Shown in pieces: positions 1-64,000 of a DNA stretch of 64,000 nt. Position 1 is the first letter of the stretch; each line of letters opens with the position of its first letter. The position numbers and the translations under genes were made by a program. The notes beneath the pieces were generated by a model, which worked only from the letters and a program-made list of their open reading frames with translations, searched no databases and had not been told where the DNA came from. The DNA is from Bradyrhizobium sp. (GTDB taxonomy: Bacteria; Pseudomonadota; Alphaproteobacteria; Rhizobiales; Xanthobacteraceae), in the NCBI RefSeq assembly GCF_030654605.1, contig NZ_JAURXB010000115.1, positions 1 through 64,000 of the forward strand, written 5' to 3'.

Positions 1-2
1 TC

Positions 3-146
3 CTGTTGCTGGACATCGCGGCCCAGCACGCACGCCAGATAGCGAAGCGAACAGACAATCAAGCGGTGAAAAAGAGCCTTTGCGATCAGGTCAGTCTTGT
101 CGAACAGCTGCTCCAGATCGCCCGCGAGATGGCGCTGAAGCTCTAG
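3..146 (+). CDS. C-terminal end of a protein truncated by the window edge (LLLDIAAQHARQIAKRTDNQAVKKSLCDQVSLVEQLLQIAREMALKL*)
   Basis: Open frame from base 3 to the TAG at 144-146; start lies outside the window. Confidence 0.45.
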   Translation: MLLDIAAQHARQIAKRTDNQAVKKSLCDQVSLVEQLLQIAREMALKL

Positions 147-250
147 GCGTCGCCGAGCGCGCGCAACATTCCGTCCCTGCCGGCGGACGGCAGCGAGCAT
201 TGCCGAGGTGGACGAGTTTCTCGCGACGGTCCGGGCCGCGTAAGCCCGGG

Positions 251-925
251 CTATTGCAATCCGGTATCGCCGCTGGTGCGCTTCTTGGCGAGATCCATCT
301 CGGTCACCGCGACCAGGATTTCGGCGCGGGTCTTGAGGTCGGGGGCTTCCAGCATCGCCTGCTTTTCCGGCGCGCCGTAGGGCGACATCATCGCCAGCGC
401 GTTGACCAGCGCCTCGTTCGGCGCGCTTTCGACGCCTTCCCAGTCCACTTTCAGATTGTTGGCTTTGAGAAAATCCGTCAGCACCGTCAGCAGCGCCTCG
501 CGGTCGACTTCGTCCTCGCCCTTGCGCGCGGTGAAATCGTCGATGTAGGGGAAATAGTCCACCTTGCATTGCCGGTAGGCGGTCAGCACCGTCAGCTCCT
601 CGATCACCTTGAAGCGGGCGATGCCGGTGAGTTCGAGGATGTAGCGGCCGTCGCCGGATTCGGCGAGCTGGGTGATGCGTCCGACGCAGCCGACGCGAAA
701 CAGCGCCGGCTTCGCCTCATCGCGCGAATGGGAAAAATCCGGCTGGATCATTCCGATCAGCCGGTGGCCGTCGCGCAGCGAATCGTCCACCAGCGCGAGA
801 TAGCGCGGCTCGAAGATGTTGAGCGGCATCTGGCCGCGCGGCAGCAGCAGCGCGCCCGGCAGTGGAAACACCGGGATCACCTCGGGAAGGTCGCCGGGCC
901 CGCGATATTCGGCATTGATCGGCAT
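251..925 (-). CDS. LON peptidase substrate-binding domain protein
   Basis: 224 aa; VIPVFPLPGALLLPRGQMPLNIFEPRYLALVDD is typical of the Lon N-terminal domain family. Confidence 0.92.
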   Translation of the reverse strand: MPINAEYRGPGDLPEVIPVFPLPGALLLPRGQMPLNIFEPRYLALVDDSLRDGHRLIGMIQPDFSHSRDEAKPALFRVGCVGRITQLAESGDGRYILELTGIARFKVIEELTVLTAYRQCKVDYFPYIDDFTARKGEDEVDREALLTVLTDFLKANNLKVDWEGVESAPNEALVNALAMMSPYGAPEKQAMLEAPDLKTRAEILVAVTEMDLAKKRTSGDTGLQ

Positions 926-965
926 TGGCAGTCCCGCGAGTTTGCTTCACAAATCGGAGTTGCGG

Positions 966-1090
966 CCCATCCTTCGAGACGCCCGGCATCGCTTCGCTTC
1001 GCCGGGCTCCTCAGGATGAGGTTACACTTGTTGAAACACAACAACCTCATGCTGAGGAGCCGAGCGAAGCGAGGCGTCTCGAAGCATGGG
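966..1090. repeat. Long imperfect palindromic intergenic repeat (family 2: CCATCCTTCGAGACG...CTCATGCTGAGGAGC...CGTCTCGAAGCATGGG)
   Basis: Self-complementary arms; closely related copy at 15109-15220 and relative at 7996-8106. Confidence 0.85.
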
Positions 1091-1114
1091 CAGCAAGCGA
1101 CTCATCTCGCCAGC

Positions 1115-2038
1115 CTACGAAAACAGAATGGTCGACAGCCGCTTCCGCCCTTCGATGGTGGCTTCATCGGCCGGACCCCATGCCTCGAAGAACTGCACCA
1201 GCTGCTTGCGCGCGCCGTCCTCGTTCCACTTGCGGTCCTTCTTGACGATGGCGAGCAGCTGTTCCGTCGCCTCGGCACGCTTGCCGCCGGCATTGAGCGC
1301 GGTGGCCAGATCGAATCGGGCCTGATGATCGAGCGGGTTTGCGGCGACTTTCTGTTCGAGTTCGGTGACCGGGCCGACCGCCTTGGCCTGCTCGGCCAGG
1401 TCGATCGAGGCCTGCACCGCCTTGACCGCGGCGTCGTTGCGCTTGGATTCCGGCACCATGGCGATGGTCTGCCTGGCCTGCTCGATGGCGCCTGTCGTGA
1501 CATAGCATTTGGCCAGGCCCGCCAGAGCGGGGATGTTGGTGGCATCCGCCGCCAGCACCTCGGCATAGATCTGCGCCGCGGTGGCGGCATCGCCTTCGGC
1601 CAGCACGGCTTCGGCCTCAGCCAGGATTTCCGCGATATCGGGCTCGCCGGCGTTCGGCATGCCCGCGGTCAGCTTGTCGATGAAGGCGGTGACCTGGCTT
1701 TCCGGCACCGCGCCCATGAAGCCGTCGGCCGGCTGGCCGTTGACGAACGCGATCACGGCCGGGATCGACTGGATGCCCATCTGGCCGGGGATAGCCGGAT
1801 GCTCGTCGATGTTCATCTTGACCAGCTTGACCTTGCCCTTGGCGGCGCGGACCGCCTTTTCGATAATCGGGGTAAGCTGGCGGCAGGGGCCGCACCACGG
1901 CGCCCAGAAGTCGATCAGCACCGGCTGGCGCTTCGATTCCTCGATGACGTCCTTCACGAACGTCTGGGTGGTGGTTTCCTTGATCAAATCGGGCGCCGCC
2001 TGGGGCGCCGGTCCGCTGCCCTGCTCAATGATCGTCAC
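1115..2038 (-). CDS. ybbN: Thioredoxin-domain co-chaperone (YbbN/CnoX-like)
   Basis: FWAPWCGPCRQL active-site motif followed by a TPR-like C-terminal half. Confidence 0.9.
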   Translation of the reverse strand: MTIIEQGSGPAPQAAPDLIKETTTQTFVKDVIEESKRQPVLIDFWAPWCGPCRQLTPIIEKAVRAAKGKVKLVKMNIDEHPAIPGQMGIQSIPAVIAFVNGQPADGFMGAVPESQVTAFIDKLTAGMPNAGEPDIAEILAEAEAVLAEGDAATAAQIYAEVLAADATNIPALAGLAKCYVTTGAIEQARQTIAMVPESKRNDAAVKAVQASIDLAEQAKAVGPVTELEQKVAANPLDHQARFDLATALNAGGKRAEATEQLLAIVKKDRKWNEDGARKQLVQFFEAWGPADEATIEGRKRLSTILFS

Positions 2039-2300
2039 GGGGGATCCTCGTTGGATGTCTTTTTCGGATTGGGAGTTATTCTAGCACGGTCTGTGCCCTA
2101 ATTGGCCCCTGGAGGGCCAATTTGCAATCGGTGGAACCCGAACCGGGGGCTTTCGGGCGGAAATGCCGCGAAATGCCGCCGATACCCCCTGAACGGCCTG
2201 ATTTCCGGTCATTCCTGGCGTCGTGCGGCTGTTGCATTCATGGGCGGCATTTGGCATAGCTCTGCGCGTTGCCGGCGCGTGCGCCGCCAATCTCTCGGAT

Positions 2301-2375
<75 letters not shown>

Positions 2376-2405
2376 GATTTTCTAAATTGGCAAAGCGATC
2401 GAACG

Positions 2406-2434
2406 ACAAGCCGCCCCTCGGGCGGCTTTGTTGT
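2406..2434 (+). terminator. Rho-independent-like terminator after tRNA-Gly
   Basis: AAGCCGCCC-CTC-GGGCGGCTT hairpin followed by TTGTTGTTT. Confidence 0.7.
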
Positions 2435-2544
2435 TTGGTGGCTCGTCGCTGAACCGCCACGGTCTTTCCCGCGTCAAACCGGTGTGCAAGGTTCCGCACC
2501 GATGGTTGCAGGCGTCACGCCGCGCGCGAGGATGAGGATAACGA

Positions 2545-3852
2545 GTGTTCGAACGCGGCTATCGGCAACAGCTCGAGGCGGATCTGGTCAAATGGGTCGC
2601 CGCGGGGGTGATTTCGGGCGACGCCGCGCAGTCCATCCGCAAGGCACGGTTTAGCGACGAGGCGAAGTCGCGCCTTCCCGGCATCTTCGCGATGCTCGGC
2701 GCGTTGATGCTGGCGGCCAGCGTCAGTGCTTTCGTGGCGGCGAACTGGCAGGAAATTCCGCGCCTGGTGCGGCTGGTCGGCATTCTCGCGATCATCGCCG
2801 GCTGCTTTCTTCCCGCGCTGCTGCTGCAGCGGCGCGGCCACCCGGCCGCCGCCGATGCGGCGATCACCTTCGCCACGCTGTGCTTCGGCGCCGGCATCGC
2901 CCTCGTCGGTCAGATGTATCATTTGCCGAGCGACTGGCCGGCCGGCGCGATGCTGGTCGCGATCGGCGGATTGATAGCCGCCGCGCTGACGGGCAAGAGC
3001 GGCCCGCTCGTCGTTGCCTTCGTGGCGATGACGTCGTGGTCATGCGGACGGTTCGAGGCGGCGCATTTTCGCGAAACCCATTGGTCTTTCCTGCTGCTGT
3101 TCGTGCCGGGTTTGCTGCTGGCTTTGGGCCGCGAAAATCGGCTGCTCGCGCACACGGCCGTGGTGGCGCTGAGCTTCTGGCTGGGGGCGCTGTTGATGCC
3201 CCAGGGCGGCGCCAAGGTTTTCTTCAACCTGGTCGATGGAGGCCTCGCGATCTCGGCGGCCTATATCGCGATCGGGCTATTGGCTTTGGACCGGGGCTGG
3301 CCCGCCGCCATCAAGGCGCTGCTGCCGTGGGGCGCGGTGGTTTTCGGAATATTGCTCTGCGTCGAGATCGCGCTGGTTCTGGAAAAGTCGAGCCTCGGCG
3401 TGCATGCCGCCACTTCCGCCGTCTATCCGGCCTATGGCGCGGCGCTGGCCGCACTGGCGGCCCTCGCGGTGCTGGCGCGGCAACGCGACAGCGGCAGGCT
3501 CGTCATCATCGCGGCCTGTGCCGTCGGCCTGATCATTCCGGTGATGTTCGCCGGTCTGGCGGGAGCCGATGTGCTCCGGCGCGCGCTCGTCTCCATCGCC
3601 GTCTTCGTCAGCGCCGTGGGCTTGATCGCGGGCGGACTTCTCATCGGTTTCAGGACATTCATCGTCGTCGGCTACGCGGTGTTCGGTGTGTCGATCCTGA
3701 TCCTGCTCTGGCAGACGATTGGCACGCTGCTGAGCCAGTCGCTGTTCTTCCTTGTCGCCGGCGTGGCGCTGCTGGTGCTGGCGGCGGGGGCGCACAGGCT
3801 GGCGAACTGGTCCAGATCCGCCGTCGACACAGTGTCAGGGAGTGCAGCCTGA
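2545..3852 (+). CDS. DUF2157-type multi-TM membrane protein
   Basis: 435 aa; N-terminal cytosolic segment then many hydrophobic helices; GTG start; stop overlaps next ATG. Confidence 0.82.
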   Translation: MFERGYRQQLEADLVKWVAAGVISGDAAQSIRKARFSDEAKSRLPGIFAMLGALMLAASVSAFVAANWQEIPRLVRLVGILAIIAGCFLPALLLQRRGHPAAADAAITFATLCFGAGIALVGQMYHLPSDWPAGAMLVAIGGLIAAALTGKSGPLVVAFVAMTSWSCGRFEAAHFRETHWSFLLLFVPGLLLALGRENRLLAHTAVVALSFWLGALLMPQGGAKVFFNLVDGGLAISAAYIAIGLLALDRGWPAAIKALLPWGAVVFGILLCVEIALVLEKSSLGVHAATSAVYPAYGAALAALAALAVLARQRDSGRLVIIAACAVGLIIPVMFAGLAGADVLRRALVSIAVFVSAVGLIAGGLLIGFRTFIVVGYAVFGVSILILLWQTIGTLLSQSLFFLVAGVALLVLAAGAHRLANWSRSAVDTVSGSAA

Positions 3853-4463
3853 TGCCTGTGCTGGACAACATCATCGCTCGCGTGCCGTTGCTGCTGCGCT
3901 ATCTCCTTGCCGCACTGGTGCTCTGCGGACTGATCCTGGCCATGATCCTGCCGCGCGCGGCGATCCTGCGAAGCGGACAGGAAGTGCGGCTCGAGATCGC
4001 GCCGGTCGATCCGCGCGATCTGTTTCGCGGCGATTACGTCGTGCTCGCCTACCGGATCGGCACGGTAAACGTGGAGTCGAATCTCACGACCTCTTTCAAG
4101 CGGGGGCAGCAGGTGTTCGTGACGCTGCGACCCGACGCAAACAACAAGGCGAAGGCGGTCGCCATTTCTGCCGAGCGGCCCACGGTCATCGGGAACGACA
4201 TCGTCATCGCGGGTTTTGTGACGGCCAGCTCGACTTGCCGGCTGAACGAAGCCGGGACGCGGGATTGCAAGCTCGGAACCAACGCAGTCGGCGTGCGCTA
4301 TGGCCTTGAAAGTTATTTCGTGCCGCAGGGCGAGGGCAGGAAAATCGAGCTGATGGAAAAGGCGCGGCTGGAGGTTGTCGCAGCGGTCGCGCCTTCCGGC
4401 CAGGCCGCGATCAAGCGCCTGCTGATCGATGGCGTGCCTGTCTATGATGAGCCGCCCTATTGA
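3852..4463 (+). CDS. GDYXXLXY-motif protein
   Basis: Contains FRGDYVVLAYRI; start codon overlaps stop of the DUF2157 gene. Confidence 0.88.
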   Translation: MPVLDNIIARVPLLLRYLLAALVLCGLILAMILPRAAILRSGQEVRLEIAPVDPRDLFRGDYVVLAYRIGTVNVESNLTTSFKRGQQVFVTLRPDANNKAKAVAISAERPTVIGNDIVIAGFVTASSTCRLNEAGTRDCKLGTNAVGVRYGLESYFVPQGEGRKIELMEKARLEVVAAVAPSGQAAIKRLLIDGVPVYDEPPY

Positions 4464-4674
4464 TGAAGGTGTGATGCCGTTCGTTCACGGCAGCTTTGCC
4501 CGATTTCGCAGCCGAGATATCCGGCCGCGCCGTGCACCCACGCACGACGGCGGACTTTTTCTCTTCGTCAACGACGCGGCGATCGGCATCCCCGGCCTCT
4601 ACGATTACTTCTATCGCAACAATCGAGGCGTGGCCAAAACTGACCGTCACGCGGAAATGATGCCTTCCCACTGA
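4463..4674 (+). pseudogene. Possible C-terminal remnant of a larger protein (…DGGLFLFVNDAAIGIPGLYDYFYRNNRGVAKT…)
   Basis: Open segment in frame with ORF 4429..4674; protein-like FVNDAxIGIPGLYDYFYRNN stretch but no plausible N-terminal domain. Confidence 0.4.
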
Positions 4675-4947
4675 TTGCCAGGCGTCACGGCGCCCGCGCT
4701 GCAATGGGACGTTGCCGCAATGCAGCGCGACCCGGCGCGACGCCTTCCGGCTGACCTGACCTCAATAAGAATTTTCGTTCGATTTGCGTTCGCCTGACAG
4801 GACCGCGCAACACACACTTCTCACCCGTGGAAGATGTGCTAGCATTGTTGCGTCTGACCTACCTCACCACAGACCAAAGTTCGTCTCTCGAAACGTTCAA
4901 AATAAATAACACGCGCGGCCGCACCGGCTGCATAGGGGAGTGACGCG

Positions 4948-6210
4948 ATGAAATCGGCCTTCAATCGATCCATTCTTGCGCTCGCGACGATTGCCCTTGT
5001 TGCGGGGGCCAGTCAGGCCAGCGCGCAGCAAAAGCCACTGAAGAAATACGAATCCGGTACCAAGGACTTCTGGGCCAATCCGCCGCCCGACTGGTTCCTC
5101 GGCGACGAGATCGAAGCCCAGAGGGGGCAGGCGCCACCGTCGGGTCCGCCGACCGGCGCATCCGAAGCCGAACTCGCGGCGATGATGAAGAAGATCAAGC
5201 TGCCCGCGGGCTTCAAGATCGAAGTCTACGCGTCCGGCGTGCTGTCCGCGCGGCAGATGGCCTGGGGCGACAAGGGCACGCTGTTCGTCGGCTCGTTCGG
5301 CGTCGGCAACGTCTACGCGATCAAGGACGTCGGCGGCAAGAAGGAGGTCAAGACCGTCCTCAAGGGAATGAAGATGCCGACCGGCATCGCGTTCCGCGAC
5401 GGCGCGCTCTACGTCGTCGATATCGACAAGCTGATCAGGTACGACAACGCCGAGGCCAATCTCGACAATCTCGGCGCCGGCAAGGTGGTCTATGACGACA
5501 TGCCGCCCTACGTCCCTCATGGCTGGAAGTATATCGCGGTCGACAAGGATGGCTGGTTCTATTTGCCGTTCGGGCCTCCCTTCAACATCGGGATTCCGCC
5601 GACCGGCCTGTCGCAGATCCGCCGCGTCGACCCCAAGACCGGCAACGCCGAACTGGTGGCGCTCGGCGTCCGCAACAGCGTCGGCGGCGACGTCGATCCG
5701 CGCAGCGGCAAGTACTGGTTCACCGAAAACGCCCGCGACTGGCTCAGCGACGACACTCCGAGCGACAAGCTCAACATGATCTCGAAACTGGGCGAGCACT
5801 TCGGCTATCCCTACTGCCACCAGGGCGACATGCCGGATCCGAAGTTCGCGATGGGTCACAAATGTTCGGAGTTCACGCCGCCGGTGCTGAAACTCGGCGC
5901 GCATGTGGCTCCGCTCGGCATGAAGTTCTACACCGGCGACCAGTTCCCCGCCGAGTACAAGAACAACATCTTCATCGCCGAACACGGCTCCTGGAACCGG
6001 GCCAAGTACCAGGGCGCGCGGATCAAGCGGGTGATCGTCGGGCCCGACGGCAAGAACGCCAAGCAGGAGATCTTCGCCTCCGGCTGGCTCGAGGGCGACA
6101 AGAACTATCTCGGCCGGCCCGCCGATATCGTTCTGGGCAAGGACGGCTCGATGTACGTCGCCGACGACTGGGCCGGCGCGATCTATCGCATCAGCTACAG
6201 CAAGAAGTAA
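4948..6210 (+). CDS. PQQ-dependent sugar (L-sorbosone-type) dehydrogenase, exported
   Basis: Signal peptide (ALATIALVAGASQASAQQ) and beta-propeller motifs (GVRNSVGGDVDPRSGKYWFTENARDWL, FIAEHGSWNR). Confidence 0.88.
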   Translation: MKSAFNRSILALATIALVAGASQASAQQKPLKKYESGTKDFWANPPPDWFLGDEIEAQRGQAPPSGPPTGASEAELAAMMKKIKLPAGFKIEVYASGVLSARQMAWGDKGTLFVGSFGVGNVYAIKDVGGKKEVKTVLKGMKMPTGIAFRDGALYVVDIDKLIRYDNAEANLDNLGAGKVVYDDMPPYVPHGWKYIAVDKDGWFYLPFGPPFNIGIPPTGLSQIRRVDPKTGNAELVALGVRNSVGGDVDPRSGKYWFTENARDWLSDDTPSDKLNMISKLGEHFGYPYCHQGDMPDPKFAMGHKCSEFTPPVLKLGAHVAPLGMKFYTGDQFPAEYKNNIFIAEHGSWNRAKYQGARIKRVIVGPDGKNAKQEIFASGWLEGDKNYLGRPADIVLGKDGSMYVADDWAGAIYRISYSKK

Positions 6211-6226
6211 GGCTGGATAACGCAGG

Positions 6227-6266
6227 GCTGCGGTTGCTCGGGAACGAGTGGCCGCAGCTTTTTGTT
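6227..6266 (+). terminator. Rho-independent terminator after the PQQ-type dehydrogenase gene
   Basis: GCTGCGG ... CCGCAGC stem followed by TTTTTGTT. Confidence 0.7.
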
Positions 6267-6306
6267 GTAACCCGGTGCTGGCGGTTGAGCTCGGAGGGAA
6301 ATCAGG

Positions 6307-6888
6307 ATGCGGATTGCGTTAGCCGGGACCATGCTCGCCGCGATGATGGCCTGCGGATCGTTCGCCCACGCCGCCGATGTCACCGCCGGCAAGCAAAAGG
6401 CCGAAATATGCATCGCGTGTCACGGCGAAGCCGGCATTTCCCAGCTCGAGAACATTCCCTCGCTCGCCGGCCAGCCCGACCAGTTCATCCAGTGGCAGCT
6501 GGTGTTCTTTCGCGCCGGCACCCGCAAGAACGAGCAGATGCTGCCGGTCGTCGATCAACTCAACAATGAGGATATCCGCAATCTCGGCGCCTATTTCGCC
6601 TCGCTGACGCCACCCAGGGCAAAGCCTGACGATAACCCGGATCTGTCATCCAAGGGCGCGCAGGCCGCCGCGGGCCGGCGCTGCACCTCGTGCCACACCG
6701 ACAACTATGCCGGGACCAAGGCGATTCCCCGCGTCGCCGGCCAACGCGAGGAGTATCTCGTGAAGGCGCTGCACGACTACAAGTCCGGCGTGCGATCCGG
6801 CGGCGGCATGGCCGCGATGGCGAATGTCGCCTATTCCCTCAGCGAGGAGGAAATCGAGGCGCTGGCGCATTATCTCGCGCATCTCTGA
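6307..6888 (+). CDS. Di-heme c-type cytochrome (cytochrome c4-like)
   Basis: Signal peptide and two CxxCH motifs (CIACH, CTSCH). Confidence 0.92.
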   Translation: MRIALAGTMLAAMMACGSFAHAADVTAGKQKAEICIACHGEAGISQLENIPSLAGQPDQFIQWQLVFFRAGTRKNEQMLPVVDQLNNEDIRNLGAYFASLTPPRAKPDDNPDLSSKGAQAAAGRRCTSCHTDNYAGTKAIPRVAGQREEYLVKALHDYKSGVRSGGGMAAMANVAYSLSEEEIEALAHYLAHL

Positions 6889-6905
6889 AGCTTGCGCATT
6901 TCCAT

Positions 6906-7028
6906 CGTCGTCCCCGCGAACGCGGGGACCCATAACCACAGATGTCAAACTTCGAAAGAGCTGGAGCAACAGCTCTGTATAACCACGAACGGCTGTTGTT
7001 ATGGGTCCCTGCGTTCGCAGGGAGGACG
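6906..7028. repeat. Imperfect palindromic repeat (family 4: CGTCGTCCCCGCGAACGCGGGGACCCATAACCA...TTATGGGTCCCTGCGTTCGCAGGGAGGACG)
   Basis: Self-complementary arms; short relative at 18514-18540. Confidence 0.8.
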
Positions 7029-7040
7029 CAAGATAGAGAT

Positions 7041-7961
7041 TCACCCCCGCTGCTTTTCATACGCCTTGAGATGGGTGTAGGCGATCCGCAGCCGCGGCAC
7101 CGGCATTTTGGCGGCGTCGCCGCGCGCGATCAGGTCGCCGATCACGTGATCGGCTTCGACCGCCGCACCCGTCTTGATGTCGCGGAACATCGACGCGGTC
7201 ATCTGCGAACCCTCCGTGGTCAGCAGCCCCCTGGTGCGCTGGAAGAACGGGCCGCTCGGCGCATGGCCTTCCGCTGACGCCACCGCGCTGCATTCATCGA
7301 GCATGCCGAGGATGAAATCCTTGCCGCCTGGTACCGCCAGGATATTGCCGACCGAGGTCCGCATCAGGCAGGTCGAGGCCGCGAGCGAGGCCAGGAACAC
7401 CCATTTTTCCCACATCTCCTGCACGATGTTCTCACTGGCCACCGAGCCGAGCTTGCCGCTCGCCATGACTTCGGCGATGGCGCGGACGCGTTCCGACAGC
7501 TTGCCGTCGCGTTCGCCGAAATTCAGCGACTGCATCGGGTTGAGCTGCGCCACCTCGCGGGCTTCGTTCAGGGTGGCGGCGATCGCGCAGAGGCCGCCGA
7601 GCACGCGCTCGGGCCCGAACCTCTTGTCGAGCACATCCAGGTGCAGCATGCCGTTGAGCAGCGGGACGATCGAGGTCTGCGGTCCGACCGCCGGGGCAAA
7701 CGATTTGATGGCGTCGTCGAGGTCGAATGCCTTGCAGCTCAACAGCACGACGTCGAATGTTTCGGCGAGCTTGCCGGCTTGCACGGTCGGCGGGTTTTTC
7801 AAGGTCACGTCGCCGTTCGGACTCTTGATCACGAGGCCGGCGCTGGCGAGCTCGGCGGCGCGCCGCGGCCGCACCAGGAAGGTCACGTCACGGCCGGCCT
7901 CCAGCAGCCTGCCGCCGAAATATCCGCCGATGGCTCCGGCGCCGACCACGAGAATGCGCAT
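7041..7961 (-). CDS. panE: 2-dehydropantoate 2-reductase family protein
   Basis: MRILVVGAGAIGGYFGGRLLEAGRDVTFLVRP Rossmann start; 306 aa. Confidence 0.85.
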   Translation of the reverse strand: MRILVVGAGAIGGYFGGRLLEAGRDVTFLVRPRRAAELASAGLVIKSPNGDVTLKNPPTVQAGKLAETFDVVLLSCKAFDLDDAIKSFAPAVGPQTSIVPLLNGMLHLDVLDKRFGPERVLGGLCAIAATLNEAREVAQLNPMQSLNFGERDGKLSERVRAIAEVMASGKLGSVASENIVQEMWEKWVFLASLAASTCLMRTSVGNILAVPGGKDFILGMLDECSAVASAEGHAPSGPFFQRTRGLLTTEGSQMTASMFRDIKTGAAVEADHVIGDLIARGDAAKMPVPRLRIAYTHLKAYEKQRG

Positions 7962-7995
7962 GGGAGAGATCCTTGTTGTTGTTGCTGTTGTTGTC

Positions 7996-8106
7996 CAACC
8001 TCATCCTGAGGAGCATCGCTCTTGCGATGCGTCTCGAAGGATGAAGAACAATACGGACCTGATGGTTCGAGACGCCGCGCAAGATGCGCGGCTCCTCACC
8101 ATGAGG
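7996..8106. repeat. Palindromic repeat, family 2 variant
   Basis: CCTCATCCTGAGGAGC...GCGTCTCGAAGGATGAAG...TTCGAGACGCC...CTCCTCACCATGAGG. Confidence 0.75.
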
Positions 8107-8116
8107 CAGACGTGGG

Positions 8117-8725
8117 TTATTTCCCCGAAACCAGTTCCTCGACGTCGCGCAACTGTTCCTTGCCGAAGAACATTTCCTTGCCGACGAAGAAGGTCGGCGA
8201 GCCGAACGCGCCGCGCTCGACTGCGCTTTGCGTGTTCTCGATCAGCTTGGCCTTGACGTCCGCCTCCTGCGCGCGCGCGAACAGCTTTGCGGCGTCGAGA
8301 CCGGACGCCGCAAGAGCCTTCATCGCCACTTCCGGGTCGTCCATCTTCTTCGGCTCGACCCACATGTGATGGAAAGCGGCGTCGACGTATTGTTCGAACA
8401 CGCCCTCGAACTGCGCGGCAACGGCGGCGCGCATCAAATTGAGGGTGTTGACCGGAAAGAACGGGTTCCAGACATAGGGCTTGACCTGAAACCGCCTGAC
8501 GAAGCGTTCGGTCTCCAGCTTGTTGAACTCGGGCTTGTTCTTGACGCCGGCCAGGGTTTCGCCCGGCGATCTGTTGTTGGTGGCCTTGAAGATGCCGCCG
8601 AGCAGGATCGGCACGTATTCGAATTTCACACCGATGCGCGCTTCGATCGCCGGGATCGCTTCGTGGCTGAGAAACGCATTGGGGCTGCCGAAATCAAACA
8701 GGAATTGCGGGGCGGTCGGACTCAA
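8117..8725 (-). CDS. 2-hydroxychromene-2-carboxylate isomerase family (DsbA-fold) protein
   Basis: FLFDFGSPNAFLSHEAIPAIEARIG, SPTFFVGKEMFFGKEQL. Confidence 0.88.
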   Translation of the reverse strand: MSPTAPQFLFDFGSPNAFLSHEAIPAIEARIGVKFEYVPILLGGIFKATNNRSPGETLAGVKNKPEFNKLETERFVRRFQVKPYVWNPFFPVNTLNLMRAAVAAQFEGVFEQYVDAAFHHMWVEPKKMDDPEVAMKALAASGLDAAKLFARAQEADVKAKLIENTQSAVERGAFGSPTFFVGKEMFFGKEQLRDVEELVSGK

Positions 8726-8802
8726 AGCGGCGGTCTCCCTGATGCGACGGTTCTTATATGATCCTTGTCATTCCAACAGCCTAGCGGTTCGCCCGGGCGG
8801 GA

Positions 8803-9429
8803 TCAACCGGAGGCGCCCGGCTGCGCCGCGAGACGGAATGCCCGCTCCGCCAGCCCCGATGTGTGGGCGCGGATGTCGTCGGGCCATTCGGCGATCCGCT
8901 GTTCGAACCGGATGGCGTCGCCGGCAAACAGCGCGCGGATAGCTTCCTCGTAATGAGGTCGGTTGCCCGAGGTGACCGACATGAAGCGATAGGCCGCTTC
9001 CTGGGCCTGACGGATGCGGTCCTTGTCTTCACCGGTCCGGCTCGCCTGCTCGACCAGTTTGCGGATCGCGACCGAGGCGCCGCCCGGCTGCCTGGCCAGC
9101 CATTCCCAGTGCCGCGGCAGCAGCGTCACTTCGCGTGCGACCACGCCCAGTTTCGGCCGGCCGGGACCGCGCGGGGCGGACGCCGCGGCGGCTTCCGCGG
9201 GGATCTGCGCCCGAGCATCGTCCGGCAGCCGCGCCAGGACATCCGCCATGGAGCCGCGGAAATCGATCTCGATGGTCGCGCTGGTGTTGCCGTCGAAAAC
9301 GATGATCGAGGCATCCCTGGCGCGGTCGAGCGTCGCCTTTGCCGCACGGACGACCGCGCGCAGATCGCCGGAAGCGATGCGCCGGTCGCCCTCGAAGGCG
9401 ACGCAAGCCGGATCAGATTCCGGATTCAT
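8803..9429 (-). CDS. DUF2239-like protein with an internal ribbon-helix-helix-like stretch
   Basis: 208 aa; GPGRPKLGVVAREVTLLPRHWEWLARQPGGASVAIRKLVEQA. Confidence 0.78.
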   Translation of the reverse strand: MNPESDPACVAFEGDRRIASGDLRAVVRAAKATLDRARDASIIVFDGNTSATIEIDFRGSMADVLARLPDDARAQIPAEAAAASAPRGPGRPKLGVVAREVTLLPRHWEWLARQPGGASVAIRKLVEQASRTGEDKDRIRQAQEAAYRFMSVTSGNRPHYEEAIRALFAGDAIRFEQRIAEWPDDIRAHTSGLAERAFRLAAQPGASG

Positions 9430-9454
9430 GACAAATCTCTCAGTTTCTGATGGG

Positions 9455-9500
9455 ATTATTATCCGGGTAATATGGCGGCGTCAATAATGCCCGGGTAATA
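9455..9500. promoter_or_regulatory. Two tandem dyad-like sites (ATTATTATCCGGGTAATAT and AATAATGCCCGGGTAATA) between divergent DUF2239 and GST genes
   Basis: CCGGGTAATA cores at 9463-9472 and 9491-9500, 28 bp apart. Confidence 0.6.
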
Positions 9501-9603
9501 CAGTCATACAGTCCGTCTGGGTATCTCGACTTTCGGGCGTGCGGCTGGCACCACCATGCGCCGCCGCTACCGTCGCGCCACGCCACGCCCCTTGGGAGAC
9601 GCC

Positions 9604-10269
9604 ATGCTCACCGTCCATCACCTCAACAACTCCCGCTCCCAGCGCGTGCTGTGGCTGCTGGAAGAACTTGGCGTTCCCTACGAGATCGTCCGCTATCAGC
9701 GTCAGCCGGACATGCGGGCGCCGGCGGAACTGCGTGCGGTGCATCCGCTCGGCAAATCGCCGGTCATTACTGACAACGGCAACACGGTCGCCGAGTCCGG
9801 CGCGATTGCCGAATACCTCATCGAGACTTATGGCGAGGGCCGCCTGATTCCACCGGCCAAAACGCCGGAGCGGCTGCGCTATAGCTATTGGCTGCACTAC
9901 GCCGAGGGATCGGCGATGTCGCCGCTGCTGCTCAAACTGCTGTTCACGCTGATGCCGAAGCGCGCGCCGGCGCTGCTGCGTCCGCTGGTGCGCAAGGTCT
10001 GCAATCAGGCGCTGACCGCGCTGGTCAATCCACAGATCAAGCAGCACATGGCCTGGTGGGAGAGCGAGCTCGGGAAAAGCGAGTGGTTCGCCGGCCATGA
10101 ATTTTCCGCCGCCGACATCCAGATGAGTTTTCCGCTGGAGGCCGCCGCCGCGCGCGGCGGGCTCGAGCAAGGCCACCCCAGGGCCATGGCGTTCCTCGAT
10201 CGCATTCACGCCCGTCCGGCCTACAAGCGGGCGCTGGAAAAGGGCGGGCCGTACACGGTTGGACGGTAA
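9604..10269 (+). CDS. Glutathione S-transferase family protein
   Basis: MLTVHHLNNSRSQRVLWLLEELGVPYEIV...GKSPVITDNG...VAESGAI. Confidence 0.94.
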   Translation: MLTVHHLNNSRSQRVLWLLEELGVPYEIVRYQRQPDMRAPAELRAVHPLGKSPVITDNGNTVAESGAIAEYLIETYGEGRLIPPAKTPERLRYSYWLHYAEGSAMSPLLLKLLFTLMPKRAPALLRPLVRKVCNQALTALVNPQIKQHMAWWESELGKSEWFAGHEFSAADIQMSFPLEAAAARGGLEQGHPRAMAFLDRIHARPAYKRALEKGGPYTVGR

Positions 10270-10323
10270 TGGTTGGCCGTCTGCCCCCGTCGTCCGCTCA
10301 AGCCTTTACCAGAACTGAATAAT

Positions 10324-10344
10324 TAATATTACCCGGAGTAAATT
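10324..10344. promoter_or_regulatory. Third copy of the CCGGGTAAT-type site (TAATATTACCCGGAGTAAATT) upstream of the GIY-YIG gene
   Basis: 12-mer ATATTACCCGGA (10326-10337) is the exact reverse complement of 9462-9473. Confidence 0.55.
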
Positions 10345-10407
10345 GACGGCCAACGGGGCGTCTGCTATCGCCATTGCCAACGGGCAGACTTTCCCCCGAG
10401 GGCCGTC

Positions 10408-10743
10408 ATGAAAAGCGAAGACAAGAAGGCGGCCATCACCGCTTACAAGGAGCGCAAAACCGTCGCGGGCATCTATGTCGTTCGCTGCGGCGCCTCCGGC
10501 CAGGCCTGGGTCGGCCAGACGCCCAATCTCGACACCATCCAGAACCGGATCTGGTTCGGCTTGCGAATGGGCAGCCATTCCAACCGCGACCTGCAGGGCG
10601 CGTGGACCACGCATGGCGGCGACACCTTCACCTTCGAGGCGGTCGAACGGCTGAAGGACGAGGAACTCGCCTATGTCAGGGACACGCTGCTGAAAGAGCG
10701 CGCGGCGCATTGGCGGTCGATGCTGAACGGATCGGTGGTCTAG
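10408..10743 (+). CDS. Stand-alone GIY-YIG-like nuclease domain protein
   Basis: AGIYVVRCGASGQAWVGQT...; 111 aa with no other domain. Confidence 0.78.
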   Translation: MKSEDKKAAITAYKERKTVAGIYVVRCGASGQAWVGQTPNLDTIQNRIWFGLRMGSHSNRDLQGAWTTHGGDTFTFEAVERLKDEELAYVRDTLLKERAAHWRSMLNGSVV

Positions 10744-10758
10744 GCGGGCGTGTGACTC

Positions 10759-10880
10759 ACCTCGCCCCGCTTGCGGGGAGAGGTCGGCGCGCAGCGCCGG
10801 GTGAGGGGGACTCTCAACGAGTCGAATGCGCGGAGAGCCCCCCTCACCCCAACCCTGTCCCCGCAAGCGGGGCGAGGGAG
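10759..10880. repeat. Palindromic repeat, family 3 (CTCGCCCCGCTTGCGGGGAGAGG...CCCCGCAAGCGGGGCGAGG)
   Basis: Self-complementary arms; relatives at 34431-34579 and 59621-59774. Confidence 0.85.
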
Positions 10881-10909
10881 AAGTAAGAAACGGCCCCTCC
10901 GCAACCTCG

Positions 10910-12601
10910 TTACGCCGCGCGGATCTTGTCGAGGAAGCCGTTCACATTGGCCCGGAGCTTGTCGGCCTGACGGCTGAGATCGTCGGCCGCGGTGAGCACC
11001 TCGCCGGCCGCGGTGCCGGTCTCCTGCGCGGCCTCGTTCACCCCGGCGATATTGACAGCCACGCCACTGGTGCCTTGCGCCACCAGCTGGATGTTGTTGG
11101 AAATATCCCGTGTCGCGGCGCCCTGCTGCTCGACCGCCGCGGCAATCGCCGACGCGATTTCGTTCATCTGGCGGATGGTGCCGCCGATCGCCTTGATCGC
11201 CTCGACCGCGTTGCCGGTCTCGCCCTGAATGGCGGCGATCTGCGTCGAGATATCCTCGGTCGCCTTGGCGGTTTGAGTAGCCAGCGCCTTGACCTCGCTC
11301 GCCACCACCGCAAAACCGCGGCCGGCCTCTCCGGCCCGCGCGGCTTCGATGGTCGCGTTGAGCGCCAGCAGGTTGGTCTGCGAGGCGATGTTCTGAATCA
11401 GCGCGACCACGTCGCCGATCTTCTGCGCCGTGTCCGCCAGCCCCTGGATGGTGGCGTTGGTGCGTTCCGCCTCGACCACCGCCGTTGAGGCGAATTCGGC
11501 CGACTGCGTCACCTGACGCGAGATCTCGTTGGTGGAGGCGTGCAACTGCTCGGTCGCCGCCGCCACGGTCGACACATTGGACGACGTCTGGTCCGAGGTG
11601 GTGGAAACCGCAGTGGCCTGCCGGCTGGTTTCCTCGGCCGTGGCCGACATGCTGCCTGCCGTCGCGTGCATCTCCGTCGACGCGGCGGTCAGGGTGTCCA
11701 GTGCCTCGCAAACCTGCTCGTCGAAGACGGCGATGTAACCTTCCACGGCAAGCTGCCGCTTCTGCTTTTGCTCCTGCTGTTCGCGCTGCTCGGCCTCGAG
11801 CCGGCGCGCCGTGATCGCGTTCTCCTTGAACACCTGCAACGAGCGGGCGAGTCCGCCAACCTCGTCGGCGCGGTCGGCGCCCTCGATCTGGATGTCGAGA
11901 TCGCCGTTGGCGAGCTTGGTCATCTCGCCCGTCATCGCGGCGAGCGGTCGGGAAATCTGATAGAGCGCGATCCAGCCGAGCACGCCGAAGGCGCAGACCA
12001 GCCCGGCGGCGGCGCCGATCACCAGCCATGCCCGGGTCTGCGCGGCCATGGCCACGCTGGCGTCGCGCGCCTCCCGCATTTTCTCCACGTTCATGGCGAT
12101 CAGCTTGCTGACCGCACCGATGGCGACCTGGCGATGCTTGGCGGCGACGCCGCGCGAATGGTCGAACGCTTCCTTCACCTTGCCGGCGAGCGCCAGTTGG
12201 AACACCTGGGCGCTGGCTTCCCGCCGGCCGATGACGGCGGTGCGGAAGGTCTCAATCAGGGCGCGCTGTTCCGCTTCCTGGGTAATGGCCTCAAATCGCT
12301 TGATGGCGTCGAGGGTGGCAGCAGTCGCCTTGTCGTAAAGCGCGATATGTCCCTTCGCCACCTTTTCCTCGTCGCTGAGGATCACATTCTTTTCGCTGAT
12401 GGCGGCGTTGTTGAAGGCGCTCTCGGCCTGAAGCGCAAGCTGCACCCGCGTGGCGTTGCCATCCACCAGCGCCGCCGCGGTGTCCGACAACTGGGTCACC
12501 GCCAGCGAGGCATAAAGCACGATCCCGATCGAGACGATGGCGACGATCGTCGCTGGAACCGCAATTTTGGCTATGATCGCGATGTTGCGGAACCCAATCA
12601 T
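10910..12601 (-). CDS. Methyl-accepting chemotaxis protein
   Basis: N-terminal TM, HAMP region, signalling domain ([32 protein letters not shown]). Confidence 0.96.
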
Positions 12602-12760
12602 GTCGTCTCTCCGATTAAGAAAGACTGACCAATACCGCGCAGATCTTAAGAACTTTCGGGCGATTGTGCCCCGTAGTATTACGGGATCGGAGTCGGGTAA
12701 GGCGAGCCGTTAGCGACGGAGCAATGACGCGAGGCGCTGCGCCGGCTCGTTCAGCCTGCA

Positions 12761-14158
12761 TCAAGGCCGCGTCGCAGCAATCACTTCGCTGACCAGGCGG
12801 CCGAGCCCCCTTATGTCGCCGGTGGGGTCGGCGGAGTCGCCGAGCCGGACGATCACGAGGTTGTGCGATGGCAGGATGACGACGCGCTGGCCGAGATCGC
12901 CGGACGCAAAGAACGCGTCGTGGGGAATCCCGAGCCTGATGCGCCCTTTCGCGTCCGGGTGCTCGCTGCGATTGGTCCAGAAGCCCGCGGCGTAGTCCGA
13001 GCCGGGTGAGGCGGCGATGCAAAAGTCCACCCAGTCCTCGTGCAGGAGGCGTTTGCCGCCGACCACGCCGTCATTGAGGTAAAGCAGGCCAAATCGCGCC
13101 CAGTCCCTGGCGCTCGCCAGCATCCAGTTCGATCCCTGCAGCGTGCCGACGCCGTCGAACTCCAGCGTCACGTGACGCATTCCCAGCGGACCGAACAATT
13201 CGCGCCACGCGAAGGCCAGGGTCTGCTCGGGGCCACCGACGGCGTCGCGGACGATCCGCGCCAGCAACTGCGTGGTCGCGCTGGAATAATGCCATCGGGA
13301 TCCCGGCGGCGCGATCAGTTTCGCCCTCACGGCAAAACCGGCCATGTCTTCATGCAAGGACATCTGGCTCGATGGATCGAAGCCGGAATTGGTTTCATCG
13401 AGCGCAAGGCCCGATGTCATGCGCATCAGATGCTCGACTTCGATCTCGCGTCGCGGGTCGGAAGCCGCCCGCCATTCCGGTATCGGCGCCGGCATCGACG
13501 GCGTGACGAGGCCTTGCTGGGTCAGTATCCCGATCAGGGCGTTGACCACGGACTTGGTCATGGAGAAGCCGAGCAGCGGCGTATCGACACTGACGCCGGC
13601 GGCATAGCGTTCGGCGATGACGCGGCCGTCATGCACCACGACCACCGCCTTGGTCCGCCGCAATGGCGGTGCGGTGGGCTCCTCGAAGGCATGATCGAGT
13701 GCGGCCCTCAAGGCGGGGTCGGATGGCTCCACAACGCCAGGTCCCGCGATCTCGGGGAGAAGCGGTGGCGTTTTCGGCGCCTTCAACGCCTGCAGATCGC
13801 TTCGCAGCAGGTAGGGCGGCTTAGATCCATGCAATTCGATGCAGCCCTGGCCTTCGTGAAACGCCGCGCGACTGCGGAAGAATCCCAAAGTCGAAGCTTC
13901 GACGGTTTTTGCGGTTGCATCGAGACGATAACCGAGCAGATAGCGCAGCCGGCGGATACCGGCGCGATCGTTGGCTTCCACAAACACCGTTTGCGGATCG
14001 AGGCCGGAGACGAAGACCTTGACGCAGAGATTATGGGCGACGAAACCGGTGGCGACGCGAATGGCGCGATCGGGACGGAAGATGACCGCCGCCACCGCGA
14101 CGCCTGCCAGCAGGAGCGCCGTGACCACAACGCCCGCAATGAGTTTTCGCAGGACCAC
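12761..14158 (-). CDS. Serine hydrolase (beta-lactamase / class C-like)
   Basis: SMTKS (SxxK) motif, YSSATTQLL; N-terminal TM. Confidence 0.9.
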   Translation of the reverse strand: MVLRKLIAGVVVTALLLAGVAVAAVIFRPDRAIRVATGFVAHNLCVKVFVSGLDPQTVFVEANDRAGIRRLRYLLGYRLDATAKTVEASTLGFFRSRAAFHEGQGCIELHGSKPPYLLRSDLQALKAPKTPPLLPEIAGPGVVEPSDPALRAALDHAFEEPTAPPLRRTKAVVVVHDGRVIAERYAAGVSVDTPLLGFSMTKSVVNALIGILTQQGLVTPSMPAPIPEWRAASDPRREIEVEHLMRMTSGLALDETNSGFDPSSQMSLHEDMAGFAVRAKLIAPPGSRWHYSSATTQLLARIVRDAVGGPEQTLAFAWRELFGPLGMRHVTLEFDGVGTLQGSNWMLASARDWARFGLLYLNDGVVGGKRLLHEDWVDFCIAASPGSDYAAGFWTNRSEHPDAKGRIRLGIPHDAFFASGDLGQRVVILPSHNLVIVRLGDSADPTGDIRGLGRLVSEVIAATRP

Positions 14159-14169
14159 GCGCCCCCCGA

Positions 14170-15066
14170 TCAGCGTCCCTTCTGCGCGTCGCCCACGGAA
14201 GGCAGCGCCCTCACGCTGACGCCGGGCGGCGGCAAATCGTCGTCGGGTACGAAGAAATCCGACATCAGGGGCACCGAAGGATCGACCCGGTAATGCTCGA
14301 AGTCGCGCACGCCGCTTTCATACAGCACCTTGTCGTCGATGCAGAACTGCCCGGTGAATTCACGCGATGGCTTGGTGAAGATGACATAGGCGGCGTCGCC
14401 CATGATGTCAGGGGTGCGGCTGGCGCGCATCATGGCGTCGCCGCCGAGGAGATTGCCGACAGCGGCGGTGGCGATGGTGGTGCGCGGCCACAGCGCATTG
14501 ACGGCGACACCGGCTGATTTCAATTCACCTGATAGCCCCAGCACGCACATGCTCATGCCGAACTTCGCCATGGTGTAAGCGGTGGAATGCTCGAACCATT
14601 TCGTCTGCATGTCGAGCGGCGGCGACAGCATCAGGATGTGCGGGTTTTCCGTCTTCTTGAGGTGCGGGATGCAATATTTCGATACCATGAAGGTGCCGCG
14701 GGTATTGATGCCCATCATCAGGTCGAACCGTTTCATGTCGGTGCCCTGCGAATTGGTCAGGCTGATGGCGCTGGCATTGTTGACGCAGATGTCGATGCCA
14801 CCGAATTCGGCGACAGTCTTGTCAATTGCCGCCATCACCTGGGCTTCCTCGCGGATATCGCACAGGATCGGCAGCGCCCTGCCCCCGGCGGCGCGGACCT
14901 CTTCGGCGGCGGTGTAGATGGTGCCCTTGAGTCTTGGGTGCGGCTCCGCGGTCTTCGCGGCGATCGCGACATTGGCGCCGTCGCGCGCGGCGCGCAGCGC
15001 GATCGCGAGCCCGATGCCGCGGCTGCCGCCGGATACGAATAGCGTTTTGCCCTTGAGTGATGTCAT
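14170..15066 (-). CDS. SDR family oxidoreductase (HSDL2-like)
   Basis: LFVSGGSRGIGLAIALRAARDG, NNASAI, YTMAKFG; start set at MTSLKGKTLF. Confidence 0.93.
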   Translation of the reverse strand: MTSLKGKTLFVSGGSRGIGLAIALRAARDGANVAIAAKTAEPHPRLKGTIYTAAEEVRAAGGRALPILCDIREEAQVMAAIDKTVAEFGGIDICVNNASAISLTNSQGTDMKRFDLMMGINTRGTFMVSKYCIPHLKKTENPHILMLSPPLDMQTKWFEHSTAYTMAKFGMSMCVLGLSGELKSAGVAVNALWPRTTIATAAVGNLLGGDAMMRASRTPDIMGDAAYVIFTKPSREFTGQFCIDDKVLYESGVRDFEHYRVDPSVPLMSDFFVPDDDLPPPGVSVRALPSVGDAQKGR

Positions 15067-15108
15067 GTTTTTCTCCCCTGCCGCGGTCTTTGCCAGCGGT
15101 GCTTGCGA

Positions 15109-15220
15109 CCCATCCTTCGAGACGGCCACTTTGTTGCCTCCTCAGGATGAGGTTTAGCTTGTCGAAACACAACAACCTCATGCTGAGGAGCGGCCTCTTG
15201 GCCGCGTCTCGAAGCATGGG
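15109..15220. repeat. Palindromic repeat, family 2
   Basis: Shares GAAACACAACAACCTCATGCTGAGGAGC and flanks with 966-1090. Confidence 0.85.
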
Positions 15221-15247
15221 CAGCAGCTACCGATTGTCTGATCCGAA

Positions 15248-17008
15248 CTACTGTCCCGAGGCTTCCGCGCCACGGGTACGCGGATCGGGGGCGCCGAGCA
15301 ATCCATTCGGCGTCACGCCGATCGAATTGGCCGAGGTCTGGCCGAGCGGTTCGATCACCTCATGGCCCCGGGCCCGCAGCCCAGCCAGGGCGTCGTCGGC
15401 GAAACCCCGCTCGATCCGCACCACATCCGGCAGCCATTGGTGATGCAGGCGCGGCGCCGCGACGGCAGCGGCGACATCCATTTTGTAATCGAGCACGTTG
15501 ACGATGACCTGCAGCACCGTCGAGATGATGCGGCTGCCGCCGGGCGAGCCCGTTACCAGCACGGGTTTGCCGTCCTTCAGCACGATGGTCGGCGTCATCG
15601 AGGACAGCGGCCGTTTGCCGGGTCCCGGCAAATTGGCTTCGAACCCGACCAGGCCAAAGGCATTGGAAGCGCCGGGCGCGGCGGTGAAGTCGTCGAGCTC
15701 GTTGTTGAGCAGCACGCCGGTGCCGTCGGCGATCAGGCCGACCCCATAGGGAAAATTCAGCGTATAGGTGTTGCTGACGGCGTTGCCACGACTGTCCACC
15801 ACTGAATAGTGCGTGGTGTTGCTGCCTTCGCGCCGCGGCGTCACCGACAACGCATCCAGCGCATCGGTCCACGGCGTGGCGCGGTCGAGGTCGATGCTGG
15901 CGCGCTGTGTGGCGGCGTATTCCTTCGACATCAGCGTCGCCACCGGCGCGCTGATGAAATCGGGATCGCCGAGATAGCGCGCGCGATCGGCATAGGCGCG
16001 CTTCATCGCCTCGATCATGACATGCAGCGAGGGCGCTGCGCCCTGCTTCATGTCCGGCAGCGGAAATCCTTCCAGAATGTTCAGCGTCTCCAGCAGCACG
16101 ACACCGCCCGATGACGGCGGCGGCATCGAGATGATCTCGTAGCCGCGGTAGCTGCCGCGCACCGGCGCGCGGATCACCGGCTGATAGGATCTGAGATCGT
16201 CCACCGTCATGATGCCGCCGGCGTCGCGAACCCCCGCCGCCAGCTTTTCCGCGACCGGCCCATGGTAAAATCCGCGGGCTCCCTGCGCCGCGATCGCCGC
16301 GAGCGTCGCCGCCAGATCCGTTTGCACCAGGGTGTCGCCTTCCCGCAGCGAAGAGCCATCGGCGCGGGAAAATATCTTTGCCGAGGCCGGCCAGCGCGAC
16401 AGCCGCCGCGCAATGCCGGGCAACGTGTCGGCCATGTCGTCGGCAATGACAAAGCCGTCGCGCGCGAGCACGATGGCCGGCTTCAGCAGGTCCGCCAGCG
16501 TGAACTGGCCGGAGCCGTATTTCTCCAGGGCCAGCGCCAGGCCCGCGACGGTGCCGGGGACCCCGATGCTGAGCGCGGAATCGCGCGACTTGGCGATGTC
16601 TGGCTTGCCGTCAGCGCCGAGGAACATGTCGCGCGTGGCTGCGGTCGGCGCGGTCTCGCGATAGTCGATGGCGACGTCCTCGCGACGTTCCGCGGAGTGG
16701 ATGATCATGAAGCCGCCGCCGCCGATATTTCCCGCGCGCGGATAGGTGACGGCCAGCGCAAAGCCGGTGGCAACCGCGGCGTCGACCGCATTGCCGCCCT
16801 GCCGCAGGATATCGGCGCCGATCCGCGCGCCGATTTTCTCCTGCGCCACCACCATGCCCTGCTTGGCGGAAACGGCGTGAGCAGCACCCGTGGGGATGTA
16901 GGCGCGGCGCTCCTGCGCGCCTGCTGGCACGACCAACACGACAACCAGTGCGATTGCGGCGAGCAACGTGCGCCGTTCGGCTGTGAACGAAACCATCAAA
17001 CCATCCAT
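15248..17008 (-). CDS. ggt: Gamma-glutamyltransferase
   Basis: Signal-like N-terminus; TTHYSVVDSRGNAVSNTYTLN and GSPGGSRIISTVLQV motifs. Confidence 0.95.
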   Translation of the reverse strand: MDGLMVSFTAERRTLLAAIALVVVLVVPAGAQERRAYIPTGAAHAVSAKQGMVVAQEKIGARIGADILRQGGNAVDAAVATGFALAVTYPRAGNIGGGGFMIIHSAERREDVAIDYRETAPTAATRDMFLGADGKPDIAKSRDSALSIGVPGTVAGLALALEKYGSGQFTLADLLKPAIVLARDGFVIADDMADTLPGIARRLSRWPASAKIFSRADGSSLREGDTLVQTDLAATLAAIAAQGARGFYHGPVAEKLAAGVRDAGGIMTVDDLRSYQPVIRAPVRGSYRGYEIISMPPPSSGGVVLLETLNILEGFPLPDMKQGAAPSLHVMIEAMKRAYADRARYLGDPDFISAPVATLMSKEYAATQRASIDLDRATPWTDALDALSVTPRREGSNTTHYSVVDSRGNAVSNTYTLNFPYGVGLIADGTGVLLNNELDDFTAAPGASNAFGLVGFEANLPGPGKRPLSSMTPTIVLKDGKPVLVTGSPGGSRIISTVLQVIVNVLDYKMDVAAAVAAPRLHHQWLPDVVRIERGFADDALAGLRARGHEVIEPLGQTSANSIGVTPNGLLGAPDPRTRGAEASGQ

Positions 17009-17119
17009 TGTGGGCTGCGATCAGCGAAATGACGCAGTCTCTTTGCCGCCACGAATGCTATATGAGTTCCGATGTCAGGGGCAAAACGCCTCTTCGTGAT
17101 TCGACAGAAGATTTTGAGC

Positions 17120-18505
17120 ATGACAATCATTGCCTCGGATGCGCGCATTGCGGATACCAAGACCTATCCGCGACGCGCCGCCGTCGTCAGCTGGATCTTC
17201 TTCGACTGGGCCGCGCAGCCTTATTTCACGCTGATCACCACCTTCGTGTTCGCGCCTTATTTCGTCACCCATGTGGCGTCCGATCCCGCCAGCGGGCAGG
17301 CGATGTGGGGCTTTGCCACCGCGGCGGCGGGGCTGGTGATCGCGCTGTTGTCGCCGGTGCTGGGGGCGATTGCGGACGCCAGCGGCCGCCGCAAGCCGTG
17401 GATCGCTGTGTTCGGCGCGCTGCTCGTGATCGGCTCCTCGCTGATGTGGTTCGGCAAGCCCGGCGATCCCAGCGTGATCCCGGCGCTGCTGCTGGCCTTT
17501 GGTATCGCGACCATTGGCGTCGAATTCGCCATGGTCTTCAACAATGCGATGATGCCGTCGCTGGTGCCGCCCGACAAGATCGGACGATTGTCCGGTACCG
17601 GCTGGGCCACCGGCTATGTCGGCGGCATCATCAGCCTGATCCTGGTGCTCGGGTTTCTGGCGGCCAACCCGGCCACCGGGCGGACGCTGTTCGGGTTCAT
17701 GCCGCTGTTCGGTCTCGATCCCCTGACACATCAGGGCGATCGCATCACAGGTCCGCTAACGGCGATCTGGTTCATCATCTTCGTGACGCCGATGTTCCTG
17801 CTGACGCCGGACTATCCGGCGAAGCTGCCGGTGCGCGAAGCGTTGCGCACGGGTCTCACCGAACTGAAGGGAACGCTCGCCGAGCTGCCGAAACGCAAGT
17901 CGATGGCGGCATTCCTGCTCGCCAACATGATCTACACCGACGGACTGGTGTCGCTGTTCGCATTCGGCGGCATCTACGCCGCCAGCACCTTCGGCTGGCA
18001 CACCATCCAGATCGGCACGTTCGGGATACTGCTCGCGATCGCCGGTACCTTTGGCGCGTGGCTCGGCGGCAAGCTCGACGATACGCTCGGGCCGAAGCGG
18101 GTCATCACGGGCAGTACGGTGGTCCTGCTGTTGTCGATCATCGCCATTCTGTCTGTCGACAGGGATTCGATCTTCCTGGTCAAGGTGGCGCCGCCGGTGC
18201 CCGGCGGGGCGCTGTTTTCCGGTGCCGCGGAGCGCGCCTATCTGGTGCTGGGCTGCCTGATCGGCATGGCCGGCGGCCCGCTGCAGGCGGCGTCGCGCTC
18301 GCTGCTGGTCCGCATGGCCCCGAAAGACCGCGTCGCGCAATATTTCGGACTGTTCGCGCTGACCGGAAAGGTGACGTCCTTTGTCGGCCCGCTATTGGTC
18401 GGCGCCATCACCGCCATCACCGCAAGCCAGAAGGCCGGCATGGCGGTGCTGGTGCTGTTCTTCGTCGCCGGCCTGGCGTTGCTGTCGCGGGTCAAGGAAG
18501 AGTAA
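17120..18505 (+). CDS. MFS transporter, UMF1/Atg22-like
   Basis: 12-TM-like; SWIFFDWAAQPYFTLITTFVFAPYF. Confidence 0.88.
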   Translation: MTIIASDARIADTKTYPRRAAVVSWIFFDWAAQPYFTLITTFVFAPYFVTHVASDPASGQAMWGFATAAAGLVIALLSPVLGAIADASGRRKPWIAVFGALLVIGSSLMWFGKPGDPSVIPALLLAFGIATIGVEFAMVFNNAMMPSLVPPDKIGRLSGTGWATGYVGGIISLILVLGFLAANPATGRTLFGFMPLFGLDPLTHQGDRITGPLTAIWFIIFVTPMFLLTPDYPAKLPVREALRTGLTELKGTLAELPKRKSMAAFLLANMIYTDGLVSLFAFGGIYAASTFGWHTIQIGTFGILLAIAGTFGAWLGGKLDDTLGPKRVITGSTVVLLLSIIAILSVDRDSIFLVKVAPPVPGGALFSGAAERAYLVLGCLIGMAGGPLQAASRSLLVRMAPKDRVAQYFGLFALTGKVTSFVGPLLVGAITAITASQKAGMAVLVLFFVAGLALLSRVKEE

Positions 18506-18513
18506 TCTCCCTA

Positions 18514-18540
18514 TCGTCCCTGCGTTCGCAGGGACGACGA
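18514..18540. repeat. Short perfect-stem hairpin TCGTCCCTGCGTTCGCAGGGACGACGA between convergent genes
   Basis: Inverted repeat related to one arm of 6906-7028. Confidence 0.7.
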
Positions 18541-18556
18541 GAGAATGAATCCTGCA

Positions 18557-19537
18557 TCAGCCGGCATCGCTCCGATACTGCGTATTGACGGTAATGGCGC
18601 CGACGGCGCGCGACACGCAGGGGCAGATCTTGCCGTTGGTCTGCTTCTGGTGGTCGCTGAAGAACACATCGCGGTGATCGATCGCGCCGTCCACCGCGAC
18701 GACGTCGATCGCGCAGACGCCGCATTCGCCGCGCCGGCAATCCGACATCACCTCGAAGCCGGCCTCGCCCAGCGCATCCAGCATCGATTTGTTCTCGGGC
18801 ACCAGAATCTCCTGACCACCAGGATCGATCCGGATCCGGAACGGTTCGGTCGGCAACAACCCGCTGGAGCCGAAGGTCTCGTAGCGCAAATCCTGGGGCG
18901 CGCGCCCGGTCGATGTCCAGCTGCGCCGTGCCGCACCGAGCAGCCGCATCGGGCCGCAGATCGCGGCCATCGCATCCGGCGGCAGGCGACCGAAGCTGTG
19001 CTCGAGGTCGATGCGCCGGCCTTCGTCGCCGGCGTGGACGATCAGGCGATCGCCGAGCAAGCCGGTGAGTTCATCGAGGTACGCGGCGTCGCGCCGCGAT
19101 TTCACGGCGTAGTGCAGCACCACGTCGGCGTTGCGGCGCATCAGCGCGCCGGCAATGCCGAAGATCGGCGTGATGCCGATGCCGCCGGCAACCAGGCACC
19201 AGGATTTTCGCGACCAGTCGATCTCGAACAGCGAGGCCGGGCTCGAAACCTCGATCCGCGCGCCCGGCTGCAGCGACCACATGTAGCGCGAGCCGCCCCG
19301 GCTGTCGGGCGCGCGCCGAACCGCGATGCGGTAGCCGTCAGGGCCGGCGTCGCCGACCAGCGAATAGCTGCGGGTCTCCGGCCGTCCGTCGATCGCCACG
19401 CCGACCGTGACATGACTGCCCGGCGAATAATGTTCGATGAAGAATGGCTCGGGCCGCAGCACGAATTCGCGAGTTGCTGATGCCACGTCGCGAATGGCGT
19501 GAACGGTGCACTTCGTCCATTTGCGCTCGAACCGCAT
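18557..19537 (-). CDS. PDR/VanB-family oxidoreductase (flavin reductase plus 2Fe-2S ferredoxin domain)
   Basis: C-terminal SDCRRGECGVCAIDVV...CPCVSRA; ferredoxin reductase-type N-terminus. Confidence 0.93.
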   Translation of the reverse strand: MRFERKWTKCTVHAIRDVASATREFVLRPEPFFIEHYSPGSHVTVGVAIDGRPETRSYSLVGDAGPDGYRIAVRRAPDSRGGSRYMWSLQPGARIEVSSPASLFEIDWSRKSWCLVAGGIGITPIFGIAGALMRRNADVVLHYAVKSRRDAAYLDELTGLLGDRLIVHAGDEGRRIDLEHSFGRLPPDAMAAICGPMRLLGAARRSWTSTGRAPQDLRYETFGSSGLLPTEPFRIRIDPGGQEILVPENKSMLDALGEAGFEVMSDCRRGECGVCAIDVVAVDGAIDHRDVFFSDHQKQTNGKICPCVSRAVGAITVNTQYRSDAG

Positions 19538-19607
19538 GATGTAGACTCTTTGTCTTGACGCGTTTTCTCGACGCGAACCGGTATCCACTTCGCTTGAAAA
19601 CGCTTTG

Positions 19608-20363
19608 CTATTCAGTAACAGGCGAACGGATCAGCGCCAGCGCCGGCAGCAGATCCAGATGGGTCCGGTTACGCAGCGCCAGCCGCAGGTTTCGGGCGGC
19701 GAGCCGCGCATGCTCGCGCATCACTGCCTCTGCCCTCGCTCCTTCGCGATTCTCGATGGCGTCGACCACGATGCGGTGATGGTCCTGCGCGATGATGAGG
19801 ATCTGATGCGCTTCCGGCAGCGCCGATTGCGCCATCACGAAGCCGCTGGGAGAAGCGAACGGCAGCGCGGAGGCGCGGTCGATCTGCCGGATCAGGGGCG
19901 CGCTGCGGGACAATTCCGTGAGCAGGGCATGAAAGCGGGCGTTCATGGTGACGTAGGCGGAGAATGCCTCCACCGAGACCGCGTCGCGCGCCACCAGCTC
20001 GTCAAGCTCCGCCAGACTCTGCTTCAGCGGCTCCAGATCGCGCGCGGAAACCCCGCGCTCGGCGGCGAAGCGCGCGGCCAGGCCTTCGAGCACGCCGCGC
20101 AGCTCGATGGAGTCGAGAATGTCGCGTTCCGTAAAGGCCTTCACCATGAAGCCGCCGGAGGGAATCGCTTCCAGCAGCCCCTCCTCCTCGAGCCGGACCA
20201 GCGCCATGCGCACCGGCGTTCGCGATACGCCGGTGGTCTCCACCGCGCCCAATTCCGAAATTCGCTCGCCTGGCCGCAACCGCCCGGACAGGATCAGGTC
20301 GCGCAGCGCGAGCTGGGCGCGCACGGTGTGCGATACCGCGCGGTCGGGGTCGCGTTCGTTCAT
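19608..20363 (-). CDS. GntR-family (FCD domain) transcriptional regulator
   Basis: RDLILSGRLRPGERISELGAVETTGVSRTPVRMALVRLEEEGLLE winged HTH. Confidence 0.94.
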   Translation of the reverse strand: MNERDPDRAVSHTVRAQLALRDLILSGRLRPGERISELGAVETTGVSRTPVRMALVRLEEEGLLEAIPSGGFMVKAFTERDILDSIELRGVLEGLAARFAAERGVSARDLEPLKQSLAELDELVARDAVSVEAFSAYVTMNARFHALLTELSRSAPLIRQIDRASALPFASPSGFVMAQSALPEAHQILIIAQDHHRIVVDAIENREGARAEAVMREHARLAARNLRLALRNRTHLDLLPALALIRSPVTE

Positions 20364-20367
20364 CGCT

Positions 20368-21417
20368 TCACTCCGCCGCCTGCATAGCTGCCGGGGGATT
20401 TTCGCGCGCGATCATGCGGTCGATCATGCGCCGCGCCCACATCGCGCCGGCGTCGATGTTGAGATTGTAGAACACGCGGTCGGGATTGGCGTCGATGGCG
20501 CGCTGCTGCGCTTCCAGAATGATTTCGTCTTCATGAAAAATACCGGCGACGCCTTCGCGGATTTCCGTAGTCAGCCGCTGTTCGGTCCGGCGATAATTGC
20601 GCGCAAACGCCCAGAAGTAATGGCACGTCGTTGCGGTTTCCGGCGTCATGGTATTGAGCACGTAGCCGTTGACGCCCTGCGAGCGGTCGCCTTCCGGCGC
20701 ACCGGTGCCTGCGGGCGCGACCCCGACATCGATGTTGACGGTGCCGGGCGCCTGAAAGTGAATGATCTGCCAGCGATCGACCGGTCCCGGTTTTTGCAGC
20801 TGTCCGGCCCAGAATGGCGGCGCCTCGATGCCGCGCATCCAGCGGGTCACGGTCACGGTGGTGTCGCCATGGGTAACTTCGAACGGCGCCTCGGCGACGG
20901 CGTCATTGCCGATGCTGCCGCCATGCACGAAGGTCTCGTGCGTCAGGTCCATCAGATTGTCGACCACCAGCCGGTAGTCGCATTTGACGTGAATGGTCTT
21001 GCCGTCGCCGGCCCAGGCTGGATCGTCGTTCCAGTGCATGTCCGGCACCAGCGCGGGGTCGGCCAATGCGGGATCGCCCATCCAGAGCCAGATGAAGCGG
21101 TGGCGCTCGACCACGGGGTAGGCGCGCACGCAGGCCGACGGATTGATGGTCTCCTGCGACGGCATGAAGGTGCAGCGGCCGGACGCATTGAATTTGAGGC
21201 CGTGGTAGCCGCACACCACGGTGTCGCCCTCGAGACGCCCCTTCGACAGCGGCACCAGCCGATGCCAGCAGGCGTCTTCCAGCGCGCTCACCTGCCCGTC
21301 GGCTTGCCGGTACATCACGACCTGCTTGCCGCAAATGGTCCGCGGAAACAGCGCGCGCTTGATATCGGCATCCCAGGCGGCGGCGTACCAGGCATTTTGG
21401 GGGAAGGATGGGGCCAT
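20368..21417 (-). CDS. Aromatic ring-hydroxylating oxygenase, VanA-like Rieske protein
   Basis: Rieske motif CWH...CGYHG; same-strand cluster with GntR and VanB-like genes. Confidence 0.93.
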   Translation of the reverse strand: MAPSFPQNAWYAAAWDADIKRALFPRTICGKQVVMYRQADGQVSALEDACWHRLVPLSKGRLEGDTVVCGYHGLKFNASGRCTFMPSQETINPSACVRAYPVVERHRFIWLWMGDPALADPALVPDMHWNDDPAWAGDGKTIHVKCDYRLVVDNLMDLTHETFVHGGSIGNDAVAEAPFEVTHGDTTVTVTRWMRGIEAPPFWAGQLQKPGPVDRWQIIHFQAPGTVNIDVGVAPAGTGAPEGDRSQGVNGYVLNTMTPETATTCHYFWAFARNYRRTEQRLTTEIREGVAGIFHEDEIILEAQQRAIDANPDRVFYNLNIDAGAMWARRMIDRMIARENPPAAMQAAE

Positions 21418-21446
21418 GACGGCTTGCTCGGCGTTGATTGGATGCC

Positions 21447-21460
21447 GATTGTATACATCA
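21447..21460. promoter_or_regulatory. Candidate GntR/VanR operator (GATTGTATACATCA)
   Basis: TGTATACA palindrome at 21450-21457, about 33-40 bp upstream of the Rieske ATG. Confidence 0.4.
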
Positions 21461-21540
21461 ACCCCGAGGAAGCGACAAGTATGACTCGAATAGAGGTATT
21501 ATAGTCCTTTTATGTATCCAGGTTCTGGTTCAAAGGCCGC

Positions 21541-23133
21541 TTAGTGCCGGAAATGCCTGACGCCGGTGAACACCATGGCGATCCCGGCATCGTCGGCGGC
21601 CTTGATGACTTCATCGTCGCGGATCGACCCGCCCGGCTGGATCACCGCGGTGGCGCCGGCCTCGATCGCGACCAGCAGTCCATCGGCGAACGGAAAGAAC
21701 GCGTCCGAGGCGACCACGGAGCCCCGGGTCATCGGCGCGGCCAGCTTCAATTCGTCGGCGGCATCCTGCGCCTTGCGCGCGGCGATCCGCGCGGAATCCA
21801 CCCGGCTCATCTGGCCGGCGCCGATGCCGACGGTGGCGAGGTCCTTGGCATAGACGATGGTGTTGGACTTGACGTGCTTGGCGACGCGGAACGCGAACTT
21901 CAGATCGCGCATTTCGGCGTCGGTCGGCGCACGCTTGGTTGCGACCTTCAGCGTCATGCCGTCGACCACGGCGTTGTCGCGGCTCTGCACCAGCAATCCG
22001 CCGGCAACGGTCTTGGCGGTCAGGCCCACCGTACGCGGATCGGGCAGCGCGCCCGCCAGCAACAACCGCAGGTTCTTCTTGGTGGCGACGATGGCGATGG
22101 CCTCTTCGGTCGCATCCGGCGCGATGATCACCTCGGTGAAGATTTCGGTGATGGCGCGCGCGGCGTCGGCATCGAGCGTGCGGTTCAGCGCGACGATGCC
22201 GCCGAAGGCGGATGTCGAATCGCAGGCCAGCGCCTTGCGATAGGCGCTGACCAGGTCGACGCCTTCGGCGACGCCGCAGGGATTGGCGTGCTTGACGATG
22301 ACGACAGCCGCGGTGCGCGCGGCATCGAACTCGCCGAGGCATTCATAGGCCGCATCGGTGTCGTTGATGTTGTTGTACGACAGTTCCTTGCCTTGCAGCT
22401 GCCGCGCGGTGGCGACGCCGGGACGCTTGTCGGGCGTGCGATAAAACGCGGCGGTCTGGTGCGGATTCTCGCCGTAGCGCAGCGCCTGGATCAGCCGTCC
22501 GCCGAAGGCGCGGAAATCCGGCGCTTCGGTCTTGAGTTCGTTGGCGAACCAGTTCGAGATCGCCGCATCATAGGCGGCGGTGCGGGCATAGGCCTTTGCT
22601 GCGAGACGGCGGCGCAGGGTCAGCGTGGTCGCGCCCTTGTTGGCGGCGAGTTCGTCGAGCACGGCCTGATAATCGGCGGCTTCGACGACCACGGCGACGT
22701 CGTCGTGGTTCTTCGCCGCGGCGCGAATCATCGCGGGGCCGCCGATGTCGATGTTCTCGATGCAGTCCTCGTAGCCGGCGCCTTTGTCGACGGTGGCCTC
22801 GAACGGATAGAGATTGACTACCAACAGGTCGATCGGCGCGATGCCGTGCGTCTTCATCGCGTCGGCATGTTCGGCATTGCCGCGGATCGCCAGCAATCCG
22901 CCATGCACTTTCGGGTGCAGCGTCTTGACCCGGCCGTCCATCATTTCCGGAAAACCGGTCAGCTCCGAGACGTCCTTCACCGCAAGGCCCGCGGCGGCGA
23001 TCGCCTTCGCGGTGCCGCCGGTCGAGACCAGCTCGATGCCGTGGGCCGCCAGCGCCCGGGAAAATTCGATCAGCCCGATCTTGTCGGAAACGGACAACAG
23101 AGCGCGGGTTACGCGGCGCGGATGGTCGGTCAT
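21541..23133 (-). CDS. purH: Bifunctional AICAR transformylase/IMP cyclohydrolase
   Basis: [33 protein letters not shown] ... full-length about 530 aa. Confidence 0.98.
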
Positions 23134-23285
23134 GGGGGAGTATCCTGGCTGGTAAGCCAGCCCGGTAGCATGGTTTTGGCGATCACGAAACCGCAAGCGC
23201 AGAGGGGGCCTGCGTTGACCACAGGGAGTGTTGCGTGAGGGGTGGGGCTGGCAGCGGCCGACCCTGCTGCATGAAGCAAACACCG

Positions 23286-23392
23286 CTGTCATCGCCCGGT
23301 TTAACCGGGCGACCCAGTATCCCAGAGACGCCAGAACTTGAACCGAGATGCCTCGGCGTACTGGATCGCCCGGTCAAGCCGGGCGACGACAG
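23286..23392. repeat. Palindromic repeat, family 5 (TGTCATCGCCCGGTTTAACCGGGCGACCCAGTA...TACTGGATCGCCCGGTCAAGCCGGGCGACGACA)
   Basis: Self-complementary arms. Confidence 0.8.
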
Positions 23393-23521
23393 TCCTGTTG
23401 TGGCGAGTAAAGCTAGATTGCTTCACGGAGCCAGTCATCGGGCGACGGCTTCGCGCCGACTCGTTGGCTCGCAATGCCAGCGCCTAAAGTTCCTACAGCG
23501 GCTATTCCGGCTCCCGGAGTC

Positions 23522-23836
23522 TCAAGCTGCCTTTGCCTTGATGGTCGGGATATGACGGACATCTTCGGACCGCTCCGCATGCCAGGTATCGTACGCGGCC
23601 TGCATCCGGGTCCAAATTCCCGCGCCGTCGCCAAGAAGCTTGCCCAGCCGGACCGCAATAGCAGGGGACACCGGCTTTCGTTCCTGCAGGATGTCGTACA
23701 GATGCTGCCGTGAAATCCCGAGCAATCCGGCGATCTCCGCCTTGGTGCGGCCGGTGGCTGAAATGATGTCTTCGCGAAGCAGCGCACCGGGATGGGTGGG
23801 GCAGCGGTTCTTGCCGCGCTTTGCCGCATAGACCAT
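23522..23836 (-). CDS. higA: HigA-family addiction-module antidote (XRE HTH)
   Basis: HPGALLREDIISATGRTKAEIAGLLGISRQHLYDILQERKPVSPAIAVRLGKLLG. Confidence 0.9.
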   Translation of the reverse strand: MVYAAKRGKNRCPTHPGALLREDIISATGRTKAEIAGLLGISRQHLYDILQERKPVSPAIAVRLGKLLGDGAGIWTRMQAAYDTWHAERSEDVRHIPTIKAKAA

Positions 23837-23960
23837 GTTTGCTCCTCTTTCTTTTCACTAGCAATGAGCAAGGCGTGGCCCTGCCACAAGTAGGCAACCG
23901 GCGAATATCCGCGGCACTAGGCGTTTCATTCGCGCGTTTAGTGGCGACCGAACTATCCAG

Positions 23961-25112
23961 TCACTTGGTCGTCGTTGCCATTGTAAAACCTCCGTCGCCA
24001 TTTGATTTCCAAATGTGATTTCGTTTGTCTGGCAAGCTTGGATCGTGAATCAGAAATGCGCGACCTGTCGATGAATCGAAACTAACGTCCCAGTTTCCTA
24101 AATTCGCGTCGTAGCCCGGGATCAGTTGCCTGATTTCCAGGGTTGTTGGCGAGCGGAAATTGCCGCCGACCTCTGCAAAATGAATGTGGATACGACCAAT
24201 TGGTCGAGCGACGTGAGCTAGATCGGTCAAGCCGTCGCCATTGAAGTCGCCGGGCAGCCATTTCCCTATGGACGCATCGTACTGGGGATTGTTTTCCGGA
24301 ATCGAAGTTTGCCTACCGCTCCCAAATCTAATAAGGGCACGACGACCGCTGATTTCATAGTTGTCCCCGCAGTTTGTTCCGTCGAAATTATACGGCCCGG
24401 CCTTGGCGGCGCATGGCGGACGGGGAACGCGCCTTGGCAAAGCCGCTACAGGAATCACTCCGCCTCCAGCATCACTATTGAAAGCGATTTGCTGAGAGAC
24501 GGCTGGCTGCCGAAAAACAATATACTTGTCTGCACCAGAACTCAGGGTGTTAGGTAGAGGAGAACCGTCAATTGTGCGAAGGTTGGTCGTCCATTTCATT
24601 GCAATTGGGTCGGGTTGCCCTCCTGCTTTAGTATATCGAACGACAAATGATACGTCGGTATTTGTTGCATACACTGCCGCTATCGTCACCTTTCCGGGCG
24701 ACATGGCCAGAACCGTGTTCAAGCACTGCCTGTAAGCGCTGCTGGCAATCTGATCCAAGCCCGTCCATTTGACGCTTAATGCTTGATCTCTATTAAGAGA
24801 TTCTGACCGGCGTTGGTTTAGCGTGTAACGTCGCACGTTGTCCTTGAACTGGTTATAATCGGCTCCAACAGGAACTCCATAGATCGGAACGGATATACCA
24901 CCGCCATGCTTCTCTTTGATCTTCTTGTAGGTTTCTTCGTCCACTGATTCTGCAAGTCGATAGTCAAGCCGATCCGATGCAATTGAGTCGTACGTTGAGA
25001 TTACTAAGGCTTTGTCGCATTCTTGCACTCCGGCAGCAGAGATCGGCACCGCACTTGTCAACGCCCAAGCGGCACAAATAGCGCCAAAATAAAAATTTCG
25101 CATACTTCCCAT
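23961..25112 (-). CDS. Secreted protein of unknown function with C-terminal FG-GAP/VCBS-like repeats
   Basis: Signal peptide (FYFGAICAAWALTSAVPISAAG); GKWLPGDFNGDGLTDLAHVARP; AT-richer than its surroundings. Confidence 0.75.
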   Translation of the reverse strand: MGSMRNFYFGAICAAWALTSAVPISAAGVQECDKALVISTYDSIASDRLDYRLAESVDEETYKKIKEKHGGGISVPIYGVPVGADYNQFKDNVRRYTLNQRRSESLNRDQALSVKWTGLDQIASSAYRQCLNTVLAMSPGKVTIAAVYATNTDVSFVVRYTKAGGQPDPIAMKWTTNLRTIDGSPLPNTLSSGADKYIVFRQPAVSQQIAFNSDAGGGVIPVAALPRRVPRPPCAAKAGPYNFDGTNCGDNYEISGRRALIRFGSGRQTSIPENNPQYDASIGKWLPGDFNGDGLTDLAHVARPIGRIHIHFAEVGGNFRSPTTLEIRQLIPGYDANLGNWDVSFDSSTGRAFLIHDPSLPDKRNHIWKSNGDGGFTMATTTK

Positions 25113-25504
25113 TTTTTCCTCCTGCTCAATCAGGGGTAGAATGGAGTCGTTTGGTAACTATCGTCAACAGCATTCTGAGCTGAAGGATCGGTTGGGAGGC
25201 CTCTCTTTTTTGCTTCTGTCTGAACCGCTCATTCTGCGGACACGTAAATTCTCGCACCCGCCGGTCAAACTCGCGTCGAATAACAATGGCGCCAAGCTTG
25301 CTTCCGTTATGGAAGCTCGGCTCTCCCACTCGTTGACTTCACGCCAGCCGCGTGATCGACCAAAGATTGTAAAGCTTCGGATAATGTTTCGATGGAGATT
25401 TTGGATCACAATCATAAGCTTCGAGCTGCTGCCGGTTTGATGGACACCGAGATTAAATGTTTCATGAAGCCGTTCGATTGAAGCCGGACACTTAAACTAT
25501 ACCC

Positions 25505-25589
25505 CGTCATTGCGAGGAGCGAAGCGACGAAGCAATCCAGCTATGCTGCGGTAAAGCTGGATTGCTTCGCTGCGCTCGCCATGATGACG
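25505..25589. repeat. Palindromic repeat, family 6 (CGTCATTGCGAGGAGCGAAGCGACGAAGCAATCCAG...CTGGATTGCTTCGCTGCGCTCGCCATGATGACG)
   Basis: Long self-complementary arms. Confidence 0.85.
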
Positions 25590-25599
25590 CTTAGACTCC

Positions 25600-27354
25600 C
25601 TACAGCGGCAATTCCGGCTCGCGGCGGGCGTTGCGCCTGGCCGTGGTGGCCGAGGCCGACGTGGTCGAGCGGACAAAACTCCAGCGGATCGAGGCGGCGT
25701 GGCGGGATTCCTGCCGGATCACGATCTGGGCGGTGCGGCGGGGACCGTCATTGCCGGCCAGGAACACGCTGTCCTCCAGCTCGACCTTGTCGTCGAGCGC
25801 CTCGAAGGTCCAGACGTCGCGGTTCGGCAGCACCAGCATGACGCCGCGGGCGTCGGAAAGCCGGCTTGCCTTGACGGCGGGATGCAGATGAAACCGCAAC
25901 GCATAATCGGTCTCGTTGCCCTTGATCCGGCCGCCCGGCGCCGGCGACAGGGTATCCTCGCCGTCCAGCCTGGTGCCGTCCTGCGCCACCATCAGCACCC
26001 GGCGATGCACCACACCGAACCGCGACAGATATCCGTCATGCGAGGTGGTCAGCAACACGCCGTTGGCGACCATCTCGCGATAGCTTTCGACAGTGGTCGG
26101 ACCGCTCACCACGGGCGAGCCGCGCAGCAGCCGCTTCATCGCCGACAGTTCGACAAACTGGCAGGACGAGGTATCGTGATAGCACAGGGTGGAATGCGCC
26201 GGGGTGCCGCGCGCGAAGGCGCGCCAGTTGTCGCGGCCGGTGGATGGCATCCCGCAATTGATCACGATGCGGCTGAGACCCGACGACAGTTCGAACGACA
26301 GGCAGCCGGCATGGGCGTCGTGGCTGACGCTCGGCGGCGGCGGCGGGCCGGTGTCCATGATGATGGTCATGGCGCCGGCATCGAGGCGCTGAAAGCCGGT
26401 GTGCGGCATGTGTGCCATCGGCGCGCCGTGGGTATCGTCATAGGCCAGCAGCGTCGCCAGCAGATCGGATGGCGCGCTGCTCATGCCGTTGAACAGCGCA
26501 AAGCTGCCGTCGCCGTGGCGGAAGAAACGCAGCATCGGCATCATGCGGTCGATCGCGTTCAGCAGCGCCGGCGGCGGCGCGATGTTGCGGGCGGCAAAGG
26601 TCTGCCGCAGCGGCAGCAGGTCGATCAGGAGTTCGATCAGCGCGCCGGGATTGCGTGAAAAATGCCCGCCGTCGGGAAGAATCTGGCGCTGCAGCTCGTC
26701 GGACAATTTTTTCGTGGCGGTGCGGATATGCCGGGCCTGGTTCTGCAGGCAGAGCGAGGCGTAGCACAGCGCGATCAGCACCTGCAGCCGCGGCACGCCG
26801 TCGGGAATGTCGAGCATGGTGTAGCGCAGATAGCGGATTTCGCGGGTCAGCCCGCGCAGATAGCGCCGGTAGAACTTGCCGTCGGTATCGCCGAGCACCA
26901 GCGGCGCCTGCGACAGCAGCGAGATGACGCGGCGCGCCAGCACGTCGGCGCGGCGGCCGACCGGGCGCTTGTGCGCCGGATTGGAAATCCAGTCGTCGAC
27001 CAGCGAGCGGGCATTGGCGCGGGTCAGCGCGGTGTCGGCGGCGCGCAGATGGCGCAGCCAGCCGAAGCCGAGCAGCGCCACTTCCCAGTCTTCCGACGGC
27101 GGCTCGAGGTCGAAGATCGAGCGGCCGTGGCAGGTCACGATCTTGCCGGCGAACACGAAGCGGCCGGCATAGATCTCGGCGGCGCGGGTGGCGTCGGCGG
27201 TGCGCAGATCGTGCGGGGCGATGATCAGCCGGTCGGTGCGACCCGGCCACAGCCGCGACACCGCGACCGAGCCGCCGCTGACGCGCGAGATCATGTTCCG
27301 CGCGAAGCGGCCCAGGATCAGCGTCGAGATACGTCTGCGTTGAGCGACCGTCAC
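25600..27354 (-). CDS. Heparinase II/III family protein
   Basis: GHFSRNPGALIELLIDLLPLRQTF and C-terminal heparinase-like half. Confidence 0.9.
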   Translation of the reverse strand: MTVAQRRRISTLILGRFARNMISRVSGGSVAVSRLWPGRTDRLIIAPHDLRTADATRAAEIYAGRFVFAGKIVTCHGRSIFDLEPPSEDWEVALLGFGWLRHLRAADTALTRANARSLVDDWISNPAHKRPVGRRADVLARRVISLLSQAPLVLGDTDGKFYRRYLRGLTREIRYLRYTMLDIPDGVPRLQVLIALCYASLCLQNQARHIRTATKKLSDELQRQILPDGGHFSRNPGALIELLIDLLPLRQTFAARNIAPPPALLNAIDRMMPMLRFFRHGDGSFALFNGMSSAPSDLLATLLAYDDTHGAPMAHMPHTGFQRLDAGAMTIIMDTGPPPPPSVSHDAHAGCLSFELSSGLSRIVINCGMPSTGRDNWRAFARGTPAHSTLCYHDTSSCQFVELSAMKRLLRGSPVVSGPTTVESYREMVANGVLLTTSHDGYLSRFGVVHRRVLMVAQDGTRLDGEDTLSPAPGGRIKGNETDYALRFHLHPAVKASRLSDARGVMLVLPNRDVWTFEALDDKVELEDSVFLAGNDGPRRTAQIVIRQESRHAASIRWSFVRSTTSASATTARRNARREPELPL

Positions 27355-27468
27355 GCCTTGCCTTGATTGGGAGAATTAGATGCGAATCCTTTTAATCCGG
27401 AAACGCCGCCAAGACACCATCTTGAAACCGGGCGAATCAGCGCCGGAACGCGAAAATGCAGTGCAAAA

Positions 27469-28833
27469 TCAGGATTTAACCAATCGGGCGGCGTAAAAAC
27501 CGTCGAGACCGCCCAGGCGGGGGTCCTCGTGCGGCAAATGGCAGGGCAGGGTGCGCAAATCGCCGTCCGAATTAAGGATTTCGCTGAGGCCGGCGACCTC
27601 GCTGGCGTCGATCGGGGCCCGGCGCATGGCGGGCTCGGCGGCCAGCAGCGCCGAAATGGCCTGCTCGCCTTCTTCCGGCTCCAGCGAACAGGTGCAATAG
27701 ACCAGCGTTCCCCTGGGCTTCAGCAGCGCGGTCGCCCGTTGCAACAATCGCTTCTGCAGCGCCATCAGCGCGCCGATATCGGCCTCCGTCCGCAGCCAGG
27801 CGACGTCGGGGTGGCGGCGGATCGTTCCGGTCGAGGCGCAGGGCGCATCGAGCAGGATGCCGTCGAAGCCTTCGCCCGGACTCCCACCAATGTCGCCGCC
27901 CTGCCATTCGGCGGCGTCGGTCACCACGGTCGCAGCTTCCAGCCCCAGCCGGGTGAGATTGTCGTTCAGCCGCGCCATGCGGCCGGGCGAACGGTCGACC
28001 GCGGTGACCTGGGCGCCGGCCTGGATCAATTGCGCGGTCTTGCCGCCGGGGGCGGCGCAGAGATCGGCGATGCGCTTGCCGGCGATGTCGCCGAACAGCC
28101 GCGCCGGCAGGGCGGCGGCGGCGTCCTGCACCCACCACTGGCCATCGGTAAAGCCCGGCAGCATCTTCACCGAGCCCTGCAGCAGCGTGCGCACGCTTCC
28201 CGTCGGCAGCGTTTCGCCGTGCAGCCGCGTCGCCCACTGCTCCGCGTCGGACTTCACGGTGATATCGAGCGATGGTTCATGGCTCAGCGCCACCGCGATC
28301 TCCCGCGCGGTGGTCTCGCCATAAAATGCGATCCAGCGCGCCAGCAGCCATGGCGGAACGTCCAGCGTCTGCGACTTGACCTCGTCGATCAGCGACGGTC
28401 CCTCGCGCGCGCAGCGGCGCAGCACCGCGTTGACCAGCCCGGCATATTTGGCGGCGCGCCGGTCCGACTGCACCAGCCGCACCGAAAGATCGACCGCGGC
28501 GTGATCGGGCACGTCCATCCAGAGAATTTGGGCAGCGCCAATCAGCAGCGCGCTCTGCGCGCGCGGCGCGTCGGTCGGAATACCCCTGTCGAGCAGCCGC
28601 GACAGCACATGGCCGAGGGTGCCGAGCCGCCGCAGGATGGTCGCCACCAGCCGTCGCATCAAGGCGCGGTCGCGGTCGGGCAGCGTCTTCAGCCCGGGAT
28701 GGGCGCCGGCGCCGTCGAGCTGGTCATCGAGAGTTCGGTGCTTGTGCAGTACGCCGTCGAGAATATCCGCCGCGATCCGCCGCGCCGCGAGGCCGGGCAC
28801 TTCGGATGGCAGGGCGAATCTTTGAGGAGGCAT
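27469..28833 (-). CDS. rsmB: 16S rRNA m5C methyltransferase, RsmB/NOL1-NOP2-Sun family
   Basis: NusB-like N-terminus; CAAPGGKTAQL, LLDAPCASTGTIRRHPD, LVYCTCSLEPEEGE. Confidence 0.94.
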   Translation of the reverse strand: MPPQRFALPSEVPGLAARRIAADILDGVLHKHRTLDDQLDGAGAHPGLKTLPDRDRALMRRLVATILRRLGTLGHVLSRLLDRGIPTDAPRAQSALLIGAAQILWMDVPDHAAVDLSVRLVQSDRRAAKYAGLVNAVLRRCAREGPSLIDEVKSQTLDVPPWLLARWIAFYGETTAREIAVALSHEPSLDITVKSDAEQWATRLHGETLPTGSVRTLLQGSVKMLPGFTDGQWWVQDAAAALPARLFGDIAGKRIADLCAAPGGKTAQLIQAGAQVTAVDRSPGRMARLNDNLTRLGLEAATVVTDAAEWQGGDIGGSPGEGFDGILLDAPCASTGTIRRHPDVAWLRTEADIGALMALQKRLLQRATALLKPRGTLVYCTCSLEPEEGEQAISALLAAEPAMRRAPIDASEVAGLSEILNSDGDLRTLPCHLPHEDPRLGGLDGFYAARLVKS

Positions 28834-29013
28834 GGAGCGGAAACATCTCAGGAGATAAGGAAAGGGACGACCGTTCAACGCGATTTCGGCGCTGATATCG
28901 AAAGGACAGCACCTCTGACATGCGAATATGCCAAATATAAGAATCGCCTTTATGATTTCACAGTTCGGGTGTGAGCTTTATTCTCGAAGTCCGGATTGAG
29001 CAGGGATTGGGCA

Positions 29014-29244
29014 ATGGCTGGAAACGCTGACACGACCGACAAGCCACCACTGCCCGAACCAGCTGCTGGGGAACGCAAGCCACTGCCGGCGGCGGCCCAG
29101 CGTGCGTTGGCCGAGGCCGAAGCGCGCCGGCAAGCCGCCGCGGCCAACGCACGGGTCGCACCGAAGGAATTGCAGGGCCCGAAGGGCCCGGAACCGACGC
29201 GCTATGGCGACTGGGAGAACAAGGGCATCGCCTCGGATTTTTGA
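29014..29244 (+). CDS. DUF1674 / succinate dehydrogenase assembly factor 4-like protein
   Basis: 76 aa; C-terminal GPEPTRYGDWENKGIASDF signature. Confidence 0.88.
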   Translation: MAGNADTTDKPPLPEPAAGERKPLPAAAQRALAEAEARRQAAAANARVAPKELQGPKGPEPTRYGDWENKGIASDF

Positions 29245-29309
29245 TCCGGTCTATCTTTGAACTCGGAAGCGCTTGCCGGTTCGGCGCGACTCACCCCACT
29301 TTTGGGAAT

Positions 29310-29906
29310 ATGTCCCCATTTGACAGAATAAATACTCATCGGTGCAAGACCTGCGATCCGGGCAGGCCCTGGCGCCGTCGCTTTTCAGCGCTCCTGCCCT
29401 GGATCTTCATTCTTGGCGTGGCGCCGGCGACGTTGTTGCCGCTGCGGCAGTGGGTGAATTGGCCGGCACCGGTCTCGCAGCCATCAGCCGATAGCCAGGC
29501 GGCGCGCGACGCCGAAATGGTCTGGCGGCGCGCCGGAAATTCCAGCGTTCGGCATCCGGTCGACGTGCTCAGGACCATCGATGGCGACACGTTTGAGGCG
29601 CGGGTGCATCTGTCGCCCGGGCTCGAGCCGACCACGCGGGTTCGCCTGCGTGGCGTCGATGCGCCGGAGTTGAAGGCCGCCTGCGCGCAGGAGCTGGAAC
29701 TGGCCGAAGCCGCAGGTGCGGCCTTGCGCGGCCTGCTCGGCGAAGGCGGGGTCGCGATCTACAATATCGGGCCCGACAAATATAACGGCCGCGTCGTCGC
29801 CGATGTCGCGACGCGGCGGACCGACAATGTTTCGGCGGCGCTGCTCGCCGCGGGCCACGCGCGCGGCTATCGCGGCGGCCACCGCAATTCGTGGTGTCCG
29901 GGTTGA
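29310..29906 (+). CDS. Thermonuclease-family (SNase-like) protein, membrane-anchored
   Basis: VDVLRTIDGDTFEARV...RLRGVDAPELK...; N-terminal TM; start uncertain (29241 or 29310). Confidence 0.82.
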   Translation: MSPFDRINTHRCKTCDPGRPWRRRFSALLPWIFILGVAPATLLPLRQWVNWPAPVSQPSADSQAARDAEMVWRRAGNSSVRHPVDVLRTIDGDTFEARVHLSPGLEPTTRVRLRGVDAPELKAACAQELELAEAAGAALRGLLGEGGVAIYNIGPDKYNGRVVADVATRRTDNVSAALLAAGHARGYRGGHRNSWCPG

Positions 29907-29918
29907 GTCCTCAAACGA

Positions 29919-29944
29919 AAAGCCGCGCAATTGCGCGGCTTTTG
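29919..29944. terminator. Bidirectional Rho-independent terminator between convergent genes
   Basis: Perfect palindrome AAAAGCCGCGCAATTGCGCGGCTTTT. Confidence 0.88.
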
Positions 29945-29968
29945 AGCCCTCAAGCGCTGAAGGATGGA

Positions 29969-30481
29969 TCAGCGCGTCACGACCACCGTCGTGCCGACGG
30001 AGACGCGCTGGTAGAGATCGGTGATATCGGCGTTCAGCATGCGAATGCAGCCGTAGGAGACGAAGCCACCGACCGAACCCGGCGCGTTGGTGCCGTGGAT
30101 CGCATATTCGCCGCCCGCCAGTGTCATCGCGGCAACGCCCATCGGGTTGCGCGGCGAGCCGCCGGGGATGACGTTCGGCATCGAAGGTCTGTCGCGCTTC
30201 ACTTCCGCCGGCGGCGACCAGGCGGGATTGGTGTACTTGCCGTCGATCCTGGTGGTGCCGGCCCATTGCTTGCCGGCGCGGCCGACGCCGACGGGATAGC
30301 GGACCGCGCGACCCTGCTCGACGACGAGATAGAGCCGGCGCTCATTGGTCTTCACCACGATCGTTCCCGGCGAATAGTCGCCGCGGAAACCGACGATGTC
30401 CGGGCGCGCCTCGGCCGCGGTCGACAGCAGGGCCCCCGCCCCGATGGTGGCTGCCAGCGCCACCGCAATCCTCAACGACAT
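29969..30481 (-). CDS. L,D-transpeptidase (YkuD domain), exported
   Basis: Signal peptide; HGTN...SYGCIRM catalytic motif. Confidence 0.95.
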   Translation of the reverse strand: MSLRIAVALAATIGAGALLSTAAEARPDIVGFRGDYSPGTIVVKTNERRLYLVVEQGRAVRYPVGVGRAGKQWAGTTRIDGKYTNPAWSPPAEVKRDRPSMPNVIPGGSPRNPMGVAAMTLAGGEYAIHGTNAPGSVGGFVSYGCIRMLNADITDLYQRVSVGTTVVVTR

Positions 30482-30890
30482 CAATCTCTCCACTTTAACT
30501 CGGGACGCCCCTGGGGCCGTCAAATTTCCGAAAGGCCTGCAAAATATCGGTTCGCCCGCGCATTCTTGACCGCGCGGCTTAACCAACCGGTTTCGAGGCC
30601 GGGCTCTGAGCCCGTTCAATGCGGACCAACAAAGGAAATGTTGAGAACAAAGTAAATGACTTGAAAACAACACTCGGCAGGAAAGCGCAGGCGCGAAGCG
30701 GTCTTCCCTGACGATCGTGTGAGGAGGCGCGAAAATCCTCGTGTCCCGGACGCGACGCGCCACGAAGTGACGCGGCGCAGAGCCGGGACCCACGGGACAG
30801 AAACGGTGCTGCGAGATGGACCCCGGATCTGCAGCGCATCGCTGGCGCGCTGCGCTTTGCCCGGGGAACGGGTCTTGGAGACCCCGCCCC

Positions 30891-32843
<1,953 letters not shown>

Positions 32844-33236
32844 GTTACCCTCCACCCATGCGGCCAGTGAACGCGAGCACTGCAGGCCGTCCCGTTTGTT
32901 GCAACGATTATGCGTCGGGCCTAGCGGCACCGACAAGCGGAAGAAATAGGACATTAGGCGGGGTTCCCCCGCCATGCGCAGGATCAAGCCGCCGCCGGTC
33001 GGCCCCGCCGCAGGCGCCGGGCTCCATCACGATCGCGTTGGCCGTTAGCCAAAAAACCTCTGCATGGCGCCCATTCCGTCTCTAGCGGTATTTACGAACC
33101 GTTCGGGCCAGGGGACGGACTAGCGCTGCCGGCGATTACCCCCTAAATGGCCTCCCCGGGGGTCAGACCCCCGCCGGAACCAAAGACCGATAATCGGCAT
33201 TACCGGACGAACAGTTGGAGCAAGGCGTCTAAAGCC

Positions 33237-34421
33237 ATGATGGATCAGCAGAATTTCGAGGCTGCGCGGCCCGTTTCCGCCGATCCTGCCGTTGAACTGG
33301 CGAAAGCGCTGGGCCAACTGCCGAAACTGGCACCCGCCGCCAGGCCGGCCCCCGCTGCCAAAACTGCCCTCAAGACCACTGCCAAGACCACTGCGAAGAC
33401 GTCGGTGGAAGACCTCGCCGAGGAGCATGGCCTCAAGCTCGGCGACCAGAACGAGCTCACCATCCGCCGCATCAAGCGCGGCAAGAACTATTCCTTCGTG
33501 CGCGCCAACGGCACTGCGGTCCGCCATGCCGGCACTATCAAGCGCCTGCATTCGATGGCGGTACCGCCGGCCTATGCCGAGGTTCGCTATTCTCCCGATC
33601 CCTCCTCGCACCTGCAGGCGGTCGGCCGCGATGCCGCGGGCCGGCTGCAATACCGCTATCACTCGGACTGGGAGAAGGTCCGCGAACGGCGCAAGGCACA
33701 CCGGCTGGCGCGGCTGGTCGGTGCCCTGCCGAAAATTCGCCGCAACGTCTCGATGCACCTCTCGGGCGATACGCCGACCCGCGAATTCGCGCTTTCGGCG
33801 GTGATCGAGCTGATCGCGCGTACCGCGATCCGGCCCGGCAATGAATCCTACGCGAAGCTCAATGGCACCCGCGGCGCCACCACGCTGTTGAAGTCCAACG
33901 TCGTGGTCGAGGACGACAACCTCGTGTTGACCTTCAAGGCCAAGGGCGGCAAGGCCGTGCGCAAGGAATGCGACGCCGCCAAGCTGGTGCGCGCCATCGG
34001 CATCCTGCGCACCGTGCCCGGCAAACGCATGTTCCAGTATCGCGACGGGTCCGGCACGGTTCGCGCGGTCTCCACCACCACCGTGAACGCGTTCCTGCGC
34101 GAGATCGCCGGCATCAAGATTTCGCTGAAGGATTTCCGCACCCTGATGGCATCCGCCGTGGTGCTGGAATCGCTGTCGCGGATTTCGCCGGCCGCCAGCG
34201 CGCACGGCCGCAAGAAGCAGGTGCTGGACGCGGTGCGCGCCGCCGCCGACGAACTGTCGAATACCCCGGCGATCTGCCGCAAGAGCTACGTCCACGACAC
34301 CATCGTCACCGCCTTCGAGGACGGCATCCTCGAACGCTTCGCGGCGACCATGAAGGGCTATCGCTCGCAGTCGAAGCGCGAGCAGCTGCTGGCGCAAGTG
34401 GTCGCGACCGCGGCGGCTTGA
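33237..34421 (+). CDS. Type IB DNA topoisomerase
   Basis: FALSAVIELIARTAIRPGNESY, NTPAICRKSYVHDTI (active-site Tyr region). Confidence 0.93.
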   Translation: MMDQQNFEAARPVSADPAVELAKALGQLPKLAPAARPAPAAKTALKTTAKTTAKTSVEDLAEEHGLKLGDQNELTIRRIKRGKNYSFVRANGTAVRHAGTIKRLHSMAVPPAYAEVRYSPDPSSHLQAVGRDAAGRLQYRYHSDWEKVRERRKAHRLARLVGALPKIRRNVSMHLSGDTPTREFALSAVIELIARTAIRPGNESYAKLNGTRGATTLLKSNVVVEDDNLVLTFKAKGGKAVRKECDAAKLVRAIGILRTVPGKRMFQYRDGSGTVRAVSTTTVNAFLREIAGIKISLKDFRTLMASAVVLESLSRISPAASAHGRKKQVLDAVRAAADELSNTPAICRKSYVHDTIVTAFEDGILERFAATMKGYRSQSKREQLLAQVVATAAA

Positions 34422-34430
34422 CCTTTCTTC

Positions 34431-34579
34431 CTTCTCCCCTTGTGGGAGAAGGTGGCGCGAAGCGCCGGATGAGGGGTCTCTATCCGCGGGCAAACTATCC
34501 GTTGAGCCAACCCCTCACCCGTCTCGAATGCGCTAACCGCGCATTCGATCCACCCTCTCCCACAAGGGGAGAGGGGAAG
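34431..34579. repeat. Palindromic repeat, family 3
   Basis: CTTCTCCCCTTGTGGGAGAAGGTGGCGCGAAGCGCCGGATGAGGGG ... CCCTCTCCCACAAGGGGAGAGGGGAAG. Confidence 0.85.
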
Positions 34580-34594
34580 CCGGTCAGCCGCCAA

Positions 34595-35870
34595 CTAAGT
34601 CATCATTCTCGGAGAATTGGGCGCCGAATGGCCTGACGGCGCAGCGAAGGGCTGCGCGTGAATCATTCCCCCGGCGGCGTGGGCGTTGGACAGGAACACG
34701 ACATTCCTGCCGCCCCGCTTGGCGTCGTAAAGGGCGTCGTCGGCCCATTTTGCGACCATCTCCGGCGCGGCATCTTCCCGCGCGAACGCGACGCCGAGGC
34801 TGATCGTCACCACGCCGCTGGAGCCGTCCGCGGGATGAATTCCGGGATTGACGATGGCGAGCGCTTCCACCGAGCTGCGGATGCGTTGCGCGATGGCCCA
34901 GGCGCGATCGGGCGAAGTGTCGGCGAGCACGACGAGGAATTCCTCGCCGCCATAGCGGAAGACGGCGTCTTCGCACCGATTCCTCGATCGCCTTCGCCAC
35001 CCGTCTGATGCAATCGTCGCCGGCAGCATGGCCGGCGGTATCGTTCAATAGTTTGAACAAGTCGATATCGGCCATGATGAACGCGATACGGGCTTTCGGG
35101 ATCGCCGGGTCACGCCAGAGCCGATCGATGAGATCGGTCGCCGAACGGCGGTTGGCCAGCCCGGTGAGGGGGTCGCGCGTCGCCAGTATTTCCAGCTGGC
35201 GATTGGCGCTTTGCAGCGCGTCGCTGCGATACTGGTTGCGCAAGGACATCAGGAAGGCTTTTTGACCGAGGATCGATTGGGTCTTCCGCGCGATCGTCGC
35301 CGCATACATTCCAATCGCATAAAAGATCGACGTTCCGATCGCTTCCTTGAGTTCGATCTGGGGGTTGAAGATTTCAAAGCCAAAAAAAATCGCCGCGGAA
35401 GAGACCATCAGGGACAGCGTCCAGATATAGTCGACGTTGAGAACGACGAGGGCGATCGTGTTCACGAACATGACGCTGATCAGGATACGCTCATAACCGG
35501 CGCCGCCGGCCGCGACGGCGAGCAAGCCGTAAGCAAGCATGACGCTGCTCATCAGCAGCATGATCGACAGGCCCAGGATGGAGGCGCTGCGGGGCTTTCG
35601 CCAGACAAGGTAAGTACAGGCGTGCAACGCCGGAACCAGCACCCCGCTGATGGCGGCAGTGAGCCAAAGCAGGTGGGGAGCGAGAAGGTAGCTGACCGGT
35701 ACGAAGCTGATGCTGATCAGCGCGACCCAGACCATCCATGAGCGGGCAATCTTGCTTCGTTGCGGCCAGTCCTTGGCGCGATACAGGCGATCCATCTCGG
35801 GAGAAAACCGGATGTCGCGCGTGCGCTGTGACAGCAGCCGCTCGGTCTCGGCTTCGAGAGCAGGCGTCAT
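34595..35870 (-). pseudogene. Frameshifted membrane diguanylate cyclase (6-TM plus GGDEF domain)
   Basis: N-terminal TM and first half of GGDEF domain (ADIDLFKLLNDTAGHAAGDDCIRRVAKAIEES) in one frame, CEDAVFRYGGEEFLVVLAD... in another. Confidence 0.82.
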
Positions 35871-36073
35871 GGACACGGGCGCCGTGTCGTCGCACGGCGT
35901 CGGATTCCGGCGGCTGGCACCCGATTTCAAAACCTGGTCCTCCTCCCGCCCTGCTTGCCGCACGGTCCGGAGTAAGCGCCTGAATTGCTAAATTTCTCCT
36001 GCAGCGAGGGCAGAGGAGTAGTTACACGGCAATGAGCGGTTTTATGATACCGATCTCGGCGTGAAGGGAACTG

Positions 36074-36487
36074 CTACATCCCGCCCATCTTGCAGACGAT
36101 CTTCCATTCCTCCGCCGTCACCGGCTGCACTGACAGCCGCGAATATTTCACCAGCGCCATCTCGGTCAGCCGCTTGTCGGCCTTGATGGCGGCCATCGTC
36201 ACCGGAATCTTCAGCGGCTTGCCGGCTTTGATATCCACGCAGACGAATTTTTCGCTTTTGTCGGTGGGATCCGGATAGGCTTCCTTGATGATCTCGGCGA
36301 TGCCGACGATCTCCTTGCCCTCGTTGGAGTGATAGAAGAAGGCGAGGTCGCCCTTCTTCATCTTCACGAGATTCTGCCGCGCCGTAAAATTGCGCACGCC
36401 GGTCCAGGCTTCGCCCTTTGCGCCCTTGGCCACCTGTTGGTCCCACGACCAGGTCGAGGGTTCCGATTTCACCAGCCAGTAGTTCAT
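36074..36487 (-). CDS. EVE domain protein
   Basis: MNYWLVKSEPSTWSWDQQ...GVRNFTARQNLVKMKKGDLAFFYHS. Confidence 0.95.
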   Translation of the reverse strand: MNYWLVKSEPSTWSWDQQVAKGAKGEAWTGVRNFTARQNLVKMKKGDLAFFYHSNEGKEIVGIAEIIKEAYPDPTDKSEKFVCVDIKAGKPLKIPVTMAAIKADKRLTEMALVKYSRLSVQPVTAEEWKIVCKMGGM

Positions 36488-36504
36488 GACACCTACCATC
36501 CATC

Positions 36505-36622
36505 CGTCATGGCCGGACTCGTTCCGGCCATCCACGTCTTCTGCCCGATCCCAATATCAAGACGTGGATGCCCGCGGGGTCAAGCGCGGAGACGCGCTTC
36601 GCGCTTTTGCGCGGGCATGACG
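36505..36622. repeat. Palindromic repeat, family 1 (CGTCATGGCCGGACT...GCCATCCACGTC...GACGTGGATGCCCGC...GGGCATGACG)
   Basis: Matches 46831-46920, 53491-53581, 61281-61372; this copy carries an insertion in one arm. Confidence 0.85.
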
Positions 36623-36631
36623 AAGGGTACG

Positions 36632-37612
36632 TCATCCCTCTGCCTTGAACGGGCGCGTCAGCAGGCTTTCGATCGCTTGGTCGATCGAAGCCTGGCCGCT
36701 CAATATCGCCGCGACCGCCGACGATACCGGCATATCGACGTTCTGCGAAGTCGCCAGCTCGATCAGAACGGGCGCGGTAAACTCGCCTTCGGCGAGCTTC
36801 CCCGATGGCCGTGGCTCGCCGCGTCCCAGCGCTGCGCCGAGGGCAAAATTGCGCGACTGCACGCTGGAGCAGCTCAGGATCAGGTCGCCGAGGCCGGAGA
36901 GGCCCGCCATGGTTTCGCTGCGCGCACCGCAGGCGCGGCCGAGCCGCACCAATTCGCTGAAGCCGCGCGTGGTCAGGGCCGCCTGCGCCGAGGCACCGAG
37001 CTTGCGGCCGACCACGATGCCGGCGGCGATCGCGAGCACGTTCTTGGCGGCACCGCCGATCTCGACGCCGCGGACATCCGAGGTGTGATAGGGCCGGAAG
37101 GTCGAAGACCCCAGCGCTTGCACCAGCTCACTGGCAAGCCGCTCGTCCTTCGCCGCCAGCGTCACCGCGGTGGGAAGGCCGCGCGCCACGTCGTCGGCAA
37201 AGCTCGGCCCCGACAGGATGGCGGCAACCGCAGCAGGTGCGGCTTCGGAAATCACCTCGGTCATGAAGTGATGGGTGCCGCGCTCGATACCCTTGGCGCA
37301 GGCGATCACGGGCGTGCCGTTGGCCAGATGAGGCGCCAACGTGGTCACCGCCGCTCGCAGATGCTGCGCCGGCGTTGCGATCAGCAGGATGTCGGCGCGG
37401 GCGGCAACCGCCATGTCGGCGATCACTTCGATGCCTGCATTCAGACGCACGCCGGGCAGGCGCGGATTCTCCCGCGTCGCCGCGATCTGCGCGGCGATCG
37501 CGGCATCGCGCGCGCAAAGCACGACCTCGCGGCCGGCCCGCGCCGCGACCGCGGCCAGCGCCGTCCCCCAGGCGCCGGCGCCGATCACGCTGATGGAGTT
37601 AAAGGACGGCAT
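36632..37612 (-). CDS. gpsA: NAD(P)H-dependent glycerol-3-phosphate dehydrogenase
   Basis: [45 protein letters not shown]. Confidence 0.96.
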
Positions 37613-37711
37613 GGCGGCGGGCCTTGGCCAGAGCGGGATGGATCAATTCAGGTTGCTGCACGGTATCGAGATACGGCGATTCTATCTTTGCATGGGGTTG
37701 TTTTCGATATT

Positions 37712-38785
37712 TTAGAATGCCGCCCGCGTCCTGCCATATCCGGCCGGTGCCGTGGCGTTGGCATCGAGCAGCCAGCGCGCGCGGGGGGCGGCGTCCATGG
37801 TGTCGACCATGCCCAGCGCCAGCCGCTCCGCGCCGGCCCAGGCGATCATCGCGCCATTGTCGGTGCAGAGCGCCGGCGGCGGAATGATCAGCGTGGTCTG
37901 CGCTTTGGCGGCGACATCCTGCAGCGCGCCGCGGATCGTCTGGTTGGCGGCGACGCCGCCGGCGGCGACCAGCGCGCGCGGCGGGCCGAACTGCTCGTGA
38001 AACAGCCGCAGGCCGACGCTCAACCGATCCGCCGTCGATTCCAGCACCGCGGCCTGGAAGCCGGCGCAGAGATCGCTGATGTCCTGCGGCTCCAGCGGGA
38101 CCAGCCGGCTGGCTTCGTTACGCACCGCGGTCTTCAATCCCGACAGCGAAAAATTGGCGTCGGCGCGTCCGAGCATCGGCCGCGGCAAGGCAAACCTCTT
38201 GGCGTCGCCGCCGACCGCGGCGCGCTCGACTTCCGGCCCGCCCGGATAGGGCAGGCCAAGCATTTTGGCCACCTTGTCGAAGGCTTCGCCCATGGCGTCG
38301 TCGACGGTGGTGCCGAGCCGGACATAATTGCCGACGCCGATCACGGCGACGATCTGGGTGTGGCCGCCGGAGGCGAGAAACAGGCAATAGGGAAACGCCA
38401 GCGCGCAGGTCAGCCGCGGCGTCAGCGCGTGGGCCTCGAGATGGTTCACCGCGATCAGCGGCGTATCGTGCACCATCGCTATCGCTTTCGCGGTGGTGAG
38501 GCCGACGATCACGCCGCCGATCAGGCCGGGCCCCGCGGCGGCGGCGACCGCCGAAAGTTTGGAGTAGGCGACCCCCGCCTGCTTCATCGCGCTGTCGACG
38601 ATGCCGTCGAGCACATCGACATGGGCGCGCGCCGCGATCTCCGGCACCACGCCGCCGAAGGCGGCATGTTCCTCGGTCTGCGAGCGCACGATATTGGACA
38701 GAATGCGCCCCGACCCGTCGCTCAGGCGCTCGACCACGGCGGCTGCGGTTTCATCGCAGGTGGTCTCGATTCCCAGCACCAGCAT
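37712..38785 (-). CDS. tsaD: tRNA N6-adenosine threonylcarbamoyltransferase
   Basis: [43 protein letters not shown]. Confidence 0.98.
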
Positions 38786-38920
38786 TGACGTGTCGTTACC
38801 CAATTTGAGCCCTTGCGCTATCGGCCAAAGCGGCGTTTGCCTATCCTCGCGTAGCACTGCGGGGTCTCAAAGTGCAATCGTCCGTTGCTCCTGAAATCCA
38901 GCGCCAAAAGAACACGACGC

Positions 38921-39652
38921 ATGGCCGTTCTCGTTACCCGCCCGCATCCCGACGATGAAGCCACGGCCATGGCGCTTCGCGACCGAGGCTTTGAGGTGCT
39001 GCAGGCGCCGATGCTGCGGTTCGAGCCGGTCGCGTTCCATGACGATCTGGACGCGCGCTACGGCGCGGTGGTTGTCACCAGTGCCAACGCGCTGCGCGGC
39101 ATCGAACTCAAGGGCCACCGGCTGCACGAGTTGCCGCTGTTCGCGGTCGGTGAGCATACCGCCAGCGCCGCGCGCCGCGCCGGGTTTACCCATGTGATGC
39201 CGGCCAGCGGCGACGCTGCCGGCTTGCGCGACCTGGTGCTGGCAAGGGTCAAGGCGAAGGAGCTGAAGAAAGCCTCGACGCTGCTGTATCTGGCCGGCGC
39301 CGATCTGGCCCGGGATCTGGCCGGCGAACTCGGCGAAAGCGGTCTGCGGGTCGTCACCCACACCACCTACCGGATGGTCCCAATGGCGAGCCTGCCGCGC
39401 GAGGTTTGCGACGCGTTCGCCGCCAGCCGGATCGAGGCGGTGCTGCACTATTCACGCCGCAGCGCGCGCGCCTTTCTGGATGCGGCGCGGGCCGGTGGCG
39501 TCGAAATATCGGCGTTGTCGATTCCGCAAGGCTGCATCTCCGCCGCCGTCGCGGCCGTGCTCCGCGAGGCCGGGGCGACGCAGGTCATGGTGGCGGCGAC
39601 GCCGGATGAAAATGCCCTGTTCGGGGCGCTTGAGCGTGCGTTGCGGGCCTGA
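38921..39652 (+). CDS. hemD: Uroporphyrinogen-III synthase
   Basis: MAVLVTRPHPDDEATAMALRDRGFEVLQAPMLRFEPV; upstream of mitofilin-like and hemY genes. Confidence 0.88.
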   Translation: MAVLVTRPHPDDEATAMALRDRGFEVLQAPMLRFEPVAFHDDLDARYGAVVVTSANALRGIELKGHRLHELPLFAVGEHTASAARRAGFTHVMPASGDAAGLRDLVLARVKAKELKKASTLLYLAGADLARDLAGELGESGLRVVTHTTYRMVPMASLPREVCDAFAASRIEAVLHYSRRSARAFLDAARAGGVEISALSIPQGCISAAVAAVLREAGATQVMVAATPDENALFGALERALRA

Positions 39653-39715
39653 TCGCGGTAAGAGGATCAGGTCGAATCCCGTAACGTTCGCCACAATTGA
39701 TGAGGAACCGTCATA

Positions 39716-40870
39716 ATGGTCGATGACAGGCCCGAAGATGCCGGACCAGCGCCCGATACCGGCCGTGCCAGGCGCGAGCCGCCGACCATCGACCTCGAGG
39801 CGACGGAGGTCTCCGGCGAGACCCGAAAGACGGCCCCCGCCGCCGAAGCGGAGCCGGACCCATCGCCGCCGCGGCCTGCGCCGGCGAGGAGTTCCGCGGC
39901 GCTCGTGGGAGCCCTTTCGGGCGCCAGCGCCGCCGCGCTGGTGCTCGGCGCTGCCTGGTTCGCGGGATGGCCGCTAACGACGTCGCCGCCAGCCCCGGCG
40001 CCTCAAGCCAATTCCCTGATCAGTTCCGCCGCCGTCGATGACCTTGCGGCGCGCCTCGCCAGCATGGAGGCCAAGGTAGCCACGCCCGCTGCCGTTGCCA
40101 CGCCAGATCCGACGGTCGCCGCGCGCTCGGAAGCCCTGGAAAAATCGCTGGCCGCGTTGCGCGGCGAGCTTGCGGCGCAGCGGGCGCAATCGGACAAACT
40201 CGCTTCAGCCATCAACGACGCGAAATCGGCGCCGCAAGCCGCACCCCCGCCGGACCTGTCCGCGATCAACGAACGCATTGCCCAGATCGAACGCGCCGCC
40301 AGCGCGCAGAATGCGGAGCTCAGCAAGGAAATCGCCAAGCCGGCCGACGATGTGCCGCTGCGCCGCATCGTGGCGGCGGCCCTGCTCGACGTTCTCGTTC
40401 GAACCGGCGATCCCTATCCCGCGGCGATTAGTGCAGCGAAAGCGCTGGCGCCGAATCCGGAGGCCTTGAAACCGCTGGAAGGCTTTGCGGCTTCCGGGGT
40501 GCCAAGCGCCAACAGCCTGAGCCGCGAATTGCTGACGCTGGTGCCAAAATTGTCGCCCCCGGCGCCTGAAACCTCGACGACAGGTACCGGCATTGTCGAC
40601 CGGCTGCAGGCGGGTGCCGCCAAACTCGTCCGTATCGAGCGTAGCGACGCCGTCGGCACCGATCGCGGCGCGGTGGTGGCGCGGGTCACGGCGGCGGCGT
40701 TGCGCAACGATTTCGCCGAGGCGCGGCGCGAATTGAAGTCGCTGGCGCCGGCCGATCGCGCCGCCGCGCAAGCCTGGCTAGACAAGGCCGATGCCCGCGA
40801 TGCCGCGCTCGCGGCCTCCCGCCAATTCGCCGCCGATGCGATGGCGACGCTCGCCAAACCTGTTCAATAA
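39716..40870 (+). CDS. COG4223/mitofilin (Mic60)-like membrane protein
   Basis: Disordered acidic N-terminus, single TM, coiled coil, C-terminal helical domain; position between hemD and hemY. Confidence 0.82.
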   Translation: MVDDRPEDAGPAPDTGRARREPPTIDLEATEVSGETRKTAPAAEAEPDPSPPRPAPARSSAALVGALSGASAAALVLGAAWFAGWPLTTSPPAPAPQANSLISSAAVDDLAARLASMEAKVATPAAVATPDPTVAARSEALEKSLAALRGELAAQRAQSDKLASAINDAKSAPQAAPPPDLSAINERIAQIERAASAQNAELSKEIAKPADDVPLRRIVAAALLDVLVRTGDPYPAAISAAKALAPNPEALKPLEGFAASGVPSANSLSRELLTLVPKLSPPAPETSTTGTGIVDRLQAGAAKLVRIERSDAVGTDRGAVVARVTAAALRNDFAEARRELKSLAPADRAAAQAWLDKADARDAALAASRQFAADAMATLAKPVQ

Positions 40871-40906
40871 CAAGCCTGTTCAATAGACCTGCACGATAGG
40901 ACCTTC

Positions 40907-42619
40907 ATGTATCGGATCATTCTGTACCTGGTGTTGATCGCGCTCGCAGCGGCTGGCGCTGCATGGGTCGCCGATCAGGGCGGCGATGTCGCGCTGAATT
41001 GGGGCGGCTGGCGTATCCAGGCCTCGCTGCCGGTGTTCGCGCTGGCGCTGGGCATCACCATTGTCGCCGTCATGCTGGTATGGGCGATCCTGCGCGCGCT
41101 GTGGGGCGCGCCGCAGCGTCTGAAGCACCGGCGGCGCGAACGCCGCCAGGCGCGCGGCCGCCATGCCATCACGCAAGGATTGCTGGCGATCGGTCACGGC
41201 GATTCCGCTGCGGCGCGCCGCCATGCCGATGTCGCGCGCCGCGATGCCGGGCACGATCCGCTGGCGCTGCTGCTGCACGCGCAATCCGCCCAGATGGACG
41301 GCGACCGCGAAGGCGCGCAACGCGCTTTCCGCGCCATGGCAGAGCGCGAGGACACACGATTGTTGGGCCTGCGCGGGCTGTTCATCGAAGCGCAGCGTGC
41401 CGACGATCCGGTCGGCGCGGTCATGATCGCCGAAGAGGCGCTGAAGCTGGCGCCGGCCTCGATCTGGGCCTCGCATGCCTTGCTCGGCTTCCGTTGCGCC
41501 AAGGGCGACTGGAGCGGCGCGCTTGCTATTCTCGACAACAATCTCGCCTCGGGGCTGATCGACAAGGCCACCTACCGGCGCCAGCGCGGCGTGCTGCTGA
41601 CGGCGCGCGCGCTGGAGCTGGAGAAGGTCGACCGCGACAAGTCGCGCGAAAGCGCGATGGAAGCGATCAAGCTGGCGCCGACGCTGGTGCCGGCTGCGGT
41701 GCTGGCGAGCAAGTATCAGACCGAGGCGCATCAGATCCGGCGTTCGATGCGGATCGTGGAGACGGCCTGGCTGGCGCAGCCGCATCCCGATCTCGCCGAT
41801 GCCTATGCGCATGTGAAGCTCGGCGATTCCGCGCGGCAGCGGCTGGTGCGGATCGAGACGCTGGCGGCGAAGGCGCCTGGCCATATCGAAAGCGCGCTGG
41901 CGATCGCGCGCGCCGCGATCGATGCCGCGGAATACGAGCGCGCGCGGGCCGCGCTGGCGCGGTTCATCGCGGTGCCGACGCAGCGGGTGGCGCTGCTGAT
42001 GGCGGAAATCGAGCGCACCGAGCATGGCGACAGCGGCCGGGCGCGGGCTTGGACCTTGCGCGCGGTGCGCGCGCAGCACGATCCGGTGTGGACCGCGGAC
42101 GGCTATGTCAGCGATCGCTGGCGGCCGGTGTCGCCGGTATCCGGGCGGCTGGATGCGTTTCAATGGCAGACGCCGCTGGCGGCACTGCCGTCCGACAGCA
42201 GCGCCGCCATCGAAGCCTTCGCCCTCGAAGAGGAGATGCTGGCGCCGCCGCGCCGTGTCGAGCCGCCGAAACAGCCCGAAGCCGAGGTGACCGCCGAGGA
42301 GGCCTCGCCGCCGGCTGCGGCGCAGGACAATTCCCCGACCCTGGCGCCGGCGGCCGAACCGGCCGCTGCGGCCGAGTCCGAACCGGTGCCCGCGCCGTCC
42401 CCGCCGCCGGTCGAACCCGTGGCCCCGGCGCCTGCGCCGCTGTTCCGTGCCCGCCAGGATATTCCCAAGACCATTCCCCAGGTGATCCCCATCGTGCGGG
42501 CGCCCGACGACCCCGGAATCGACGACGATCCCGCCAGCGAGGAATTCAGGGAACAATTGAGCCCGACACAGAGCCAGGCCGGCGGCTGGCGCGGGTTTCT
42601 GTCCCGATGGGGGAGCTGA
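40907..42619 (+). CDS. hemY: HemY family protein (TM plus TPR)
   Basis: MYRIILYLVLIALAAAGAAWVADQGGDVALNWGGWRIQASLPV. Confidence 0.9.
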   Translation: MYRIILYLVLIALAAAGAAWVADQGGDVALNWGGWRIQASLPVFALALGITIVAVMLVWAILRALWGAPQRLKHRRRERRQARGRHAITQGLLAIGHGDSAAARRHADVARRDAGHDPLALLLHAQSAQMDGDREGAQRAFRAMAEREDTRLLGLRGLFIEAQRADDPVGAVMIAEEALKLAPASIWASHALLGFRCAKGDWSGALAILDNNLASGLIDKATYRRQRGVLLTARALELEKVDRDKSRESAMEAIKLAPTLVPAAVLASKYQTEAHQIRRSMRIVETAWLAQPHPDLADAYAHVKLGDSARQRLVRIETLAAKAPGHIESALAIARAAIDAAEYERARAALARFIAVPTQRVALLMAEIERTEHGDSGRARAWTLRAVRAQHDPVWTADGYVSDRWRPVSPVSGRLDAFQWQTPLAALPSDSSAAIEAFALEEEMLAPPRRVEPPKQPEAEVTAEEASPPAAAQDNSPTLAPAAEPAAAAESEPVPAPSPPPVEPVAPAPAPLFRARQDIPKTIPQVIPIVRAPDDPGIDDDPASEEFREQLSPTQSQAGGWRGFLSRWGS

Positions 42620-42638
42620 TTTAGGGAGATTTCGGAGA

Positions 42639-42659
42639 GCGTTTTTCTTGCAAAAACGC
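42639..42659. terminator. Candidate hairpin after hemY (GCGTTTTTCTTGCAAAAACGC)
   Basis: 8-bp stem with A/T-rich inner arms. Confidence 0.4.
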
Positions 42660-42720
42660 CTCCTGCCCGATATCAGGGGCCAGCGTTTTCAGGCCGCTGC
42701 CTGAGCGCATCGCTTGGTCC

Positions 42721-42796
42721 GCCGCAATAGCTCAGTTGGTAGAGCACGTCATTCGTAATGACGGGGTCACAGGTTCGAGTCCTGTTTGCGGCACCA
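42721..42796 (+). tRNA. tRNA-Thr (CGT)
   Basis: Acceptor GCCGCAA/TTGCGGC, anticodon loop TTCGTAA, GGTTCGAGTCC, encoded CCA. Confidence 0.97.
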
Positions 42797-42924
42797 GTTT
42801 CCTCCTAAGATATCTAAAGATTGCTATTACGTCGGCTTGGCGTCGGACCGCGATATGAGCGGCGCATGGTCGCCGTGACGATCGGCTCTGCATACTCGTG
42901 CTGCGGAAAACGAGGACGTTGTTG

Positions 42925-44208
42925 ATGGGGAGCAATTTTAGTTGGGAGCAGGGCTTCAATAATCCACTTGTGTTGGGGAAGATTGCAGCTTGTCGAAAAA
43001 TCGGAAAGGATGCTCGCATCTCGTTCGATGCGGCTGATTATCATTTTTGGTTGCCCGTTCTTGAGTCCGCGGTACGTGCTTCCGAGAAAGTCGGCCAGCT
43101 CAAACATCGTTGCGTTGAACAAGCGCTGAACGATGCAGTTTTGACGCTGAAGGATTGCGACGCATTCCTTCGAAGATGCGATAAAGCGTTTACTCAACTC
43201 TCCTCGCGGGCCAAGACAGATTTCGTCATGGTCTCGTCGGTGACTTACACCGGCTTAAGATTGTTCTCTGGCATGAAGGACGGTGACGTCCGGCTGCAAT
43301 GGCAGCCATCACAAAAATCAAACTTCATGAGGGGTGTCCGACAATCTAGAGACGATCTGTCGGACGTCTTGCGATCTCACAAGATTTCCCAAGCGTCTGA
43401 AGGACTTACTAACGTGCTAGCACATGTGTCGGCATTTGATGCACATGAAGCGCATGCGGTCGCTACTGACTCAATTGATACTCTACGCGGCATGCTAAAT
43501 CTGTTCGTAAACTCAAAACGAGGAGTGAATCCCTTCTCGCGGATGAGCGCTCCACACGCGGTGAACCGGTTTCGCAGTGGCCCGTACCGAACAGTCCATA
43601 ACGTTGATGGCTCTATTGCTACCAAGACGTTTTGGTACGAGCATCGCTGGCTGCACGAGACACCAACGGTTAGGTTCAAGGACGGCAAAACCAAGAAATT
43701 CAATCAGAACCTGAAGGGCTGGTGGCGAAAATTGCAAGACAACCCGCTCTCCAACCACATCAGGTCGGGATTACTACGTTACTGCCGTGCTCTCGATCAA
43801 CATGACGCGGAAGCAGCTCTGCTTGGGATGTGGGGGGCGTTGGAGAGCCTAACCGGTACGCAGCGCGACAAATACGAGGTTACAGTAAGCCGGACTGCTC
43901 TGCTCTTCCTTGATAAGGAAACTGCGCGTCAAATTGCCCACCATGTGAGGTTGCGGCGTAACTCATCAATTCACGCGGTCCGCACGCTAAATCAAGAGGA
44001 GGCTGATGCGATCTTGATACACGCAGAAACGCTGGTAAGCCGAGTTTTATTTTTCTGCTTGAGCGAGGGAAAACGGTTCGTTGATGAAAACGAACTGTTC
44101 AATTTTCTCGATCTGACACTGAGTGAAGCCAAACTTAGGCGGACAATCGCGCTCTCGAAGTTTTCCGTTGAGTATCACAGCAGGAAACCAATCCCGGCGA
44201 GTGAATAA
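42925..44208 (+). CDS. Uncharacterised protein with HEPN-like C-terminal region
   Basis: Frame open from GTG 42898; AT-richer codon usage; ALLGMWGALESLTG...RRNSSIHAV (R-x4-H)...VSRVLFFCL. Confidence 0.72.
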   Translation: MGSNFSWEQGFNNPLVLGKIAACRKIGKDARISFDAADYHFWLPVLESAVRASEKVGQLKHRCVEQALNDAVLTLKDCDAFLRRCDKAFTQLSSRAKTDFVMVSSVTYTGLRLFSGMKDGDVRLQWQPSQKSNFMRGVRQSRDDLSDVLRSHKISQASEGLTNVLAHVSAFDAHEAHAVATDSIDTLRGMLNLFVNSKRGVNPFSRMSAPHAVNRFRSGPYRTVHNVDGSIATKTFWYEHRWLHETPTVRFKDGKTKKFNQNLKGWWRKLQDNPLSNHIRSGLLRYCRALDQHDAEAALLGMWGALESLTGTQRDKYEVTVSRTALLFLDKETARQIAHHVRLRRNSSIHAVRTLNQEEADAILIHAETLVSRVLFFCLSEGKRFVDENELFNFLDLTLSEAKLRRTIALSKFSVEYHSRKPIPASE

Positions 44209-44291
44209 ACCGATAACCTCGAATGCAGTGGACTGTCAGTCTTACCTGCCTCAGCCGTCAAGGCACATCTGAAGCGCGTTTCAAATGTCTG

Positions 44292-44307
44292 TGTGACGCA
44301 TCTCACA
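44292..44307. promoter_or_regulatory. CRP/FNR-superfamily-type palindrome TGTGACGCATCTCACA
   Basis: Exact TGTGA-N6-TCACA, about 59-74 bp upstream of ATG 44366. Confidence 0.7.
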
Positions 44308-44365
44308 GAGCCATAGCCGCGCCCAGCCTAGTCTCCCCGCAACGCTGAACCACGGGAGACTTCAC

Positions 44366-44731
44366 ATGCGCAAATACTTCTTGATCACCGCGATGGTGCT
44401 GGCGTCGGCGACCGCCCAGGCCGGTCCGATACGAAGCCTGACGCTGGCATCGAACGAACAGCCGGCGGCGGCAGAGCCAGCCAAACCGGTCGAACAAAAG
44501 CCGGCCGAGGCGCCGAAGGCGGTACAAACGCCGGCCGCCAGCGAAGCGCCTGTTTATGTCGCGCGGCCTGCGGCCGTTGGTGCGGCGACCGAAGCGCCGA
44601 AGGCCGAGACCACAAATTCCGTCGCCGAGAAAGCTTCTCGGGCGACCGGCACCGAAAAGCCGAAACGCCGGCGCGAATCGACCGAAGCGCGGGTGATCCG
44701 CGAATTGAATCGCCACGGCATCTATTGGTGA
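44366..44731 (+). CDS. Small exported hypothetical protein (Ala/Pro/Glu-rich)
   Basis: Signal peptide MRKYFLITAMVLASATAQAG; conserved-looking C-terminus RVIRELNRHGIYW. Confidence 0.75.
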   Translation: MRKYFLITAMVLASATAQAGPIRSLTLASNEQPAAAEPAKPVEQKPAEAPKAVQTPAASEAPVYVARPAAVGAATEAPKAETTNSVAEKASRATGTEKPKRRRESTEARVIRELNRHGIYW

Positions 44732-44835
44732 GACGCCAATCGCGTCATTGAGAATCGTCAACGGGTCGCGCGCCATGCGCATGACCCATCACTCACGCGT
44801 GAGCCGAACTCACGGGGTTTGAACTAATCGTGAGC

Positions 44836-44851
44836 TGTGAAGCAGTTCACA
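44836..44851. promoter_or_regulatory. CRP/FNR-superfamily-type palindrome TGTGAAGCAGTTCACA
   Basis: Exact TGTGA-N6-TCACA, about 56-71 bp upstream of ATG 44907. Confidence 0.7.
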
Positions 44852-44906
44852 TCCATATTTCGCAGCCGCGGTAATACGCGAACGAAACTGAACGAGGGAG
44901 GCGACC

Positions 44907-45179
44907 ATGCCTTCAATGGACCATCAAAGCAGAATAGGCCGCACCATCGACCGCTTGGGGATTGTTCGAATCCTGCTGGTCCAGGTGATGGTTTTGCTCG
45001 CGCTGGTCGGCGCCGTCGTTCGATGGGTCAACTGGTCGTCCGAGGTCGCCTGGGAAGAATTTCTCAGCGCGAGCCGGCCGGCGCTGGCCGGCGCGAGCAG
45101 TCAACCTCACGCGCCGCCGCAGCCTCAGGCTCCGGTGCAGACCGTCAAGAGCAAGGCGGCCTGCCCCAAGAAAGCCTGA
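44907..45179 (+). CDS. Small single-TM hypothetical protein
   Basis: 90 aa with one TM helix (ILLVQVMVLLALVGAVVRWV). Confidence 0.65.
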   Translation: MPSMDHQSRIGRTIDRLGIVRILLVQVMVLLALVGAVVRWVNWSSEVAWEEFLSASRPALAGASSQPHAPPQPQAPVQTVKSKAACPKKA

Positions 45180-45199
45180 GCCAAGGCTGCGCGGGCGCG

Positions 45200-46219
45200 T
45201 TATTCCGTCACCGTCTGGATCACGCTGCTGACCGGACGGCTGGCGACGGCCGGCAGCTTCATGTCCTTGATCAGCAGAGCGTCGTATTCGGCCAGCGTCT
45301 CCAGCTGCACCTTGGCCTTCATGTGCACCACCTTGTAGCCGCCGGCCTTGAGGCGGCGCAGCAGCGTGGGCAGCGCTTCCGCGGTGCGCTTCTGCAGGTC
45401 GTGCATCAGGATGATGCCCTTGCCCGTCTTGTCGAGCTTGGTCATCACATTAGTGACGATCTGTGCGGCGTCCCTGGACTTGAAGTCGAAGGAGTCGACG
45501 TCGGTGGAGAACATCGCGATGTTGCGCGTGCCGAGATAGTCCACCGAAGCCGGGGTATGCTGCAGGCCGGGAAAGCGGAAGAACGGCGCCGGTGCGGTGC
45601 CGATCGCCATCTTGATGGCGCTGAATCCCTTTTCGATCTCTTCCTTGACCTGCGCTTCGGTCAGCTTCTTGCTGTCGAGATGCGCGTGCGACCAGGTGTG
45701 GGAGCCGACGGTGTGGCCGGCATTGTAGACCTGCTTCAGGATTTCCGGATGATAGGTGGAGTGCTTGCCGACCGGGAAGAACGTGGCCTTGGTGCATTCC
45801 TCGGCCAGCGATTTCAGTACCGAGGGCGTGGTCGGCCACGGGCCGTCGTCGAAGGTCAGCACCACTTCCTTCTCGGTGAGAAAGTCGAGCTGCTTGAATT
45901 GCTGGAAGCCGAAGCCCGGTCCGCCCGTGGTGTCGGCGACGACGACGCGGCTGACGCCGAGCGCATCGGGGTTGGCGCATTTTGCCTGCACGGGTGCGGC
46001 GGGCTTGGCGGGAGCGGGCGCGGAAAGCGCCGCGGTGACTTCGACATCGGGCACGGCCGGCTTGGCGGCGACGACCGGAAGCGGCTCGGCTTTTCGTGCA
46101 TTGACGGTTTGGGGAGGAGCGGCCGCATCCGCACGCGGCGAAGAGGTCCAGTACCACACGGCGGCGATCACGACAGCCGAAACAACACACGCGCCCAACA
46201 GGCCAAATGCATTACGCAT
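45200..46219 (-). CDS. Polysaccharide deacetylase family protein
   Basis: VVLTFDDGPWPTTPSVLKSLAEE, HTVGSHTWSHAHL, FFRFPG. Confidence 0.95.
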   Translation of the reverse strand: MRNAFGLLGACVVSAVVIAAVWYWTSSPRADAAAPPQTVNARKAEPLPVVAAKPAVPDVEVTAALSAPAPAKPAAPVQAKCANPDALGVSRVVVADTTGGPGFGFQQFKQLDFLTEKEVVLTFDDGPWPTTPSVLKSLAEECTKATFFPVGKHSTYHPEILKQVYNAGHTVGSHTWSHAHLDSKKLTEAQVKEEIEKGFSAIKMAIGTAPAPFFRFPGLQHTPASVDYLGTRNIAMFSTDVDSFDFKSRDAAQIVTNVMTKLDKTGKGIILMHDLQKRTAEALPTLLRRLKAGGYKVVHMKAKVQLETLAEYDALLIKDMKLPAVASRPVSSVIQTVTE

Positions 46220-46443
46220 CGTTACACTTTCCACAAAATTCACCACAACATACTCAAGGGCCATTAATGCAAACGAGGTCTTAACGCCCCACCAACGACG
46301 GCCGGTCCGACGAAATTATTTTTGCCAGGCGGCGCGACGAAGCGTCGTTCGCTGACGATCCCGTTCCTGAAACCGGCAGATGGGCGCGCCGTATCCTCGT
46401 CGAGACCGATGCCCGAGTGGCCGGAAACGGGGCCGGCTTTCTG

Positions 46444-46459
46444 TGTGATGGACGTCACA
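46444..46459. promoter_or_regulatory. CRP/FNR-superfamily-type palindrome TGTGATGGACGTCACA
   Basis: Exact TGTGA-N6-TCACA, about 76-91 bp upstream of ATG 46535. Confidence 0.7.
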
Positions 46460-46534
46460 GCGGCGGCGCAACCGTTCCGGCATGCTCTGGTCATCAACAA
46501 CGGGCCCGCCGAGCCGGGCCAAAGGGAGCCTGAT

Positions 46535-46813
46535 ATGACCGCCTATTTGACCAGGACCATCCGCCAAGCCGGTATCGTGCTGGCCTTCGCGGTTTCTTTC
46601 GCCGCCCTGTCGGCGACCCCGAGCTTCGCCTTCAGCGCCGAAGCGCAGCAGATGTGCACCGGCGACGCGTTCAAGCTGTGCAGCGACGAGATCCCGAATA
46701 TCCCGAAGATCACCGCCTGCATGATGAAGAAGCGCGCCAGCCTGAGCACCGGCTGCCGGGCCGTGATGGACCGCGATCTCGCGCAGAAATCCAGCAAGGT
46801 CGCCGCGCAGTAA
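46535..46813 (+). CDS. Small secreted Cys-rich protein
   Basis: Signal peptide; MCTGDAFKLCSDEIPNIPKITACMMKKRASLSTGCRAVM. Confidence 0.8.
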   Translation: MTAYLTRTIRQAGIVLAFAVSFAALSATPSFAFSAEAQQMCTGDAFKLCSDEIPNIPKITACMMKKRASLSTGCRAVMDRDLAQKSSKVAAQ

Positions 46814-46830
46814 TTTCGGGTCCAGGAAAT

Positions 46831-46920
46831 CGTCATGGCCGGGCTTGTCCCGGCCATCCACGTCTGCCTCGCTGCCGTGCCTCCAAGTCGTGGATGCCCG
46901 GGACAAGCCCGGGCATGACG
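46831..46920. repeat. Palindromic repeat, family 1
   Basis: CGTCATGGCCGGGCTTGTCCCGGCCATCCACGTC...TGGATGCCCGGGACAAGCCCGGGCATGACG. Confidence 0.9.
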
Positions 46921-47013
46921 GCGTCACTGGTCGGGCCTTACCCCAAAGGCGTTGCGGCGCCGGCTTGAGCGCATTAGAACGCGCCTGGATCATGACCGGG
47001 TAGGCGTAATCAT

Positions 47014-47226
47014 ATGACCAGATTTCTTTGCATCATTCCGCTCGTTCTGATGACCTCGGCTGCTTCGGCACAGCAGCAGGGACAGGACGTCTGCGCGCGC
47101 GACGCTTCACGTTTTTGCCGCGCCCATCTCGATGGGGGCGATCAGGTCGTGCTGGCCTGCCTGAGGCAAAATCGCGCCAGGCTCAGCAAGGGATGCCAGG
47201 CCCTGCTGACGAGGCACGGGCAGTAA
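47014..47226 (+). CDS. Small secreted Cys-rich protein, paralogue of 46535 product
   Basis: Signal peptide; VCARDASRFCRAHLDGGDQVVLACLRQNRARLSKGCQALL. Confidence 0.78.
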   Translation: MTRFLCIIPLVLMTSAASAQQQGQDVCARDASRFCRAHLDGGDQVVLACLRQNRARLSKGCQALLTRHGQ

Positions 47227-47306
47227 ATCTCCCCGCGCGAATCCGGAATCTCTCTCCCCTCCCCACCACGCGCAAGAGCGCGTGGGAGGAGGGGGGAAGC
47301 GCGAAA

Positions 47307-48992
47307 CTACGTACTGCTGCCCGCGGCCGTCGCCACCGGCAACACTTCGCTCGCGGCGCGGTCCGGCGTGTCTTCCTTCCAGCGCACCGATCCGAACGGC
47401 CGCTCCAGCATGCGGCGGACGCGCACCGGATCGGGTCCGAGGTGAAAATCCATCGCGCGCTGATGCAGCGCGCGTTCGGATTGCGTCGAGCGATTGCGCT
47501 GGCGCAGATAATCCAGCCAGGTCGGGCAGTGATAGCGTTCGGTCCATAGTTCGGGATCGGCGATGTCGCGCGCGATCGACCAGCCATAGGCGCCGTTGCG
47601 CTGCCGGCTGAGCTGCACTTCCTGCATCACATTGTGGAAGGCGCGGGCGCTTTCCTGATCGACGCGGTATTCGATCTCGACCACCAGCGGCCCGCTGCGG
47701 CCGGTCAGCGACAGCCGCACCTCGGGGTCGGCCAGAACCTCCGCATCCTCGTTGCGCGCGCCGACCGGCGGCATCCGCAGCCACAGGCCGAGCAAGGGCG
47801 ACACCAGCATCATGGCGGCGGAAACCAGCAGCGCGGTTTGCACGCCGGCCAGGTCGGTCAAATAGCCCCAGCCCCAGCTGCCGATCGCGATGCCGCCGGC
47901 AATCGAGGCCTGGAACGCCGCCAGCGAGCGGCCCGCGACCCAGCGCGGCGCGGAGAGCTGGACGCCGATGTTGAACAGCGCCACCGCAGCCATCCAGACC
48001 GCGCCGGCCACCACCAGCGCAGCGGCCGTCAGTACAGGCTGCCGGCTCAACGCCACCGCCGTGATCGCCCCCGCCATCGATATCGTGCAGGCGCGGATCG
48101 CGGCCTCGCCGCTCATTTGTCTGCGCAACGTGCCGATGTTGAGCGCGCCGATCACCGCGCCCATGCCGAACGCGCCGAGCATGATGCCGTAGGTCTGCGC
48201 GCCGCCATTCAGCAGGTCGCGGGCGATCAGCGGCATCAGCGCCATCACCGAACCGCCGATGATGCCCGTCACCAGCGTGCGCGTCAGCACGATGCGGATC
48301 GACGGCGAGTTGGCGATGTAGCGCACGCCGGAAACAATGGCGCGGTTGAGACGTTCGCGCGGCAGCCGTGACGGCTCGCTGTTGCGGCGCCAGAGAAACA
48401 GCACGATCAACAGCGGGATATAAAGCAGCGCGTTGGCGGCGAAGGCCGCGACCGCGCCCGCAGTCGCGACGATGACGCCGCCGATCGCCGGCCCAAAACT
48501 TCGTGCGATATTGTAGCTGATGCCGTTCAGCGCCACCGCTGCCGGCAAATGCTCCGCCGGCACCTGTTCGCTGACCGAGGATTGCCACGCCGGTCCGAAC
48601 AGCGCCATGCCGCAGCCGACGACGAAACAGAACGCCAGCAGGATATTCGGCGTCACCAGATTGAGCCAAGCCATCACGGCCAGCGCCGTCGCACCGGTCA
48701 GCGCGAAACACAGCGAGCCCAGCGCCACCACGCGCCGGTCATACATGTCGGCGATGGCGCCGGCCGGCATCGAGATCAGCATGATCGGCAGCATCAGTGC
48801 GGTCTGCACCAGCGCAACCTTGTCGGCCGACGACGTCATCTGCGTCATCGCCCAGGCGGCACCGACCCCCTGGATCAGGAGGCCGAGATTGGAGAGCAGG
48901 CTGGCGAGCCAGATCCGCCGGAACACCGCATGCCGCAGCGGGGCGGCCACGCCGTCCCCTGATAACATCGAGCGCTTCGGCGGTTCCTTCAT
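47307..48992 (-). CDS. MFS transporter (MFS_3 / EntS-like) with C-terminal ABM-like extension
   Basis: RHAVFRRIWLASLLSNLGLLIQGVGAAWAMTQM...; C-terminal VEIEYRVDQESARAFHNVMQEVQLSRQRNGAYGWSIARDIADPE. Confidence 0.92.
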   Translation of the reverse strand: MKEPPKRSMLSGDGVAAPLRHAVFRRIWLASLLSNLGLLIQGVGAAWAMTQMTSSADKVALVQTALMLPIMLISMPAGAIADMYDRRVVALGSLCFALTGATALAVMAWLNLVTPNILLAFCFVVGCGMALFGPAWQSSVSEQVPAEHLPAAVALNGISYNIARSFGPAIGGVIVATAGAVAAFAANALLYIPLLIVLFLWRRNSEPSRLPRERLNRAIVSGVRYIANSPSIRIVLTRTLVTGIIGGSVMALMPLIARDLLNGGAQTYGIMLGAFGMGAVIGALNIGTLRRQMSGEAAIRACTISMAGAITAVALSRQPVLTAAALVVAGAVWMAAVALFNIGVQLSAPRWVAGRSLAAFQASIAGGIAIGSWGWGYLTDLAGVQTALLVSAAMMLVSPLLGLWLRMPPVGARNEDAEVLADPEVRLSLTGRSGPLVVEIEYRVDQESARAFHNVMQEVQLSRQRNGAYGWSIARDIADPELWTERYHCPTWLDYLRQRNRSTQSERALHQRAMDFHLGPDPVRVRRMLERPFGSVRWKEDTPDRAASEVLPVATAAGSST

Positions 48993-49134
48993 TGCCCCTT
49001 CCGACGGGCCGGTCGCGGCCCTGATTCCCTGCGTTTTGCAGTGATGCCTGCGAAAGTCCTTGGCTGTCCAGTGTTTAGGCCGCTATCAGCGGTCACACAG
49101 GGCGGCTAAAAGACCGAAATGACGGGAGCACCTC

Positions 49135-50505
49135 ATGATCATATCGCGGCGGACGCTATTGAAGGGCGCCAGCGCCCTTACCCTGGCGGCCGGCACCTTC
49201 GGTCCGTCGGCCTTCGCGCAGACGGCGCCGACCGCCCCGGCGGCGCAAGTTCCGCCGGTTCTGTTCGTGCATGGCAATGGCGATCATTCCGGGCTGTGGG
49301 TCACCACGCTGTGGCGGATGGAATCGAACGGGGTTGCGCGCGACCGGATGCTGGCGATCAATTTCACCGATCCGCTGGCGCGATCCGACGATGCGGTGGC
49401 GCAGCCCAACCGGTCCTCGACCGAGGACCAGCGCCGCGAACTCGGCGAGGCCATCAAGGAATTGAAACGCCGCACCGGGGCGTCGCGCGTCGCGCTGGTC
49501 GGCAATTCCCGCGGCGGCAATTCGATTCGCAGCTATATCAAGAACGGCGGCGGCGCCGATGTCAGCCACGCCGTGCTGTGCGGGGTTCCCAACCATGGCA
49601 TCTTCGACTGGGATGATATGCCGGGCAGCGAGTTCAACGGCCGCGGTCCGTTCCTGCGCGGGCTGAACGAGGGCGACAGCGAGGTGACGCCCGGCACCGC
49701 GTTCCTGACATTGCGCAGCGACGGCATCGACAAATACGCCCAAGCCGATGGCCGCTTCGTCGGCAAACCGGGCACGCCAACCGGCATCACACCGGATGGC
49801 CCGGCGCTCAAGGGCGCCACCAACCTCGTGCTCGGCGCCATCGACCACCGCGAGACGGCGTTTCATCCGCGCGCGTTCCGCGAGATCTACAAATTCATCG
49901 CCGGCCGCGAGCCCGCCCGGATCTCCATCGCGCCGGAAGCGGAAGTCAAACTGAGCGGCCTGGTGACGGGCACGCCGGGCGGCGTTCAAACCAACCGCCC
50001 GGTGGCGGGCGCCTCGGTCGACGTGCATCGCGTATCGCCGGATACCGGCGAACGGCTGGGCGGCCCGGTCCATTCCTCGCAAACCGGCGCGGACGGGCGC
50101 TGGGGCTCAGCGTCGGTCGATCCCACCTGGTATCTCGAGATCGTGCTCACCTCGCCCGGCTCGACCACCACGCATCTTTACCGGTCGCCGTTTCCGCGCT
50201 CCTCCGACATCGTGCATCTGCGCGCCGCGCGCCCGCTGGGACCAGCCGATGCGACCGCCGGCGCGGTCGTCATCCTGTCGCGGCCGCGCGGCTATTTCGG
50301 CCTTCCCCGCGACGTGGTGCTGCTCGATGGGCAGGAGCCTAAGGATGTCAAAGCCGGCGTGCCCACCGATTCGGTCACCACCTTGCGGCTGCCGGCCGCG
50401 GAGGCCGGGCGCGCGGTCGTCGCGCAGTTCAACGAGGAGCGGATCGTCGCCCGGGCCTGGCCGGCATCGGAAAACAGGATTGCGATCGCCGAGCTGACTT
50501 ACTAG
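49135..50505 (+). CDS. Tat-exported alpha/beta hydrolase with C-terminal beta-rich domain
   Basis: SRRTLLKGASALTLAAGTF twin-arginine signal; VALVGNSRGGNSIRSY; carboxypeptidase-regulatory-like C-terminus. Confidence 0.82.
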   Translation: MIISRRTLLKGASALTLAAGTFGPSAFAQTAPTAPAAQVPPVLFVHGNGDHSGLWVTTLWRMESNGVARDRMLAINFTDPLARSDDAVAQPNRSSTEDQRRELGEAIKELKRRTGASRVALVGNSRGGNSIRSYIKNGGGADVSHAVLCGVPNHGIFDWDDMPGSEFNGRGPFLRGLNEGDSEVTPGTAFLTLRSDGIDKYAQADGRFVGKPGTPTGITPDGPALKGATNLVLGAIDHRETAFHPRAFREIYKFIAGREPARISIAPEAEVKLSGLVTGTPGGVQTNRPVAGASVDVHRVSPDTGERLGGPVHSSQTGADGRWGSASVDPTWYLEIVLTSPGSTTTHLYRSPFPRSSDIVHLRAARPLGPADATAGAVVILSRPRGYFGLPRDVVLLDGQEPKDVKAGVPTDSVTTLRLPAAEAGRAVVAQFNEERIVARAWPASENRIAIAELTY

Positions 50506-50612
50506 CTGTTGGATGGTCCCCCATTCGTCCGCCTTCCTGGCGCCCGGATTTCCGGACCTGATAGAGCGGCGCCCGACGGGCAGATCTGTCCCTGAGAACT
50601 GCGAGGCCGTCA

Positions 50613-52001
50613 ATGAGCATAGCCGAAGCCTGGGACCCGCCGGTCACGCGTGCGCCGCTGGTGCCGCCGGCGCCGCCGCGCGCGCCCGACAGCATGGGTC
50701 TTTTCGGCCGGGTGATGGCGATGCGCACCAGCGCGATCAGCGTCTGGGGGGACCGTTCTTACGAAGAAGATATCATCCGCAGCCGCTTCTTCGGGCGCAG
50801 CAGCTTTATCCTGAACGACCCCGACGCGATCCGGCATGTGCTGGTGGACAATTACGAGAATTACGTGCGCACGCCGGCGGCAATCCGGGTGTTGCGCCCG
50901 GTGCTCGGCGAAGGCCTGCTGATCGCCGAAGGCCGTACCTGGAAACATCAGCGTCGGACGCTGGCACCAGCCTTCACGCCGCGCGCGGTGATGCCTCTGA
51001 TTCCGCACATGCTGGCTGCGACCGACCAGACCATTGCAAAGCTTCAGGCGGCCAACAACGCGCCAGCCGATCTGCGCGAGGCGATGCAGCGCATGACGCT
51101 CGAGATCGCCGGGCGCACGATGTTTTCGTTCGGCATGGACCGCCACGGCGCGGCGCTGCGCGACTTCGTGATGGAGTACGGCGAGAATCTTGCGCGGCCG
51201 CATTTTTTCGATCTGGTGTTGCCGCTGAGCTGGCCGAGCCCGCAGGATTTCGCTCGCTCCCGCTTCCGCAAGCGATGGACGCAATTCGTGGCCATGCTGA
51301 TGGCGGAGCGCCGCGCCGCCGGCAAGGAGGAGGGCGCGCCGCCGAGCGATCTGTTCGATCTGATGGGCGCCGCGCGCGATCCCGAGACCGGCGACGCCTT
51401 TACCGACGAGCAACTCGGCGACCAGGTGGCGACGATGATTCTCGCCGGCCACGAGACCACCGCCACGGCCTTGTTCTGGGCGCTGTATCTGCTGGCGCTC
51501 GACCCGGCGACGCAGGACCGGTTGGCCGCCGAAGTGAAGGCCGCGACCGCTGGCGGCACGCTCGATCTCGAGCGGCTGAAGTTTACCCGCGCCGTGGTCG
51601 ACGAGACCATGCGGCTCTATCCGCCGGCGTTCCTGATCGCTCGCGCGGCCGGCGCGGCCGATATCATCGGCGGCATGCCGGTGAAGAAAAACGACATCGT
51701 GCTGATCGCGCCGTGGCTGCTGCACCGGCATGAAAAGCTCTGGCGCGATCCGGGCGCCTTCATTCCGGCGCGCTTCATGCCGCCCGCGCCGCCGCCCGAC
51801 CGCTTCGCCTATCTGCCGTTCGGCGTCGGCGCCCGGGTCTGCATCGGCGCGCATTTCGCGCTGGTCGAGGCCACCCTGGCGCTGGCCAAGTTGATCGGCG
51901 CGTTCAAGGTCGAACTCATTGATAAAGCGCCGGTGATGCCGGTCGGCGTGGTGACGACGCAACCCGATCGCTCGCCGATGTTCGGGATTACGCCGCGGTG
52001 A
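50613..52001 (+). CDS. Cytochrome P450
   Basis: ILAGHETTATALFW, ETMRLYPPAF, LPFGVGARVCIGAHFAL. Confidence 0.97.
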   Translation: MSIAEAWDPPVTRAPLVPPAPPRAPDSMGLFGRVMAMRTSAISVWGDRSYEEDIIRSRFFGRSSFILNDPDAIRHVLVDNYENYVRTPAAIRVLRPVLGEGLLIAEGRTWKHQRRTLAPAFTPRAVMPLIPHMLAATDQTIAKLQAANNAPADLREAMQRMTLEIAGRTMFSFGMDRHGAALRDFVMEYGENLARPHFFDLVLPLSWPSPQDFARSRFRKRWTQFVAMLMAERRAAGKEEGAPPSDLFDLMGAARDPETGDAFTDEQLGDQVATMILAGHETTATALFWALYLLALDPATQDRLAAEVKAATAGGTLDLERLKFTRAVVDETMRLYPPAFLIARAAGAADIIGGMPVKKNDIVLIAPWLLHRHEKLWRDPGAFIPARFMPPAPPPDRFAYLPFGVGARVCIGAHFALVEATLALAKLIGAFKVELIDKAPVMPVGVVTTQPDRSPMFGITPR

Positions 52002-52048
52002 CGAATGCATTGCTTGGATAGACACGCGATCTGCCCTAGGCTTGCGCA

Positions 52049-53461
52049 ATGAACGACCTCAAGGCCCAATTTGCCCTGCTGAAGCAGACCGCCGATCCGG
52101 TGGTGGCCGCTGCGATCGAGCTTGCGGTCGAACAGGGCGAGGACCACGAGCTCAACCGCATCAACGCGCTGGACTTTTCGAAGCGGACCGGGCTCGACGA
52201 GGAACGGGTGATTTCGGGCTTTCTCCATGCTTCCCGGCTCGGGTTGTTCGACCTTTCCTGGAACGTGCTGTGCCCCGGATGCGGCGGTGTGCTCGGCGCC
52301 CACGGCACGCTGAAATCGTTGAGTCCGGATGACTATCATTGCGGCCTCTGCGCGTGCGGCTACGAAGCCTCCGTCGACGAGCAGGTCGAGGTAGCCTTCA
52401 CGGTCAATCCCCGTATCAGGCGCATCGCCGCGCATGATCCGAACTCGCTGCCGGTCTGGGAATACTACAAACAGGTGTTCTGGAGTTCGGGTATCGATTT
52501 CGACCGGGAATCCGTCGCGACGCTGGCCGATGAGGTGACGCTCGATACGCTCGAATTGCCGGCGGGCGAGAAGGCAGTGCTGTCGCTGCAACTGCCGAAA
52601 GAATTCATCATCGTGTTCGAGCCGGTGACGCATTCGGCGCAATTCATCGATGTTCAGGGTGAGCCGACCAGGGAGCGTCAACAGCTGTCACTGGTTTACA
52701 GCAAGACGCCAACGCCTACCGGCGGAACCAGAACGATGCGGCCGGGACCGCTGCGGCTGTCGCTCGACAATCAGGCCGATGTGCGAGTGCTGCCGTCTGT
52801 CTTTATCGCGGGCGATGTGATGCATCACCTGATCGGCAAGCGCAAGCCGTTCCTCACCGCCAAGCGGATGCTCTCGAACCAGACCTTCCGAGACGTATTC
52901 AAGGCGGACAATCTCAATGTAGATCAGCGGCTCAAGATCACCTCGCTGACATTCCTGTTCACCGACCTCAAGGGCTCTACCGCGCTGTATGAGAGGGTCG
53001 GCGATCTCGCCGCCTTCGATCTGGTGCGCGCGCATTTCCACGCGCTGCTGGAAATCATCTCCTCGGAGAAGGGCGCCGTCGTGAAGACGATCGGCGATGC
53101 CGTGATGGCGACTTTCGTCAGGCCGGAGCACGCGATCGTCGCGGGCCTGCGGATGCGCGCCGCGATGGACGGGCTCAATGCCGCGCGCGGCACCCAGGAC
53201 CTGGTGGTCAAGATCGGCATTCATGAAGGGCCCTGCCTCGCCGTCATGCTGAACGAGCGGCAGGATTATTTCGGCCAGACCGTCAACATCGCCGCCCGGG
53301 TTCAGAGCCTGTCGACCTCGCAGGAAATGCATATCACCGGGCCGGTCAACGATGCGCCGGAGGTGGCCGCCATTTTGCGGCGGGAGTCGATCACGCCCAT
53401 TCAAAAGCAGGCGGCATTGCGCGGCATCGCCGACAAGATCGTGGTGTACGAAATACCTTAG
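52049..53461 (+). CDS. Class III adenylate/guanylate cyclase with N-terminal Cys-rich (DUF5939-like) region
   Basis: FLFTDLKGSTALYERVGDLAAF...KTIGDAVMATF...YFGQTVNIAARVQ; CPGCGG...CGLCAC. Confidence 0.93.
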   Translation: MNDLKAQFALLKQTADPVVAAAIELAVEQGEDHELNRINALDFSKRTGLDEERVISGFLHASRLGLFDLSWNVLCPGCGGVLGAHGTLKSLSPDDYHCGLCACGYEASVDEQVEVAFTVNPRIRRIAAHDPNSLPVWEYYKQVFWSSGIDFDRESVATLADEVTLDTLELPAGEKAVLSLQLPKEFIIVFEPVTHSAQFIDVQGEPTRERQQLSLVYSKTPTPTGGTRTMRPGPLRLSLDNQADVRVLPSVFIAGDVMHHLIGKRKPFLTAKRMLSNQTFRDVFKADNLNVDQRLKITSLTFLFTDLKGSTALYERVGDLAAFDLVRAHFHALLEIISSEKGAVVKTIGDAVMATFVRPEHAIVAGLRMRAAMDGLNAARGTQDLVVKIGIHEGPCLAVMLNERQDYFGQTVNIAARVQSLSTSQEMHITGPVNDAPEVAAILRRESITPIQKQAALRGIADKIVVYEIP

Positions 53462-53490
53462 TATTTGAGGTTCGGCCGACATTTATCGAC

Positions 53491-53581
53491 TCGTCATGCC
53501 CGGGCTTGACCCGGGCATCCACGCCTTTCTTCGCAATCCGTCAAAAGACGTGGATGGCCGGGTCAAGCCCGGCCATGACGA
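53491..53581. repeat. Palindromic repeat, family 1
   Basis: CGTCATGCCCGGGCTTGACCCGGGCATCCACG...GACGTGGATGGCCGGGTCAAGCCCGGCCATGACG. Confidence 0.9.
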
Positions 53582-53721
53582 CCGCGCGAGATTGCCCAAT
53601 CGTAATGCAGGCCGGGAACCGGCGTGGATTGCGCGGGTTGATTTTCCGACCCATATATCAGCTACCGCCGCTTGCGGCGAGCAAGCCCCGAATAACCCCC
53701 CGGATTTCGGCAGGAAAACCA

Positions 53722-54237
53722 ATGCTGGACGGACTGCGCCAATTTATTGCCGACGTTGTTTCTCCCACCGCGCTGGCGGATCGGGCGTTTGACGATACCG
53801 GGTATCGTCTGGCGGCGACGGCGTTGTTGATTCACGTCATTTCGATCGACGGCGAGCCGACGGAGACCGAAAAGCGCAAGCTGCACAGCCTGATCGAAAG
53901 CCGCTTCGGGCTCGATCGCGGCACGGCGGATCACCTGATCGCGTCGGCGACGCTGGTCGAGGGCGAGGCGGTCGATCTCTATCATTTCACCAGTGTCATC
54001 ATGCGTTCGGTGGATGCGGAAGGCCGGCTCCGCATCGTCGAAATGATGTGGGAGCTGGTCTATGCCGACGGGCAGGTCAGCGAGTTCGAGGATAACGTGG
54101 TCTGGCGCGCCGCGGATCTGCTGGGCGTGGCCTCGCGGGACCGGATCGAGCTGAAGCACCGTGTGGCCGCACGGCGACCCGAGGCGGCCAGCGGCGGCGC
54201 CGTCAACGGTGCGGTATCCGACATGACGAAAATTTAA
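53722..54237 (+). CDS. TerB-like (tellurite resistance TerB fold) protein
   Basis: LIHVISIDGEPTETEKRKLHSLIESRFGLD...LWELVYADGQVSEFEDNVVWRAADLLGV-type pattern. Confidence 0.85.
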   Translation: MLDGLRQFIADVVSPTALADRAFDDTGYRLAATALLIHVISIDGEPTETEKRKLHSLIESRFGLDRGTADHLIASATLVEGEAVDLYHFTSVIMRSVDAEGRLRIVEMMWELVYADGQVSEFEDNVVWRAADLLGVASRDRIELKHRVAARRPEAASGGAVNGAVSDMTKI

Positions 54238-54418
54238 CGTGCCCGGCGTCACGCCGGTCCCGGGTGAGATAAGCCCTCTAAACGCGGCACTTCGACGGGC
54301 AGCATTGTGCCTTTGCGCGTACGATATGCTTGCAGGTGACTTGCGTCTCCCCTCAACCCTATGCTCTCGTCCCGGCTGTTAGCCGCGTTTCCTGCAATTG
54401 ATTTATGAGTATTGAATC

Positions 54419-55198
54419 GTGACCGAGCGTGTGACGCTGATTACGGGTGCCTCTGCGGGCATAGGCACCGAGCTGGCGCGCGTTTTCGCATCGAACGGCC
54501 ATCGCGTGGCCCTGGTGGCGCGACGCGGGGATCGCCTGGCGACACTGGCTGACGAAATCGTGGCCGGCGGCGGCGCGGTGCCGATCGTGATTGCCTGCGA
54601 CCTCGAGCAACCCGACGCCGGTGACAGGATTGCCGCGATCCTGGCCGCCGAAGGCGTCGAGGTCGATTACGTCGTCAACAATGCGGGCTTCGGAATGTTC
54701 GGCAGGGCTGTCGACCGCGACCGCGCCGAGCAGCTCGGCATGATCGACCTCAACGTCCGGACCCTGACCGAACTGTCCCTGCGGTTTTCCGACAGCCTGA
54801 TCCGGCACCGCGGCGGTATCCTCAATCTGGCTTCCATTGCCGGCTTTCTGCCGGGGCCCGGCATGGCGGTCTACTATGCGTCCAAGGCCTATGTGCTGTC
54901 TTTCACAGAGGCGTTGCGGGCTGAGCTGGCACAGCACGGCGTGCGGGTCACCGCGCTGTGCCCGGGGCCGGTACCGTCGGAATTTCAGTCGCGGGCGGGA
55001 TTTCTGCCCGGAGTCGATTCCGTGATCCTGAATGTCACCCCGGCGGATGTCGCACAGCAGGGGTATCGCGGGCTGATGGCCAACAAGCGGACGGTGATCC
55101 CGGGCCTTGGCGTCAAGATCGTGCCGTTCCTGCTCCGGCTGTTTCCGCGCGGGTTCATCCTGGCGGCGGTCGCCCGCCTGCAGCTGCGCAGGCGCTGA
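54419..55198 (+). CDS. SDR family oxidoreductase
   Basis: VTLITGASAGIGTELARVFASNGHRVALVARR, NNAGFG, YYASKAY. Confidence 0.95.
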   Translation: MTERVTLITGASAGIGTELARVFASNGHRVALVARRGDRLATLADEIVAGGGAVPIVIACDLEQPDAGDRIAAILAAEGVEVDYVVNNAGFGMFGRAVDRDRAEQLGMIDLNVRTLTELSLRFSDSLIRHRGGILNLASIAGFLPGPGMAVYYASKAYVLSFTEALRAELAQHGVRVTALCPGPVPSEFQSRAGFLPGVDSVILNVTPADVAQQGYRGLMANKRTVIPGLGVKIVPFLLRLFPRGFILAAVARLQLRRR

Positions 55199-55326
55199 CC
55201 CAAGCAGCAGTCTCAAGCCGCTGTCTCAAGCCGCTGTCCTGGCCATCGCGCCGTTCTGGCCCGCGATTTGCTTATATTTCCCGTGAACGCACCCGAAATT
55301 AACGGCGACTTAGGTATGTTGCCGGC

Positions 55327-56178
55327 TTGATGGCCACTGAGAAGAAAAAGTCGATGTTTCAGTCGGACCAAATCTTGGGCGAGAAGATCCCGGGCGAAAA
55401 TGTCCTGCGCTTCCCTGCTGGAGCGGCCGCGGCGCCTTTCGCGCCTTCGCCGGATAAATCCCTGCTGCCGGTGCTGGTGGTCCTGCACCAGGAGTGCTCG
55501 ACGCCGGGCCGGGTCGGCAACGCGCTGCGGGCGCTCGGCCACCGGCTGGATGTCAGGCGTCCGCGTTTTGGCGACCCCTTGCCGGAGACCCTCGACGACC
55601 ACGCCGGTGCTGTGATTTTCGGCGGGCCGATGAGCGCCAATGACCCCGATGAATTCGTTCGCCGGGAAATCGACTGGATTTCGGTTCCGCTGCGGGAGCA
55701 GCGGCCGTTTCTGGGAATTTGCCTGGGCGCACAGATGCTCGCCATGCAACTCGGCGCGCGGGTAGCACCCCATCCGGAAGGCCGGGCGGAGGTCGGGTAT
55801 TACCCGATCCGCCCGACGCAAGCGGGGCTGGCGCTGTGCCCGCACTGGCCGGATCACGTCTACCACTGGCACCGCGAGGGGTTCGAACTTCCCTATGGCG
55901 CCGAATTGCTGGCCGAGGGCGGCGACTTCCCGGTCCAGGCGTTTCAATCGGGTCATGCGTTCGGCTTGCAGTTTCATCCCGATGTGACCTACGCGATGAT
56001 GCATCGCTGGACCACGCGCGGCTACGATCGCCTCGACGCACCCGGCGCGCGGGCGCGCCACCATCACTTCGCCGACCGCGCCATCCATGACGTCACCGAG
56101 CGCGCCTGGCTGAAGGCGTTTCTCGACGACTGGCTGACGCGCGTGCCGCGCTCGGCGATGTCGGAAGCCGCGGAATAG
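55327..56178 (+). CDS. Class I glutamine amidotransferase family protein
   Basis: AVIFGGPMSANDPDEFVRREIDW, FLGICLGAQMLA, FQSGHAFGLQFHPDVT. Confidence 0.94.
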   Translation: MMATEKKKSMFQSDQILGEKIPGENVLRFPAGAAAAPFAPSPDKSLLPVLVVLHQECSTPGRVGNALRALGHRLDVRRPRFGDPLPETLDDHAGAVIFGGPMSANDPDEFVRREIDWISVPLREQRPFLGICLGAQMLAMQLGARVAPHPEGRAEVGYYPIRPTQAGLALCPHWPDHVYHWHREGFELPYGAELLAEGGDFPVQAFQSGHAFGLQFHPDVTYAMMHRWTTRGYDRLDAPGARARHHHFADRAIHDVTERAWLKAFLDDWLTRVPRSAMSEAAE

Positions 56179-56326
56179 CGCGGCAAAAAACGCCGCGATA
56201 TTCCGTGCGGCGGTTCTCCAAATCCTTTCTCCCAGGAAGTCCTTTCTCCAGGCCTTTCCAAATCTGCAGATGTGCTAGTGTCTACAGCACAAGCTTGCGG
56301 TCAATCAGCAGGCATCGGGAGGCGGG

Positions 56327-56845
56327 ATGACCGGCGACGAATTCGCTGCGCTTTTGAGCGACTTCACGCTGTCGGCGGAATCAGGCGACGGCGCGCGCTT
56401 CGCAAGGCACTTCACCGAGGACGGCATCTACCACGACTATATCTACGGCCCTCATCAGGGCCGCGCCGACATTGCCCACATGATGCAGGATCTGTTTCAC
56501 CGCGATGCCGCGGATTATCGCTGGGAAATGTTCGATCCGGTTTTCGACGGCCGGCAAGGCTATGCGTGGTCGCTGTCGAGCTTCACCTCGACCATCCCGC
56601 AGTTCAAGGGCCAGCGCGTCGTCATCGACGGCATGAGCCGCTTTATCATCCGCGACGGCCTGATTGCCGAGTACCGCGAATCCGTCAATGGCGGCGTGGC
56701 GATGGCGCAGCTCGGCGTCGAGCCGGACCGCATGACCAAGGTGTTCAAGCGCTGGACCGGCTGGCTCAAGGAGCGACCGGAAACCATCGATTATCTGGCG
56801 CGGCCCAAAGGCTCGCGTGCGACGAGGGAGACTCACGACCCATGA
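56327..56845 (+). CDS. NTF2-like (SnoaL-type) protein
   Basis: DFTLSAESGDGARFARHFTEDGIYHDYIYGPHQGRADI. Confidence 0.88.
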   Translation: MTGDEFAALLSDFTLSAESGDGARFARHFTEDGIYHDYIYGPHQGRADIAHMMQDLFHRDAADYRWEMFDPVFDGRQGYAWSLSSFTSTIPQFKGQRVVIDGMSRFIIRDGLIAEYRESVNGGVAMAQLGVEPDRMTKVFKRWTGWLKERPETIDYLARPKGSRATRETHDP

Positions 56846-57690
56846 CCCAGCAGCAACGCGCAGTGGCGCAAGATCCGGTGGCCTATCAGCATATTCTCTA
56901 CGAGGTGAGCGACAAGATCGCGACCATTACGCTGAACCGGCCCGACCGCATGAATGCATGGACGCCGATCATGGAGCGCGATGTGCGCCATGCCATGGAG
57001 TCGGCAGCGGCCGACGACAATGTGCGCGTCATCGTGCTGACCGGAGCAGGCCGCGGCTTCTGCGCCGGCGCAGATATGGATGCGCTGAAGGGTCTCGATC
57101 CCGACGACATCAAGCGCGCCCAGAGCCTGCCAGCGTTCGACATGAACCGGCGGCCGGACTGGCAGAGCCGCTACGGCTATTATCCGTCGATTTCAAAGCC
57201 CATCATCGGCATGCTGAACGGTGCCACCGCGGGCATTGGCCTCGTGCACGCGCTGTATTGCGACCTGCGTTTCGCCGCCGACAACACCGTGTTCACGACC
57301 GCGTTTTCGCGCCGCGGGCTGATCGCCGAACATGGCATCAGCTGGATGCTGCCGCGCATCGTCGGCCATGCCAATGCGCTGGATCTCCTGATGTCGGCGC
57401 GCCGGGTGTCGAGCGACGAGGCGCTGCGCATCGGTCTGGTCAACCGGCTTTACCCGCCCGATCAGCTGCGCGAACAGACCTTCGCCTATGCCCGCGATCT
57501 CGCCGATTTCGTCTCCCCGAGCGCGATCGCCGTCATCAAGCGCCAGCTCTACGACGTGCCGTTCCAGACCCTGGCCGAGGCCACCATCGACGCCAACCGC
57601 GAGATGGTGGTGGCGCTGCGCGGCAGCGATTTCCGCGAGGGCGTCGCGAGCTTCATGGAGAAGCGGCCGCCAAGGTTTACGGGGAAGTAA
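56842..57690 (+). CDS. Enoyl-CoA hydratase/isomerase family protein
   Basis: ATITLNRPDRMNAWT, IVLTGAGRGFCAGADMDAL; ATGA overlap with preceding gene. Confidence 0.95.
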   Translation: MTQQQRAVAQDPVAYQHILYEVSDKIATITLNRPDRMNAWTPIMERDVRHAMESAAADDNVRVIVLTGAGRGFCAGADMDALKGLDPDDIKRAQSLPAFDMNRRPDWQSRYGYYPSISKPIIGMLNGATAGIGLVHALYCDLRFAADNTVFTTAFSRRGLIAEHGISWMLPRIVGHANALDLLMSARRVSSDEALRIGLVNRLYPPDQLREQTFAYARDLADFVSPSAIAVIKRQLYDVPFQTLAEATIDANREMVVALRGSDFREGVASFMEKRPPRFTGK

Positions 57691-57805
57691 GGGGGAGGGA
57701 CGCGCGGAGCCCTTGGGGGCCCGCCGTCGCCCAAGGGAGCTATGGCGGGGCAGCCTTCGCTACGTGAGGGCTTGCCAAGCCGAAGCAGGCGCAGCCTGCG
57801 AAGGC

Positions 57806-57881
<76 letters not shown>

Positions 57882-58075
57882 ATCGTGGCCGCCACGAAGG
57901 GAATGAAGGCGGCCGACAATTGGCGCCATTTACAATCCGGGCCAAGGTCAAGTCAAGAACGGTGAAATCGCTGTTTTTCGGGAGTTTTTGCCCGGAACTT
58001 CCCTTGTTTGCGGGGGGAGGAACCGATATCTACCGGGCAGCCGAAATCTGCGATCGAACCGCGAGCAGTCAAGCC

Positions 58076-58366
58076 ATGCGAGCCATTCTCGACATCATCA
58101 TTATTATTCTCGATCTCTATGTCTGGCTGTTGATCGCGTCCGCCATCCTGTCCTGGCTGATCGCCTTCAACGTCGTGAACACCCGCAACCAGTTCGTGGC
58201 GGCGGTGGCCGAGTTCCTGTTCCGGATCACCGAACCGGTGCTGGCGCCGATCCGGCGCTTCATGCCCAGTCTCGGCGGTCTCGACATCTCGCCGATCATC
58301 CTGATCCTGATCATCATGTTCATCCAGCGGGTGATTGCCTACTACATCTATCCCAACGTGATCTGA
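58076..58366 (+). CDS. YggT family membrane protein
   Basis: MRAILDIIIIILDLYVWLLIASAILSWLIAFNVVN...ITEPVLAPIRRFMPSLGGLDISPIILILIIMFIQRVI. Confidence 0.95.
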   Translation: MRAILDIIIIILDLYVWLLIASAILSWLIAFNVVNTRNQFVAAVAEFLFRITEPVLAPIRRFMPSLGGLDISPIILILIIMFIQRVIAYYIYPNVI

Positions 58367-58388
58367 CCGCGGCTTTAGTGGATGCTCC

Positions 58389-58709
58389 ATGGATCCCTGG
58401 CGCTATTCCACCGAGGGCATCAGTGTCGCATTGCGCGTCACGCCGCGCGGCGGCCGCGACGACATCGACGGCATTGAGACGCTCGCCAACGGCCGCAGCG
58501 TGGTCAAGGTCCGGGTCCGCGCCGTCGCCGAGGGCGGCGAGGCCAATCGCGCGGTGACGGAGTTGCTTGCCAGGGCGCTCGGGGTGCCCAAGCGGTGCGT
58601 GCGGGTGCTGTCGGGAACGACGTCCCGACACAAACAGATTGCCGTCGACGGCGATCCCGCGAAACTCGGCGAAGCACTGCGGAAACTGACAGCGGCGAAA
58701 ACGGATTGA
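58389..58709 (+). CDS. DUF167 (YggU-like) protein
   Basis: ISVALRVTPRGGRDDIDGIE...VRVRAVAEGGEANRAVTELLARALGVPKRCVRVLSG. Confidence 0.93.
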   Translation: MDPWRYSTEGISVALRVTPRGGRDDIDGIETLANGRSVVKVRVRAVAEGGEANRAVTELLARALGVPKRCVRVLSGTTSRHKQIAVDGDPAKLGEALRKLTAAKTD

Positions 58710-58725
58710 TTGATAGAGGACAGAG

Positions 58726-59610
58726 ATGGCGGCCCGCATCATCGACGGAAAGGTCATTGCATCGGAGCTTCGCGCCCGGGTCGCCGATGAAGTGGCGCGG
58801 GTGCAGCGTGCGCATGGGGTGACGCCCGGGCTAGCGGTGGTGCTGGTCGGCAGCGACCCCGCGAGCCAGGTCTATGTCCGCAGCAAGCACAAGCAGACGC
58901 AGGCCGCCGGCATGGCATCATTCGAGCATGTGCTGCCGGCCGATGTCGCGCAGATCGAAGTGCTGGCGCTGATCGGCCAGCTCAATCGCGATTCCAGCGT
59001 GCACGGCATCCTGGTGCAGCTGCCGCTGCCTAAATCGCTCGATACCGAAGCCATCATCAACGCCATCGACCCCGCCAAGGACGTCGACGGGCTGCATCCC
59101 AACAACGCCGGACGGCTCGCCGGCGGGCTGGCGGCGCTGTCGCCCTGCACGCCGCTCGGTTGCATCATTCTCAGCAAGAGCGTGCACGCCTCGCTCGAGG
59201 GCATGAACGCCATCGTGATCGGCCGCTCCAATCTGGTCGGCCGTCCGCTGATACAGTTGCTGCTCAACGAAAACGCCACGGTGACATCAGCGCATTCGCG
59301 CTCGCGCGATCTGGCGCAACTCTGCGCCCGCGCCGACCTGGTCTATGCCGCCGTCGGCAAGCCGGAGATGGTGCGCGGCGACTGGATCAAGCCCGGCGCC
59401 ACCGTGATCGATGTCGGCATCAACCGGCTGCCCGGGCCTGACGGCAAGGACCGGCTGGTCGGCGATGTCGCGTTTGCCGAAGCGCTTGAAGTCGCCGGCG
59501 CGATCACGCCGGTGCCCGGCGGCGTCGGCCAGATGACGGTGGCATGTCTGCTGGTCAATACGCTGCGCGCCGCGTGCGCGATTCACGGGCTGGCAAAGCC
59601 GGGGGTGTGA
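58726..59610 (+). CDS. folD: Methylenetetrahydrofolate dehydrogenase/cyclohydrolase
   Basis: [61 protein letters not shown]. Confidence 0.98.
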
Positions 59611-59620
59611 TCGCTTCACT

Positions 59621-59774
59621 CTCTCCCGCTTGCGGGGGAGGGTGCCGAGCGCAGCGAGGCGGGTGGGGGCTCTCTCAACGAGCGCGACGGCCCACTTGCG
59701 CATCTCCAATCTTGCGCACCGTACCGGTTGAGAGACCCCCGCCCCAGCCCTCCTCCGCAAGCGGGAGAGGGAGA
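59621..59774. repeat. Palindromic repeat, family 3
   Basis: CTCTCCCGCTTGCGGGGGAGGGTG...TCCGCAAGCGGGAGAGGGAG. Confidence 0.85.
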
Positions 59775-59781
59775 AGAAAAC

Positions 59782-61260
59782 TCACCCTGCGCTGTTCTCG
59801 ATCAGCCGGCGGTAAAACCGGATCATGTCGGCATAGCCCTCGACGCTGATGCGCTCGTTGGTGCCGTGAAACCGCTTCAGGTCGTCCGACGTCGCGCGCA
59901 CCGGCGAGAAGCGCAAAATGGTGTCGGTAACGCCGGTGAAGTGGCGCGAATCGGTCGCGGCCACCATCAGGCCGGGGGCGACGATCACGTCGGGAAAGAT
60001 CTCCCGGATGGTCCGGTTCAGCATCTTGAAGGATGGGCCCGCGGTGCCGGTTACCGGCGGCGGATCGGTGTTGCCGGGAAACGGCTCGACGGCGATGCGC
60101 TCGTTGCCGACGGTGGCGCGGACATGATCGATGACGCTGGCCTGGGTGTCGCCGGGCAAGAGCCGGAAGTTGACGGTGGCCTCGGCATTGCCGGGCAGCA
60201 CGTTATCCTTGTCGCCGGCATTGAAGATGGTCAGCGCCGTGGTGGTGCGGACCGTCGCCTCGGTCGGTCCGGTCTTCTCGAATTCGCGCAACAACAGCGG
60301 CTTGAACAGCCAGAGGTTCGACAGCACGACGCGGCTGAAGCCGCTCATTTCAGGCGCCACAGTGTCGAACATTTCCGAAACGGTGCCGCGAATCTGCATC
60401 GGCAGGCGATGGTCTTCCAGCCGCGCCAGCGCCGCGCTCATCATGCCGATCGCGGTCTGGCGCGGTGGCATCGAGGAATGGCCGGGGGTCGCCTGCGCGG
60501 TCAACACCAGCGTCGCATAGCCTTTTTCGGCGACGCCGATCAGCGCCGCGGGTTTGTCGAGGCCCTTGAGGATGCCGTCGGTGATCAGCAGGCCTTCGTC
60601 GAGCAGGAAGTCGAGCTTGATGCCGCGCGCAGCCAGCGCGGCGGCGATCGCCCTGGCGCCCCTGGTGCCGGCGACTTCCTCGTCATGGCCGAACGCGAAA
60701 TAGATGGTTCGTTTCGGGGCAAAGCCCTGCTTCGCCATCTGCTCGGCAGCCTCCAGCATCGCATAGAGATTGCCCTTGTTGTCCCATGATCCGCGGCCCC
60801 AGATGTAGCCATCGGCGATGACGCCCTCGAACGGCGGCTGCTGCCAGTCCTTCTCGGTGCCCGGCGCCACCGGCACCACGTCCTGATGCGCCAGCAGCGC
60901 GATCGGGGCCGCCTTTGGATCGGTGCCCTGCCATGTGTAGAGCAGGCTGTGGCCGCCGATCAGTTCGCGCTTCGCCGCGGCATGAAACGCCGGAAAGCTT
61001 TTCTCGATATGCGCCCGCAAGCCCTGCAGCGCTTCGGCGCCCTGCTCGGGATTGAGAAAATTCGAAATGGTCTGGAAGCGGATCGCCTCGGACAGCCGCA
61101 TCGCCGCGCCCTGGTCGACCGTCGCGCGCGGCACCGCGGCAACCTCGATCTGCCGCGAGCGGTGCGAGAAGACGTTGAACAGCAGGATGGCTGCGAGAAG
61201 GAGGGTAGCCGCGATCAGGAGCAGCAGGAAATTACGGATGATCTTGATCAAGCGGCGCAT
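59782..61260 (-). CDS. M20 family peptidase (PM20D1-like), membrane-anchored
   Basis: PIALLAHQDVVPVAPGTEKDWQQPPFEGVIADGYIWGRGSWDNKGNL. Confidence 0.94.
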   Translation of the reverse strand: MRRLIKIIRNFLLLLIAATLLLAAILLFNVFSHRSRQIEVAAVPRATVDQGAAMRLSEAIRFQTISNFLNPEQGAEALQGLRAHIEKSFPAFHAAAKRELIGGHSLLYTWQGTDPKAAPIALLAHQDVVPVAPGTEKDWQQPPFEGVIADGYIWGRGSWDNKGNLYAMLEAAEQMAKQGFAPKRTIYFAFGHDEEVAGTRGARAIAAALAARGIKLDFLLDEGLLITDGILKGLDKPAALIGVAEKGYATLVLTAQATPGHSSMPPRQTAIGMMSAALARLEDHRLPMQIRGTVSEMFDTVAPEMSGFSRVVLSNLWLFKPLLLREFEKTGPTEATVRTTTALTIFNAGDKDNVLPGNAEATVNFRLLPGDTQASVIDHVRATVGNERIAVEPFPGNTDPPPVTGTAGPSFKMLNRTIREIFPDVIVAPGLMVAATDSRHFTGVTDTILRFSPVRATSDDLKRFHGTNERISVEGYADMIRFYRRLIENSAG

Positions 61261-61280
61261 GGGAAATGCCTCAGATATCT

Positions 61281-61372
61281 TCGTCATGGCCGGGCTTGTC
61301 CCGGCCATCCACGTCTTTCCAGTCGCACGCTATCAAAGACGTGGATGCCCGGCACAAGGCCGGGCATGACGA
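61281..61372. repeat. Palindromic repeat, family 1
   Basis: TCGTCATGGCCGGGCTTGTCCCGGCCATCCACGTC...GACGTGGATGCCCGGCACAAGGCCGGGCATGACGA. Confidence 0.9.
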
Positions 61373-61403
61373 ACTCCCGATGGCGAGCCCATTCGACCAG
61401 TGC

Positions 61404-61937
61404 CTACTTCGCTGCCCTGGCGCGCGCCATACCTTCCTCGATCAGCCGGTGCGCGTCCTCGGCGCCGCCCCAGCGCACCACCTTGACCCATTTGCCGGGC
61501 TCGAGATCCTTGTAGTGCTCGAAGAAGTGCTGGATCTGCTGCAGCGTGATGTCGGGCAGGTCGCTGTAGGTCTGCACCTTGTCGTAGCGCTGGGTCAGCT
61601 TGGAGGACGGCACCGCGATGATCTTCTCGTCGCCGCCGGCCTCGTCTTCCATCAGGAGCACGCCGACCGGCCGCACGCTCATGACAGCGCCCGGGACAAT
61701 GGCGCGGGTGTTGGCCACCAGCACGTCGCAGGGGTCGCCGTCGCCCGACAGGGTGTGCGGGATGAAGCCGTAATTGCCGGGATAGCGCATGGCGGTATAA
61801 AGAAACCGGTCGACGACGAGCGTGCCGGCTTCCTTGTCCATCTCGTATTTGATCGGCTCGCCACCGACAGGAACTTCGATGATGACGTTGACGATGCGCG
61901 GCGGGTCGATTCCGAGCGAGATGGCGTCTATGCGCAT
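61404..61937 (-). CDS. ppa: Inorganic pyrophosphatase
   Basis: [56 protein letters not shown]. Confidence 0.98.
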
Positions 61938-62056
61938 GAATGGCTCCGCGTGGGTGTGAAGTCAGCTCGCCTGAACAGGGCCTTGTAAACAAGGCCTTGG
62001 ATAGGACGCGACGCGGGCCGAAGCCAGCCTCGATTTGTCGCAAAATACGGCTGACC

Positions 62057-62566
62057 TCAGTTGGTCCAGGCGAAGGCGACCTTGTCGAGCGACTTCGCGC
62101 CGAATTTCTCGGAACTGCGCGCGACCATGCGACCGCCGAGGGCGCGATAAAACTCCGTCGCCGGATCGTTGTCGGAGAGCGCCCAGATCACCATGCTCTT
62201 CAGCCCGCTCTGCAACAGGTCGCGCCGCGCCGCGGTGAACAGCCGGCGGCCGAAGCCGAGACCCTGAAATTCCGGCCGCAGATAGAGCTCGTAGATCTCG
62301 CCTTCGAAGTGCAGGCTGCGGGCGCGGTTGCGGCCGTAATTGGCATAGCCCGCGACCTTGTCGCCGAACACCAGCACGCTGACGCGGCTGCCCTTGCGGA
62401 TCGCGCTGTCCCACCATTGCGGGCCGCGGCGGTTGATCAGCTTCTCCAGCTCGGCACCGGGGATGATGCCCTGATAGGCCGAACGCCAGGCTTCGTCATG
62501 GGTGGACGCCACCGCGGCTGCGTCCGCAGCTTTGGCCGGTCGAACCTCGATCAGGGTTGTGCTCAT
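62057..62566 (-). CDS. GNAT family N-acetyltransferase
   Basis: GEIYELYLRPEFQGLGFGRRLFTAA acetyl-CoA binding motif. Confidence 0.95.
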   Translation of the reverse strand: MSTTLIEVRPAKAADAAAVASTHDEAWRSAYQGIIPGAELEKLINRRGPQWWDSAIRKGSRVSVLVFGDKVAGYANYGRNRARSLHFEGEIYELYLRPEFQGLGFGRRLFTAARRDLLQSGLKSMVIWALSDNDPATEFYRALGGRMVARSSEKFGAKSLDKVAFAWTN

Positions 62567-62841
62567 GGTGCTGATCAAAGCAAGTCGGCGCGTCCGCTTC
62601 AAGGTCTATCGTTAATTATCGGTTAACCTGTGGATTTTCTGCATCAGTTGTGCCGGCCGGTTGTACCGAAAAAGGACAGAAGCCCGTGGGAATGGCATCC
62701 GGCGGATGGCTCGATGCTGCGAATGATTCTTAACGGTGCGTTTTGCTGCAGGGACTGAGGGAAAATGCACCGGAAGTGATTCGGCGAGGGTATTCTGTTC
62801 CGCAAATCCGGGCTCGCCCCTTGCCCGCGTCAGGCAAATTC

Positions 62842-63729
62842 ATGCGGTCGCTCAAAGCGTATTTCGTCCTGGTTGTGCTTGGATCGCTCTGTATTCCAAA
62901 CGCGTTCGCGCAGGTCAGGCTGGGTGCGCAAGGCGCAGAAGCCGAGCCGGGTCGCATGCAGCAGTGGCTGGTGCCCTCACCGGCGATGGACGTCGTGTCG
63001 CGCGCGCGGCTGTTTCGGCCGGCCGGCGGCGGACCGTTCCGGCTGGCCGTGATTGCACACGCCTCGACGCAGAACGTCTTGCGTCGTGCGCAAATGCCGC
63101 AACCTGAATACCGCGCGCTGGCGGGCTGGCTGGTGGCGCGCGGCTTTGCCGTGCTGGTACCGGAACGTCCCGGCCACGGCGGCGGCGGACCCTATCTGGA
63201 AGACCAGGGCGGCTGCGACGAAGCCGATTATATCAGCGCTGGACGCGCCACCGCGGACGCGATCGCGGCGGCGGCGGGCTTTGTGCGCAAGCAAGCCTTC
63301 ATCCGGCCGGACGGCATGGTCATTGTCGGGCACTCCGCCGGCGCGTGGGGCGCGCTGGCGCTGGCCGGCGAGAATCCGAGAGAAATCTCGGCCATCATTG
63401 CTTTCGCGCCGGGTCGCGGCGGCCATGCCAACGACCAGCCGAACGAGGTTTGCGCGCCGCATACGCTGATGGCGGCGGCCGCCGAATTCGGCAGGAACGC
63501 GCGCGTGCCGGTGACCTGGCTGGTGGCGGCGAACGATACGTATTTCTCGCCCGATCTGTCGCAGCGGATGGCCGATGCGTTTCGCGGCGCTGGCGGCAAA
63601 GTCGAGTTTCGCGTGCTGGCGGCATCCGGCAGCGAGGGGCACTGGCTGGCGGAGTCCGAAGCCGGCGTCAAAATCGCCGGACCGGAACTGGAGCGGGCAC
63701 TGAAGGCGCTGGCGGCGAAAAAGCGATGA
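62842..63729 (+). CDS. Exported alpha/beta hydrolase (dienelactone hydrolase-like)
   Basis: Signal peptide; VLVPERPGHGGGG, VIVGHSAGAWGALALAGENP. Confidence 0.88.
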   Translation: MRSLKAYFVLVVLGSLCIPNAFAQVRLGAQGAEAEPGRMQQWLVPSPAMDVVSRARLFRPAGGGPFRLAVIAHASTQNVLRRAQMPQPEYRALAGWLVARGFAVLVPERPGHGGGGPYLEDQGGCDEADYISAGRATADAIAAAAGFVRKQAFIRPDGMVIVGHSAGAWGALALAGENPREISAIIAFAPGRGGHANDQPNEVCAPHTLMAAAAEFGRNARVPVTWLVAANDTYFSPDLSQRMADAFRGAGGKVEFRVLAASGSEGHWLAESEAGVKIAGPELERALKALAAKKR

Positions 63730-64000
63730 CGTCGCGCGCCAAAAATCCTTGGCCCGACGATGACGTGATCCTCTACGACGGCGTCTGCGTGTTCTGCTCG
63801 CGCTGGGTCCGCATTGTCGCCGCGCGCGACGTGAAACGGCGATTCCGCTTCACCGCGATCCAGTCCGGCTACGGCACGCGGCTGGCGCAGGCATTTGGAA
63901 TCAATCCTGAAGATCCCGACACCAACGCCGTGGTCCATGGCGGCGAGGCGTTCTTCAAATCCGACGCCGCGCTGACGGTGCTGTCGAATTTGCCGGGATG
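63726..64000 (+). CDS. DCC family (DUF393) thiol-disulfide oxidoreductase-like protein, truncated by window end
   Basis: VILYDGVCVFCSRWVRIVAARD; ATGA overlap with preceding stop. Confidence 0.88.
   Translation, partial: MTSRAKNPWPDDDVILYDGVCVFCSRWVRIVAARDVKRRFRFTAIQSGYGTRLAQAFGINPEDPDTNAVVHGGEAFFKSDAALTVLSNLPG

Follow-up and report, generated by a model that had tools for sequence, protein, structure and literature searches.

A 64-kb window (the whole stretch of DNA analysed here) from a Bradyrhizobium genome contains three exact TGTGA-N6-TCACA palindromes, each upstream of a different small gene. An earlier note on this DNA had pointed to them at 44292, 44836 and 46444 as a local cAMP- or CRP/FNR-regulated set; all three are present, and a pattern scan of the window gives no further exact match. 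The locus raises the question of what kind of promoter these boxes belong to, which regulator reads them and how far the set extends beyond the window.

Probable operators and predicted promoters in the window

Shuffled versions of the window are expected to contain 0.01 exact palindromes, and none of 100 shuffles reached three. Allowing one mismatch adds only a site at 54892, versus 0.75 expected. The three operators, their predicted promoters and the genes behind them are the following:

44292..44307, + strand: CRP-type operator 1, TGTGACGCATCTCACA, exact match, before gene 44366
44329..44334, + strand: predicted -10 element TAGTCT, 21 nt after operator 1
about 44341, + strand: predicted transcription start, operator 1 centred at -41.5
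44366..44731, + strand: gene 1, 121 aa, Sec-type N-terminus, Ala/Pro-rich, C-terminal RHGIYW
44836..44851, + strand: CRP-type operator 2, TGTGAAGCAGTTCACA, exact match, before gene 44907
44872..44877, + strand: predicted -10 element TAATAC, 20 nt after operator 2
about 44884, + strand: predicted transcription start, operator 2 centred at -40.5
44907..45179, + strand: gene 2, 90 aa, single-span membrane protein (one stretch of strong hydrophobicity), no family
46444..46459, + strand: CRP-type operator 3, TGTGATGGACGTCACA, exact match, before gene 46535
46481..46486, + strand: predicted -10 element CATGCT, 21 nt after operator 3
about 46493, + strand: predicted transcription start, operator 3 centred at -41.5
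46535..46813, + strand: gene 3, 92 aa, exported, Cys-rich

Operator 3 lies in the divergent intergenic region between gene 46535 and a deacetylase gene. The distances from box end to ATG are 58, 55 and 75 nt for boxes 1, 2 and 3, and from box start 74, 71 and 91 nt; the 56-91 bp given previously was correct in substance and mixed the two measures. With a Sec-type (44366), a single-span (44907) and a Cys-rich exported product (46535) downstream, the description of the targets as uncharacterised exported proteins holds once membrane proteins are included, and for the gene 1 product no family was found among Pfam or NCBIfam. A second small Cys-rich exported protein, weakly similar to Pfam Cys_rich_FGFR, adjoins gene 46535 at 47014-47226 and has no CRP box. 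On the other side of the cluster (42721-44208) a tRNA-Thr gene has a frame of 436 aa directly behind it. This frame matches only DUF4145, and weakly so; it may have been inserted at the tRNA.

The spacing between box and -10 element was analysed by sliding a -10 matrix along the flanks of 35 sites from five genomes which have a gene 45-130 nt downstream. The mean score was +0.4 at 21 nt after TCACA, versus -6.75 +/- 1.39 over the offsets, and no such peak appeared on the side of these 35 boxes facing away from the gene. The peak at 21 nt returned, gene calls being ignored, both in 53 held-out sites and among 15 from other genera, and was absent at the random positions used as control in this replication. 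In E. coli the class II position of CRP is a box centred at -41.5, and because the -10 hexamer starts 21 nt after the box, the box centre here falls at -41.5 as well. All three boxes carry the complete palindrome and have offsets of 21, 20 and 21 nt, operator 2 being one base off the modal spacing and the genome-wide peak lying at 21. The composite pattern GTGA-N6-TCAC-N23-A-N3-T, which joins the half-sites to an A...T hexamer, has 21 matches in this genome versus one for the control. This geometry points to activator promoters of class II, from which the transcription starts listed above are predicted.

Conservation and distribution of the sites

Orthologous promoters were collected with the polysaccharide deacetylase (45200-46264) as synteny anchor, which retrieved 54 loci, L033-L050 being the close Bradyrhizobium-type ones. 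Wherever any of the three small genes occurs in these syntenic loci a box is present. It lies 74-76 nt from the ATG in orthologues of gene 46535, 53-71 nt in those of gene 44366 and 56-83 nt in those of gene 44907, which were found in five loci. The promoter alignments, window included, comprise 17 (gene 3), 16 (gene 1) and six (gene 2) sequences, and all three show 100% conservation of the eight inner bases of the arms, GTGA..TCAC. For genes 1 and 3 the N6 core and the flanks are more variable, with conservation of 73% and 63%, respectively, for gene 1 and of 57% and 71% for gene 3, so that the half-sites appear to be under selection. Operator 2 is identical in all five orthologous promoters found, but this perfect conservation is less informative because the gene 2 orthologues all come from close relatives. 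Judged from the alignments, invariant arms around a drifting spacer are the probable footprint of a palindromic binding site with a free spacer, and the phylogenetic footprinting proposed in the earlier note thus came out in favour of the sites. TAGT(C/T)T is conserved as -10 element in most of the gene 1 orthologous promoters. The paralogue at 47014 serves as a built-in negative control, as no box was found near its start in any syntenic locus. The extended box CTGTGTGA...TCACAG, to which attention had been drawn before, is truly common to boxes 1 and 3; the orthologues do not keep it, and it was dropped as a special feature. Upstream of the gene 46535 orthologue, two loci (L047 and L048) have an additional, incomplete TGTGA half-site that immediately precedes the conserved box, which suggests tandem binding in those species.

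The proposed scan of the whole genome (5.66 Mb) for TGTGAN6TCACA yields 13 exact sites and none for the reversed-pattern control. Each of 60 other Bradyrhizobium genomes contains 4-27 exact sites (control 0-3); these counts are pattern searches, and the genes beside the sites were called with a simple codon model. Since three of the 13 sites of this genome lie within 2.2 kb, the cluster in the window is a true local one, although the set as a whole is genus-wide and not only local as previously thought. The cluster would represent one neighbourhood of an apparently undescribed genus-wide regulon serving mostly exported proteins; a search of open-access papers found no account of a Bradyrhizobium cAMP-CRP regulon. 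The 16-mer of box 2, TGTGAAGCAGTTCACA, recurs at L003 (G000:C152:4253) before a frame that begins with MPS(I/M)D as gene 44907 does. The rest of this frame bears no resemblance to that gene; it may be a relative that has decayed.

Candidate regulators

Two proteins of this genome come into question as readers of the boxes:

G000:C214:8447-9193, - strand: C214 (L020), candidate regulator similar to GlxR and M. tuberculosis CRP
G000:C169:57000-57671: L021, second CRP-like protein, recognition helix RESVNRQL

Among the CRP/FNR-like proteins of this genome only these two have a recognition helix starting with Arg-Glu. L019 (C211:67835), a CRP-like gene just beyond the window, was rejected, its helix GRSYTSRVI not being of the CRP type. 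The helix of C214, RESINKQL, is of the CRP type, and its residues GE..RS..TS correspond in the alignment to the positions by which E. coli CRP contacts cAMP. The best matches of C214 are M. tuberculosis CRP (E ~1e-38) and GlxR (E ~1e-35). GlxR of Corynebacterium glutamicum and CRP Rv3676 of Mycobacterium tuberculosis are thus its nearest solved relatives, with a similar helix (RETVNKAL), and in a published tree Bradyrhizobium CRP orthologues group with Actinobacteria (PMC5449483). GlxR has the consensus TGTGANNTANNTCACA and is mostly an activator (PMC4254451). The regulon proposed here differs from the GlxR and Rv3676 regulons in the host phylum and in its mainly exported and small membrane proteins as targets. 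The cAMP-CRP class II promoters of E. coli share the palindrome and, relative to the -10 element, the box position of -41.5, but the Bradyrhizobium targets are not carbon-source genes and C214 is only distantly related to E. coli CRP.

Co-occurrence of sites and regulators was studied in 120 genomes of the family. Outside the genus, the density of exact sites is 1.41 per Mb in genomes with a close C214 orthologue versus 0.15 per Mb in those with no related CRP (p = 1e-11, a value which ignores phylogeny), and the same trend is seen within several genera. Genomes in which all CRPs are distant ones are rich in sites too, at 1.20 per Mb, and therefore other CRPs can use the motif. The composite pattern was left out of this test, as many of its matches in the family outside Bradyrhizobium resemble coding sequence. 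An exact site is found in 15 of 25 C214 neighbourhoods outside Bradyrhizobium (L092-L116); beside C214 within Bradyrhizobium there is none. In L092-L116 the exact box often lies 45-60 nt before a gene for a small single-span membrane protein, the architecture of gene 44907. Two of these loci (L113 and L114, in G293 and G271) encode the altered helix RERANKII in place of RES.NKQL, and their genomes contain few exact sites (three and one), hinting at a change of specificity.

We consider it probable that the three palindromes are operators of class II CRP-dependent promoters belonging to a genus-wide regulon, with C214 as the most likely reader. A homodimeric, most likely cAMP-loaded CRP-type activator would bind each palindrome, centred about 41.5 bp upstream of the transcription start and overlapping the -35 region. 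By contacting RNA polymerase it would switch on three separate genes for small exported or membrane proteins. Binding by C214, activation and cAMP as its ligand are inferred, as are the starts at about 44341, 44884 and 46493 and the physiological role of the targets.

The same class II promoters could instead be read mainly by L021, or by L021 and C214 together, which we regard as rather unlikely. The L021 helix is of the CRP type too, and genomes with an L021-like protein and no C214 orthologue have 0.73 sites per Mb, versus 0.15 in those with neither. This density is lower than with C214, however, and the L021 neighbourhoods contain an exact site in none of 21 cases, compared with the 15 of 25 for C214. 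In addition, L021 has Met for Thr at one cAMP contact, and of the solved proteins T. thermophilus CRP and Clr are most closely related to it. As sole regulator L021 is accordingly the weaker candidate.

Clr of Sinorhizobium meliloti is a cAMP/cGMP-responsive CRP-like activator of class I and class II promoters (PMC10127613), and in this respect a rhizobial counterpart of the proposed regulator. Its box GTNNCNNNNGNNAC (PMC10127613), however, fits none of the three sites: GTGACGCATCTCAC, GTGAAGCAGTTCAC and GTGATGGACGTCAC each fail at C and/or G.

That the boxes belong to the FixK/FNR or NnrR type and respond to oxygen or nitric oxide is very unlikely. FixK2 and NnrR of Bradyrhizobium diazoefficiens belong to the CRP/FNR superfamily and share the register of the palindrome, FixK2 also activates from about -40.5 (PMC5582078), and the present genome encodes FixK/FNR-like proteins (L015 and L017). 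The FixK2 and NnrR regulons, however, are defined by the box TTG(A/C)-N6-(T/G)CAA (PMC5582078), by oxygen and NO signals and by respiratory and denitrification targets, and in L015 and L017 the recognition helix does not open with Arg-Glu, unlike that of CRP. The boxes are of the CRP rather than the FNR/FixK type because the G and C which separate GTGA..TCAC from TTGA..TCAA, replacing the outer T and A, are invariant in the orthologous promoters. The former alternative of cAMP or CRP/FNR regulation can thus be narrowed: conservation, fixed -10 spacing, enrichment and CRP co-occurrence argue for CRP-type operators, and the invariant G and C set these apart from the FNR/FixK type. Chance palindromes without function are an explanation of negligible probability, given the enrichment, the arm-specific conservation and the fixed 21-nt spacing.

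Probable target proteins and the proposed cAMP link

The genes downstream of the sites recur across species. Exported caspase-like proteins are among them, three assigned to Peptidase_C14 by Pfam (L004, L223, L239) and further ones by their common start (L118, L128, L130, L155, L224). Other targets are exported proteins of the OmpA family (L006), DUF2147 proteins (L228 and L236) and small membrane proteins with a single span. Exported Cys-rich relatives of gene 46535 occur as well (L126, L144), and paralogues of gene 3 in G002 and G022 likewise stand behind an exact box. L228 and L229 (G000:C145:4542-4611) are divergent genes for related exported proteins, of which L228 matched DUF2147. They have facing CRP-type half-sites and one promoter per direction, and a relative of gene 46535 is found nearby.

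An N-terminal signal or membrane segment is predicted for 12 of 15 own-genome targets versus 23 of 56 window genes (p = 0.008), a comparison that is only indicative, with a hand-picked target list and one window as baseline. The enrichment of signal peptides that had been suggested as a check therefore goes in the expected direction, within this limit.

The earlier note had also mentioned the class III cyclase gene at 52049. Its nearness to the boxes is no evidence, because the genome has 15 such cyclases and there is no operator at 52049, and the argument was discarded. In other Bradyrhizobium genomes class III cyclase genes with an exact upstream CRP box do occur (L136, L150, L161, L175), and for L136 and L150 a -10-like hexamer follows the box at 21 nt. 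The target in G002, G022 and relatives carries an FGE-sulfatase domain fused to the cyclase (assigned by Pfam in L136 and L161 and by similarity in L150). Feedback through these boxed cyclase genes is possible.

Taken more widely, we see about even chances that Bradyrhizobium runs a cAMP-dependent "envelope and secretome" regulon by means of a GlxR-like CRP whose lineage clusters with the actinobacterial CRPs. In this reading class II promoters would drive the genes for exported caspase-like proteins and for OmpA-like, DUF2147, Cys-rich and single-span ones; in certain species the regulon would also include a cyclase gene of its own, giving feedback. Bradyrhizobium is rich in class III cyclases, this genome having 15, and the papers searched are silent on the processes that the cAMP of these enzymes controls. 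The present analysis gives a testable answer: it names a candidate receptor and an operator, describes the geometry of the promoters and lists mostly exported targets, several of them caspase-like, and so bears on what cAMP controls in a genus of major importance in soil and in symbiosis.
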